Assembly: GCA_035578155.1 (NCBI GenBank)
Contig: JAPWDM010000001.1
Coordinates: 13,866,725 to 13,930,724 of the forward strand
DNA: 64,000 bases
DNA from: Brachynemurus nebulosus
Taxonomy: Eukaryota > Arthropoda > Insecta > Neuroptera > Myrmeleontidae
Direction of reading: 5' to 3'
Shown here: positions 1 to 64,000 of the stretch, one piece after another
Numbering within the stretch: the stretch's first letter is position 1
How the letters are laid out: every line of letters starts with the position of its first letter
The notes under the pieces: model-generated
What the model was told of the DNA's origin: nothing
Databases searched by the model: none
What the model saw: the letters and a program-made list of their open reading frames with translations, nothing else
Program-made: the position numbers and the translations under genes

Positions 1-1553
1 TTCGCGATCATGTTTGCTACTCGATTTTATTAAACTATTTAATTATATAAATTATGTCAATATAGTTATTTTACGCTCGGGTAATATGGGAGAAACTTAT
101 TGTTAGTTAGTGTTTAACAATTTAATATTTATATATTGACGCCAAAAATACTTTGGTGATATTTATTTAAAACGTAAGTTTTTTTTTTCTTTTCTAATGA
201 AATTTAATTTCATTTTATTGTAACAATTGTATGAGTTTAAATTTACCTTTTCATACTTTTGTAATTATTTCAATTATTATTTTTATTATTTATTAGTGTT
301 AAGTTTAGTATAGTTAAGTATTCGTTTCTCTCAAGTTACTCCTGCGTATGTAAATAATTTCATAATATGTAAATAGCCGGTATTGTATTATGTGTAACAT
401 TTTCACACCTTCAGGTAGTATTTTTTTTTTTATTTGTTACTTACCAAACAGCTGTAACAGTTTGACAAGTAATGTTTACCGATTGTTAATTATTTTCATT
501 GTTAATTATTTTCATTGATAATTTGTTTTCATTTTTTCTTCAATGTTAATTATTTAAAAATAGATTTGTTTGTTTACCGATTCCATTCAGTAATTGTAAA
601 GGTATTCATTTAAAAATTGTTTCATATTAAATTATAAATATATTTGTAATGTTTGAAATTTAATCTTTTCATTGTTTTATCCCTAAAAGACATCGTGGTC
701 AATTATAGGGTTTTGATTAAACAAATTTTGTGAAAGGTGTTTATATTTTGCGTATTCTGCTTATTTAATTTTGTAATTTAGAAATCTCTTTTAATAAATA
801 TTGTTAAAGTTTATTTATTTTTTTTAATTTTTAAATTTCAGCTTCCAAACACCCAAACTTATTTTACAGATTTGTAATTACAAATTTTTATCTTCACAAA
901 CCCACAAGATTTGTTATAACATGTGCGAGAAAATTCCGAAGAACGCGCATTGCGTATGCGACAGATCCGAGCGTATATACCTACTGACCTGTAGACAGAT
1001 ATTTTCCAGAGTATTAAAAACCTACAATTTATTTTTTATCTATTAATTTAGTTAAGATAAAAATGATTCTAAAAACATTTATAGTGTTTGAGAATATCTT
1101 TGTAATAAATAACATATATTTTAGTATCAACAGAGCTCACATTTAAATGAATCAAGAAATAGTTTTATTAAATTTTTGTGATGACTACCACAGCAACATT
1201 TGAATTAACAATATAACGGTGGATATTTATACTATTCACGAGACATATTCAACACAAATATACAATGTATTTGCACACATCTATATATATATTTAGATAC
1301 ATAAAATCAAGTGAAACGTATAAGTCATAAAATTAAACGAAAAAATATTGTCGATATTACAATAGAAATTACTTTTCGACATATCTCTCTCTATCACTTT
1401 AAAATAAATAATGACGGAATATATTCGAAGAGAAATAAGAATGTTATCACATGAGAAACGATAGTATCTATCTCTATTGATAGTATATAGATATATCGTT
1501 TTTAAAGATGAACAAGTGGATATCCATACCTAGTTACTTATATTTACCTATAG
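1..1553. other. AT-rich sequence, no gene seen
   Basis: Very AT-rich with many T and A runs and no reading frame of protein-like composition. A short direct repeat of TTGTTAATTATTTTCATT lies near 482-530. I see no RNA gene or transposon end. Confidence 0.6.
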
Positions 1554-1561
1554 GTATATAG

Positions 1562-3523
1562 CAGGGGTGGCCATAACGTGGCTCGCGAGCCGCTTGCGGC
1601 TCGCGAGTTGATCTTGTGCGGCTCTTTAATGCATCTCGAAAATTTGTTTTGATAGGTTTATTTGAAATAAGAAAAAAAATAAAAATTTCGCACAAAAAAA
1701 TCAAATAACGATCTTTTTCAACAAGTTTTGAGTAAAGTATGTACCTAGATAAAAAAGATCGTCATTTTAACTCGTTTCTCAAAGTTGGAACAGCGTTTGA
1801 AGCGCCAGCGATGGGGAGGTGAGAGGGTGTCTTGTTGTTTTGCCTGTGTCAGTATTAAGCCAGTAACAGAACTACTAGGTGCTGTCTTATTTTTATTTTT
1901 ATCTGTGCAGTTGCGTTGTTAAAACTAGTAAAGCTGTATTAATTGTGGGTTGTACGATGGTGTCCAGGAAGCGTAAATATGGAGAGGAGCATCGAGCTTT
2001 TAACACGGAATGGGAGGAAGAATTCATGTTTGTAGAGAGAAACGGAAAGCCAATGTGTCTTTCGGAAAGGAAAGCCAATAAAAACTTAAATTTTTATGTC
2101 AGATGACGTTGTCTCAGTTCAAGACCAGTAACATAAAACGCCACCATGACACTAACCACAGTGAATTCAAAACAAAATTTCATATCGGTTCTGAGTTGAG
2201 AAAAACCAAAGTGAAATCACTAAAGGAAAAATTACATGGTCAGAGTATGGTTATGTCAGTTTTTACCAAAGAATCAGATTTGAAAACCGAAGCTAGCTTT
2301 GTCTTGGCTTTTTTAGCAATAGCCACAGTTAGTAATATATGTGAGGTACTGAAAGACTTTGAAATCGTGGAAGAGCTCTTAGACCTAGTTGCATTGAAGG
2401 ATACTGTTCGTGGTTGTGACATCAAAGAAGCCTTGGATGATGTTTTGAAAAAAAACTCAGTGCCTATCGAGAATATTGTCAGCATTGCTACCGACGGTGC
2501 ACCGTCAATGACAGGAAACAAACAAGGACTTATTGGGCTTTTAAATGCTTACAAATCACATCCTCAAGTGGTTGTTAGATCCACAGTGGTTGTTAGATTT
2601 AAGCTTTTTTACAGATGTTGTTCAGCATTTGCAGCAGCTGAACATATCACTGCAAGGTAGAGAAAAGCTTATTTCTGATTTAGCACAGAGCGTATTTAGC
2701 TTTCATAGCAAATTGAGGCTTTTTAAGAGAGATCTTGAGACCAAAACGTTCGCTCATTTCAAATGTTTAAAGAAAACTTCTGAAAGCCTTATTAATGATG
2801 ACGTCCAGATTGAAATATAAGATTATTTATGTAAATTGACCGGTCTTGCTGACGAATTCAATGACAGATCCACTGAAACCGTCTTTTTCCTTCCTAGACA
2901 ACCCTTTTGCTGTTGATGTTGTAGATGACGGCTGCCCTCTTTCATCTCCAATAACAAAGGATGTAGCAGCAGTAGAGTTAGAAATCTTGAACTGCAAGAA
3001 GACGAAGCGTTAAAAGGACTGAAAAAAGTTAGCGGTTCCACTGTTGAATTTTGGAAAAACGTTCTAGCAGAGAAATATCCACTAGCAAAAGAATCTTCTA
3101 AGAGACTGATTTCAATTTTTGGAACTACTTACGCCTGTGAGTCTTTGTATTCAACAATGAAGTTTATTAAATTCAAGTAGCGATCTGAACTAACTGATGA
3201 ACACTTAACTGAACTCGTGCGAACTGCGCTCACCAATTATGGGCCAGATTTCAAACAGCTCACGGCCAGAATGAACACAAGAAAAAGTACATCTCAAAAT
3301 CAAATTTTAGATACCTAGGTATGATGCATGTACTAACTAAAAAAAAAAATATTTTTACATATTACAATTACATTTTTCATTACTGTCATAAATATATTTA
3401 GTTTCATAAAAATGTAAAACGTGTATTCATTGTGTGAACCATCAATCTCAGAATGGGGTGGCTCGCTCCGAATCGGCTCTATGGGATTGCGGCTCCCAAA
3501 GGTAAAGGTAGTGGCCACCCCTG
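1562..3523 (+). mobile_element. Decayed hAT transposon with 8-bp TSD
   Basis: The ends are CAGGGGTGGCC at 1562 and GGCCACCCCTG ending at 3523, forming a terminal inverted repeat typical of hAT elements. A perfect 8-bp duplication, GTATATAG, flanks it at 1554-1561 and 3524-3531. The 1962-bp body carries a broken transposase in the same orientation. GC-rich subterminal repeats (GCTCGCGAGCCG, GCGGCTCGCGAG) follow the left end. The 238-bp element at 11992 shares the same terminus. Boundaries are read directly; class follows from TSD length, terminus and the transposase remnant. Confidence 0.93.
1957..3318 (+). pseudogene. hAT transposase pseudogene (ZBED/GTF2IRD2-like)
   Basis: Fragments of one transposase are spread over three frames. 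The first, from the ATG at 1957 (MVSRKRKYGEEHRAF), runs to a stop at 2104-2106. The next (2103-2660) holds a degenerate BED-type zinc-finger half (NIKRHHDTNHSEFKTKF) and a TDGAPSMTGNKQG motif, the region around a catalytic Asp in hAT enzymes. A third frame (about 2545-2820) continues with FFTDVVQHLQQLNISLQG, and a fourth stretch (about 2986-3318) resembles the C-terminal dimerisation region (EFWKNVLAEKYP, ACESLYSTMKF). At least three frame changes plus an in-frame stop near 3178 make it non-functional. The order of motifs matches transposase-derived proteins of the GTF2I-repeat/ZBED group. Family assignment is from recalled motifs, not a search. Confidence 0.85.
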
Positions 3524-3531
3524 GTATATAG

Positions 3532-6500
3532 GTATTATATGTATCATATAAAATCGAAATAAAATATGCGCGATTAAAGTTATTTAACAATAGCAAAATG
3601 TTCAGCATGGTCGACGTGGTATAATATTCATTGTGTGGCAATAAAAAAATTACAATGTAATGTAGTAATCAGATGGCTCATTTAATAATAATCTTTAAAT
3701 TAAATTATAATATTTTGTCAACTCTAAAGTACCTTTTACATTAGACACATGGGAATGATACATCAGTGTGCACACATATGAATGGGCATTCCAGTTTGTC
3801 ACATTTTCATTTATACTAAAATTCTCTTTTGTCAAATTGGAATGGCAATTTTGTGACGTCATATTTGAAATTTTTATCAAAATTAATTTATTTACTTGAT
3901 GTTATTTATTATGATTATCTGTGTGTTCAAAGTAAGCCAAAATTTTTTAGTACTCAAAATAATATTTGAGTTTGAGTCCAAAATTTTAAGTATTCAAAAT
4001 AATAAACTCAAATATATAAGAAAATGGCAATTAATGTTTGGAATGCTGCACCCACCAAAATATCAACAACTAGCTTCAATCGTTGGCATGACATGAATGT
4101 GAGTATCGCATGTGATATTTTATCACTGCGGCAATGATAATACCTTAGGCGTACAACAGAGTCTGCAGCTTAGAGTACGAGGCAAAATGAAACGCATGCT
4201 AGGCCAAGCATGTGACGGATTTAGTATGCGTCGTTGACGAAACATTTCGTGTGCATACAGCTTTATATTAAAACAATTACAATCCAAGTCTTGGAGTCCC
4301 TTCCTTCCACTTTCTAACTTTCTAATCCAGATGTGTACCTACTTAACGTAATCTCTTGATTCCCAATTTTTTTTGGTATCTCGGGATTCTTCACAGTCTT
4401 TGTGCCCCTAGGCAGTTGCTTATTATAGCCGTCTATTCTCCTTCATTTTTTTAAAAGAAATTTTTTGGTGTTTATGCAGTATCCATTCAGAAATTCTTTA
4501 GTAATACCAAGACCGAATTTACCTCTGTGGAGGCTCCGGAGCATTTCTCATATGGCGGCCCCTGCGTACTTCACATGTGGGGCGTTCCTGAGTCCTTTTG
4601 TGGATTCCTCCCTGAATAATTTTCGAAATTGTTCAAATTTTCCCGAAGAATAGGGTAGACGAGCAAGAAAAACGCTCTTATTGCTTCTCTTATACATTCC
4701 TTTATTTTGCGATTTTGTGGGAGTCGTTGTTGTGCCCCAAGTGCCCTTGTGTAAATCGAGCTCTGAGAAATACATAATATTTTCAATATTCTGATGACGC
4801 AAATTTCGGTCCATGCAATCCAATTGTAAGGCATAAAATTTTGACGCAGTTGCTTCACCAAAATTCGGCAATTCAAAATATATAAGTACTGAGTCCTAGT
4901 AGTCAACTATAAATTTTTCCATGATTATGTTCGATTTCCTTGCAGGAATTATTATTTACGAATATATAACCAGCCAGATTGTAGTCTAGAGTCTAGACTT
5001 TTCACTACTTGACTATCGTTTACTTCGGTCAATTCAACCATGTCGAAAAGAAATCAAATTTAGATACAAATATCGAAAAATCCTAAAGCACCCTGAAACT
5101 TAAAATATTTAGTTATTAAAATTTGTGTCCTAAATTCTGTGACGAGAACATTCATTCTCTGCGTTTTCAAGAAAACGAAAAATTTTGAAAACAATGGGAC
5201 ATAAATGTATTTTAGATTCAGCTGTTAAATTAAGGTTTTTACAATAAATTGATTAAAACCAAAATTTATATTTTACCCACATAATGCATATATAATATAT
5301 ATACATATGTATATACGTACTTTCATTAAATTGACATAAATCTCTTTTCATTTTTAAAATAATAATACACCCAACAAAAAATGTGAAAAGTCTAACTTTA
5401 AAATACGAAAAAAAGCGCTGGACAGAAGAAGTAGAAATGAGCTTCCATAATATTTTTATATGAGAGTATATAAACGGCACAGTATAGAATTAATGGAAAT
5501 ATAATATAAATAAAATGTATTTGTCTTTTTTTGCATATGAAAAGATTTTTTTCAACTAACTACATGAAACATAAAGAGTGCTTGTTAGACTAGAAAATTT
5601 TATGTACGAATTTTTTTAATAGAAACTTTTTATACAGATATTTTTGTTAAGTACCTAACTACTGGCTATTTATATAGCTACACGTAAAAGTAAATATCCC
5701 CGTTGTAGTTTTGCTGATCAGTCAATGAACTCTCCGGAACTCTAAATCGTGTCAAAGCGAATCATTTTTGTAAATACAGGTGTTAGAGTGAGTTATTGTC
5801 ACCTAGGTATTACACGGAAGGTTTGTATTTTTTCGAATAAATTTGTGTTTATTTATAATAAAAAGTTGCCTGACAATTTAACCTGAACGAAAATTTTATT
5901 CAGAAAAAATATATAATTCGTGCGTAATTCGCAAATAAGACAATTTAATGATGAAATAAGTTAGTTTAAAACATATAATAATTTAATATTTCGATACTGT
6001 GAATTTGAAATCAGTTAAATCTAACAATGAAAAGTTTACCTACAAGCTTATTGTAGGTCAACGCGATAAACTTGATCCAATGAAAAGGTTTCTGCAATTT
6101 TTTTTCGCAGTAAACATCTGTCATAACTTTTTTTCATGGCAAAAGTGAAAAAGCTCCATTAATTCTTATGAAGCTTAATAATACATTTGAGTCAAATTGT
6201 TATAGGAAATTGTGTTATACGAAGGTTACACGTATATATGTATGCGTACGCCTATTCTTGAATTAGGGTTGTAACGAATATTCTTTTCGCACTCACAACT
6301 TGCGAAAGATTCGCAAAATGTCAACATTTGCATTCGTTTTTGTAATTTTCATTTTAAACTATATCATATGAGTGAATCGGCAGTCATTCTCATCTCTTGA
6401 CCATCAAAAGGACGAGCAGTAAGGAATGTGCGAGAGCATTAGTGATTCTTTTATTTCGACAAAATATAATAGATTACTAAAATAATTATGGATCAATCCT

Positions 6501-7985
6501 ACATACTGTCGCAGTGGTAAGATAGTTAGATAATATATTATGAAAATAAAATAATAAATAATAAACAGGAATTATCCCCTTATTTGAAAATTTTTTTTAA
6601 TCTATGGAACTATACGAGATTTTTCGGTCTTTCCGTACATTTTAAGTAAAGGCGTAATTACAGTGGAACGGGTAGAGCAGTTTCTCCAAGGCACAGGACA
6701 AAAAAGGGCGCAACAGGAAGAAATATAGGCGTAAAAAGGAGAAATTTTTATTGGAAATTAGTTATGTCTTGCCACTTCTTACAAAGACAATTTAGAATTT
6801 TTCTTTAGTCGTTACCGGTATTTTTGGGGGGAAATGTAAAAAAAAGTTTCATTTTTACTGAATCTCCATTCTGGAAATTCAACTATCACAGCGACTTTCA
6901 TGGTAAGACCTGAGCTTGGGACTATAACAAAAATTTGTTTTGCGGCATCAGGAAATCAGTAATAATCTTAGTCCGATAACTCTCGAACCATGCATCCAAA
7001 TTTTACAAAAGGTGAAAATGTCAAAGTTTAAAACCCTTGAATGAGTTCGCCAGCCAAGTATGTCCGATCTTTAGAAGTCATTTTCCACCATTTTTGGTGG
7101 TTTCTTGTAAAAATTGGCCACAATTAAAAAAAATTAATTTTTTCTTTTCGTTATCACTATACGTCTCATTTAAACGCATGTGAGATATCATCCGTTGTGT
7201 GGTTGTACTGTCCTGTACGCAATGCTTCCCCACTTCCCCAATTATTGACATTATTTGCAACGTAAACTATTTTCTATCGCATCTACGTTCGCATTCGCAT
7301 TTGTAGTACATTTGTGACAACCCTTAGGTATGTGGATCTAGAATAATATTGTATCTAAATAACATAATTCATCATTAATACGAATGTTTTGTAACAAAAT
7401 GAGGGCAATGACCAATTTTAAGCTCTCTCTTGGTTGTCACAGGCAGCAGTAGTCATATTTAGCTTCCCGGCCCACACTAGTTGACGAGATAGTTAGCTAC
7501 AAATCATTCACTCTATCATATGCACATAGTAGCTAATGGTGTAATGTACACATATAATACACTATCACACCCCCACACACACATACACACATATACTCGT
7601 ATAATGTTTGCATAATGCTGCTATATACGGGAGCTTTTGTTGCCTGCACTGTAAAAACATATAAAATGCAGATATTATATGATATTTATTATGCTATATA
7701 AAAATATTTTACGTATAATTTAAAAATATAATCGCTCATTTAAATCTCCATCATCCATTTTAAGGGAGAACAAACAGTACTAATGGGAATTTTTTAAAAA
7801 ATGCTCTATTTTAGTTTTATTTTTTTTTGTACGTATTTTTAAGTTAGTAAGAGTGTTTTATAGATAGCTCCAAAGTTTTAATAAATATATTTGGAAAAAA
7901 TCAAAAGTTATTATTGCAAGATTTTTTTTGAGATAATCTCTCGGCACTCTTACCTTATTGCTTAAATTCAAATAGCTTATTACTA
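3532..7985. other. Intergenic AT-rich DNA, no supported gene
   Basis: Contains short open frames only (largest about 110 codons near 4548-4906), of low complexity or without recognisable motifs. A GC-richer stretch at 4520-4760 could be a worn repeat but I cannot name it. CA-rich simple sequence lies near 7566-7595. No RNA gene recognised. Confidence 0.5.
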
Positions 7986-8190
7986 CAGTGACTGTATAAT
8001 ATTCTTTATAACAGTGTGGCCATTGGAACCATATCCGCCATATTCAGGCCAAATTTGAAGTGAGTAACCGTAGTAACAGAATAAACAAGGTATACAAATT
8101 CAATGCATTTGGCCTGTTAATGGCGTCAACCAATCAAAAACTAGACCTACTAATGGCCACACTGTTATCAAGTATATTATAAAGTCACTG
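7986..8190. mobile_element. Tc1/mariner-type MITE (TA TSD)
   Basis: Inverted ends of about 40 bp, CAGTGACTGTATAATATTC on the left and a matching complement ending AAAGTCACTG on the right, enclose 205 bp. TA dinucleotides lie at 7984-7985 and 8191-8192. The inner arms share ACAGTGTGGCCATT. No coding capacity. Confidence 0.8.
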
Positions 8191-8225
8191 TACTTATTAC
8201 TAATGTAATACCTACCTACTAAGTA

Positions 8226-8781
8226 CCGCTGAACCTTTTTTATATGCGGTCCTTTTTGTGCAATTAATTTTGTGCGATGTTTTATGCGGTTTTTAAAAAT
8301 ATGACCAGTAAAATGCATAATATAAATCAAAATCAAGAGATAGTAAGAAACTTAAGCATTTACTATAATAACTTTCTTTGATAAAAATACTTTTTAACGG
8401 CTTTTAAGCATTTAATTAATACATTGCATGAGAGCATAAGTTATTGCATCATTTAATTTTTTTACAGACGTATTTTTAAAATTTTTTATAACCTATTATA
8501 AAATTGAAAAATATATGTTTCAACGTGTAAATTAATGCTTTATCTTGTTTATAGAAGCAACTTCTAAGGAAATTGCTTAGTTTTGAGCGTTTTGACTTAT
8601 GTTTTGTCGATGAAACTTTTTTTATGTGGTTCCAATCCACCGCATAAAAATATTTTTTTTTTTACAATCTGGATCGAACTATACTTTTAATAGCTATTTA
8701 TGATATTTTTGAATATATATTTTTTTTTTGTGCGATTTTTCTATGCGGTTCCTATCCACCGTACAAAAAAAGGATCAACTG
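8226..8781. mobile_element. Probable pogo/mariner-type non-autonomous element
   Basis: The left end (CGCTGAACCTTTTTTATATG) and the complement of the right end (CAGTTGATCCTTTTTTTTGT) form imperfect inverted repeats, with TA at 8224-8225 and 8782-8783. Subterminal TGCGGT(T/C)C copies recur near 8246, 8284, 8635 and 8741. No transposase is visible. Confidence 0.6.
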
Positions 8782-8794
8782 TATACCACACTAA

Positions 8795-9228
8795 GGCCGG
8801 GTGCACATTGAGACGCAGTTAACGCAGGCAGGGCAGCACAGTTTCTGTGGCTCGTGTTGTAGAACGGGACAGCGCGAATTGAAACGCAGAGCAGAGCAGA
8901 GCAGCACTGCGTCGCACGAGACCGATGTGGCACTCGTGAATGTGACACAGAAACTGCACGATGTTGCGTGACATTGTAACACGTTCTCGAGTTTTAGTTG
9001 GTTTTATTTCGTCGAAATGAAAATAATTGAAGAAATTGAAGAAAAATAGTGCTCCTCTGCTCTACTCTGCTTTTAAATTCGTGCTATCTCGTTCTACAAC
9101 AAGAGTCACAAAAACTGCGTTGCCCTGCCTGCGTTAACTGCGTCTCAATCTGCGCCCGACCACACGTGCTTTCCTGCGCCGCCCTGCCCTGCGTTTACTG
9201 CGTGACGCAGTTCAATGTGCGTCTGGCC
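8795..9228. mobile_element. PIF/Harbinger-type foldback MITE (TAA TSD)
   Basis: Ends GGCCGGGTGCACATTGAGAC and complement of CAATGTGCGTCTGGCC, flanked by TAA at 8792-8794 and 9229-9231. The two arms (GCAGTTAACGCAGGCAGGGC and its complement near 9126) fold on each other through most of the element. It is clearly GC-richer than its surroundings. The open frames inside are palindrome artefacts. Confidence 0.82.
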
Positions 9229-9231
9229 TAA

Positions 9232-10476
9232 GGGACTGAAGTATAACTTTTAACCCTGAGTCCGAAGTTTCGATATATCTAATAAACATATAGGTAATTT
9301 TCTGTTTGAAAGTAATAAGTACTAATAAATAATTAGTACTAACCTGTTATACTAATAAGTAAACTATCAAACATATATAATAAACTCCGTACGATGTTTA
9401 TTATAGATCTTACAAGAGCTGCCGACAAAAATAAATACACTTCAGTGTTAGCATTATGAGCCAAGTCAACGAGATGCGCATTTCTTGGACAAATAGGTAT
9501 CAAAATAAGGGGCTCAGAGTAAGGGAACAGTTAATACGGTAGAATCTACATCTGCGATTACGGTCACCTCTCTTATATTAGGATCTGTTCATGTTTTAGC
9601 AATGATTCTAATGTGACGATGTATTTGTAAATGTTGTACTTTCGTGTAAGTATCTAAATTCGTTAATAAAATTGATTTAAATAAAAAATTTAAAAAAAAT
9701 GGAATTAAAAAATTAGTTATAAATACTATATTATTAAATTTAACGCTATTATTTACTCTGAACCTGTTAAGTGGACACTTCTGTTAGTCGGACAAATTTT
9801 ATTATGTGACACTGTTGTCCCGTTAAGAGAGGTTCTACTCTATATGGTTTCCTGGTCATCATAGTGTTTTGAAACATAAAACTATTATTTCACATTAAAT
9901 TTTTTTTTTGTCCGTGAATTTTTCGTCGGTAGTATACATTCTTGTACAGTGCTTCGAAGAATATTTTGGATAAATTTGAATCTTCTAAAGGTATTCTAAG
10001 AACTGCTACCTTCATTACAACTTGACGCTCATTTGGTAGGTATCTGCATCCTGCAGAACCACTTGGATCCCTTTTAAATATAAAAATGTGTACGAGTAAT
10101 TTGAGACATAATGAAACTGTAGCTTTGTAAAAGCATACTAATTTTGCTGACTTTTTAACATTTGTAAAATTATAGCGAGTGACTACAATGGAACAGATGG
10201 AGCTGCCGTTCCAAGGCGTATTATAAAAAGTGACGTAAGAGGGATAAGTATATGCACGATAAATAAATAATAATAATAATTATAATGGTTTTGTATGATG
10301 TTTTTTCTTTTAATCGTCGGGGGTAATTTTTGGAAAAATGAAATTCTTTTTATTTCTTTTATTTTTTTTTTTTTTTTTTTGCCGGTCACTTAAATTTTTC
10401 GCGATGGTGTAGTTGGAGTGAGGAAAATGCGTAGTATAATAAAATTTCTAGATTACTCCGTTAGATTAGTGTATTA
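9232..10476. other. AT-rich DNA with a possible transposon end
   Basis: No supported gene. Around 9760-9840 the pattern CCTGTTAAGTGGACACTT ... CCGTTAAGAGAGG resembles ends of pogo/Tigger-like elements, but I could not find its partner. A poly-T tract lies at about 10362-10380. Confidence 0.4.
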
Positions 10477-11767
10477 GAGGAAAAGGTGCAAATATGGGTT
10501 ACCACTTTTATATTAAGGTCTTTTTTTTTGGAAACAGTAGAGAATTCAGGACTATTTTCACCTCTAGTTGATTTATTAATATTTTTTAAATATATTGTCA
10601 GATTTTCATGAAATAAAACACTATTGTTCTTGTAAAATTTAGTTTATTGTAAAAGGTTGCAAAAAACAAAAATTTTAATATATAATTCAAAAAAAAAATC
10701 AATTGATTTGAAAAATACGAAGAGAAATATCAATCATTTATGTATGATTATCGTGTTTTACAAAAATCACACATATAAATATCTTTCTCGGAATCAGAAC
10801 ATTCTTGGTGTGCTCACATTGAACACTGAAAACACTTAAACCATAGTTCGCCTTTGGTGTCTGGTAAAAATAAACGATGGCAAAATATACAAGCTGCATC
10901 TTCATCGTTCGAATAATTATTATGAGGTAACTCGAAATCATTTTCATCATCTAAGGATGGAACATTTTTTTCACCTGTGTCTGAGCTTGTGCTCTTCGTT
11001 CGTTTAGATCACTCAGAAATTTTACTTCCAGGTTTATTAATTTTTGTTCAATATCCTCATACGACCCAATGTACACCAAAATAGACGCATAACACCTCGT
11101 TTCAAGCAACAATATAACAATATAAGGAATGGTGTGACAAACCCGTCCGTGAATGTACTACGCTACTTTTGTGGGATGATTTGGCACATTACCATTCCAC
11201 GGAGTCTAATACCTTGCATAATGCCGGTACAGGTGAATCTTATCCAGTACTGTCCGACTGAAGTAGTGAGTTCCAGGTTGGCGTGAAGTCTATAATAATA
11301 ATAATTATAATAAAATTAAAAAAAAAAGATGGGTCTAAATATGGGCTAGCTCAGTTTTAGACCACAAGTAGTAGCCCATATTTAGACCAACAGTTACTAG
11401 AATTTCCGAGGATCAAAAATAAACATTTATGTTGCACAATATTTTAGTATATTCCAAAATCAGTTTTATTACACATTCATTAGTTATTTTGCAAAAGTAT
11501 ATAATACTGGAAAACATTTTCTTAATAGAAAAAAATTATAAGTCACCCACCTGTTAAATATTTCGATAGTAAAATGTTAATGTCACAAGATACTTCTTAA
11601 AACTAAATGAGCATGCGTCAATAAAAATGGCTGATTTACTCATATTTGCTTGTTGGGTCAATAACAATGAATTGTATTAGTTTCTCACTAAATGACAATT
11701 ATGGTATCAAGGTGAATTTGCTTCTAGCCCATAATTGGACCATAGCCCATATTTACACCTTTTCCTC
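10477..11767 (-). mobile_element. Decayed pogo-type DNA transposon (TA TSD)
   Basis: Inverted ends GAGGAAAAGGTGCAAATATG (10477) and the complement of CATATTTACACCTTTTCCTC (ending 11767) are flanked by TA at 10475-10476 and 11768-11769. The internal sequence contains a C-terminal fragment of a DDE transposase on the minus strand. The motif (A)AATATGGG of the termini is repeated internally near 11330-11390 as an inverted pair (GGTCTAAATATGGGCTA and its complement). Length 1,291 bp, so most of the transposase is deleted. Confidence 0.8.
10748..11040 (-). pseudogene. C-terminal tail of pogo-type transposase, broken
   Basis: Read on the minus strand, the stretch ends at a stop at 10748-10750 and contains CIFCHRLF, WFKCFQC, AHQEC and CDFCKTR: a Cys/His cluster (C-x2-C, C-x2-C, H-x2-C, C-x2-C) of PHD-like spacing. 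Such a zinc tail is common at the C-terminus of insect pogo/Tigger-like DDE transposases. Two in-frame TGA codons interrupt it, one directly before AHQEC where that family usually has tryptophan (TGG to TGA). Upstream residues are acidic (SLDDENDFE). The DDE core is not visible, consistent with an internally deleted element. Confidence 0.7.
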
Positions 11768-11991
11768 TACTATTTTCATTGATTTGGAAGTACTAAAAGG
11801 TTAAATTTAAATTAGTTGCATCTTTCACAAATCTTGTTCGTTCATAAAAATGATAATTTTTATTTTTTTGTAATTTTTATAAATATTGAATAAATTTTAA
11901 AAATTGTCATTATTATTAGATGATGTAGATTAATTTAAATTATATTTTGGCAAGCATTCTTTTGAACATCTTTCTTGGAGTTGGTCTATAT

Positions 11992-12229
11992 CAGGGGTGG
12001 CCAACCCGCGGCCCGCGGGCCGCATGTGGCCCGCCTTGAACTTTTTTTGGCCCGCGAGATTCATCACACTTATACAAAATATATTTATTTTATAATGACC
12101 AAGGTAGTGAAAACTAACGTACTAAAAAAAAATACATAATTTATGGGAACACATAATTTACATGCGGCCCGCGGAGTTATGATTCACTTCCAAAGTGGCC
12201 CGCAAGATCATTTGGGTTGGCCACCCCTG
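11992..12229. mobile_element. hAT MITE sharing ends with 1562-3523
   Basis: Ends CAGGGGTGGCCAA and complement of TTGGCCACCCCTG; the 8-bp duplication GTCTATAT is perfect at 11984-11991 and 12230-12237. GC-rich subterminal copies of GGCCCGC face each other from both ends. Only 238 bp and non-coding. The terminus is that of the decayed hAT element at 1562, which suggests related transposase specificity. Confidence 0.93.
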
Positions 12230-12237
12230 GTCTATAT

Positions 12238-14108
12238 GGTCATAAATTTAGAGCGGTTACTAGTACTAGTACCCATCTAAAATTAATTCACCCCTTCACA
12301 ATAGGTTCTTTGGACAGCCGCTCGGCTAGAGTTCCGCAAATGTGCATGCGCTAAGAAGGGGGCTCATTATACGTGCCAAGTAATGATTTTCTTATTTAGC
12401 TACAAATATTTAGGCTTATGTGTAACATGTTAGTCGAATTGCTTGCTAGTTAGCTCTTCTAGAGTGATCGGAACTATATTAGTAAATAAACACTTATTGA
12501 ACTGATTAAAAAAATTACAACTTTTATTATTACATTTTTGAATCAAACTGTATAACAATATAAAATTTTTTATATCAAAAAATTATGAAGATCTGTTTTA
12601 TAAGCTAATATGATATTTTGTATGTGTCTATGTGATACGATCATACAGCTTATGTGCATACATATATACATATATAGGATTGTACTTATGTCTACAAAAA
12701 TGAACACTGGAAACAATAATTTTTTACAGTCGCCATTGTGCCGTCATCTGGTAGTAAGGTGACCTCCACATGCTTTTTATAGTCCAGTATGTCCATTTTA
12801 ACATTGATCGTATTCAAATTCAATAGCGTGTACGTATTATATCGTGGCAATTGGAATAAACGCGTAGTATTTATCGGATTAAGATACAGCCATTTCAATT
12901 TCAGTAGACAAAAGTATTGTGTAGCAACCATATGAATACTTCGGGTGGCATAAATTTTGAATTTAAAAAAAAAAAAATTGAACGACATAAAATCCATCTC
13001 GTCCGCTTACACGTTAATACTGTTAATATTGTTTAAAAAATATTAAATTTTCATTTATGTATTCATTGAAATGTTGAATGCAGTTTTAGAACATTGGTAT
13101 TGTTGTAGGTATTTAATATTTATCATGGTGAATGGGTGGGGGGAGGGGGCGAGCGATCGCTGCTGTATGCCAGCCTCATTGACAACTTACAGAATTAAAT
13201 AAATAATTATTGGAGGGATTTTATTGGTTGGTGTCAATTACATGATTTAATGTATTTAATTTTTTTTTTGTCCATACTATCACATCAGCATATTTTAATT
13301 ACCGCATTCAGTTTTTCCCGTGGTGTTACATATTTTACATTTGGCTTTATTAAAATTATCAAATGAAATGTTATTTTGAAAAAAAAAGTTTAGATAAAAC
13401 ACTAATTACAAAATAATTAATTCTTTACAAACACACTTTTCGTGCTATAATAGTTAAGGCACACTTGTTCTATATATTGTTAGAAAAAAAATTATTAGAA
13501 AAGCTTTTGAGCTTACACACAGAAGAAACCGATTTTATGTCAGCAAGTAAAAAAAAATTATAATAAAGTGTTACGTATAGGTAATGTCAAACAAAACTCT
13601 TGCAATAAGCGTTTTACAAATAATTATCCACAGAAAAGTAAAAGAAGTGTATCTGTTATAATAAGAGGTTAACTGTAATACTTATAATTTATTATTAAAT
13701 TATAAGCATTACTACAAAATTATTCTGGTCAGGTTGTATAACTAAAGAACTTTAGCGCGATGCCAGTCATATGACTGACGCAAGTTACGTTTATATAAGT
13801 ATTTGTCCCATGAAGATATACCTCATTTCAGATACAATTGATCATGAGTTTTCGTTAAAAAATTAAATAATTCTTATATTCGAAACAAATCAATCTTCTA
13901 TTTTTTTCTAAAAATAAACTGCAAATTTAAAATTTACATAAATGCAATAATAAAAGAGATAAAGCCAAGAAAATGGAAATTATTTAAATTCAAAGTGACG
14001 AAGCATGGTTAAATTTAACTGAAATGAACCATACTTGAATATTAGACACGCTAGACACTCTGGACTCTAAACCGGTCGCACACTTCGCAATCAATCAATA
14101 TCAGTTAT
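12238..14108. other. AT-rich DNA, no gene seen
   Basis: Scattered short frames only. The 101-codon minus-strand frame at 12692-12997 has no recognisable motif and includes a poly-Lys/Phe tract from an A run. No transposon boundaries could be supported. Confidence 0.45.
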
Positions 14109-14945
14109 AATAAAAGCTTTTTTAAAAAACCGACTTCAAAAATTAAAAGATAATTAATAGCACGAATTTTGAAGTCAGGCGGGATGTCGTATAAAAAATT
14201 GCGATCGGATGTTCTTGCAAAAATTCATAAATTCTTCAAGATCTATATTTTTTATACTGCGCGCCCCGCCTGACTTCAAAATTCGTGCTATTAATTATTT
14301 TTTAATTTTTGAAGTCGGTTTTTTAAAAAAGCTTTTATTTCATACCTTTTAATGACAATGCTTATTAGCCCTTATAGTGATAATTGATTAAAAGAAGAAG
14401 TATTCCTTTCATACGTTTAGCTGGAATAGTTTTACAAATTTCATTGTCCAAAAATCATAATTTTGGGCACTCACTGACTTCTTTGAAATTTGGAACAAAA
14501 ATAGTGTTCAAAGAAATAATTGCATACTAGGAAAATAAAAATCATTGAAAATCAACCAATTTTTCAAGTCATTAAAAAAGAATTGTTTAATTTAGATATT
14601 ATCAGAAAATTATTTTTAGAATAATTAGATCCACCTAAATTTAAAAATATGTTACTATAGTTTTTAAAGTAAATAATTTTGCATACACAAATTTTAAAAT
14701 TACCATAATTATTCATATTATTGAAGATGATTAAAAAATTACTCAACCAATGTTAATAAAATGTTTATCCGACCACCTGGAGAGCTTTATCTACTAACCA
14801 AAAACAGAATGGCAGGAATTGTCCCAGAAATGTGGGAGAAATCGGTGTACATACATAAAAAAGCAAAACAAAAAAACATACGGGTTGAATTGAGAACCTC
14901 CTCGTTTTTGAAGTTGACTAAAAATAATAATTATTATAAGAGTAG
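14109..14945 (+). repeat. Interspersed repeat, copy 1, with 231-bp terminal palindrome
   Basis: Positions 14109-14339 form a nearly perfect palindrome (arms about 85 bp containing AAAACCGACTTCAAAAATTA; positions pair with sum 28448). It continues into about 600 bp that recurs, inverted, at 18772-19715, including the landmarks CCACCTGGAGAGCTTTATCT and GAACCTCCTCGTTTTTGAAG. The far end (TTTTTGAAGTTGACTAAA) resembles a worn form of the palindrome motif TTTTTGAAGTCGGTTTT. I know this motif as frequent in insect repeats but cannot give its class. The short frames inside are not convincing genes. Confidence 0.8.
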
Positions 14946-17900
14946 ATACTAATTAAAAATTTGTTTATGAAATAATAGAAAATAACACCTCCATAAAGCA
15001 AGCCGTCCCTCCAAAAAAAAAAAAAAAAAAAAAAAATCCCAAAAAACTAGCAGGTAAAAAATAGGTGTATTTTAGGTGTAAATTAGGTGTGCTAATAAAA
15101 AATTAGGTGATCTAACGGTTTTCGGGAAAACATGGAAAACAAAAGGGACGGCTAGGTTTACATTAGCCTAGCCGCCTCTTAGGTAAAAAAGTGTTTTGAG
15201 TAATTTAAGGTATGGAGAATTAGGAGTAAATTAGGTATTCTTCGACCATGCTGACAAAAAATTTTGTAAAATGAAAATATTAAGAAAAATCATATAAAAT
15301 ATTTTAAACCATGGAAGTGCAATCCAAGTAGGTCAAATACTTAAATATAGATTATTGGCTTATGCATTATATATTTGTTATAAACTTTAAAATTAAGGAT
15401 AATTATGTTCATTAAGATCAGGGCTAAGCCATCAAGACCATTAGGCGTTCCTCAGGGCCAGCGTGAGGAAAAACGGGCCCTCGGGCACAACAAAAAAATT
15501 TTCAAACATTTTTCTCCAAAAATACAATTGAGATGTAGTACTGAAATAAATTTTTGGTCCCGTGCAGCTCAAATTGATTTGCTATTCCCGCCTAATACCG
15601 ATTCTAAAAATTGTCAAGTGTCTCCCAATTCCACCTTTGTCCAATTTATCAGCTTTAACCCCGTTCCCAATGGAATCTGATTTCTCCAAGTCCCGAAATC
15701 TAGTTAAAATATTTTTAGTGTCACGTTGGGATTAATTTCGTTTTCACTTGAATGACATGTCTAGGTCATTGGATTACTTGCAATATTTACTTCCTAGACA
15801 TAAACAATAATGAACAAAAATGTTTCACTTAACACTTTCGAAAAAGTGCCGTTGAATAAAAACTTAAAAATAGGTTTTTGTATATTGGTTTATTGTCACT
15901 TAAAGTGAATTTTTAGACCAAAATCAAACTTTTATTCTGTAAATATGTGACGTAATTCTGTGTTGACTTTTTGTTAATTATTTTTATAAAATATGAAAAT
16001 TATCTTATAATTCGTTGACTTGAGTTTATAAAAATTACGATATTTTGTTTTTAACCGAAAGTACTACAATGATTTTGATGATGTACTTACTACACAGGAT
16101 ATTCAAAGCGAAAATTGAATTGTATAGATAACAAATGACAGAAGGACAAGACCACAACTGGTACTGAAGACGAATGCAAGAAAACTTAGTAAAAACTCTC
16201 CGCATTCCCTTTTAAATTACACAAATATAACAACGCACAGGTGTGTTTTCACCCTTTATAGTACTCTATGGTTAAAATTTTTCAATTCTAAGACTTCTTA
16301 AATTAGCGTATAATAGACTGGCCAAATAAAACTTAAATTTTTTGTATAAAAAAATTTTTACAATATAACAGATAACATTTTTATAATAAAAGAGACTGCA
16401 TACTGACCATACGGATCAGCTGTATAGATGGCCTCACCAGAAAAACCGAAATAATTTTATTTTTTATTTGGTAACATTTTCCGAGCTGGTCTGAAACAGA
16501 ATTTTTGATAAATGTTTTGTAATACCAAAACATACCTTTAAGAGTTACCGTCATAATTTAGCCGAAATAATTTTAATTCTCTTTATCAAATATTTGTATC
16601 TCGATTTTTCAGGTTTCTCAAACCCACCGATGAAAAGTTAGGGGGAAGCTCAATATTTCATAAAACGAAAAAAGGTAAAAAACCTTAACTTTCTTTTTTA
16701 AGCTCTTTTTAACGATATTACACATAAAGCGGTACGTGAAAAAAGGCTTTCATCCCCACTTTCCAGTACGGGAAAGACCCTTTAGAAATTGAAAGGAACC
16801 TACATACCTGCGTAGTATGTGCATAAAACTTAATAAAGCTTATAAACTAAAAGACGTAGGTACCCAGTAATTATGAGGGGTGTGACCGAAGGACAGACAA
16901 ACGGACAGTCAGACAGACGGAGATGATGAAATGATAAGAGTTCCGAAATTTATTTCTACGGAACTCTAGAAAGAGTAAAATATAATAAAAATTTAATGTT
17001 AAAGTAGTATTTGTTAAGTATTTGTGAGCACATGTATATATCTACTAACATACTTTTCAGTAAAGTTTATTATTTTTATTTACTACTTATATATGCAACT
17101 AAGAAGCATAATGTGAAAGTTTTCATATCTTACCCGAAAGTTCTGTATTTATGTATATTCTCACATGCGGGTATAACAGCCGACATTATACATACTTGCG
17201 TGATACCGGGAGTTAATTTCAATTATGCAATATAGGACATGTGTTTTTTTTTATTTAAATTTTTTTTACTATGCTATCTTACTCACAAAGCTATAGGCTT
17301 ACAGCCAGGCTTTTTAAAGGCGTCACACAGAAAATGCAGGAGCTAAAAGTATTTCTAAAATAAAATTTGTAAAAAAATCAAATCTCTTCATCTCTTAAAC
17401 AAATTGCTTCTTAGGAAGGGGTGGGGGGTGTAGGTCATGTACTTGACGAGCAAAAACAAACTCAACTTACTCAATAATTATTATAAGTGTAATAATTTTC
17501 CCGATATGGTATCCAGAATTAAATAACATCTAGCGTCAATTTTTAATTTTCAATGTAGGGGGTGATAACCGCTTAAATAGCTCCCTTTAAACTACTGCAG
17601 ATTTGCAGATTTAACAATTTATAACATCGTAATATTCTTCTCTTTTAGACACTGTATGTAGTTTATAAATCTAGTACTATAAAATACCTATTCCCAGAGT
17701 TTTGACCATAATATTTGTAAATATAATATTTTAAGTATCAGATGCAAAATAGAACAAATATGGATTATGTTGATTAGTTGTTGAAATTAAATTTAATGAA
17801 ATGAACTAAATCTTTTCATATTCCTTTCGCTAAACAATTAATATTTCATATAACTGACATAGCATCAGTTACACCTATGTTTATATTATAGGTAATTAAA

Positions 17901-18771
17901 ATACAAATTACTATTAAAAACGAGATACGAGGTATAAGATACGAGATTGCGATACTATTTTGATGCATGAAGTATTCAGAAAGTAGCAAATCGCTCTATC
18001 TTTTGTTTGTCATTTATAAGATGCTCTGTTTTTTTCGATTTGTCGATTTTGTTATTGGCTGTTTTAGATTACTTAACAAGTTTATGAAGTAATGAAGTTA
18101 TGTTTTTTACGATTGTGACTTTTTTTGTTGTACTATGTTAGATTGAGCTAATCTCAAAAACTAGTCAATCAATTTTAAAAATTCTTCCGGTGGTGTATAA
18201 GTAATTCTCTATGTTAAAATTATCCCGCATAATCCCAAATTTCCAAAAAGGGTAAAGTAAGCGCCTGGACGGATTGTTTCCACATTTCGCTCAAATATTA
18301 TTGAGATTATGAAAATAATAGACGTTATGTTAAAATTTTGCTACATTAAGATTTATTCTTAGGATCCTAGCGTCGTAAAAAGGACCAAAAATAAACGGTT
18401 GGCCGGAGTTTGACCATATTTTCCTTAAATAGCATTGAAACAATAGACAAACACAATGTTGTGTCGCAAACCGTCAAGGTGTTAATTAACTCAGTTTTAT
18501 CTTAGCGTTCCGACTTCCTAATCACATCATGCCAAAATTCGCAACGTTTTAGTATTCTTATTCATACTCCATTCTGCAATTAATATTGTGAATGATTTTT
18601 TATTAATGTTTTTTTTTTTCTGCCAAATTTTTACGTTGTTATGTCGTTATATCGTTTCGATAAGTTCCGATGTCTTGACGTGATTTTGGCTTTCTTTTTT
18701 TTTCACAAAAAAAAAAATTCACATTTGCTATAAGTACAGTCCTGACAAGTGTGAATAAAAATAGCGGCAAT
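14946..18771. other. AT-rich DNA with worn repeats, no gene
   Basis: A poly-A tract lies at about 15015-15036, followed by recurring (T)TAGGTG motifs at 15063-15110 and 15180-15240, and an inverted CCGTCCCT/AGGGACGG pair (about 15004 and 15145). Positions 16880-16970 show GACAGAC/GGACAG-type tracts and TACGGAACTCT, a pattern often found at the 3' end of worn insect retroelements. The frame at 15405-15680 has no recognised motif. Confidence 0.4.
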
Positions 18772-19041
18772 TTTTTAACTGACTTCAAAAACGAGGAAGT
18801 TTTCAATTCAACCCATATGTTTTTTTTATGTATGTACACCGATTTTTTCGGTTAATAGATAAAGCTCTCCAGGTGGTTCCATAAAAATTTTATTAACATT
18901 AGTTGAGTAATTTTTTAGCCATCTTCAATAATATGAATAATTATGACAATTTTAAAATCTGTATAATAATTATCAAAATTATTTACTTTAAAGACTATAG
19001 TAACATATTTTTGAATTTAGGTTGATCTAATTATTCTAAAA

Positions 19042-19442
19042 AAAAAAAAAATAATTTAAAAATCACAAAGTGACTGAAAAAATTATCAAACTGAATCGGC
19101 TGGGAATCGAAACCAGGATCTCCCCGTAATTAGCCAGGTGTCTTGCCACTAGACCAACGATCCTCTGTTGGACATATTTCAATTTCAAATATTATCGAGT
19201 TACCGGGACATCCTGGGTTGGATTCCCAGCCGATCCAGTTTAATAATTTTTTCAATCACTTTGTGATTTTTATTTTAATTGGGATTTTGGTCATACTAAC
19301 CAAAAAAATCGAGTGCTTAAAGTTTCAATTTAGCTGAATGATAAGTGAACATATGAATACTGCGTATGTTTAAATGCGGACAAAAGTTCGTCATACGTAG
19401 TAATGTTTCACAAGCACTCGATAATATTTGAAATTGAAATAT
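19042..19442. mobile_element. Twin/foldback tRNA-derived SINE with 9-bp TSD
   Basis: Flanked by ATTCTAAAA at 19033-19041 and 19443-19451. Two SINE pieces face each other. The left, on the minus strand, has a tRNA-like head (A-box region TGGTCTAGTGGCAAGACACC, B box with one extra T). The right, on the plus strand, has the end of a head (GGATTCCCAGCCGATCCAG), the tail region ATTTTTTCAATCACTTTGTG, and the 3' body ending CGATAATATTTGAAATT. The shared parts make an inverted repeat around 19050-19110 and 19210-19270. The body is the same as at 53853-54197. Confidence 0.75.
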
Positions 19443-19795
19443 ATTCTAAAATAATTTTCTGACGATATCTGATTAAAAGAGTTCTTTTAATGACTTCAAA
19501 AATTAACTGATTTTCAATGATTTTTATTTTCCTAGTAATTATTACTTTGAACACTATTTCTGTTCCAAATTTCAAAGCAAAGTCAGTGAGTGCGCACTGA
19601 GTGAGTTTTTGGACACTGAAATTTTTGAAACTATTCCACCTAAATGTATGAAATTTGGAATACTTCTTCTTTTAAGCAATTATCACTATATAAACATTGC
19701 CACTAAAAGCTGTGAAATAAAAGCTTTTTTAAAAAACCGACTTCAAAAAGTAAAAAATAATTAATAGCAGGAATTTTGAAGTCAGGCGGGGTACG

Positions 19796-19801
19796 TAGTA
19801 T
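19796..19801. repeat. Left 6-bp target-site duplication (TAGTAT)
   Basis: TAGTAT immediately precedes the terminus AGTAGATAGG. The same six bases follow the right terminus at 29685-29690. In copy 1 of the host repeat the equivalent site reads CAGTAT once, supporting true duplication on insertion. Confidence 0.92.
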
Positions 19802-19849
19802 AGTAGATAGGCTATGACAGAGCGAGCACACCGGTTGTCTAAACAGTTT

Positions 19850-19902
19850 GGGTACATCCTGATGCAAGATGTACCCAGTACATCCTGACGCAAGATGTAC
19901 CC
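19850..19902 (+). repeat. Paired 26-bp subterminal hairpins
   Basis: Two tandem units, each with arms GTACATC and GATGTAC around a 9-base loop (CTGATGCAA or CTGACGCAA). They sit 48 bp from the element end and are mirrored at 29584-29636. They could be sites for terminus recognition, but that role is inferred. Confidence 0.75.
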
Positions 19903-20155
19903 AAATTTTTGAGACACACTGTACCTCATGTATGAATTGATCTCTGACCCGGCACGTACCAAGTACATGTATCAAAATTTGTTGTTGACATTTGACCCCA
20001 CACGCGCTCATACTGTTGGCCTTGAAACTCCAAAGACCTGAGTCATCACCAGCAACCAAATTAATTTATGTTAACCCATTATGCATCATCACTATTTTCG
20101 TCACAATTTGGTTTTGTGTTAACCCATTACCCGCCATAGTTTTTGAATGCAAACC

Positions 20156-20710
20156 TAACGCATGCGCAGATTGAATTTAAGTACATGACGCATGCGCAGA
20201 CTGAATTTTAGGTTACAATTTGATAGATGGGGTACACTACCGCGTCAAAAATGTGGGGTTACCCTAACTCGGGGGTGGCCCCAAACTTTTGACGCCGTAC
20301 TGTACTTAAATTTTTGGTACACTGCCGTGTCAAAAGTGCGGGCCCCCCTGACCAAAAAGGTATCCTATCACTTTTTGAAGCGTACTGTACGTGCAAACCT
20401 TGGCCCCAACACGCGCTTGCCTTAATTGCGTCATCTTAAACGAACTATCACGTCAAAAAATGTGGGGAATACCCTAACCCAGGAGTGGCCCCAAACTTTT
20501 GACGCCGTACTGTACTTAAATTTTTGGTACACTGCCGTGTCAAAAGTGCGGGCCCCCCTGACCAAAAAGGTGTCCGATCACTTGTTGAAGCGCACTGTAC
20601 GTGCAAACCTTAACCCCAACACGCGCTTACCTTAATTGCGTCATTTTAAACGAAAGGTACATTACCAAGTCAAAAATGTGGGGAATACCCTAACCCAAGG
20701 GGTGGCCGCT
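20156..20710 (+). repeat. Subterminal tandem repeats (29 bp and about 210 bp)
   Basis: Two copies of ACGCATGCGCAGA(T/C)TGAATTT lie at 20156-20215. About 2.3 copies of a roughly 210-bp unit follow, starting from GTCAAAAATGTGGGG near 20243, 20452 and 20669. Within each unit, related blocks (GTACACTACCGCGTCAAAA, TTTTGACGCCGTACTGTAC, GTACACTGCCGTGTCAAAA) occur in both directions. The 69-87-codon frames here follow the repeat unit and are unlikely to be genes. GC content is well above the surroundings. Confidence 0.8.
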
Positions 20711-21952
20711 AAATTTTGCGGGGCACTGTACCAAGCGCTAGATTTTAAAACCAGACTCCGGGGTCCAGATTTCTGACCGCTACTGTACTGCCGGAAATCG
20801 AGTGTTAACTGTACCTTATGGGGATTTTTGGTATATTTAACCTTGGAAAATTCCAGGAATTTTTATCAGTTTTAAAACAAACAAACAACTAATAATTAAA
20901 TGTTTATTTTAGCTGAATTATGATCATATGACTCATATATGGAGTTTTTTTGGTATAAGAAAGATGACGTCATGGAATATTAATGAGTTAAAAAATTGTT
21001 TAGTAAAAAATATCACCCATTGTAGGCCTCAAGCAAGAAATTATTTTTATCAGTTTTAATACTTTAACATTTAACCTACAGTGACCAATTTTTTAGTTAA
21101 CTAACAAAAATTCTTGAAATTTTAACAAGTTACAAAAAATATTACTTCTTATGGTGCACAACACTTTTGAATTTGACTGTAGCACAAAACTGTTTCTATA
21201 TCAAACGAAAATTATCTGAAATAATTCAGTATGTACATATGTATAGACTCTATATATTAAAAATATTTTATGTATACACTCTGTATATTGAGAATAAGAA
21301 AGAAAATTTGTATATAATTTTAATTTTTATGAATACTAGTAAACGAATTGTATAGCCATTTATGAATAAGTATTAAATCTAATTATAAAATAATTTATAA
21401 ATATTGCAAAAAATTTGTTTAATCAGCAAAATCAATGTATATCATTTTAATACTGATACATATTTATATTAGGGTATAATAGTATTGTATTTAACATTTT
21501 TAAACAGAATAAAAGTTCAATTTTTGGTTTTAAATTACTATAAACACGTCGCTTAATATAAAAATGATAACAGCATTGAGTTTTACTAAATTTTTAAGTC
21601 TGTAAAATCAAAATTTTTATAGCTAGAACATTTTGAATTTGATACTTTATCAATCATTAACATATATACAATATCATGTATATATAACTGGTGTATATTT
21701 AGTATTTTTAATAAATATTTTAGTATACAGGGTGTATCATGAAATATGCTTTTCAATTAGAATAATACATTTCATAAGATTTTTGTTAATACTCTTATTG
21801 GTTAACGAAAGAAACTTTTTGCTGTAAAAAAAATAGGGGAATTCAGGGTAATAATTAAATAAAACGCACATATTTTTCTTTTTTTTAAAATTTTATTTAT
21901 AGAATATGTATACAAAAAATTAAATTGCTTAAATGTATATATTACTAAAAAT
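20711..21952. other. Arm interior without supported gene
   Basis: AT-rich; short frames only. A TATACAGGGTGTATCATGAAA string near 21723 resembles ends of small TA-flanked transposons, but no partner was found. The mirror copy is 27534-28775. Confidence 0.45.
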
Positions 21953-22419
21953 CTATTTATTTTCCATATAAAATTTTTTTAAAAGAATACAGTTTTCTAA
22001 TGAGCAAATTTTATCTGAATGGATCATACAGCGTCTTGAATAATATTCATCTCGCAGATTGGAAATCTTCGGTACATCAAATATTTCTTCCAAATTCAAA
22101 ATCCACGGCTGGTTTTCGGTACCATCAAACAAATTTGAAATCCATTTCTTCTTTTCACCGCCCTTGAAACTTCTTTAATATAGGTTTCAATATGGAATGA
22201 AGTTTTTTGTACGGAATAAATCCATATGACCAAGGTATCCCATGCCAATTTCGGCAAAGCCAACGTGCAGCAACCCGTTCATATTTCTTCGGCAACTCGT
22301 TGAAATCAAACGGTGCGTCGAATATAAGATGTAATATTTCATCTGAATTTTCCGCAACGATACCAACTTCTTTAAAATAAAAAAGCTCCTTGATAGCCTT
22401 GTATGTCAAGAAACGCCAT
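21953..22419 (-). pseudogene. Frame-broken arm gene, left copy (HGIPW / GEKKKW protein)
   Basis: Mirror image of the right-arm copy at 27067-27533. On the minus strand an ATG at 22417-22419 opens a short frame starting MAFLDIQGYQ. A T run then moves the protein-like sequence into a second frame (about 22155-22405, with FDAPFDF, WLCRNWHGIPW and GFIPYKK). Near 22155-22165 it changes again into a third frame (GGEKKKW, then PWILNLEE) that ends with a stop at 21953. Both changes are +1. The motif order (D-x-Q-G, KE, HGIPW, KGxEKKxW) reminds me of proteins of unknown role found repeatedly in insect genomes and mobile elements, possibly with a nuclease-like fold. That is recollection only. A 3' frame this well preserved argues for recent decay or an unusual decoding route. 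Confidence 0.65.
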
Positions 22420-22581
22420 TTTTTATCGCCGCTGTAGAACTGAATTTACTCACACAATCCACAACTTTATATAAAATAATTAAAATTGGTGAGGATAGTT
22501 AATTTGTGGGATGTATCCGAAAATGGATACTACTAATAGCTATTGCTAGTTGACCATCAAATTACAAACTGTTAATAATAT

Positions 22582-22938
22582 TTAGCAGATTGGTGCGTAC
22601 CATGTTCTTTTCACTTTAAGACCTAGTGATTTAAGGAATGCTAAATTTTCGGGTGAAATGTGTTGTCGCTTAAAAGTTTTACGTTTAATGATCTTAGGTT
22701 TCGAAAGTCCTTTGCTAGGTTGTTTAGCGTTGGACTGCTCTGAATTGTAAATTATCATGGTTCGAAATGCAATTGTTTTACCACGAAATTGTTTTTTCAG
22801 CGAAAGTGATGTTAACTCTTTGACAACCACCGGTAAATTGACAATATTTTGTGTAAGTTTAACTAATTTATACGCTTTAACCATGATAATGTGTGTAAGC
22901 CCTTTAACCATGATAAGGTGTATGAGCTCTTTAACCAT
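22582..22938 (-). CDS. 118-aa arm protein, left copy, unknown function
   Basis: ATG at 22936-22938, stop at 22582; identical in length to the right-arm copy. The start lies directly against the 21-bp minisatellite, the likely promoter side. The first 27 residues come from three tandem 27-bp units, each beginning with an in-frame ATG (MVKELIHLI, MVKGLTHII, MVKAYKLVK), so the true start could be any of the three. The rest is basic (RGKTIAFRTM, KPKIIKRKTFKRQH) and ends with SPENLAFLKSLGLKVKRTWY. The basic character could suit nucleic-acid binding or a structural role, but I recognise no domain. It points outward, upstream of the frame-broken gene and in the same direction. Confidence 0.55.
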   Translation of the reverse strand: MVKELIHLIMVKGLTHIIMVKAYKLVKLTQNIVNLPVVVKELTSLSLKKQFRGKTIAFRTMIIYNSEQSNAKQPSKGLSKPKIIKRKTFKRQHISPENLAFLKSLGLKVKRTWYAPIC

Positions 22939-22949
22939 GATAAGGTGTA

Positions 22950-23470
22950 TGAGTCACTCCGAGGGCAAAATAAGTCACTCCGGGGGCAAACTGAGTCACT
23001 CCGGGAGCAAAATGAGTCACTCCGGGAGTAAAATGAGTCATTCCGGGAGCAAAATGAGTCACTCCGGGAGCAAAATGAGTCACTCCGGGAACAAAATTAG
23101 ACACTCCGGGAGCAAGATGAGTAACTCCGGGAGCCAAATGAGTCACTCCGGGGGCAAAATGAGTCACTCCGGGAACAAAATGAGTCACTCCGGGAGCGAA
23201 ATGAGTCACTCCGGGAGTATGTGAGTAACTCCGGGAGCCAAATGAGTCACTCCGGGAGCAAAAGGAGTCACTCCGGGAGCAAGATGAGTAACTCCGGGAG
23301 CCAAATGAGTCACTCCGGGGGCAAAATGAGTCACTCCGGGAACAAAATGAATCACTCCGGGAGAAAAATGAGTTACTCCGGGAGCCCATTGAGTCACTCC
23401 GGGAGCCAAATGAGTCACTCCGGGAGCGAAATGAGTCACTCCGGGAGCAAAATGAGTCACCCGTTGGAGT
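22950..23470. repeat. 21-bp minisatellite with TGAGTCA sites, left
   Basis: About 24-25 units of consensus ACTCCGGGAGCAAAATGAGTC. By hand count about 17 junctions give an exact TGAGTCA, the AP-1/TRE consensus; others differ by one base. Units are 21 bp (two helical turns), with at least one 20-bp unit. Because 21 is a multiple of three, several frames stay open (SGSKMSH, PGVTHFA), producing apparent proteins that are repeat artefacts. The array separates the outward 118-codon ORF from the inward gene at 23551. Confidence 0.92.
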
Positions 23471-23486
23471 CAAATGAGTAGCCCGG

Positions 23487-23513
23487 TGAAGCAAATGAGC
23501 TAAGTATATATAC
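23487..23513 (+). promoter_or_regulatory. TATA-box promoter for the central rightward gene
   Basis: AAGTATATATACG lies 38-48 bp before the ATG at 23551, a distance that fits a TATA-driven start. The preceding GCAAATGAGCTAAGTATATA is shared, inverted, with the right side (25661-25682), which drives the opposite gene. This is where homology between the arms ends. Confidence 0.6.
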
Positions 23514-23550
23514 GAAATTGTCTGAACCGGAATCAATGGAGTGAGATAAA

Positions 23551-24056
23551 ATGGATGTTTCAATTGGTGAATTTTTCGAACGTGAACCAATGCTACTGAA
23601 CGAACTGACTTTGGAAACATTTCTTCAAATCTACAAGTGGATCAGTTTGAATGTGCTGAAAAGTTATGGTGCGAAAATCATACAACGCGCCTGGATTTGG
23701 TTACCATCCTATTGTCGAGCCATGTTTCAAGAATGTGAACCATCTATTCACCTATTTTGAAAATTCGCTGTGAAATGTGCAAGAATGGCGTGAAAATGGA
23801 GGAAAACTTTCAACCGCCCGTTGGTGAACCATTGACATTTGCAACACGGATTTCACACGTTGAAGACATATTTCTGACTCATCCTTATTTGTATACAAAA
23901 GTCAGAAATTTCGATATGTTATTATACTTAACAAAACAACTATTGAAATATGATACTTGGGTGCAGCATCTGTATGCATATATGATACCCGAATATGCGC
24001 AACGAATTTGTCAAGTATGGGATCAGTTACCTGAAAACATGAAACAATTACGTTAG
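23551..24056 (+). pseudogene. Central rightward gene, probably one frameshifted ORF
   Basis: An ATG at 23551 opens 69 codons (IGEFFEREPMLLNELTLE, then AKIIQRAWIWLPSYC) and stops at 23758-23760. A second frame, open from about 23739 to the stop at 24054-24056, continues in the same style with a CEMCKNGVKM motif, then FATRISHVEDIF, and LYAYMIPEYAQRICQVW. It has no good ATG of its own at its beginning. The simplest reading is one protein of about 165 residues broken by a -1 change near 23740-23757. A short intron, or two real proteins, cannot be excluded. No family recognised. It starts just after the TATA box and converges on the zinc-finger gene. Confidence 0.5.
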
Positions 24057-24610
24057 GGTGTTATTGAATATATAAACAAATCATACAATTTTTAATATTT
24101 ATTTATTGTAAAAAATATTTCATATACATTTATTGTAAAAAATATTACATATACACTTACTGTGAAAATATTTTATATTCATACTTATATTTTAAAAATA
24201 AAGAACAATAATTATTTACATATAGGGTAAAAGCCCCCTTTTTGGAACGGTATCTAATACTGGAACAGTTTTGACATTTACATATTTATTTCTTTAATTA
24301 AGTAAGGAAACTTTAAATACGAGGTGAATTTAAATTGAAGAACAATCATTCTATTAATAATAATTTTTGTTATCAGACGTTTCTTTCAGAAATAACTTCA
24401 TTAATATGTAAATGTTCATAATTAGATACCGTTCCACAAACGGGGCTTTTACCCTATGTGTTATTTATTTGAAAAAAAAAAAAACCTTTTTATCTTACAG
24501 GGTTAAATAATATAAAAATAAAATATACACTTTAATGAGGGATAACTGCTGCTGCTTCTTATACGGTGGTGTTCTTCAAAATTCAGTAAATTCTTAATGC
24601 GGATAATCAA
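24057..24610. other. Intergenic space between convergent central genes
   Basis: AT-rich with repeats of TATTTATTGTAAAAAATATT (24095-24180), an AATAAA near 24197 that could end the rightward transcript, and one MITE at 24225-24454. No coding frame. Confidence 0.6.
24225..24454. mobile_element. TA-flanked MITE inserted in the element centre
   Basis: Ends GGGTAAAAGCCCC and complement of GGGGCTTTTACCC, flanked by TA at 24223-24224 and 24455-24456. Inner arms share GGAACGGTATCTA. The interior (CAGTTTTGACATTTA, CACCTCG-type stretch) matches the element at 48670-49298 in part, so both belong to one family. The short palindrome has no coding capacity. Confidence 0.82.
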
Positions 24611-25591
24611 TTAATCATCATCATCATCATCATAATCGCTAGCATCTTCTTTATCAGTTTCATCCAGATAATCACCTAGTGGTTCAATAATATCAGCCTT
24701 TTGAAGTTCGCGAAGTATAGAGAATATTTCTCGACCAACAGTAGTTTCTTTTAAAGCATTTAACTCTTTGATTAAATCTTCTCGATCGTAAACGTTAAAC
24801 AACAACATATTTTTATTTTCCTCTAAACTTCGAATAATATTGAGTATTTTTTCACCAGTCTCTGAAGTCTCGTATAAACGTTGTAATTCATCTATTAAAG
24901 TATTAGGATTATGCCAGTATTTTATTTTTTTCGATTGTATGTTAACATTTCTAGACTCTCTCAAGTTGTCTTGCTTAAAATGCTTAGCTAAGGCCCCGTT
25001 TTCGACATTTCCATTTGAAGCTATATGACGTTTTAAGCTTATTGGTTTAACCTGATTGACAATTTTCGCTTCATTTTCCGAGTCAGCGTTTCGAACCTCT
25101 TTTAACATTATAATATCTAAAGCAGTTCCTAGAAGTTTAGTTAGTTGTGAAGAGGAGGTTGTTTCATTGCAATTGTTATTAATTGCTGTTAAGTGATTTA
25201 CTTGCTTACTTTCATTAGACCAACTATCTTTCTCGTTTTCAGATTGACGACGGTTTTCTCCTCTTTTCAAATAGTTAAATTTGGTTTGAATGGCTTCAGT
25301 TGCAGCATCTATCCTTTTTTGGTCAAACGAATTCAAGATTGCTTCAGAGTAATCAATATCATGCTGTAGTTGAGATGTATTTTCATCATCATTATCATCA
25401 AATCTAGATATAGAGATATCATCAGGTGTTTTATTATTAGCATCATATGGTATGAATTTGCTTGATGAGTTATCATTATTTCCAATCGTACCATCATTAA
25501 TATTGCTTAACGAATTATGTTGAACATTTAAGTGTCTAGAAAGATTAGACTTTCGCGTAAATGCTTTACCACAAAAATCACAATTATACAT
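24611..25591 (-). CDS. 326-aa C2H2 zinc-finger protein with acidic tail
   Basis: This is the longest intact frame in the window. The ATG at 25589-25591 begins MYNCDFCGKAFTRKSNLSRH. The finger uses C4, C7, H20 and H25 (C-x2-C-x12-H-x4-H) and starts at the very N-terminus. Residues 28-165 are Asn/Ser/Asp-rich and probably disordered; basic patches occur around 185-225. Two related segments at about 232-262 (ELQRLYETSETGEKI) and 273-302 (ELNALKETTVGREI) look like a duplicated helical motif. The protein ends in an Asp run (319-326) encoded by a GAT/GAC microsatellite. One finger plus a helical repeat suggests a DNA-binding regulator, perhaps of the element itself; this is inferred. A TATA box lies about 70 bp upstream, next to the right minisatellite. 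Confidence 0.8.
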   Translation of the reverse strand: MYNCDFCGKAFTRKSNLSRHLNVQHNSLSNINDGTIGNNDNSSSKFIPYDANNKTPDDISISRFDDNDDENTSQLQHDIDYSEAILNSFDQKRIDAATEAIQTKFNYLKRGENRRQSENEKDSWSNESKQVNHLTAINNNCNETTSSSQLTKLLGTALDIIMLKEVRNADSENEAKIVNQVKPISLKRHIASNGNVENGALAKHFKQDNLRESRNVNIQSKKIKYWHNPNTLIDELQRLYETSETGEKILNIIRSLEENKNMLLFNVYDREDLIKELNALKETTVGREIFSILRELQKADIIEPLGDYLDETDKEDASDYDDDDDD

Positions 25592-25659
25592 CGTTCAGCG
25601 GGAGGTCTGAAGCGTTCGCTAGTAAATGAATAACTGTTCAATGATTTATTGCTTCTCTA

Positions 25660-25682
25660 CTTATATATACTTAGCTCATTTG
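25660..25682 (-). promoter_or_regulatory. TATA-box promoter for the zinc-finger gene
   Basis: On the minus strand GAGCTAAGTATATATAAG occurs about 70 bp before the ATG at 25591. It is the inverted counterpart of the promoter at 23487-23513, so the two central genes start from duplicated promoters. Confidence 0.6.
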
Positions 25683-25704
25683 CTTCACCGAGCGACTCAT
25701 TTGA

Positions 25705-26537
25705 CTCCAACGAGTGACTCACATGCTCCCGGAGTGACTCATTTTGTTCCCGGAGTGACCCATTGGGCTCCCGGAGTGACTCAATGGGCTCCCGGAGTAA
25801 CTCATTTTTCTCCCGGAGTGACTCATTTTGCTCCCGGAGTGACTCATTTTGCTCCCTGAGTGACTCATTTTGCTCCCGGAGTGACTCTTTTGCTCCCGGA
25901 GTGACTCATTTTGCTCCCGAAGTGACTCATTTTGCTCCCGGAGTGACACATTTTGCTCCCGGAGTGACACATTTTGCTCCCGGAGTGACTCATTTTGCTC
26001 CCGGAGTTACTCATTTTGCTCCCGGAGTGACTCTTTTGCTCCCGGAGTGACTCATTTTGCTCCCGAAGTGACTCATTTTGCTCCCGGAGTGACACATTTT
26101 GCTCCCGGAGTGACACATTTTGCTCCCGGAGTGACTCATTTTGCTCCCGGAGTTACTCATTTCGCTCCCGGAGTGACTAATTTTGCTCCCGGAGTGACTC
26201 ATTTTGCTCCCGGAGTGACTCATTTTGCTCCCGGAGTGACTCTTTTGCTCCCGGAGTGACTCATTTTGCTCCCGGAGTGACTCATTTTGCTCCCGAAGTG
26301 ACTCATTTTGCTCCCGGAGTGACTCATTTTGCTCCCGGAGTGACTCATTTTGCTCCCGGAGTGATTCATTTTGCTCCCGGAGTGACTCATTGGGCTCCCG
26401 GAGTGACTCATTTTGCTCCCGGAGTGACTCATTTTACTCACGGGGTGACTCATTTTACTCCCGGAGTGACTCATTTTGCTCCCGGAGTGACTCAGTTTGC
26501 CCCCGGAGTGACTTATTTTGCCCTCGGAGTGACTCAT
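25705..26537. repeat. 21-bp minisatellite with TGACTCA sites, right
   Basis: About 39 units of GACTCATTTTGCTCCCGGAGT, the inverse of the left array. By hand count about 26 exact TGACTCA sites. A 146-bp block (25883-26028) of six 21-bp units and one 20-bp unit recurs right after itself from 26029, showing higher-order duplication. Variant units (TGACACA, TTACTCA, GACTCTTTT) mark the block. The 20-bp units shift the frame, arguing against a coding role. Confidence 0.92.
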
Positions 26538-26547
26538 ACACCTTATC

Positions 26548-26904
26548 ATGGTTAAAGAGCTCATACACCTTATCATGGTTAAAGGGCTTACACACATTAT
26601 CATGGTTAAAGCGTATAAATTAGTTAAACTTACACAAAATATTGTCAATTTACCGGTGGTTGTCAAAGAGTTAACATCACTTTCGCTGAAAAAACAATTT
26701 CGTGGTAAAACAATTGCATTTCGAACCATGATAATTTACAATTCAGAGCAGTCCAACGCTAAACAACCTAGCAAAGGACTTTCGAAACCTAAGATCATTA
26801 AACGTAAAACTTTTAAGCGACAACACATTTCACCCGAAAATTTAGCGTTCCTTAAATCACTAGGTCTTAAAGTGAAAAGAACATGGTACGCACCAATCTG
26901 CTAA
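26548..26904 (+). CDS. 118-aa arm protein, right copy, unknown function
   Basis: Mirror of 22582-22938 with the same predicted protein. It starts immediately after the minisatellite and precedes the frame-broken gene by about 160 bp, in the same direction. The three tandem in-frame ATGs (one per 27-bp unit) leave the start uncertain: 118, 109 or 100 residues. Conservation of the frame in both arms shows no decay, unlike its neighbour. No family named; basic middle region and a SPENLAFLKSLGL segment near the end. Confidence 0.55.
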   Translation: MVKELIHLIMVKGLTHIIMVKAYKLVKLTQNIVNLPVVVKELTSLSLKKQFRGKTIAFRTMIIYNSEQSNAKQPSKGLSKPKIIKRKTFKRQHISPENLAFLKSLGLKVKRTWYAPIC

Positions 26905-27066
26905 ATATTATTAACAGTTTGTAATTTGATGGTCAACTAGCAATAGCTATTAGTAGTATCCATTTTCGGATACATCCCACAAATTAACTATCCTCACCAA
27001 TTTTAATTATTTTATATAAAGTTGTGGATTGTGTGAGTAAATTCAGTTCTACAGCGGCGATAAAAA

Positions 27067-27533
27067 ATGGCGTTTCTTGACATACAAGGCTATCAAGGAG
27101 CTTTTTTATTTTAAAGAAGTTGGTATCGTTGCGGAAAATTCAGATGAAATATTACATCTTATATTCGACGCACCGTTTGATTTCAACGAGTTGCCGAAGA
27201 AATATGAACGGGTTGCTGCACGTTGGCTTTGCCGAAATTGGCATGGGATACCTTGGTCATATGGATTTATTCCGTACAAAAAACTTCATTCCATATTGAA
27301 ACCTATATTAAAGAAGTTTCAAGGGCGGTGAAAAGAAGAAATGGATTTCAAATTTGTTTGATGGTACCGAAAACCAGCCGTGGATTTTGAATTTGGAAGA
27401 AATATTTGATGTACCGAAGATTTCCAATCTGCGAGATGAATATTATTCAAGACGCTGTATGATCCATTCAGATAAAATTTGCTCATTAGAAAACTGTATT
27501 CTTTTAAAAAAATTTTATATGGAAAATAAATAG
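27067..27533 (+). pseudogene. Frame-broken arm gene, right copy
   Basis: ATG at 27067 (in AAAAAATGG, a reasonable context), stop of the first frame at 27112-27114 after a six-T run, second frame to the TGA at 27329-27331, and third frame to TAG at 27531-27533. Both +1 changes match those in the left arm, so they predate the last homogenisation of the arms or are part of normal expression. The final coding frame overlaps AATAAA at the stop, and another AATAAA lies near 27588. The motif-bearing segments show strong protein-like composition through all three frames. Function unknown. Confidence 0.65.
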
Positions 27534-28775
27534 ATTTTTAGTAATATATACATTTAAGCAATTTAATTTTTTGTATACATATTCTATAAATAAAATTTTA
27601 AAAAAAAGAAAAATATGTGCGTTTTATTTAATTATTACCCTGAATTCCCCTATTTTTTTTACAGCAAAAAGTTTCTTTCGTTAACCAATAAGAGTATTAA
27701 CAAAAATCTTATGAAATGTATTATTCTAATTGAAAAGCATATTTCATGATACACCCTGTATACTAAAATATTTATTAAAAATACTAAATATACACCAGTT
27801 ATATATACATGATATTGTATATATGTTAATGATTGATAAAGTATCAAATTCAAAATGTTCTAGCTATAAAAATTTTGATTTTACAGACTTAAAAATTTAG
27901 TAAAACTCAATGCTGTTATCATTTTTATATTAAGCGACGTGTTTATAGTAATTTAAAACCAAAAATTGAACTTTTATTCTGTTTAAAAATGTTAAATACA
28001 ATACTATTATACCCTAATATAAATATGTATCAGTATTAAAATGATATACATTGATTTTGCTGATTAAACAAATTTTTTGCAATATTTATAAATTATTTTA
28101 TAATTAGATTTAATACTTATTCATAAATGGCTATACAATTCGTTTACTAGTATTCATAAAAATTAAAATTATATACAAATTTTCTTTCTTATTCTCAATA
28201 TACAGAGTGTATACATAAAATATTTTTAATATATAGAGTCTATACATATGTACATACTGAATTATTTCAGATAATTTTCGTTTGATATAGAAACAGTTTT
28301 GTGCTACAGTCAAATTCAAAAGTGTTGTGCACCATAAGAAGTAATATTTTTTGTAACTTGTTAAAATTTCAAGAATTTTTGTTAGTTAACTAAAAAATTG
28401 GTCACTGTAGGTTAAATGTTAAAGTATTAAAACTGATAAAAATAATTTCTTGCTTGAGGCCTACAATGGGTGATATTTTTTACTAAACAATTTTTTAACT
28501 CATTAATATTCCATGACGTCATCTTTCTTATACCAAAAAAACTCCATATATGAGTCATATGATCATAATTCAGCTAAAATAAACATTTAATTATTAGTTG
28601 TTTGTTTGTTTTAAAACTGATAAAAATTCCTGGAATTTTCCAAGGTTAAATATACCAAAAATCCCCATAAGGTACAGTTAACACTCGATTTCCGGCAGTA
28701 CAGTAGCGGTCAGAAATCTGGACCCCGGAGTCTGGTTTTAAAATCTAGCGCTTGGTACAGTGCCCCGCAAAATTT
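27534..28775. other. Arm interior without supported gene (mirror)
   Basis: Inverse of 20711-21952. The short frames here are duplicated only because the arms are. Confidence 0.45.
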
Positions 28776-29330
28776 AGCGGCCACCCCTTGGGTTAGGGTA
28801 TTCCCCACATTTTTGACTTGGTAATGTACCTTTCGTTTAAAATGACGCAATTAAGGTAAGCGCGTGTTGGGGTTAAGGTTTGCACGTACAGTGCGCTTCA
28901 ACAAGTGATCGGACACCTTTTTGGTCAGGGGGGCCCGCACTTTTGACACGGCAGTGTACCAAAAATTTAAGTACAGTACGGCGTCAAAAGTTTGGGGCCA
29001 CTCCTGGGTTAGGGTATTCCCCACATTTTTTGACGTGATAGTTCGTTTAAGATGACGCAATTAAGGCAAGCGCGTGTTGGGGCCAAGGTTTGCACGTACA
29101 GTACGCTTCAAAAAGTGATAGGATACCTTTTTGGTCAGGGGGGCCCGCACTTTTGACACGGCAGTGTACCAAAAATTTAAGTACAGTACGGCGTCAAAAG
29201 TTTGGGGCCACCCCCGAGTTAGGGTAACCCCATATTTTTGACGCGGTAGTGTACCCCATCTATCAAATTGTAACCTAAAATTCAGTCTGCGCATGCGTCG
29301 TGTACTTAAATTCAATCTGCGCATGCGTTA
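28776..29330 (-). repeat. Subterminal tandem repeats, right arm
   Basis: Mirror of 20156-20710 with the same 29-bp and about 210-bp units; one of the arm differences (CATATTTTTG against CAAAAATGTG on the left) lies here near 29228. Confidence 0.8.
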
Positions 29331-29583
29331 GGTTTGCATTCAAAAACTATGGCGGGTAATGGGTTAACACAAAACCAAATTGTGACGAAAATAGTGATGA
29401 TGCATAATGGGTTAACATAAATTAATTTGGTTGCTGGTGATGACTCAGGTCTTTGGAGTTTCAAGGCCAACAGTATGAGCGCGTGTGGGGTCAAATGTCA
29501 ACAACAAATTTTGATACATGTACTTGGTACGTGCCGGGTCAGAGATCAATTCATACATGAGGTACAGTGTGTCTCAAAAATTT

Positions 29584-29636
29584 GGGTACATCTTGCGTCA
29601 GGATGTACTGGGTACATCTTGCATCAGGATGTACCC
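29584..29636 (-). repeat. Paired subterminal hairpins, right arm
   Basis: Mirror of 19850-19902: two 26-bp units with GTACATC/GATGTAC arms. Confidence 0.75.
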
Positions 29637-29684
29637 AAACTGTTTAGACAACCGGTGTGCTCGCTCTGTCATAGCCTATCTACT

Positions 29685-29690
29685 TAGTAT
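29685..29690. repeat. Right 6-bp target-site duplication (TAGTAT)
   Basis: TAGTAT directly follows the right terminus and leads back into the host repeat (AAAAAAATGTAGATCTGG). Confidence 0.92.
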
Positions 29691-29832
29691 AAAAAAATGT
29701 AGATCTGGAATAATTTATGAATTTTGCAAGAACATCCGATCGCAATATTTTATACGACACCCCTGACTTCAAAATTCGTCCAATTAATTATTTTTTACTT
29801 TTTGAAGTCGGTTTTCAAAAAAAGCTTTTATT

Positions 29833-32800
29833 GTTGAATCAATTAAATTTTCAATACTTCTTATATTACTTATATGCATGAATGATTTTTTATATTAGAA
29901 ATATAATACAATAATAATATGCTCCTATAGTGTGAAATTTAGTTAGTGTTGCGGTATTCGTAAATACAATACTTTATATTGAATGATTTATCTTTTCCTA
30001 CATTTTACTATAAAGAAAAATAACAGTTATCTAAACAGTTTTATTTTTATGTAAAATATAGCGGTAATGTAATAAAAATTGTACTGTAAAATTTAAATAA
30101 AACATGTAAATTGTTTCCTACTTTTTTATATTATTAGAGATATTATTATCGGGTTTATAGCATTTACAGTATTTATTGTTGATAGAAGAGATTACTTCGC
30201 GAGTATTTCAATATTTACGAAATACTAGAAAGAACATGTTGCAGCAGTAACTATCAGAATTTATTGGGAGAAAATTGATTCTCACGTTCATTAAACATTT
30301 ATTATCTTTTTAAGAGTATTTAGTGTTGTGCTTCATATAGAAGATACAAAAATTAAAGAATTCAATTTAGTATCTACTAGATTTTAATACGTTGGCGGTC
30401 ATTATTTATAATGATGGATCATCCAACTGTACACACCACGTCCAAACGTACATTATCTTGACAACTAATACACTTTATATTGGATTGTTGACGCAGTACA
30501 GCGTTGTGTCAAGTTTCATTTGACACTGCTTGTCTATGTGTTAATTTATCGTATCCTAAAAGTAAACAATACATGTGATTCTAAGCACTATTATTTTTTG
30601 TTTTTTGCTTACTTTAGCCGGTAGTAGAAGTAAGTTACATGTTTATATCTTCTCATTTATAATACAATACGTCCTTGTTCTTGGACCACTTCCATACTTT
30701 TTTAATTGGCACCATCTAGTTTACTCTTGCACAATTTTATACCAAAGTTATAATGGGCTCAAGTTACCCTAATCTGAAGGTTATGTTGACTGGTTTATCA
30801 AGACCTTAAATTAAGAAACTACGGAAATAGCTGGGAAATGAATGTGTCTGAATTTGCTTTAGTAACGAAGCAAATATGAAAATTATACACTTACCTTACT
30901 TTGTGAGCTATCGAAATATTTTTACAGTTGAAAGTTAGCAACATAACAAAAATAGCAACCCCAAATAGAGGTAAACAACACTCTCCTGACACCTAGTGTC
31001 AATTTTCTGAACTAGCTAAACATAAACACAGTGAACCTAGTGCTGTTACCTATCAGATAAACCTGTAACTTACTTTTACTACTGGCTACACTAACAATAA
31101 GTACAAAACTAAAAATAATACTTTTTCCATTTTGGACTCAAGTTACACCTTAGGGCTCAAGTAACCCGGTAGTTAAGAAAATACATCCACCTATACTAAT
31201 CAAAAGAAGCTTATTCTCTTTAGGTGGATTAAACAAAGACACACTCTAACTCATAAAAAGAATTTGGTATCCATAACAATTTTTGTTTGAAAATTTTGAT
31301 TCAGTTTTGGTATATATGTTTTTTGAATAAATAAAGTTCCTTATATGTTCCTTAGTTAGTAGCCAACATCCTTCATTGTTTCAAACTGTTTTCAAATGGA
31401 AATCACTTGGAAATTTAGGTTTGGGCTCAAGTAACCCGATCTTGAGATTAATTTGAACCAAAATCTAAGAATTTATATTTATGAACCATCAGAAAAGAAT
31501 CCATATTATACAATAAACTAACAGTAGTCATATGCAGATTAACATACTGAATTCCCTATCTCAAATAAATATAACAGTTACGCGAAATTGTAGAAATTAT
31601 CAAATGATTTGCAATTCTGGGCTCAAGTAACCTGTGTTTACGGACACCATTTTGGACACTGAGCACTGAATCGAACATATTAACATGTTTCCTAGAGATA
31701 CCACAGGCATTAAATTTTGAAGCATGACTCCATTTTAGTAAGCCCAACTTGTAACCATGGAGACTTGTTTATAAATATTAGATAAACCATTAAATTTATG
31801 GTTTGACCGCCATTAAAGTAATCCCATCAGTCAATTTTTTTGCTCACATCAGTCAATTTTTTTGCTTCAGTTTCTTAATGTATTTGTAATACACAGCATT
31901 CTCTCTAATCGATTCTCTCCTCAATGATTTTGGAGAATTACTATAGTTTTTGATTGTGGCGGTATGGTAACTGTAAATTAATGTGAAGTATTGTGATAGA
32001 GATGTAGGATGGTAGATTTTCTTCGATTGGTTGCGAACTTAGGATTTATTAAACAAGAAGCTGGGTTGTTAATCACTAGACTAACTGGGCTTCTCACTAG
32101 ATTTTTGTTTCTGTTCTTCAGTCAGTGCCAGTAATTACATAATTTAATTTCAATTAATTCAATTCAGTTAATTGCGGGTCTGTCGTTATCGATTTGGACT
32201 TTATGTTCCTTGAATATGTAATTTCCCCGCAGTTGGTTTTGATTTGCAACTTAATTGCAATACTTGCAGTTTATATTAAAATTAATCAAATTAATATATA
32301 CCTATACTAAAAATTTAGTCAGATGCCATTTCAATGATTTAAATGAAACCAAAAAAGAAGATTATACTATCCAACACTTCCATTAATTTTGATACAAACA
32401 GGTAAACATAGTGATGGTAGATCTAGAATGGTTTTTAGATTCCAAATACAGTAAAACTTCGATTAAGTGTCACCATCATTTGTGATAGATAATCGAATAG
32501 ACGGATAACAGAAAGTTCTTAATACATCCAATCTAGGGGACGTAGCGGAAATTTTTGCGGAATTTGAGTGTCCCCACTACCGCGCACTTAATTTTGTCGT
32601 TCGACTAGTCCTTATAAGACTGTTTCATTTCAGGGTTGCATTCCTATACTTAGTTTATAATTTTGACAATTCCAGCATAGTCTCTTAAGTAGTGGCCTGG
32701 CACGAAACTCGAAAAAGTGATTAAGTGGGTAATTGCTGATTAAGGGGAATAGTCTTATAAAGGGCAGTCTTATGACGGGTATTTGACTGTAATTTGATTT

Positions 32801-32852
32801 TGCTACTAGTTTGAGGACGAAAATGTAAATGAAAATGATTCAGTGCTCAGAA
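29833..32852. other. AT-rich DNA with a recurring 15-bp motif, no gene
   Basis: GGGCTCAAGT(A/T)ACCC occurs at 30755-30769, 31153-31167 and 31423-31437, with variants near 31134 and 31619. The motif spacing is irregular. A pogo/Tigger-like string (ACAGTAAAACTTCGATTAAG) lies at 32449, with a possible partner TTTGACTGTA near 32785. A direct repeat of CATCAGTCAATTTTTTTGC occurs at about 31826-31865. No protein-like frame. Confidence 0.45.
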
Positions 32853-33418
32853 CAGTGGCGTAGGGTGCCTTGGAGGGCCCCTGTATCAAAATTAGTTGGG
32901 GGGCCCAAATGAAGGGTAAAGATTTCTCACAAAAGAAACAAAAATGGTTGCATCAAATTAAAGTAAATACTTATTGATTATAAGTTATCGCTTCCTCCTA
33001 GAAATTGAGCTAGCCAAACAATTCAAATTATATATACATTTTTCTTGTGTATACTTAATATAATTATAACTTTTTTTCGGCAAATGAATCATCTATAGCT
33101 GAAGACGGTTTCAGTTTTTCTAAAATTTCTGCCTCTACAGACAATAGTGACAAGTCTGATAAGTTACTCATGTTGCCAACTTTTGGGCACACGTTAACCC
33201 GGGAAAAAAGAGTATGCTTTTTTGACTCTTGTCAAATCTGAAGTGAAAACTGGCACATATGACAGTTTTTTTATATGTTTTTTTTTTCCGGGAAGCACGA
33301 GATTAAGTGACATTGTGGATAACATTGCACTAATTTTTGCTTACACACGTTAGGGGCCTCTGTAACTCGGGGGTCTCGTATCATTGATACGGCTGATATG
33401 GCGGTAGCTACGCCCCTG
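32853..33418. mobile_element. hAT-type non-autonomous element
   Basis: Ends CAGTGGCGTAG and complement of CTACGCCCCTG, with 8-bp flanks GCTCAGAA (32845-32852) and ACTCAGAA (33419-33426), one mismatch. CAGTGGCGTAG is a common hAT terminus. The 566-bp interior has no transposase frame; GGGGGCCC-rich subterminal DNA is present. Confidence 0.88.
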
Positions 33419-33426
33419 ACTCAGAA

Positions 33427-36362
33427 CTTTATATTAGAAATTTATTGAAACAAATTCTATTATCTCAAGCAGTGGGCGCGTCATTTTTATGAAATAAAAT
33501 AATACCAAATGGCTGCGGATAATAATTTGTCCGTAAATATTTGGATCAATAGATTAAATACCATACATATTTTTTTATTGTTCAAAACACGACTGTTATT
33601 GTTTAGCTATTTTATGAGCTTTATATTTATTACAACCAGGTATTGTTCCCATTCTTACAAACTGAAGGAAAAATACAAACTGAAAATTTCGTTATTTTAT
33701 TTCACGTATATTTTAAAAAAAAAGAAGGAGTAAGATAACCTATCCAAATAGCTAATTTATGTATATACAGTGGTAGATGTAGAAAAACATATATTGACGT
33801 AAGGTTATATCTGTAATATATTAAACTTCAATATTATTGCTATCGTATGCACAGTGTAGCAAATATTAATGCACTCTCTGATGAAAATGGATCAGTACGG
33901 TATGTACATAATATGTACTAACCCATCTTACTTTAGATGAATTCTCCAAGTTGCTAGAGTTGGAGTTATATACGTGTATAGTAAGACGATCGAGACACCA
34001 TGCAGAACTCCAGACAAATAGATTGATATTGTGACTAGAGAGAGCTACCATTACATTTATGGTGCATACGGACGGAGCTATTTATGTACGTATGAATGTG
34101 TACAGATTGTTCTATCACTTTTCGAGATGTAATCGCTTGAAAAGATTTCTCATAAAATGTATTGATAAGTAGTTTGATTCAGTGTATGGTACATTAATAG
34201 TTTCCCGAAGTATCTCAAAAGCATATTATCATTTTATTGTGTCTACATTGTGCATATGTTGAATATTGAATAATTAAATTTTTTTTTTTGGTTAAAAAGT
34301 ATGAAGGTTCAAAATTTGATCGGTAAAACTGTTGATCTTATACTATTAAGCGAACAATCTGTGTATATACCTATGTATGTATGTTCTTTTTTTCTCGGAA
34401 ACGGCTCTAACGATTTTAATGAAATTTTCTATGGAAAAGCTTTTGGGTCTTAGAAAGTGATTTAGTTAGGTCTCAACTCGCTAAAAAAATTTTCTCTTTT
34501 CACTAAGCGAATATCAGTTGTTCATTTATTACTGACTAAATGTATTTTACCATATTAATAAATATTTCTATAGATACCATCAATAATAATATTTTTTGCA
34601 ATTCCGGGACTAAAAGACATGATTCAGTCCCTCATAATACGGACTAAAAAATTATTTTGCTCCCGGTTTTAAACCAATCAGCAAGCACAATTTACAGAAA
34701 TATAATTTAAATTAAATAGCATTGCTAGGTAATTAAAAATAATAAACAAATTCAAACTTGTAGGTAGAGACAGACATTTATATTGTATTGTACAATTCGA
34801 TTGATTTATCCAAAGTATACTTGATGGAATATTATTACATACAATCTGAATGACATTTAAGTAATTTTTTTTTAATTTTTATAATTTTAAATTATTCGGA
34901 ATTGCAAAAAATAGTATATACACCATAGGACTAAAGTGTTTTTTTCATCCCCCATGTGATTTGTTGCCCTCGGGCCTTTACAGGCCCTCTGGCAACAAAC
35001 TTCACACTCGGGATTAAAACTCACATTTTAATCTCTAAGTATATAACATACTATTTATCTACGATTACCATGAAATTGCTTGTTTATTGTGCAAAAATAC
35101 TATTTAGGTATTTTTTTACATTTAGCTTTAGGTATTTTTTACATTTACTAATATTTAGCTATGTTTTTACATACAGCTGTACAAAAACTGGCTCTTTTCA
35201 CGCATGTTATTCTTATATTGTTTATTATGTTAGAATCTGTACAAAAAATTTACCTGGCAAATGAATGTTTATATTTGTTTTCAATTTTCAAATATTACAT
35301 AATTTTAATGTATTGCATTTGTATTAAATTTTTATCGTTTATTGTGAATTTCAAGTTAGTCGTAGATAAAGTATAGTACGTAACTCGGTTGAGAGGCATA
35401 TTATACACTCGCGCAATTACGCATTCGCCACTGCGCGGTCTTGCGTAACTTTTTCGCTCGTGTGTAATATGCAACTTACAACCTCAATCACGTAATATAC
35501 TATTACCGGCAACTACTGTGAAATTACTTATTTACTGTACAAGATAGGTAGTATTAAATTTGTATCCTATTTATATGGAAATAAACAACTGGTTTACTGT
35601 CCAGTTATCATCATTTGCCAAATCTGCTTTCCTCAACAAATTCTATTCAAATAAAATTCCCACTGAATTGGCCTCGGTAACCCTGATATTATTACATAAA
35701 CAGGACTATACGTAGTTTCAATATTTAATTCATCGAAAGGCTACTGATAGAGAAGCACAGATTTTGCTTGTTCTAATGGGATTTATGTATGTAATTTACT
35801 ATATGTCTTGCCTTAAAGCAATACAACACAATTCAATTAGCTGTGAAATGGCTGTAGAATAGTTGTCATTAATTTTCTCACTTCTCTATGAAATACACTT
35901 TTGTTATAATTATTTCTGTTATAGCACAAATTAATTAACAATTATTATTGTTCTAAAAGTTCACTACAAAGTCCAACTATTCCTTTTGACTAAAGAATGT
36001 AATGAAGAAACGGAAAAAGTTTTTGGTCAAGGCCAACTTCCTTAAAGATCATAGAGAGATCTCGTGTTTAAATTTTAAATAATATTTCATTAATTTAGAG
36101 GTCGATCGTCATTTAGACCAGTCGGAAAGGAGAAATAATGGTGGAAACTGTGTGTATTGAGATATGATTGCAAGATTTTAACGATTTTAACGTGAATGTA
36201 TCCGTGAATGGAGAATGTTGAAAAAAGTTTTAATTAGAAGCTTACTTAAACTGATTTGAAAGCTGAAACACCAAGAGGATTTAAAAAAGAAAACTGTCCT
36301 TCAAGTATTAACAACAATTTGAATTCGTCTTGATCCAACTTGACACCTACAACAAGTAGAAA
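33427..36362. other. AT-rich DNA, possible worn MITE
   Basis: Inverted ATTTTTTGCAATTCC (34592) and GGAATTGCAAAAAAT (about 34898) could bound a worn MITE of about 320 bp. GC-richer patches at 34950-35020 and 35390-35480 have no recognised identity. No supported gene. Confidence 0.4.
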
Positions 36363-36638
36363 ATGCCTCTACCTGACTACTTACAATCAAATGCAAAAAG
36401 TTTCTCTGAAGTTATTAAAGCCTGCTTACCTTTTCTTGATTTACATGTCTCCAGCTCCAATGCAACTGCCGAAAGATCTTTTGCTAACTGAAAGGAAGTG
36501 CTAGGAGGGGCAGTCATTTCTATCGAAAGAATCACAACACCTAACGCCAACTTTGACAATTTAATTTCATACTTTGCTACTGAAGAAACAAGAACGAAAG
36601 GTTCTTCCAAATTGAATTTTATGTGTAAAAATATATAG
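36363..36638 (+). pseudogene. hAT transposase C-terminal fragment
   Basis: A single frame of about 91 codons, interrupted by one TGA, reads LPDYLQSNAKSFSEVIKAC, then SSNATAERSFAN-stop-KEV, and ends at the TAG at 36636-36638. The (S)NATAERSF motif is the hallmark of the hAT C-terminal dimerisation region, and the residues after it fit loosely. The N-terminal part of the transposase is absent or too decayed. It is not close to the hAT remnant at 1562, so it is a separate relic. Confidence 0.7.
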
Positions 36639-37711
36639 AAATGGCTAATTTATTTCAACTGGTGTTCTTAATTTGTTTTAGATATACTTTGTTGTTTGTT
36701 AATAAATATTTTGCCTTCCTTATGATCTAGAAAAACCTTGAGCGTTTGAATAATGATAAGTATTACCGTTTAAGTAAAAGAGAAAAAGACTTACCTCAGC
36801 TTCAAGCTTTGGAGAGTGTATGTTTACTGGCGAGGGAAGGAAAATCTTATTACACCATCGAGTATATTGTTGGGTAACGTATCTTTCTTGATTGATTGCA
36901 AACATTACGGAAGGAATATTATAACTAGTAATCATAAAGTACATTGTATTTGTCAGCTAAAAAGACCAACAATATGCCAATTCTATATCCAATATCAATC
37001 TCCCTATAATTTTAATAAGGATTTAATTGAATAATTTCATAGTATTTAATTTTCAGAATAGACAACCGGTATACTTAATATAGTTGACAGAAAATTGTCG
37101 AACTGTTATATATGAAGGTATTTAATAACACGGTCATTGCATGCTTTCCATTATTGGCATAAATGGTACAAGGAATTGTTTACAGTGTCACTGAATGTTC
37201 GTTATCTAACGATAAATGAAGAATGAATTATATTGTAAGTGACAATTTGCACTTATAGTATGTGCTACGAAGTTCATGTAATATATAATACGTATATACA
37301 TTACGATGTGTTTGTATATGCTTAATTTACAGTCTGTTGCGTTTTGAACTATGTCCACAATATTTTAGGAACAAAATCCCGAATAAAAATATAATTTCAA
37401 ATAAAGTGTACGATCCAGATATAGTTAACTGCACGTAACTGAACGTGTCGAGACTCTATCTAATGTGAATTAAACAATTATTTAATTAAGTTTAAGAGTC
37501 TTTACATAAAAAGAGCTAGAAGGCTATTCCAGAAAAATCCAACACTGGATGTAATGTGATCAATATTTCCTAGCCAACGAGTGGTATTTTAGATAAAACA
37601 AAATCAAAAGACAAAAAACACTGCCAATGAAGTGTGGCACACAGCTTCTTCATACTCGTAACAGACTTTTATCCAATCTTTAAAGTGATTTTGTGTTTAA
37701 GATGCTTCTTA
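36639..37711. other. AT-rich DNA, no gene seen
   Basis: Short frames only, no motif or element boundary recognised. Confidence 0.45.
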
Positions 37712-38467
37712 CAAGGAAAGGTTCCTAGGTGTCCGCCTCTGATTTCAATGCTGCTCCATTAAAAAACAAACCTTATAAAAACCTTACATACGATAGTTCA
37801 ACTTCAGAACCACTTATTGTGACATTATTACCCACTGTCAGTGTGTTAATAGTACAAAAGAGTGTATGTAAACTAGTATGTAATTTAAGAGGGTGACTCA
37901 CCCCCTCTCCAATGTTGCTCAAACTGAATTTTGAAACCGAAAATTTCATTTCTACGTTATTCTAATTGTCTTAAACTATTTTCCATCAAGAAGAACTTCT
38001 TGAACTACCCAAGTAGTACGATTATTTGACACAGTCACCCCCTAGTTAACTATCCCTAGACTTAATATTAAGATATTGAGCGAAAACAGGTCGATTAGAT
38101 TTTTTGACGTAGATTTCAAATCTGTAAACAAAATTTTCATATTGTTTAATTTTCACTCCCTTTTGCAAAATTAACCCCCAAATTTTAACACCCAACCACC
38201 CCTGTTGATGTAAACTGAACAAATTACATATCAATAGATAGCTCTTTAAAAAAAAAGCAGTATCGCCTATTTAAACTTTTGCTCTATCTCGTACTGTTTT
38301 CGAGATATTTTAAAAATTAAATTTTTTCCCAATTTTTGAAGGGCGATTTCACCCCGTCAAACCGTTTTTCCGCCGATAAAAAAATACGTGTCTCTTAGAT
38401 TTCGACGTAGATAAACATATTTCAGCGGCGTGGAAATCGGAGGCGGACACCTGGGAACCTTTCCTTG
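37712..38467. mobile_element. PIF/Harbinger-type foldback element (TTA TSD)
   Basis: Ends CAAGGAAAGGTTCC and the complement of GGAACCTTTCCTTG, continuing inward as GGTGTCCGCCTC/GAGGCGGACACC. TTA flanks both sides (37709-37711, 38468-38470). Length 756 bp; no transposase frame recognised. Confidence 0.85.
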
Positions 38468-38470
38468 TTA

Positions 38471-39070
38471 GACAAAAGTAGGATGAACTGCTTCGTAGCT
38501 TTTCCTAATAAATATGGAAAGTATGAATAGACTGAAATATAATATCGACATTTAATGGGATTTGCCAGTAGCACCGTGGTTATCACTTTTCCGATTACGA
38601 CGAAATTCGTTGTGGACTATCTAGGCACCAACTTCCAACACATACTCCGACATTCTTACAAAAAATTCAATTCTGTGTAGTGCTTCTCCTTTCTCGATAA
38701 ACTGTCTGAAATTCTATACAAAATCAATTCCATACAGCGTTTCGCTCAGCTTCACAAATGACTAAAGTTTCGAAAGTGAGGTTTGAATAATCTATGGTGT
38801 AAATATCTATGGTCTGCCAATGAGTGGTTTCTCAGTTAGTTAAAATAATGCCTATGTATTTACATCACTCCTAATATTTCAGAAAACTATGAAAATAGTT
38901 AAATTTAAAAAAAAAAAAAGATAAACTGAATTTATGGTCCTGTAATTGAACTTAACCACATAAACAGTAAGTAATGAAAACTAATTTTATCTACACATAT
39001 TTAATATACTTATGATAAATTTTTAATGGTAACTATAATTTTTGAAATATTGTTTATCATTTTATATATA
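38471..39070. other. AT-rich DNA, no gene seen
   Basis: Nothing recognised beyond an A run near 38908. Confidence 0.45.
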
Positions 39071-39781
39071 CAAGGTGGTTCAGAATTATGTACCATAATT
39101 ACTAGAGCTGATAGTACGTTCAAAAATAATGGTACCTTTTCATCTACACTTTTTTCGAAAACTCAATAATCAGAGAGATAAAGTAGTGGGGTTAAATGTA
39201 GAGGGGTGGAACGAAACTGACTTTTTTTAAAAATTTTTTAGGCACTTTTGAATAATGAATTCATATTTTAGGGGTGCGTATGTACATCAGAATAATTAAA
39301 TTTTTGGTACCAATTATTCCATCACTTATAATTAGGGGATAATTTGGAAAAATATATTTCTACTTTAAATTACTCGAAAACGGTATTATTTATCGAAATG
39401 TAACAAGTATACCTTTTTTGTGTGTAATCTTCTGATGAATCATATTGTTAAGAAATTTGTTTAAATAACTGCAAACTAAAAAAGAAAAGACCTGATAACG
39501 CACACCTACCTTCCAAAACCACCGTTTGATCATAAGTGGCGGAATAATTTTTAATATAAATTTAATCCTCCTAATGCAAAATACGTACCCCTAAAATATA
39601 AATCAGTTATTCAAAAGTGTTTGGAAAATATTTAGGAAAAGATGGTTTTTGTTTCACCCCTTTACAGGGATGTATTTCCTTTATTATTGAGTTTTGGAAA
39701 AAAGTGTAGATGAAAAGGTGCCATTATTTTTAAAAGCACTATCAGCTGTAGCAATTATGGTACATAATTCTGGACCACCCC
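39071..39781. mobile_element. Imperfect foldback MITE, about 710 bp
   Basis: The outer arms CAGAATTATGTACCATAATT and the complement of GCAATTATGGTACATAATTC match over about 100 bp with substitutions. Inner segments (TTTAGGGGTGCGTA and TACGTACCCCTAAA) also pair, so the whole element folds back. It lies in (TA)-rich DNA, so its duplication is unclear. Confidence 0.75.
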
Positions 39782-40463
39782 ATATATTATATTTTATGTG
39801 ACAGTACGTATGTAAGTAAATATCTAACTTTTATGTCACGAGACAATTTAAATATTTTATTTATTTAGCTAACTCTATCTTGTTAAAAACATATAAAAAT
39901 AAAACAATAAAATAACCAACTAAAACTGAATATATTTTTATGCACAACGTAACCGTAAGTAACTATAAAGACGGAATTTATTATATTTACTTCGTTCAAA
40001 GATAGTGGTAAATAGGTTTGTGTTTATTTGTTAATAACTGGCTTTATCCTAGTTTTTAGAGTTTAAGGCTATTTCCATTTTAAAAAAGTGCATAGGTTCT
40101 AGATATTTGAAAAAGAAAAAAGAACCTTCTGGAAATTGCTGTATATAATTTTTATTTAAACTAGTGTGCAGCATTTTTGGAATGTAGTAAGATAATACAT
40201 ATTTTAACTTCCAACTTTGTATACTTCCGACTTTTTTTCCTAAGGTAGAAGTAGGATCTTAAATTAAATGCGGACTGGTTCATCAAGTAAAATCGGTACA
40301 ATTTCTTTTCTATTTAATCCGCTCTATATTTTTTGTAGTTTACGAAATCCCGGTAGTTATAAAAAATACCCTTGTCGCAGCATCCTACATAAGATAGCGA
40401 ACTTCTGTTTGCAAAAATTAGTTTTTCTCGGAGACCAGTTTGCATCGAATAATAACTCAAAGA

Positions 40464-40466
<3 letters not shown>
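39782..40466. other. AT-rich DNA, no gene seen
   Basis: No motif or boundary recognised. Confidence 0.4.

Positions 40467-40540
<74 letters not shown>
40467..40540. repeat. (TA)n microsatellite
   Basis: About 37 TA units. It is followed directly by CAGGGTGTAAAGTAAATAAG, the end sequence of the MITE at 44171-44351. Confidence 0.95.
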
Positions 40541-40543
<3 letters not shown>

Positions 40544-42888
40544 GGTGTAAAGTAAATAAGTTTCATAATTTGCAGGAGAGAAAGGTCTCAGTCTACTAAT
40601 TAAGTATTGCTAGTTAAATTTTACGGATCAAGTTTCATTTCAGAAATTTTCGATTGTCAAAAACGTGTTAAAAAATGGCCCCTAGAAAAAAAAAAACTTA
40701 ATCAGGCTCTGATTACTTATCATTTTTTTTCCTTTGCTTTTTTGAATGTAAAATTTTTTTGTCAACAAAATATTTTTACCTGCTTGTTTACGAAATCTTT
40801 TGAAAATAGTTATACAGTAGTGTCCATAAAAATTTGGACATAATTTTTAATGAGACAATTTACGTCATATATCAAATAGATCGATTTCGTCAAATCTCAT
40901 TAAATTATTTGTAAATTTAACAAAGTTCTCTAGATATTTATTTTCTCCAATACCAATAATACGAGCCCTTACCGAAAAAAAAATTGACCACCCCAATTTT
41001 GAGAAAAACGATTTTAAAGTTTTGTAATTTTAACACGGGTTCTTATGGGAAAATTCTATTTTTTTAGAATAAAATGAAAACGTGTCAAAGGAATTTGATA
41101 AAAATTGAATATGTTATTTAATACAAAGTTACAAACCATATTTAATAAGAAATAAAAATTATTGACCACGCCGATTTTGAAATGTAATTTAAAAACATCA
41201 TTTTACTACGTTTTTACAACGTTTCTTCAACAATTCTTTTAAATTGCTACAACATAAGCGCGCGCAAATACAAAAAAAAAGTGGTATACAAATATAATAA
41301 CTGAAGAATATCAATACATTATTTAATTGTTGATAAAGTTTTTTTGCTGAGATAAACTTTTGTACCTGACTATCTCAGAGCAAGTACTTCAAGTTGAAGT
41401 ATTTATGAATTATGACACAACAAGTAAATTTTAAAACATTTCTAAAATATACAATTGGTTTGTTATTCACGCACATACACATACTTTTAATTTTAATACT
41501 TTGATTTAAAGAAATTATAAATCGCTAATTTATTTTCACACAGTTATGCAACAGTTTAAAACAGCTTAGACCAGTACCTGTATTGTTAAAAAAATAAGGA
41601 AGAATGTACTGTTTTATTATTGATAAAATGATAATAAAATAATACGAATACCAATCGGGCAATCGGCAATCGGCAATCATACACATACAACTAAAAATAC
41701 ATATTCGTACTTATGTATAAAATAAATAGGTTACTGGTGTTTCCAAAACACATAATACATAAATATATCCAGTTTGACAGGTCATAAATATATTATGTTT
41801 ATGGCTTTTTAAAAAATAATTTTCAAAGATTAGGGTTCCGAAGAAATTTTGCAAATATAATACATGCTACAGATAGATATCTCAATTAACCGTCAGTAAA
41901 ACAATTTCTTTCTTAATTTCTTATGGTACCTATCTTCCGTATTTAAAATTGGGCATAAACAATTTTAGTACACTCAGTAAGTGAAATTTTCCGTCAAAGT
42001 ATATTCTGATATTAGATAACATTTCCAAAAATTCAAATCAAAATTATTAAGAGAAATGCTGAAAAATTTTTTTCGTAAATTCCTTCAAAAATAATTATAT
42101 GTATACTGTTTGCAGCATATCATTAGAAAAATCTTTTAAAATCAAGTTAAGGTTCTTTTAACAACTTTTTATACCTCGTTTCAGAAATATTGTATTTCAA
42201 AGTCCATGTGGTTTGTAAGGAATCCAATTACCACTTAATTGACCCTTAAGTAACACAAGTACAAATATATTTATTTATTTTTACAGTAAACCGTAAAAAA
42301 ATATGCGATGCGATGTATTTTATCCCCAAAAATACAAAAACGCAAATAACTCAGCAACTCGGCATAATGTGTGTTAAATACGCACTTGGCCAACTCCTTG
42401 ATTATCGATGGTTGATGTGATGATATCATGATGGTCTGTGAATCCCCAAATACATATGTATGTCTGTAATTGTTTATTTAAAAAAAAATGTTTTGACGAT
42501 TTTGACACACTGGGAACCACAGAGGCTGGGAACTGAAAAGGAATATTTATCAATTTGAATGAATCAATAGATAAGGTAAATGACCCAAAATCAGACAGTG
42601 TCTTAAAATCAACCGTTTATATTATTTTAAAGAATTTAAAAAAATTCTGCTTTTAAAACGTTCGTTTTGTATATCAGAGATATCTATGAACATGAGGTAA
42701 TACTACCTTTTGTATATTTCGATTTATTTTTAACAAATATTGTACTAAAATTAATGATCAATTAGTTATTTTGCGAAATATACAACAAAACAGTACTGAT
42801 TTTTATATTAGCAGAAATTGGAAAAGTACATTATTAACTAATATGTACGTGTAATAAATAAAGCAATTTTTCAATAAATTATACTTAA
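40541..42888. other. MITE end and AT-rich DNA, no gene
   Basis: The first 26 bp match, inverted, the right end of the 44171 MITE. At 40816 CAGTAGTGTCCATAAAAATT resembles a Tc1/mariner terminus without a clear partner. A small tandem CGGCAAT repeat occurs near 41657-41678. No protein-like frame. Confidence 0.45.
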
Positions 42889-43123
42889 CCCTTAACCGGT
42901 AAGGTGAATTTTTATAATAATCACGGTAAAGTGATGTCTGAGAGACATCAACAGAATAACATACCGCGGGCTGGTAACATAGATAGCCAAAAACTGGAGA
43001 CCACTCCCCTTACGCCAGCAGGGTAAAATTTGCCCTAAATCATAAAAGAATACACAAACGTTCAGTTAACAAAAAAGAATATTTTTGTATACGACTCACA
43101 GACATCACCTTACCGGTTAAAGG
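42889..43123. mobile_element. piggyBac-type MITE (TTAA TSD)
   Basis: Ends CCCTTAACCGGTAAGGTGA and the complement of CACCTTACCGGTTAAAGG lie between TTAA at 42885-42888 and 43124-43127. A CCC/T-start and a TTAA target are piggyBac traits. The 235-bp interior is non-coding. Confidence 0.85.
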
Positions 43124-43127
43124 TTAA

Positions 43128-44170
43128 ATGCATCTTTATCAATTTTTTTTTTCTTTTTTATTTGAGCTAAAGCGTTTATAGTCAAAATTATGGACACTGT
43201 TGAATTTAAAAACACGAAAATAAGTTCACAAAGGTATTGAATTTAGAGCTAAGTCTTATGGTAGATGTCGAAATTATGTGTCATTTCAGTAGTACAAAAA
43301 TTCTTATTTTTTGTATTTTATCTTTCTATTTTTCTTAAGTGATAATTTATCTAAAGTAAAAATTTTGGTCTGGTTGTTGACAAAAGACTTTGAGCTTTTT
43401 AAATTATTCTAGGAAAATATTTTTTCCTAGAAACGAATTTTAAATTATTCTAGGAAAATATGTTTAGTTCTTCCTTAAAGTGTCGGAATTTGGGACATTT
43501 ACCTTACTGTATATTTGCTTACATACATAATTAATGTATGTATGTTTATAGTATCTCTTATTATGTAAATGTATTTTAATATTTTATTATTATTATTATT
43601 GGTACTCTTATTTTGATGTGTGTCGCAGGTACATAAATTATTATTTAAATGTGTTTTGTTTCAGCTTGTTGGTATAATAGAACAAATTTGGTAAAATAAT
43701 TTTACAATAATGATAATTAATGCCGAAGTTTGGAATTCTCTGTTACAGTTTTCCGCTAAAGTTACTCACTTATGAATAAAAATTCACTTTTTAATCTGTG
43801 TTGTGTACCAACAATATTAATAACAATGTTTTATGACAGTTAAAGGAAAGTTTTTATTTTGGTTTGTTTAAAAATTCAAGTGTAATTTTTAATTAAATTA
43901 ATACTTGTAATTAAAGTAATGCAACTAAATATTTGTAATTAAAGAAATGCAACAATACCACAGTTACGGTTCTTGCAATATTCATAACGTCCTGTGAAAT
44001 AAAAACCCACAAAAATATTTCAAACCTATTTTAACCAAAATTTATGAAAAACAGTGTTCGGTTTTTTTTTTACTATACAGTACCTAATCAATTCAAAAGT
44101 CGGCAGATGTTTACATATTGTTGTAAAATAAAAAAAAAATTATTTTTATTTTTAAAAAATTTTTATTATA
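43128..44170. other. AT-rich DNA, no gene seen
   Basis: A direct duplication of TTTTAAATTATTCTAGGAAA occurs at about 43398 and 43439. Nothing coding. Confidence 0.45.
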
Positions 44171-44348
44171 CAGGGTGCGAATAATTTTAGTTTGGTCAGA
44201 GGCGTATTCAGAGAAATTCATATTAAACGATGAGCTGACTGGGATGCGATTTTCTCAGATAGCGAATTCCGAAAAAATTTTTATGTCTTCGGCAATTTTA
44301 CACCGAGATAAACCATCTCAAAAGGATGAAACTTATTTACTTTACACC

Positions 44349-44351
<3 letters not shown>
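44171..44351. mobile_element. TA-flanked MITE next to a (TA)n array
   Basis: Ends CAGGGTG and CACCCTG, flanked by TA on both sides; 181 bp. Its right side runs straight into the (TA)n tract at 44352. The inner arms (GCGATTTTCTCAGATAG and GATAAACCATCTCA) do not pair well, so only the tips are inverted. Confidence 0.65.

Positions 44352-44422
<71 letters not shown>
44352..44422. repeat. (TA)n microsatellite
   Basis: About 35 TA units between the MITEs at 44171-44351 and 44436-44597. Confidence 0.95.
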
Positions 44423-44429
<7 letters not shown>

Positions 44430-44435
44430 CGTATA

Positions 44436-44597
44436 CAGTATAGCACCGATAATGGAAAGATCAATTTTGGAAATTTTTTGATAAATACTTGACATTTTTG
44501 ATGCAACTTTCTAAAAGTGATGTTGCCTCTGATGCTCTCAATTTGATACTCTCAAAAAATTTCCAAAATTGATCTTTCCATTATCGGTGCTATACTG
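44436..44597. mobile_element. Tc1/mariner-type palindromic MITE
   Basis: Ends CAGTATAGCACCGATAATGG and its complement, extending as an inverted repeat of about 50 bp through GATCAATTTTGGAAATTTTT. TA lies at 44434-44435 and 44598-44599. Length 162 bp. It sits within TA-rich DNA, so the duplication is weak evidence by itself, but the arms are unambiguous. Confidence 0.82.
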
Positions 44598-44838
44598 TAT
44601 ATGTATATAATTACTGTATATATAATTAAATCGCGAATGTTTTCATTTACAATTAACCAATACACGTAGTCAAGTAAAAGTAACACCGATCTAAAGAACC
44701 TATTACGACCTTGGGGACAAATTAGAAAGGATAGCATCGCGAAGGTGTAGAAAACCTTAAACCTATAAGGAAAATCCGGTTTATACTGGACCTCGCACTA
44801 AGGGCGGCCTTTCAATAAATAAATAAATAAATAAATAA

Positions 44839-44842
<4 letters not shown>

Positions 44843-44915
<73 letters not shown>

Positions 44916-44946
44916 CATATATATGTATATATACATATGTACATGT

Positions 44947-45020
<74 letters not shown>
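44843..45020. repeat. Compound (TA)n/(CA)TA microsatellite
   Basis: An (AAAT)n lead-in at 44815-44842, a TA array to 44911, TATACATATATG-type DNA, then a second TA array from about 44950 to 45020. The poly-Ile-Tyr frames over it are artefacts. Confidence 0.95.
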
Positions 45021-45023
<3 letters not shown>

Positions 45024-45397
45024 ATGCGAGTTTTTTGAGAGTTGCCATTTTTATTACAGTCAAATTTTTATGATGGAAATGGTACTGGAAAAGATTTTTT
45101 TCTTGTATGTAATAGAAATGTAACCAAAAAGAACACTGTTGGTTGAAGTAGCCTCAAGTACATATGCATATTTTTACCGACTAATTGATAAATTTAAAAA
45201 AATTCAAAAACTAAACTTGGGTAAAAAAATTTTTTTTCTTCATTTATGTATTAGATCAGTTTTATTGAAAAATTAATATATAGTCTCATTTAAAAAGCTA
45301 GAAGTTTGTATCATAGCTCGAAAACCATAAGAGCTATAAAGTTCCTGACTATAGCAATTGGTTGTCCCCGTCGATATCTACAACTCTTATTTGAAGA

Positions 45398-45399
<2 letters not shown>

Positions 45400-45454
<55 letters not shown>
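45400..45454. repeat. (TA)n microsatellite
   Basis: About 27 TA units, preceded by GAAGAATT; a similar AAGAATT precedes the array at 40467. Confidence 0.95.
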
Positions 45455-45459
<5 letters not shown>

Positions 45460-46504
45460 AGTGAATGTCATTTTCAACTCCTGGGGACCTCAAGACAAGT
45501 TCCTACCACAGTGGCTATAATAGCTCAATTTTCGATTCGAAAATTCGCTAAAAAGAAACTTACTCATTCAAAAATATATACATTTCATTTGCTGTATAAC
45601 AAAAAATTAAGTGGTGATTTAAATTAACATATTTCTGACAATAGACTAAAAATTTCAAGCTATTAAAATTATAATAGGCAAATATACCGTAAAAACATAT
45701 TACAGTACAAGCGCCGGGAAAAATAAATTTTTAGTCAACTAATCAACTTTCAGTCAACTGAGCTTCTTTTCCTAACATACTCGCCACTATGTGATTTCAT
45801 ATATTTTCACAGGTATTGGTTGATAACTATTTGTAAGTTCATGAGTCTAAATAAGACCACAATAATTATTTCTGTCGAAATTTTTTTTTTGTATTGTTCT
45901 TTTTTTGGAGGGCTTTTAATAACCATTTTAAAATACCATTTATACATGTATTCATTTACACGTAATATATAGATACGTATAATGGGTTTGTCAAATAAAT
46001 AACAGCTTTTACCACACACCAAGCTTAATGTGTTGCACAAGTTTCATTAAATACCCATAATTCCGTTGGTCAGTGTACAAATCTCCATCGTATTATCGTG
46101 TTATGTACCTGAAAAAGCTTCAGGTATGCACGACATAAAATTCCACGTGTGGAATGTTGACAGGCATATGAGGCTGGCTGGCTCTGATCCCAAATGATTT
46201 TCATTATGATCAACATTATGATGTATGAATTGTACCTATACATGAAGATATGAATATGGATACACATACACATAAAAAGTATCAATGAATATTTTGGTGT
46301 AGGTATACAAAAACCTCTGACAATTTATAATTTTGAATTTTTGGTTATTATTGTTTATAGTTTTTAAAATCATAAGCTCACAAAGAATATGCATAAAATA
46401 CAAAAGAATTTTATGTACTTTTTTTTCTACTCTACTAGTGTGTAGAAACTTAACAGTGATAATAACTACACGTTATAACAACAGTGATTATAACACCTCA
46501 ACTA
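45455..46504. other. AT-rich DNA, no gene seen
   Basis: Short frames only; nothing recognised. Confidence 0.45.
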
Positions 46505-47128
46505 CACGGAGAGAAAAATTATATAATTTTTGTAGATAAAATTTCAGAAAAATTACCATGCTCTCTTATAATGCGTGCGCGATCGACGACCAAAGTAAAA
46601 AATATTTTACGATCATGTAAATATTATTAAATTGAAACAATATATTCTAATACTGAATATAGTGAAATAACAAAATGATGAATTAAACGGTGACCGTCCT
46701 GTAAGACATTCTAATGAATACTGTTTGCACACGACACCACACCAACAGTGACCAGCCTGGCTATGTGACCTGCATGTATGATTGTGTTGATACCTTCTGC
46801 AGCCTGCCTGGCTATGTGACAGCGTTGATACCTTCTCTTTCTTTCTTTCTACTATTAGCAGATAGCATTTGAAATATTATAAGACAGCATGGTAATTGTT
46901 GTAAAAAAAAAAAAACAATTAAAAAATATTTTTTTGTCGGAACTTTTTACTGTGCTGTTTTACAAATTTTACAGAGCTAATATTACGGAATGAACATTCT
47001 ATCCTTTAAATTTTCTGTGATTAATTATAATTTTTATATTTTTACCGTACAAAATTGAATATGTTCGCCTTTTACACGTCGAATGTAATGCTGAGCACAG
47101 TAACTTTTCTATGAATTTTCTCTCCGTG
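46505..47128. mobile_element. TA-flanked inverted-repeat element
   Basis: Ends CACGGAGAGAAAA and TTTTCTCTCCGTG, flanked by TA at 46503-46504 and 47129-47130. Inside, two copies of a GCCTGGCTATGTGAC...GTTGATACCTTCT block lie at about 46755-46835. Length 624 bp, no transposase frame. Tc1/mariner-like by target, but the inverted repeat is short. Confidence 0.72.
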
Positions 47129-47130
47129 TA

Positions 47131-48669
47131 TGTAGCTACTGATATATACATATTTTTGTGGTACACGTTATGAAAAAACTACCAAATCTTCACATTTGAA
47201 ATTAAACACAGTGATTTGTAATCGTTTTATGTTTGTATCATAAGAATAAAATTCATAAGAAAAATTGTTGATTATACATGATATACACATATTTTTATAG
47301 TGGAATCACTGGTTTGTAAGTTTGTTATTTGTCCTTTCTATTTTCGGTCCCAATTCGATTTTTAACGAAACCTTCCTTTGGCACGTAAGGAGACACTGAT
47401 TTGGAGAATTTATTGAAAAAATCAATAAACACCTTTTAACGCTTAGAACTAATAAATTCAAAATTTTCAAAGAAATTGACAATAATCAATTTAATAATTG
47501 GTGATGCGAAGATTCACGCTCCCGCCTATGGCAGTAAAATTAGAAGCATCTCTGTTAACGACATAACAGACAACTGTTCTCTTACTGCTGCATAGTTGGT
47601 GAAGAATCGTTCTCTATCTAATGTAACACAACTCTGAACATTCTTAAAGGGTGAATGAAAAAAGTGGAGAATGAATATTTTGATAAACTTCTAAACGGAT
47701 GCCCAGAATTTCTGAACTAGTCATCAAGAAAAAAAAAGGTTACTTTGATGAAGCCAGAAACTAATATTTAAACCACATTTTTTATTATTAGTATTATTCA
47801 TCCAACTAAAATTCATATTTGACACCAATTAATAAATAAGATTGTCTATCCACTGACGTTTTTTTTTTCTGAAATTTTTCAATGCTTTCAAACTTTTGGA
47901 CAGTAGTGTATTTTTATGCCATTTTTTTTTCTTTTATAATTAATGTTAATACATCAAATGTGTACACAAATCAGAAAAATAAAATAATAATAACAGTCAA
48001 TTAATCGTAAACGTATTTTTATCATCAAAGGCGTGTGTGTAAGTATTCTTTACGTCGCCAGTGTAACTTTAACATTAACTGATTGATTAATAGACAACGC
48101 ACAGCCTAAACCAATGAGTTCAGATTCATGAAATATTGCAGAGAAGTTACTTAAAATTTTACTGAATGTTAATTTTTGCACTAAACCAATTTTTTAGTTC
48201 CGGGATCAAGTCTTATTATGACAGTGGCTGCAATTACTGAACTTTCCATTTGGAAATTTGTTAAATCGTGAAAGACATTTTTTTGCTGTATTACTGTTCT
48301 AAGAAAAACGTATTTACGAGAAACCCACATTTGAAGCACTATTTACAAACTCATCCCTTTTCTGAGCTGCTCAGCACTTTGGCAGTAAACTTTTGGTCAT
48401 TATTCTAAATTATTGCACTTAATAGACAGTATCTGGTCAGTATTTTTTAGACAAGCACTTAATAGACAAATCAATATTTTTTTATTATGCCATTATTACT
48501 TTAAAATAGTAGGTTTTCTCATAAGCATACAGATCAGCTACATAAAAGACCCATGTCATTTTAATCCAGACTGATAATTTGTACTACTTAATGTGCCTCA
48601 TTCATTAATTATTACCATTATTTTACTTTTTGAAATTTTACATGAAATATTTTATTTTTAAGTTAGGTA
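47131..48669. other. AT-rich DNA, no gene seen
   Basis: CTTTTGGACAGTAGTGTA near 47894 resembles a Tc1/mariner end; no partner found nearby. Nothing coding. Confidence 0.45.
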
Positions 48670-48840
48670 ACGTAAAAGCCCCTACACCGGAACACGATCA
48701 TATATGTCCGAACAGTTTTGACATTTATATATTAATGTTTATTTCTGAAAGAAACCTCTGATAACAAAAATTATTATTAATAGAATGATTACTTTTCAAT
48801 TTAAATTCACCTCGCATTTAATGTTTCCTTACTAAATTAA

Positions 48841-48916
<76 letters not shown>

Positions 48917-49298
48917 CAATTTTTGTTGAGTACAGTATTTTGATCCTTTATTTACGTCTGATACTTAAACCATTCAATGTTTCCTACTTTGACGTCTAGA
49001 TGTCACTCTATGTGTCATATTACTCATATTACACGTCTGTTTGTATATCGGTTCCCGACTCTTAGTGTCATTAATATTTCTTTGTTTGGATATAGGTGTC
49101 GACATTTTGTAAAAGAAAAACATTAATAAATAAAAAAATTTTGGGTTGCATTTTCTTAAAAACATATTCATTGGATTAAAAAAACTTTCCTTCATGCTTA
49201 TTTAGAATATAAATGGGTGTTTAATTTATTTGTCAATTTTTATAAGCCAGTTTAATTACACACCTAAAAATAGTGTTCCGGTATAGAGGCTTTTACGT
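48670..49298. mobile_element. Longer relative of the MITE at 24225, with (TA)n inside
   Basis: Ends ACGTAAAAGCCCC and complement of GAGGCTTTTACGT, flanked by TA. The stretch CAGTTTTGACATTTATATAT and the following GATAACAAAAATTATTATTA match the interior of 24225-24454. A (TA)n tract at 48843-48912 interrupts it. No protein-like frame. Confidence 0.78.
48843..48912. repeat. (TA)n microsatellite inside a MITE
   Basis: About 35 TA units within the element at 48670-49298; the homologous copy at 24225-24454 lacks it. Confidence 0.95.
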
Positions 49299-49300
49299 TA

Positions 49301-50284
49301 CTGATATTCTGGGTAATGAATGTTTTAAAGTAGTTTTATTATAAAAGCATTACATTAGTTCGTTGCACACTAACTAAAATTTGTTTTACTCAAGCGAAAA
49401 CAAATTGAGTTAACATAGGTACTCCATTTTTCTTTTATGGCAGTCAAATTACAATTCTCAATGTTGTACAACACCGCAAAGAATGTAAAAATTAATTTCC
49501 TTAAAAACAATTTCAAATTAAAACTAATAATTTTATACGACTCTGTACTTCTACTCTTTTAAACAATAAGAGTTAAAGCAATGATGTCAGTTGAATTTTT
49601 CATATTATAAAATTTTAATTAAAGCAAGTAAAATATTCATGTTATTCTCATGAAATAAAAATTACAAAATAAAGAAAAAACTAAATAATTTAATTTTCCA
49701 AATGTTCCTTTTTATACAACAACATTCATATTAAAAAATAAAAAAAATAGATATAAATAAAAAGTAAAAAATATTTGAAATTTTTACCGAGCATATGTTA
49801 CTTTTTTTTTAAATTTCATAAAAAATATTTTTGTAAATGAAATGAATACAATATTTATGGAAACAAGTATGTGAATAATTTGCCACACAAAGATGCAACA
49901 AAGACGGAAGGAAATCTCAGAATGAAAACATGAAAAAAAACCTACTTGTTAAAATATTGTGTGCTGTGCTGTATGTTTCGTACGTCATATCATGTCGTTT
50001 GTTCGCTAACTTTGCTTTATACTTTTATACTAGCATTAGATAGGTAGGTAAGTACCCACCCATTTACATCTCGGCTGTATTACAATAGTATACAATTTAT
50101 TTGTGATGGACCCCAACATTGAACATAATGCATCAAAAATGAAAGGTACCTTTACAGTGTGTTCCATTAAACAAATTGTCCATAAAAAAATTTTTTTCAA
50201 GTGTTTTTAGTGAGTGTACATTTGGACATTGTGGACATGTTTTCCTACTTGAATCCGCGCGAATACAAATCACATCCACTTCGT
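49301..50284. other. AT-rich DNA, no gene seen
   Basis: A/T runs and short frames only. Confidence 0.45.
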
Positions 50285-50505
50285 TTGTATTCGCTCCGAG
50301 CCGAAACTATAGTCATCTATATCAAAAATGATTATTTAACAATTTGTCAGGACATTTTACTATTATAAATGAATGCAAAATATATTAAAAATCTGAAATT
50401 TATTTAATAAAAGCCATACATCTTCTCATATTACTTTTAAAATGTCTTAACATAGAATATTTTTCAATAATTAACCAAGAAAAAGCATAAGAGGTAATAC
50501 CTCCC
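50285..50505 (+). repeat. Dispersed repeat, copy 1
   Basis: From GAGCCGAAACTATAG through AAAAGCATAAGAGGTAAT it matches 56740-56950 in the same orientation with scattered differences. A C-run (about 50503-50512) follows. The class is unknown. Confidence 0.75.
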
Positions 50506-51299
50506 CCCCCCCCTGGTTCACAGTTCACAGCGAATTCCAGTAGAAGCGTATAAACGTCAGTTCTATCTGAAAGAAATTTCATTAAATTTGAGGCATATTT
50601 TTTTTTTTAATTTCTAATAAGTTGGTCAAATCTACCAGGCTCATTGGTTTTAAAATTGTGCAGTGTGATCTTTACTCAACTGGGATACTAGTGACTGTCT
50701 GAAGTATTGATTTTACAAAATTTTATGACTGTTAAATTACAAAAGTCGTAAGATCATAGCAGTTCTGTATACCAAAAGGGAGAAGGTTACAGCTTTTCTA
50801 TACCAAAAGTAGTAAGGCTAAAGCGATTCTGTATCAAAACTAATAAGATCAGAACACCTCTATATTAAAAGTAATATTACAACGGTTCTATACCAAAAGC
50901 ATTAAGGATCCCATCATATCCATAAAAAATTAGTAAGATTGCAGCGATTTTATACGAGTACCTAAGGATTTACGAAAACGAAACGAAAATCGCATATGCG
51001 AGTATGCGTTTTCGCATTGCAGTTATAACTTTATTATACAGAACACAAAAGTAACCGTGCATTTCGTTCAAAGAGTTTATTTTCGATTGAAATTTTAAAT
51101 ATAAAAATTTTGTGTATGTTAAAAATATATAATGCCGGTAACTTTGCTAAACAACCGCAGATCATACAGGGATTTACAATTTGTGCAGGATTGCCAAGTC
51201 AGTTCCACGCAGTTCATCCTATCCCTGCCTATAAAAATTTTTGCTATGTAAAATTAATAAAATATAGTATTTAAAATTAAAGAATTGCTTTTAAATACT
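50506..51299. other. AT-rich DNA with loose short repeats
   Basis: Between 50720 and 50960 the phrase TAAGATC...GCAGTTCTGTATACCAAAA recurs about six times in degenerate form with spacing near 40-50 bp. No gene. Confidence 0.5.
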
Positions 51300-51675
51300 T
51301 CTTTAATACTTAAAAAAGTGTCGATATTTGTCTGAATTGCAAAGTAGACCAAGTGATCGGAAAACGACATTTCATATTACACGATCTAATGTTATTCCAA
51401 TTTCAGACTACAAGAATTCTGTTAAAATTAAAGCACTGTTTCTAAAGATTTCCCCGATACTTAAAAAAGTGTCGAAAACATTTCTGTAATGCTTAGGAAA
51501 GTGTCGATATTTTTCTGAACTGCATGGTCGACCAAGTGGTTGGAAAACGACATTTCATATTACACGATTTAATGTTATAGCAATTAATGGCGGAAATAAC
51601 TTCAAGCTAAAAGAATTTTATCAAAATAAAAGAATTGTTTTTAAACATTTCTGGAATGTTTAAGAATGTTTTTGA

Positions 51676-51862
51676 TATTCATCTGAATTACATCGTAGAC
51701 CGAAATTAGGGTTGTTGCGGAGTTCGGCATTCCCATACGCAAATACGGAACATCCGCATCCGCATTAAAATGGTGCGGATACGGATGTTCCGTATTTGCG
51801 TATGGAAATGCCGAACTCCACAACAACCCTAATTTTGGTCTACGATGTAATTCAGATGAATA
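51676..51862. repeat. 187-bp near-perfect palindrome across an insertion edge
   Basis: Positions pair with sum 103538. The outer arms (TCATCTGAATTACATCGTAG) are satellite sequence and the inner arms (AGGGTTGTTGCGGAGTTCGG) belong to the inserted element. Confidence 0.9.
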
Positions 51863-52116
51863 AAAATGGTATTGCTAAACTTTAAAAAAAGCTTTTATTT
51901 TTAAAGTACATAACTTAAAATTTAATTATAAATTTTATATCTTTTATCAACGAAAATTAACAATAATGCTATTAAATTTCGCTTCCTAGGAAAAATTTAA
52001 TAAATAATTTTTAAACATCTGCCTCCGCATCCACATCTGCAGATGTTGTTCTTCAAAAATCCGCATCCGTATCCGCATCTGCAGATGTATTAAAATATTA
52101 CATCCGCAACAACCCT
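51708..52116. mobile_element. Inverted-repeat element inserted in the satellite
   Basis: Ends AGGGTTGTTGCGGA and complement of TCCGCAACAACCCT. The flanks AGACCGAAA and AGACCAAAT suggest a worn 8-9 bp duplication, possibly hAT-like. Internal CCGCATCC and CATCTGCAGATG motifs recur. No coding frame. Confidence 0.7.
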
Positions 52117-52170
52117 AGACCAAATGGTCGGTGAACGACATTTCCATATCAAGTGTAACTCAGAAAACTG

Positions 52171-53119
52171 ATAATCGTCATATATGATCCACCCAAAATT
52201 ATTGTTCTAAGCCATTCTAGGTCTGTCATATTTTTTTTTAAATTGTCTGAAAAAATAAAGATGAGTACAATTTTCCATGTTTATCATCTTCTGTGTTGCA
52301 TTTCAGTAAAAATAATCTGTAAGTGAACGCTGGTACATGTAGATTTATGTATACATGCTGTTTAACATACGTAAATATTTCATTCTAGCGAGCTTATTAG
52401 TTCTCTTTGTAAGGTACACAGTACCTAAAGGTAACATAAAGATAGTTTTTATAGTTACAAGCATTGTCTTAATAAATATACCTAAGTAAAGGTAACTTAA
52501 ATGAAAAGTTACATTTTAAATAATTTCTAAAGAAGTGTATAATTAACTAATTATTATTGGCTTTAGTGTTTATTCAGAAGATAAAGTTTTAAGTTTACAT
52601 AGACAGTTTCTTTAACTATTTTTTCTGTTCTTCCACTTGCGTGATTACTCAAATATTCTTTAATTTTATTTTATTTTTTACAGTTAACAATAAAGTAATT
52701 GACTTAATTTTATAGTGTTCCGTACAAAAATTAGCAAAATGGGATAACTATGGCATCACTTCGAGGCCTGTCCGTTTGACATAGGCGATCTTCTCTGAAA
52801 TTATTCGACGTAAACCTAGCACAAGGATAGAGTGTGGTAATCCAGTTATAGATATCAACTTGAATTTCGATCTTGAATGTTAATTTTAGGGGGTAACTTA
52901 AGGGGGTAAAAAAAATCTACCGGAAAGATTCAAGTACAGTGTAAAGGAAATAAATAACAACATATTAATTTTTGAAAAACCTTCCAACAATTGCTATTCC
53001 CTACCCTTATCATAAAAAATTCATTAACATTAAGAATGATATGTAAATTGAATCGAAATTATCAGTACTGAATTTTTTTGCGCAGTTTTCTTGCCACATA
53101 AAAGGAAATCTCGATGACA
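52171..53119. other. AT-rich DNA, no gene seen
   Basis: Nothing recognised. Confidence 0.45.
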
Positions 53120-53590
53120 CTTTTTGCTTTATTCAAGACTAACTGTACCCGCGACGCCGTTCGCGTGACGCATTGTTATATAATCAATGAGAAGTAAATA
53201 AGGGTAATAATTATACAGAACTTGCATAAAACAATAATTTTTGTGTAATGCATGCACATGTTAAAAATAGTTTTTATATTTTTTTCCCAAGAGAAGGAGA
53301 CATTTTATCGTAATAAAATGTATCTTATGTATTGACCTAGATAATAAGTTAACATCAGACCAAATTTCATCAAAATCCGTTCACTAGCTTTTGCGTAATG
53401 TGTACACATGCTCAAAATGGTTTTCCTATTTTCCCGTGGGAATGAGACATTTTCCCGGAGTAAAAAGTACTTAGATGCTGACCCAGGTAATAAATTATCA
53501 TCACACCAAATTTCGTTTAAATCCGTCTAGTAGTTTTTGCGTGATCTGTGGACAGCAGACAGAGAGACAGATAAAAATTTTAAAAATTGC
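53120..53590 (+). repeat. Worn interspersed repeat
   Basis: Begins AACTGTACCCGCGACGCCGT and holds two diverged copies of a CACCAAATTTC(A/G)T...AAATCCGT...AGTTTTTGCGTGAT phrase, ending in a CAGACAGAGAGACAGATA tract. This layout is common in insect interspersed repeats; I cannot name the class. Confidence 0.55.
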
Positions 53591-53852
53591 TGTTTTAATA
53601 TCTACATTGATAACTATTTACAATATCAGTGCAATTTTTAAAAAATTTTCCATATTCAGAAATGGTCTCGTTACAGTTTTATTATATGTATATACCTAGA
53701 TGTTGTTAATTAATAATTATGTTATGTTATTTTTGAGAATTGTGTAGAAAATGGGTTCTAGAAATTAAAGAAGAGGGAAAGTAAAATTGATAAATTTACA
53801 CGGGAAAAATTTGATAATTTCTGCATTTTAATAAACATAAGTTTTTTTTTTT

Positions 53853-54197
53853 AATTTCAAATATTATCGAGTACTTGTGAAACATTACTACGTATGACAA
53901 ACTTTTGTTTGCATTTAAACACACGCAGTATTCATATATTAACTTATCGTTCAGCTAAACTGAAACTTTAAGCACTCGATTTCTTTGGTTAGTATGACCA
54001 AAATCCAAATGTAAATTAAATATCACAAAGTGATTGAAAAAATTATCCGGATCGGTCGGGAATCGAACCCAGAACCTCCCGGTAACTAGCCAGGTGTCTT
54101 CGCCATTAGACCAACGATCCCGTGTTCGACAGCCACCCGATCCAGACAATCATTCAACCACCTATGTGTATTGGTACTCTCTCTAATACGAGAAACA
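53853..54197 (-). mobile_element. tRNA-derived SINE (Thr-like head)
   Basis: On the minus strand a tRNA-like head has A-box sequence TGGTCTAATGGCGAAGAC and a perfect B box GGTTCGATTCC. The arm CCTGG-CTAGTTA-CCGGG would place AGT as anticodon. The body continues through TTTTTTCAATCACTTTGTGA and AAGCACTCG-type inverted repeats to CTCGATAATATTTGAAATT. It is a SINE rather than a tRNA gene, since the same head and body recur at 19042. Confidence 0.8.
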
Positions 54198-54208
54198 GTT
54201 ACAATTTT

Positions 54209-54325
54209 TCAATTTCAAATATTATCGAGTGCTTGTGAAACATTACTACGTATGACTAACTTTTGTTTGCATTTAAACACGCAGTATTCATATGTTCACT
54301 TATCTTTCAGCTAAACTGAAAATTT
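54209..54325 (-). mobile_element. SINE 3' body fragment
   Basis: About 110 bp nearly identical to 53856-53966. It abuts the 5' head of the SINE at 53853-54197, so the head is flanked by two tails. Confidence 0.75.
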
Positions 54326-55330
54326 TTTAATTTATAAGTTTCTTTGTATGTTTCATATTTGTCAGCGTATGCATACAAATAATATATTAAAAATATCTTA
54401 TCTAAACTGACAAAAAATTTTAAGTAATTTTCTGACTTAAATTATTGTTTATAACGATACGACCGTTTCGAAATAGAGTATTATAGTTAATTTTAAGAAT
54501 AAAATTTATTCACCAGGAAAAATATTTTATCTACCTTCATATGTTATTAAATACATCTTTTCCTATCGTAGCTCGGTGAGGGCGTCGAAAATTAAATTAT
54601 CTCCCTCGCCCGCTTTTTTTTCAAATATCAGGATCTTGGTGCTGCTTTCCAAATTCGTGTCACCTGGATACCGTCTTATTAAATACTTCTTTCATCTTGC
54701 TATACTTTGAATCTACCACATACTGAAGTTCGCAGTTGCTATTTTACTAATGCTTAGTTCTAGTGTTTTAGTGTTTTGCACGTAATTCTTTGCATTCAAA
54801 TAACAAGTAATGATTAGCACTAAACTGTGGTGAACAAAAGTCCGATTTAACTACAGTGATTTTCACACAGATCTGTGTGTGTTAGGTATTATAAGACAGA
54901 TAGTCAGACAGGTTTTACTGTGACTAAACATCATCATCATTTCTTTAGAAAATATTATCCAGATTGTGCACATATACACAAAGAAAAAGTGTAACATTAG
55001 ATTTTTCTTTTTTTTCAGACTATTCCCTTTTTCAGAACGTGCAGTCGACTGAAAGATGGTGATATGGTTGGTACATTTTACAAAATATTTTAAGATATTA
55101 CATTTGGCACTTCTCTGCTTTATGGTTTTTGTAGCTTACTATATTTTCATATTGTTTTATATTATTATTTATTGTAATAGGTAGCAGGTATAGTTTTATT
55201 GTGGTTAATTGCTTATTAGAGATGAACTACTTGAAAATGAGCAAGACTTAAGTTTAACGGAATCCCAGGCCAAAAAAAGCAACAATTAAAATTTCGCTAT
55301 GTTTGCAACTTCTACTTTTAAAATTCACAT
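54326..55330. other. AT-rich DNA, no gene seen
   Basis: Nothing recognised. Confidence 0.45.
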
Positions 55331-55334
55331 AGTG

Positions 55335-55690
55335 TGAAAAATTATAAAAATTGGATCGGCTGGGACTCGAATCCGGATCTCTTGGTTGCTAGCTAAGCGC
55401 CTTACCAATTAGGCCACCGACCGTTCGTTCGAATGCCACTCCAATTCTGATAATCAATCAAACACATCTTCTCTTTAATGCGAGACGCAGTTACATTTTT
55501 AATTTCAAATGTTGTCGAGTGCCTGTGAAACATTATTGATGTATGACGGACTTTTGTCCGTATTCAGACATACACACCAATATTCATATGTTCACTTGAT
55601 GTCCAGATTTAGCTGATAATTGAACACTCGATTTGTTTTGGTATGTATAACCAATTCATTATGTTAATTAAAATTCACATAGTGTTTGAA
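55335..55690 (-). mobile_element. tRNA-derived SINE (Ala-like head) plus tail fragment
   Basis: The minus-strand head has TGGCCTAATTGGTAAGGCGC (A box) and a B-box relative GATTCGAGTCC, with AGC in the anticodon position. Its 5' end near 55497 abuts a 3' body fragment (55500-55690) in the same orientation, as in the pair at 53853-54325. Confidence 0.72.
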
Positions 55691-55744
55691 AAATTAGTAA
55701 TTTCAAATGTTATGTTATTTTTAGTTTCAAATGTTTTAGTTTCA

Positions 55745-56030
55745 AATGTAACTGCCTCTCGCATTAAAGAGAGGATGCGTTTGATTGATTATCAGAATTG
55801 GAGTGGCACGAACGGCCGGTGGCCTAATTGGTAAGGCGCTTGGGTAGCCACCAAGAGATCCGGGTTCGAGTCCCAGCCGATCCAGTTTTGATAATTTTTC
55901 AAACGCTATGTGAATTTTAATTAACATAATGAATTGGTCATGCATACCAAAGTAAATAGAGTGTCCAAGTATCAGCTAAAGCTGGACATCAAGTGAACAT
56001 ATGAATATTGGTGATAACTTTTGAAATTAG
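55745..56030 (+). mobile_element. tRNA-derived SINE (Ala-like head), forward
   Basis: Starts GTAACTGCCTCTCGCATTAA; the head has TGGCCTAATTGGTAAGGCGC and a perfect B box GGTTCGAGTCC; the arm CTTGG-GTAGCCA-CCAAG gives AGC. The body ends GGTGATAACTTTTGAAATT. It is inverted relative to the copy at 55335. Confidence 0.8.
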
Positions 56031-56739
56031 AAACTTCTACTATGTATAAAGCAACATGTACTAAGGGCACATACCAAATTTGAAATCGATTGTATAAATA
56101 GAATAGTATTATAAAATTTTCCAAAATTTTTAGTAGCTTTTATTTCCAGAAAAAGTCAGTCAAACTGATAATTTTTCATTTTCCTTCTTGTAAAAGTTGT
56201 ACTTTTCAATAAATGTGCGTTTTTCTTTACATCATTCATCGTTTTCATATCCTTTTACACATTTACTTTGTTGTACAACTCAAAAAGTGGTTGCAGTAGG
56301 CTAGAAATATGTTCAAACACTCAGTTTCACCCATTTAACATTTAGTCCCACCATGGGGCTAAATGGTAAAGAAATTTAAGTTCAGAAAAAAGAAAAAAAC
56401 ATGTATTTATCGTACAAATATCACAAACTTCATCATGAAAAATTGTTGAGGAATAATTTCTCTACAAGATAATTGTGTTCATATATAAATGTTTCGGGAT
56501 TTAGTGCCTCAAAAAAAAAAATATTTGTTAAAAATTTACCATTTAGCCCCAGTCTTCCCTAACTACTGAAAATTTTACAGTTTTTAAAAAAAAATATAAT
56601 GAAATTTTTACCTAAGTATTTAGGAAATTGTATTAGAGAAGTAATCACCGATAATTTTTTTAATTTTTTTCACTAATTTATTATTTTCCTTTAGCATTTT
56701 ATTCTTCACGGAGAAAATCTTCGTCGCCTAATTCGCTCT
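56031..56739. other. AT-rich DNA with CCATTTAGCCCC motifs
   Basis: An inverted pair, CATTTAGTCCC and GGGGCTAAATGG, lies at 56337-56365, with CCATTTAGCCCC again near 56539. Possibly a worn pogo-like relic. No gene. Confidence 0.4.
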
Positions 56740-56960
56740 GAGCCGAAAGTATAGACACGTATATATAAAATGTTTATTTAACAATTTGTCAGAACATTTT
56801 GCTATTATAAGTGAATGGAAAATATATTAAAAAGCTGAAATTTGTATAATAAAAGCTATACATCTGCTCATTTTAACTCAAAAATGTCTGAAAATAGCGT
56901 ATTTTTCAATAAAATTAACCCTGAAAAAGCATATAAGAGATAACTTCTTTTTTGAAAATG
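56740..56960 (+). repeat. Dispersed repeat, copy 2
   Basis: Matches 50285-50505: GAGCCGAAAGTATAG through GAAAAAGCATATAAGAGATA, with mutations and short indels. Confidence 0.75.
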
Positions 56961-59752
56961 ATATTTTTCTTGAAAATTTCAAAATAAAATGACGCTTCAT
57001 AGTAGGGTTACAAATGATTTTTTTTATTTTTTAGAATCTGGTAAATAGAAATCGTAATAAGTGCTCGCCTTGGAAAAATCAAAAAGGTGTTTAAAGCAAA
57101 ATACTATTTCTTAAAGAAAATATTAAAATTATGTACAAATGCCGTCCTGATAAACTGATATATTTGTCCATCTTGAGAGCTAGAGCCGATTTTGAGGAAC
57201 GGGATTCCCTCTAGACAAAAGCTCATAGCGAAAACGATTTTGAGGGGCGGGATTCCCTTGAAGGGCGAGACAAAAGCTCATAGCGAATATACACATTTTT
57301 AAAATATACTTTTGAATTTTGTAACTCAATCATTACAAATAAAATCTAAATAAAAAAATCTCTATGACCTGTTTTTTCTCAATTTTCTAGCATCTTGTCT
57401 AGTGGTAATTAACTAGGGGGTGGTTGTGTCGACATTTTAATGTAAAATATAGTAATTTTAACCGTCAATAAAACATTTCGATTTTAACAATAAAAAAAAT
57501 TTAAAAAAGTGTTTAGTTCTAACAAAATTATTAAAAAGGGGCTGAAATGTTTTTAGATGTTGATATATACAAAAAATATTAATGTGTTAAGTACTTGCTA
57601 GACTTATAGGTTTTGTTATAGACTGTCATGACGCGACTTGAACCCGCGACTATGGCAGAAATTTGTTTTGAGGTCCCTAGAAATCGAAAATAATATTCAC
57701 TAAAATTTACATATTGTATTTGTATTTGGTTCGACACCGTTACAAGTTCGTTACCCAGCCATGTCGGATGCCTCGAACATGGTTTGTTTGGTCATTTTTC
57801 GTAAAAAAATTAGTTTTTTGCCAGAATTGTCTCAGGTCAAAAAATTTTTGCGACATTTATTTACACCATTAGAACGAGGTGGAAAAATCACTTAGAAGGG
57901 TGAAAAATCACAGAAAAACGGATGTTTATAAACGGAAATGCACTGTTATGCAGGATACTGCGACAGGAGTATTTATAATTTATTAACAATGCAAACACAA
58001 TATTTCTCATACATAAAAACTAGTAATATTATTAAACCATAAAATACATACATTTATGCAATACGTACTACATACTCTTATCAACCACATGAGTATACAA
58101 ACATTGAAGTTGTTCAGTTTTTCACTTATCACTTAAAACATTTTAAACAAAGAAAAGACTTCGTTGCTTGAAAAATATAATGACAATAGTTTTTTCAAAA
58201 GGAGATTATTTTAATAAGACTTCGTTCTTACTTGAACATTTAAGAATATTATGACTGTATAATGCAGTAGAGACATACCCAACTACACGTTCTATGCAAG
58301 AGTTGTTTAAATTCCGTTTGACAAAGCGAATGTGTCAGAAAGGGATACAATATAGAGAATAAGCACTCGTGTCTTCGATTATTTTTTGTTCGATAAAATT
58401 TCTCTCAGATGGAGTATTGTTTTAAAAAACAAATAAGGTGTATACTAACAACAATATTAACAAATCTCAAGCCGTTTCAAAAAGTTTTGTATATGGAAAA
58501 TAAAATAATTGTTTCTGAACACGATCGAGGAAATTAAATTTTTGTGAAACGATGTTACATTTTTTTATCGGTGTCCCGCTTTTAAACACAGTCGAGAAAC
58601 ATAAAGCTTGTAAATTGAATGTTATTATTGAAAAACCATGTTTCAAACTAAACGAGACAGATTATTACTTTTAAGTTGTATATTTATTGGTTTTAGAATT
58701 TATTACATAATGTATATATTTCACTTTGCTACAGATATATAAGATTTCTGTCTAACGCAGACGATATACTGTGGGTTGTGTTCAACAAATATGTTAGTGC
58801 AATGTACGTACCTACACAAGTTGAGCTGGATATGGTATTGCCCATATTGTCACGTTATGGTATGGTTTGGTTGGTTTCGTTGGTTGCTTGGATGCTAGCC
58901 CCCTATAATGGCAAATAAAATGGTCACACCATTGAGAAATACGTCTGCATCTTTTCACATTGCTATATACAGTTTAACTGTATATACAGAATGTTTCTTG
59001 TGTTTTAAAATTTTCCCTGTCCTCTCTTGGGTTAAAAATTAAAAAAAAAAAAAATTGTTTGCTTTTTTACTTTGGTAACTTCCATTGAAAATTTATTTTT
59101 ATTTTTTTGTTGAAGTGAAAACTTCTACAGCGAGGGTCTGTAATGTGAGAGTGTAATGAAATCGGTAACGGTGGAGAGTGCGAATGGTGGTATTTTTACT
59201 GTAATGAAATTTGTAACGGTTAGAAGGCGAAACAAACGTTAGTGATTAGCTGATCATTAGCTAGATGATTTACACTATATAGTTTGCGCGTCTATGTAGT
59301 AAACTTCCCCAAGGGTCGGTAATATTTTGACCCAACGCTATACCACGTCAACAATTCCATACAAAGCAAAAAGATAGACAATTGTAGCTCACTCTCTGTC
59401 TAGTAGCCGTGGATAAGAGAGTGGTGCGATGTGATCTATAATACATTAGGTATTGTGAAACATATTCTGAATTTTTTCTTATCTGTTTTCCGCATTTTTG
59501 TGACTGGCTTTGCATGGCTGTCCATAATTGGGCTTCGTTCAGTAAAGTCCTATCTATAGAATACGTTACATCACATCGGTTACGAGATCGTCAAAGAAGT
59601 TTTCACTTCGGTCGTGTGGTTCGGCGTTTTTCTTTTTAGTAAGGTCTTATACTTGAAATAATTATTTTTTTGAACTTTCAAAAGCTAACTTTAAGTTAAA
59701 CATTTTTTTACAACTGCCGGCCGATTTAATAATAGTTCTGATTAACATGGAC
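56961..59752. other. AT-rich DNA with a local duplication, no gene
   Basis: About 55 bp is duplicated in tandem at 57185-57295 (GATTTTGAGG(A/G)(A/G)CGGGATTCCC and GACAAAAGCTCATAGCGAA). On the minus strand GCGGGTTCAAGTC near 57640 resembles a tRNA B box, but no tRNA fold surrounds it. No supported coding frame. Confidence 0.45.
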
Positions 59753-60904
59753 CAATGGTTCTCAAAGTGGTCCCTACGAACCCCCAGGGGTCCGCGGGAT
59801 CATTCAGGGTGTCCGCGGAAATTTAAAATTTATTTGGGGGTCCCTGAACAACGTCAGGAAGTCCGCGCAAGGTTTAATATAAAATAAAAAGATTGTGACA
59901 AATTTTTATTAATATGGAAGTTAAATAACAATGAGCAAATTATTATTAGAGATTTTTACGTCCTAAGTAAGTATAAATATAGATAGGTGCATAAAATACA
60001 AGTAGTAACAGGCATCACGGTGAGTTAGGCCTATCTATACAAGTTTATACAGGAACGCAACAGAGCCGATACCTGCACTCACTAATTTATAATATAAACT
60101 ATAAAAGAGTCGCGCATCTAATCAACAATTTAGTTGTGTGTTATGCGTGATGTGAAGTGCATACAACAAATTTTTTTAGTCTTGACAAAAAGAAGTATAA
60201 TTTTGAATAAAATTGATATCTTTTTTAATGTAAATGTATTTAAGAAAAGTTATACTCTTGTTTAAGTTGATTGCAGTTATACCTTAACATTCACTAAAGA
60301 ATATACATATTATTAATGATCAGAGATGAGACTTATTTAAGATACAAGTATTTGAAATACACAGAGTACAGAGACAAGATACAAAATACGTATTTTCATC
60401 TTGTATCTGAAATACTTCTTTTAGAAATTCATTTTGTAATTTGTATCTTGTATTTAGATACATTTTTTGGTATCTTAGTATTTTGTAAATACTAAGTGAA
60501 CATGATAATTCGAACGAAATACCATATTATAAGTTAAGAAGTCCCAGTCCATTGAATGAGCATTATGGGTTATTGTACAGAAGCTGTTGATTGGTTTTTC
60601 GTCTTCCTATTTGGTAAAATGTGGGTTCAGTGCCGTTATAGGCCTCATGACCAAAAAAAGAAACCAAGTCATTTTTTTTTGTATATTAAAAAAAAAAAGT
60701 TATAATTTCAATAAATATCTACTTCTTCAACAAAATATTTTATTTATATTTTATTTTTACGCCACCGTTTATCATTCAAAACATCAAAATTAAATTTGTG
60801 TTTTTTTGTAAATTATGCATTTATGTAGTTTTTCACCCAGGGTCCGTGAGCAAGTTTTTACTATGAAAAGGGGTCCGTGGGCCAAAAGACTTTGGGAACC
60901 ACTG
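59753..60904. mobile_element. hAT-type non-autonomous element
   Basis: Ends CAATGGTTCTCAAAGT and the complement of ACTTTGGGAACCACTG, with 8-bp flanks ACATGGAC (59745-59752) and ACATAGAC (60905-60912), one mismatch. GGGGTCCGCGG motifs occur near the left end and GGGTCCGTG(A/G)G near the right. The 1,152-bp interior includes an imperfect palindrome of GATACAAGTATTT type (60335-60490) but no transposase. Confidence 0.88.
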
Positions 60905-60912
60905 ACATAGAC

Positions 60913-61358
60913 TAAATGTAAATATTTAAATTAAAATCTTTCGAACTTTATATATTTATTAACAAACTAATTTCAATCAATCAATTTTGACAAATATGTA
61001 TGAATATTAAATTAGAATGGAATTAATTTCTTTGTAATAGATAAGCACATCTATGTGCTGCCGTCGAAGGCAGAATGTTGCCGCTATTCGACACAACGAC
61101 GCAAGTCACCATAAATTATAATTATCCAATTGCTTTTGTAGCTATGCATAGATAAGCACCGATTATATTGACGGCCTATATCTATCTATTTTGGAATGAG
61201 GAATTACTGATATAGCATAAAATTAGATCAATTTAGTATATCTATATAATATATAATTTAATATACTTTAATAAAGGTATTCCTCAAAAACAAAAATTTA
61301 AGGACATTCCAGAAACTGTTTACTACTACTTGAGTAAAAAAGTTTCTTGGTTATTTAA
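60913..61358. other. AT-rich DNA, no gene seen
   Basis: Nothing recognised. Confidence 0.45.
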
Positions 61359-62063
61359 GGTACCATCGGCCATAGTGTGATCGGCCGAAATATAGTCAAT
61401 TTTCACAATTTTTTTTCGGATGGATAGAATGGGGGAATGGGGATGAATTTTTTTTACGATTAATACCACTATTTAACAATACAAAAATATTTTTTTAAAT
61501 TCAGTTTTATTTGTTTTTTATAATTATATTATAATTTTTGAAAAAAGTGTCCTTGAATTAGGGCAATATTTGGTGCCCACGATTGCAGCCGCAGTTTTTA
61601 TCTAAAAAAAAAAAAAAAAACAAATAGATTATCAATCTGTAGGTAAGCCGCTAGGTTCCTATGGGATCTTTCTTTTGAAATCTTCCTATTTTTTCACACG
61701 GAAAACAGTAAAAAATTTTGTACTTTTTAGTCAAACCGCCGTCATTTTGTCAAATTTCAAAAAAAGCCTCCATAGGAACATAGTGGTTTACCTACAGATT
61801 GATAATCTGTTTGATTTTTTTTTTTTCAGATGAACACTGCGGCCGCAATCGTGGGCACCAAATATCGCCCTTTTTTAACGACACTTTTTCAAAAAATTAT
61901 AGTAATTATAAAAAATAAATAAAAATGAATAAAAAAAATATTTTTGAATTGTTAAATAGTGGTATTAATCGTAAAAAAATTTCATCCCCATTCCTCCATC
62001 CTATCCATCCGAAAAAATTTCGAAAATTGGCTATTTTTCGGCCGATCACAATGTGATGATATC
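61359..62063. mobile_element. Large foldback element in TTAA
   Basis: The arms of about 300 bp pair throughout (GTGATCGGCCGAAA; GGTATTAATCGTAAAAAAAT; GTGGGCACCAAATAT; CAGATTGATAATCTG), around a loop near 61680-61745. TTAA lies at 61355-61358 and 62064-62067. The termini GGTACCATC/GATGATATC lack a piggyBac CCY start, so class is open. Confidence 0.8.
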
Positions 62064-62067
62064 TTAA

Positions 62068-64000
62068 AGAGCTGCTACGATAAAAATGATGAGAAGTAGT
62101 CCAAAACCAACAAAACTGGGCAGGTCTTCGAATAAAAAAATCCTACTAAATTTTTATGTTGATTAGGAAACCTATTCTTGAGAAAATTTCATTAAAATAT
62201 AAGGAAAAATGCACGTACTTTTGTGGAAATGCAGTATTTTTGTTAAATATTAATGAAAAATGATTTCAAAACTCTAAGATTTTGTGCATAGTAAACAGTT
62301 AAATTTGTTTCAACTTTTGTATATGAAGTTGAAAAATGTGAAGACATTTCGTTGAAAAGAAATTACTTCTTGGGATAAACGAATTATTAAACTAGAATCG
62401 GGCAGTAACTGACGACGCCACATTAAATCAAGCAAGGTAGAAGTTTAAAAAAAAAGTCATAATCGCAGTTCAGCAAAAAAAGAATTACAATAAATTAAAT
62501 TTTTTCTAACTGTACAACCCAAACTACCTCAAAATATTCGGAAATTTTAGATCCACTCTACACTATAGGACCACTCTCGATACACTTGTAAAATCTTTTT
62601 TATTTTAAATATTCACATAACAGTGCCGATTACTGCTCGATCACTGTCCACACAATAATGTTGCTCTCGATACGTTCTCGGTTCATTTTCTCTTAGTATA
62701 AGTCAGTGGTGACGAAATGGGGTGGGATAGAAAAAATATTTACACTAGCGGTACAAATAATGATAAGTCTGATCTCGTTCCGATAAAATATTTTCTCAAA
62801 TGTATCAGTACTGGATCACGATTGATATGAATACACTCATTGTTTCTTCTGTAAGAATATTTTTGCGAATTGAGAGAGTATTGAGAGTGACACTGCGAAT
62901 CGAGAATTACGTCATAAGGAGTATTAAATGCTGAGAGTGCTCTGAAAAATGTTAAAGATTGTGACTAATTTCTATCCAGCGCTTCCATTGTTTGATAGCT
63001 ATTTTGCAAGTAACTTTGGAAAAGAAAAATAACTTTAATTTTCTCTGACAAATACCGTCAAATTTCAATGAAACTTTGTAATTATTGTATTAAATTATTT
63101 ATACAGAAAAAAGACCTCATACACCAGATATTTTAAAAGTGTTCACTAACTCATTTTGGTTTGCAACTATCGTATTTGTCGTATCTATATCGAACGTATC
63201 CGATAGACAATGTAATAAAATAATAGTCGTAACTTTTATTTATAATATCTTTATATTACCAGAACATTTAACGAATATTTTATGAAGTTCATCATTGACA
63301 CGTTTTGACGATAAAAAAACATAGTCTGTTCACATTGGCTCTATCTCCTAGAGGGTTGTTGCCTCGCGGTCACTGCCTTCGATAGACCATCAGGTTATGC
63401 CGAAAATGAGATAATTTTATATAGATTATAATTTTCCTGACACAGTACTACGCCATAGAAATTGTAAGTACTAATAAATTTAATTATATTACTGAAAAGT
63501 ATAGTATTGTATTAGCTGCAAAAAAATGAAATCAATTTTTAGGTTTTTAACTACTTGGTCCAGTTGCCTTGTTTCAATCGCAAAATGTTGCTTAGAATTG
63601 ATTTGAAATTTTCCTTCTTTTAACCCTAAATCCACAGAACATTACAGAAGCAGTATACATATAAAAATCTGTCGTTCGTAAGTTGCAATGAGCTGCAATT
63701 TTACACCGCTTCTGATTTAGTCTGTTACTGTCCGTCATAAGGGTCACATCGATATTAGATTCATTGTTTTTTTAATCAACTCGTGAAATTTAAACAGAAA
63801 AAATATGAAGTGTGTCGTATTTAAGTGTAAAAATTCTATTGAACAAAAAATTCTCTAAATAAAGGGATATCTTTCTTAAAATAAATTTAAGACATGATGT
63901 CCGCGTCATTTGTCGGCGACAGCGAGCACAGTAAGTAGAGATAGAATTATTGTTTCTGGTTTTCTGTGCCTAAATCTTTATTAAAGTAAATGAGCTAGAT
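62068..64000. other. AT-rich DNA, no gene seen
   Basis: Short frames only. No RNA gene or element boundary recognised. Confidence 0.45.

Follow-up and report, generated by a model that had tools for sequence, protein, structure and literature searches.

The 64,000-nucleotide stretch of the Brachynemurus nebulosus genome analysed here (hereafter the window) carries a mobile element that is genuinely inserted and belongs to a family with many members in the host genome. The element is very probably a non-autonomous, self-complementary satellite of a Polinton (Maverick); a helper would integrate and replicate it, and its arms are more likely than not copy-corrected via fold-back intermediates. 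Its termini, AGTAGATAGG at 19802 and CCTATCTACT at 29684, give AG..CT ends and are flanked by identical 6-mers; comparing the flanks at 4, 5 or 7–11 bp yields mismatches. Counting the first base of the element, A, gives a common 7-mer, TAGTATA, at this locus, but symmetric ends result only from the 6-bp reading, and 6 bp applies in 16/16 copies. The two halves of the flank align, one directly after the other, with an unbroken copy of the same host repeat inside the window, where CAGTAT stands once at the joint; the 9.9-kb palindrome is thus an insertion. The ends, duplication and boundaries that a first-pass annotation had read from the letters alone were exact to the base.

Where do its relatives lie? 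Searching the host genome (960 Mb) with the terminus returned 79 rows, including 40 near full-length matches, with 40 of 2505 candidates scored. Among the scored matches, 32 formed 16 inverted pairs and eight were single. All 16 paired copies, the window element included, have AG..CT ends and a perfect 6-bp duplication, which is weak in two cases (C94 and L019) sited in TA repeats. Half of the pairs are palindromes of the window type (the window element, L017, L018, L020 and L022–L025); the others comprise a deleted variant (L027), a second palindrome family (L019, L021), a 5.7-kb element (L026) and four longer elements of 16.5–18.8 kb, the helpers.

These four have the termini, the 6-bp duplication, the right-end sequence and the PolB-adjacent gene in common with the window element, and encode PolB, an rve integrase, a double-jelly-roll (DJR) capsid protein and an A32-type packaging ATPase. 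Pfam matches for the proteins of two of them, C80 and C1:48M, were rve (4e-15), DJR (2e-123), Pox_A32 (3e-10) and PLA2-like (9e-13), and these proteins as well as PolB recur at 98–100% identity in 4/4 helpers. The 1163-aa PolB carries YTDTDS. It shares 98% identity across 686 aa with a frame that PF03175 matches at 104 bits, and 38% across 1173 aa with another that reaches 118 bits; scanned directly with Pfam, the helper PolB did not have PF03175 listed, and Pfam named no adenain-type protease in the helper frames that were scanned. By sequence homology, the arms of the window element are the helper right end minus its capsid gene, copied over the PolB side. The first-pass annotation had proposed a non-autonomous Polinton-like element with arms enlarged to hold duplicated genes, and had suggested looking for full-length relatives that combine these ends with PolB or integrase; the same-ended helpers, found in the same genome, and the origin of the arms bear this proposal out. 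We have little doubt that the 16–19-kb Polinton and the palindromes stand in a helper–satellite relation. Mobilisation by the helper in trans is suggested by the common ends and duplications.

The arms of the window element (19802–23217 and 26269–29684) align collinearly along 3416 nt and mismatch at 20 positions: 3/3147 outside the 21-bp array, 0/92 in its first nucleotides and 17/177 in the next, beyond 23041. Including the arrays and the sequence as far as TATATATA, the full arms measure 3.7 and 4.0 kb, in agreement with the earlier estimate, as is the 2150-bp centre (23512–25661; estimated at about 2.15 kb). The drop of identity inside the array was considered as the breakpoint at which the palindrome was made. 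This reading was rejected, since L017 and L024 are collinear and near-identical through the array to ~3.8 kb and since the common junction sits at the TATA box. That founder junction, at which an array-plus-TATA cassette stands in place of the PolB side, falls on the identical base in 8/8 palindromes. An intermediate of ~11.4 kb, C11, combines the PolB side with the C2H2 gene, the array and the right arm. Tentatively, the arrays with their TATA boxes might serve as paired promoters, driving the arm genes outward and the centre genes inward.

Table 1. Features of the window element and its surroundings (positions in the window).
Feature	Position	Strand	Remark
Whole element	19802..29684	.	9883 bp
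Left target-site duplication	19796..19801	.	TAGTAT
Right target-site duplication	29685..29690	.	TAGTAT
Empty-site relative of flanking host repeat	14109..14623	-	
Outer left arm: terminus, inverted GTAC-containing repeats, 210-bp tandem repeats	19802..20820	+	Counterpart of terminal inverted repeat of 16-19-kb helper, 92-94%
Outer right arm, mirror of 19802-20820	28666..29684	-	Mirror coordinates by arithmetic
AT-rich left arm segment	20821..22000	+	21% GC; derived from helper right end
AT-rich right arm segment, mirror of 20821-22000	27486..28665	-	
21-bp tandem array, left	22949..23460	+	24 units, mostly around TGAGTCA-type motif
21-bp tandem array, right	25675..26537	-	41 units
Left arm inner end with TATATATA	23461..23513	+	Founder junction between 23513 and 23514
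Right arm inner end with TATATATA	25662..25712	-	
Gene 1, left arm	22582..22938	-	118 aa
Gene 1, right arm	26548..26904	+	118 aa
Gene 2 remnant, left arm	21953..22445	-	Frameshifted copy of helper 161-aa gene; mirror coordinates by arithmetic
Gene 2 remnant, right arm	27041..27533	+	Pieces in three frames
Centre gene A	23514..24090	+	5'-truncated, frameshifted copy of 249-aa gene after PolB in helper
Nested MITE	24226..24458	.	Not found in 8 other copies
Centre gene B	24611..25591	-	326 aa, N-terminal C2H2 finger

How do the arms stay alike? The two arms of one copy differ at 0–3 of ~1,680 nt in 10/10 copies, at 10 different sites, and between copies the arms diverge by a mean of 2.6% (315 pairs). 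L022 and L023 each retain one arm difference. In the window copy the inner 51 nt differ at two sites, which, together with the mismatches beyond 23041, indicates that arm correction there is incomplete. At one locus, L053, whose ends were not read, a near-perfect palindrome has a spacer of 5 nt. In the scheme that we favour, the helper integrase would insert the palindrome and the helper PolB would replicate it. Replication by strand displacement would release a single strand that folds on its self-complementary arms into a panhandle. The panhandle would both restart replication and copy one arm onto the other, keeping the two arms identical and allowing them to be extended or reset. Both the replication route and any packaging of the palindromes are inferred.

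Inverted repeats in chromosomes undergo conversion, and the same Polinton derivative might have gained its arm identity from host gene conversion after insertion instead of viral-type replication. We regard this as unlikely, though far from negligible: whole arms are near-identical, including in the palindrome with the 5-nt spacer, and the identity drop inside the window array resembles the end of a conversion tract, but replication is the simpler account of two findings: all 10 measured copies, each at its own site, are corrected to about the same degree, and a fold-back product with a 5-nt spacer exists. On balance, we lean towards fold-back replication as the source of arm correction. As the copies are young, arm identity could also date from a single setting before insertion.

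Pfam scans of the centre and right arm and blastn against the helper found no rve integrase, DJR capsid or ATPase in the window element, and no stretch of it matched the helper PolB gene in blastn, in line with the earlier remark that hallmark replication genes are absent. Six-frame Pfam scans of the centre and right arm gave C2H2 only; such scans also missed PF03175 in known PolB frames. Residues 18–59 of gene 1 resemble the C-terminal part of a helper 258-aa protein (44% over 50 columns, E 5e-9), and its 118-aa frame alone is not beyond chance (a frame as long arose in 44/500 sequences of arm composition). What the first-pass annotation called a broken arm protein is the frameshifted gene 2 remnant; no 161-aa frame of gene 2 is listed in the seven other window-type palindromes fetched. 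L048, the one of the two C11 halves in which the place of the nested MITE lies, likewise showed no MITE. The 326-aa frame lies far beyond chance (0/1000 random 2.2-kb sequences), and none of the four helpers was found to have the gene. Protein databases held no match to this frame, to the final 59 residues of gene 1 or to a piece of gene 2, and viral-contig scans with four proteins or pieces and a 19-base terminus were likewise negative; PHROGs and PDB, given the window proteins, returned only finger-region or chance-level matches.

Could the C2H2 palindrome instead be a working part of the virus, a second segment that assists the helper and is no parasite of it, as in bidna-like viruses with several segments? 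Stop-free frames abound among the listed copies of the C2H2 gene (113/123) and of its paralogue (131/135), and five of 40 scored PolB copies adjoin a listed C2H2 copy, three of these being stop-free. We had expected purifying selection on the gene, but its dN/dS is ~1.0 among 15 distinct copies, against ~0.1 for PolB in three pairs with dS near 0.05; moreover, young copies remain open even without selection, and gene 2 is frameshifted in the window and has no listed frame in the other palindromes. A working second segment is therefore improbable. Carried further, and speculatively, the satellite reading might describe a satellite virus that is self-complementary and belongs to an endogenous Polinton. 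Its single strand would fold to a near-duplex that the helper replicates and packages, one arm being rewritten from the other in each round, with the array and C2H2 protein as its own switch and either genome half doublable into a full palindrome.

The following comparisons draw on excerpts of the cited papers. With Polintons, the window element shares 6-bp duplications, AG..CT ends and terminal inverted repeats; its AGTAGA matches the end motif (AGT)2 at 5/6 positions (PMC8097293). The gene set of PolB, integrase, ATPase and capsid is in the helper, not in the window element, and terminal repeats of 46–1447 bp in intact vertebrate Polintons (PMC8097293) contrast with arms of several kilobases carrying duplicated genes. 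The helper gene set resembles that of adintoviruses, yet these are 13–15 kb (PMC8363768) and the helper is longer, integrated and without a protease identified in the frames scanned by Pfam; the excerpted adintovirus account makes no mention of a palindromic satellite (PMC8363768). Bidnaviruses and Vesanto virus are likewise PolB-type replicators with terminal inverted repeats and Polinton kinship, and the terminal repeats of Vesanto virus segments may cross-map (PMC4061559, PMC8363768), but those are virus segments, whereas the copies of the window family are integrated and self-complementary and have arms that stem from the helper.

That the element is an unrelated cut-and-paste transposon of the foldback type (Mutator, Galileo or IS3EU-like) is very improbable. 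Galileo and Tetris do have long arms with internal tandem repeats, and non-autonomous forms, as here, but they belong to the P or Mutator class, have no PolB helper and make duplications of 7–10 bp, 8–10 bp in Tetris (PMC3573991, PMC4079207). IS3EU and GingerRoot make 6-bp duplications too, but their ends are TA..TA or TG..CA, TA..TA in IS3EU (PMC10045372), not AG..CT. Termini and right-end sequence are instead common with elements carrying PolB, rve integrase and DJR capsid genes, and the 6-bp duplication differs from the 7–10 bp, with an own transposase class, of foldback, Mutator and Galileo elements. Chimeric long reads are known to give giant palindromes, but an assembly artefact from a mirrored read can be dismissed, given differing flanks with a perfect duplication, the empty site inside the window and eight copies of the same layout at different sites.

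To our knowledge, whether Polintons act as replicating viruses in animals, and via which DNA intermediate, is an open question. The excerpt of PMC8097293 drawn on here reports that Polinton particles have not been observed. With helper ends, one founder junction, an intermediate and arms equalised per copy, the satellite family would constitute a natural record of Polinton replication, and the satellite reading predicts fold-back or panhandle DNA, possibly particles, in the living host. Linear DNA viruses give rise to snap-back, self-complementary defective genomes, palindromic and helper-dependent, in which one end is copied to the other. Those are known from infections, whereas the window family is large and endogenous; the palindromes would be a genome-resident analogue of such satellite or defective-genome systems.

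The palindrome founder junction occurs at 222 genome places at up to two mismatches (control, 0), compared with 409 PolB-side junctions, so PolB-bearing forms have not been overrun by palindromes. The assumption that all C2H2 copies are palindromes proved wrong: at zero mismatches, of the 31 listed copies on contig C1, the palindrome junction is present in 10 and the PolB-side junction in 15, with neither in the other six. In the C2H2 tree, the window copy falls with PolB-side elements; its arms, by contrast, group with those of L024.

What is this palindrome, and where did it come from? The first-pass annotation had placed it exactly, and the AG...CT ends, the 6-bp duplication, the inverted arms and the centre were all borne out in the sequence. 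Because the host repeat broken by the element has an intact relative within the window, aligning across the joint with a single CAGTAT, the element is an insertion. Its arms, each with gene 1 (118 aa), the remnant gene 2 and a 21-bp array, differ by 20 mismatches over 3416 collinear nt, 17 of them inside the array. Judged by length, the 326-aa C2H2 frame of the centre is coding: 327 codons were reached by none of 1000 simulated 2.2-kb sequences, and the longest frame across 60 simulated 64-kb windows was 182 codons at most. The length of the 118-aa frame by itself was not significant against simulation. The centre also holds a MITE-like insert with inverted ends GGGTAAAAGCCCC, which was not found in eight other copies or at a further locus (L048); it thus arrived after the window copy's insertion or in its recent lineage.

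Searching the window's own assembly (960 Mb, 138 contigs) with the element's first 399 bases returned 79 matches, 39 of them short and internal and 40 near full-length end matches (a lower bound, 40 of 2505 candidates being scored). Of these at least 40 ends, 32 make 16 inverted pairs and eight are single, standing outside the pair-based counts. All 16 pairs were read, and every one has AG...CT ends and a perfect 6-bp duplication; two sit in TA repeats. Eight pairs are window-type palindromes of 9.6-10.9 kb, and one (L027) is a deleted variant with AGTAGAATAGCTAG at both ends, its duplication still perfect. Two (L019 and L021) form a second palindrome family, which has its arms in common with the window type. 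In this family gene 2 is open in either arm, GGTGGCGGT-type repeats stand where the window type has the 21-bp array, and the C2H2 gene is a paralogue of 288 aa; the 135 matches scored for that paralogue, from 2930 candidates, are 97-100% identical. One pair (L026) spans 5.7 kb, and the last four are long elements of 16.5-18.8 kb, here called helpers.

Coordinates of features in the window and at two other loci of the same genome (G000)
Feature	Position	Remarks
Open stretch	2082-2660	192 codons; weak zinc-finger match (E 0.03)
Intact relative of the target host repeat	14109-14623	
tRNA-like sequence	19092-19163	Ile
MITE-like insert	24226-24458	in centre
Relative of MITE-like insert	48721-48858	
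tRNA-like sequence	54048-54120	Thr
tRNA-like sequence	55352-55423	Ala
tRNA-like sequence	55813-55884	Ala
L027	G000:C58:26906850-26915100	asymmetric; one array, one gene 1 and centre A missing
L053	G000:C58:45658990-45659232	doubled centre-A side

The annotation had proposed looking for full-length relatives with the same ends plus polymerase B or integrase; the four helpers are such relatives, and they also carry capsid and ATPase. Their genes encode PolB (1163 aa), a 249-aa protein, an rve integrase (308 aa), a Pox_A32-type ATPase (230 aa), a PLA2-like protein, a 258-aa protein, a DJR capsid (396-397 aa) and, near the right end, a 161-aa protein (Pfam scans of the C80 and C1:48M elements). 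All are 98-100% identical across the four helpers; in three, the ATPase gene crosses a boundary between retrieved pieces, and in the C94 element the frame of the 161-aa gene measures just 111 aa. PF03175 was not listed by the Pfam scan of the 1163-aa protein, which we identify as PolB because it bears YTDTDS and is 98% identical over 686 aa to a frame scoring 104 bits with PF03175 and 38% identical over 1173 aa to one scoring 118 bits. PolB evolution is constrained (dN/dS about 0.1 in three pairs with dS near 0.05, and 0.2-0.5 in three pairs with few changes), and 38 of 40 scored copies, from 2216 candidates, lack a stop. The genome holds at least 193 PF03175 matches (75 of 1288 candidates scored), including frames with YYDTDS in place of YTDTDS, indicating that several Polinton-type lineages coexist in one genome.

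The outer arms of the window element match both ends of the helper; element positions 725-2700, which extend through gene 2, are a 92% match to the right end of the helper (blastn). One stretch of gene 1 is 44% identical to the C-terminal part of the helper 258-aa protein; since that gene lies beyond the capsid gene in the helper, the capsid gene is missing between gene 1 and gene 2. The 249-aa gene that adjoins PolB in the helper recurs in truncated form as centre A, which, like gene 2, carries frameshifts in the window copy. A blastn search of the four helpers did not find the C2H2 gene. From the left edge of centre A, the sequence runs on into the PolB side in the four helpers and in a further element on contig C11; in all eight palindromes it runs on, from the identical base, into the array and a TATA box. 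At up to two mismatches, the palindrome junction has 222 genome matches, the PolB-side junction 409, and reversed-pattern controls of the junctions none. Position arithmetic puts the C11 element (two loci) at about 11.4 kb. Besides the ends it holds PolB, split between two frames, and centre A, together with C2H2, the array, genes 1 and 2 and the right end; because TATATATATA flanks it on either side, no information comes from its duplication. Such an element is the expected intermediate of a two-step route, whose order we infer, wherein the integrase-to-capsid block of a helper would have been replaced and the right arm would then have been copied over the PolB side. Forms with C2H2 and the PolB-side junction are common: at zero mismatches, the 31 C2H2 copies listed on contig C1 comprise 15 with this junction, 10 with the palindrome junction and six with neither. 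Among the 40 scored PolB copies, five adjoin a listed C2H2 copy, three of these without a stop.

Within each of ten copies, the arms differ at 0-3 of about 1680 nt, and sequences taken from different copies differ by 0-5% (mean 2.6%; 315 pairs from 26 sequences, arms and helper ends together). Over 3150 nt in seven copies, the arms again differ by 0-3 bases, two copies adding 2 gap columns. In a tree, both arms of each copy group together, the exception being the near-identical siblings L022 and L023. The main rival explanation is that host gene conversion, not fold-back copying, equalised the arms. One-sided doubling also occurs: eight head-to-head pairs within 6 kb among 100 listed palindrome junctions, and two facing C2H2 pairs among 123 listed matches. 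The one of these ten that was read, L053, is a near-perfect palindrome of the centre-A side (119-120-nt arms, 5-nt spacer), and it could be an assembly fold-back, as reading stopped short of its ends. Panhandle repair occurs in adenovirus-type replication, and arm identity together with one-sided doubling fits fold-back copying during strand-displacement replication.

The window C2H2 gene is nearest to copies with the PolB-side junction and to L045, a locus where neither junction was found, and the window arms are nearest to palindrome L024; these different nearest relatives indicate that the pieces recombine. No constraint on the C2H2 gene is seen across 15 distinct copies (pN/pS 1.03; by codon-variant count 0.81, binomial p 0.5), chosen as open frames from retrieved loci and hence biased against stops. 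The ratio is 0.67-0.69 against the second family, 0.52 (on 12 changes) between the two second-family copies, and about 0.7-1.5 for gene 1 (in pairs showing two or more synonymous changes). Frames are open in 113 of 123 listed C2H2 copies and 131 of 135 listed copies of the second-family paralogue, as expected of young copies and no proof of function.

Each array has an arm gene pointing outward on one side and a centre gene pointing inward on the other, and the two arrays together contain 43 of the window's 51 TGASTCA sites, a motif known as AP-1. The arrays are a possible control region. The arm repeat terminates at TATATATA; a search for TATA and CAGT spacing was non-specific (34 sites versus 8.6 expected, many in TA repeats).

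For comparison, we drew on passages of PMC8097293, PMC10045372, PMC4061559, PMC8363768, PMC2836005, PMC6431247, PMC3573991, PMC4079207, PMC6035795, PMC8504770 and PMC2871265. The titles and abstract openings listed by literature searches mention no palindromic Polinton satellite; Repbase and most subscription papers lie outside that scope, so a library consensus may exist. Protein database and viral-contig searches returned no relatives of the tested pieces of the window element, and Pfam found one C2H2 finger, with no other credible match, in the window's frames and in six-frame translations of the centre and right arm. Elsewhere in the window, the open stretch of 192 codons resembles a fragment of a transposon-derived protein. 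Four tRNA-like sequences are also present, of which the Ile and Thr ones sit within related repeats, possibly tRNA-derived SINEs.
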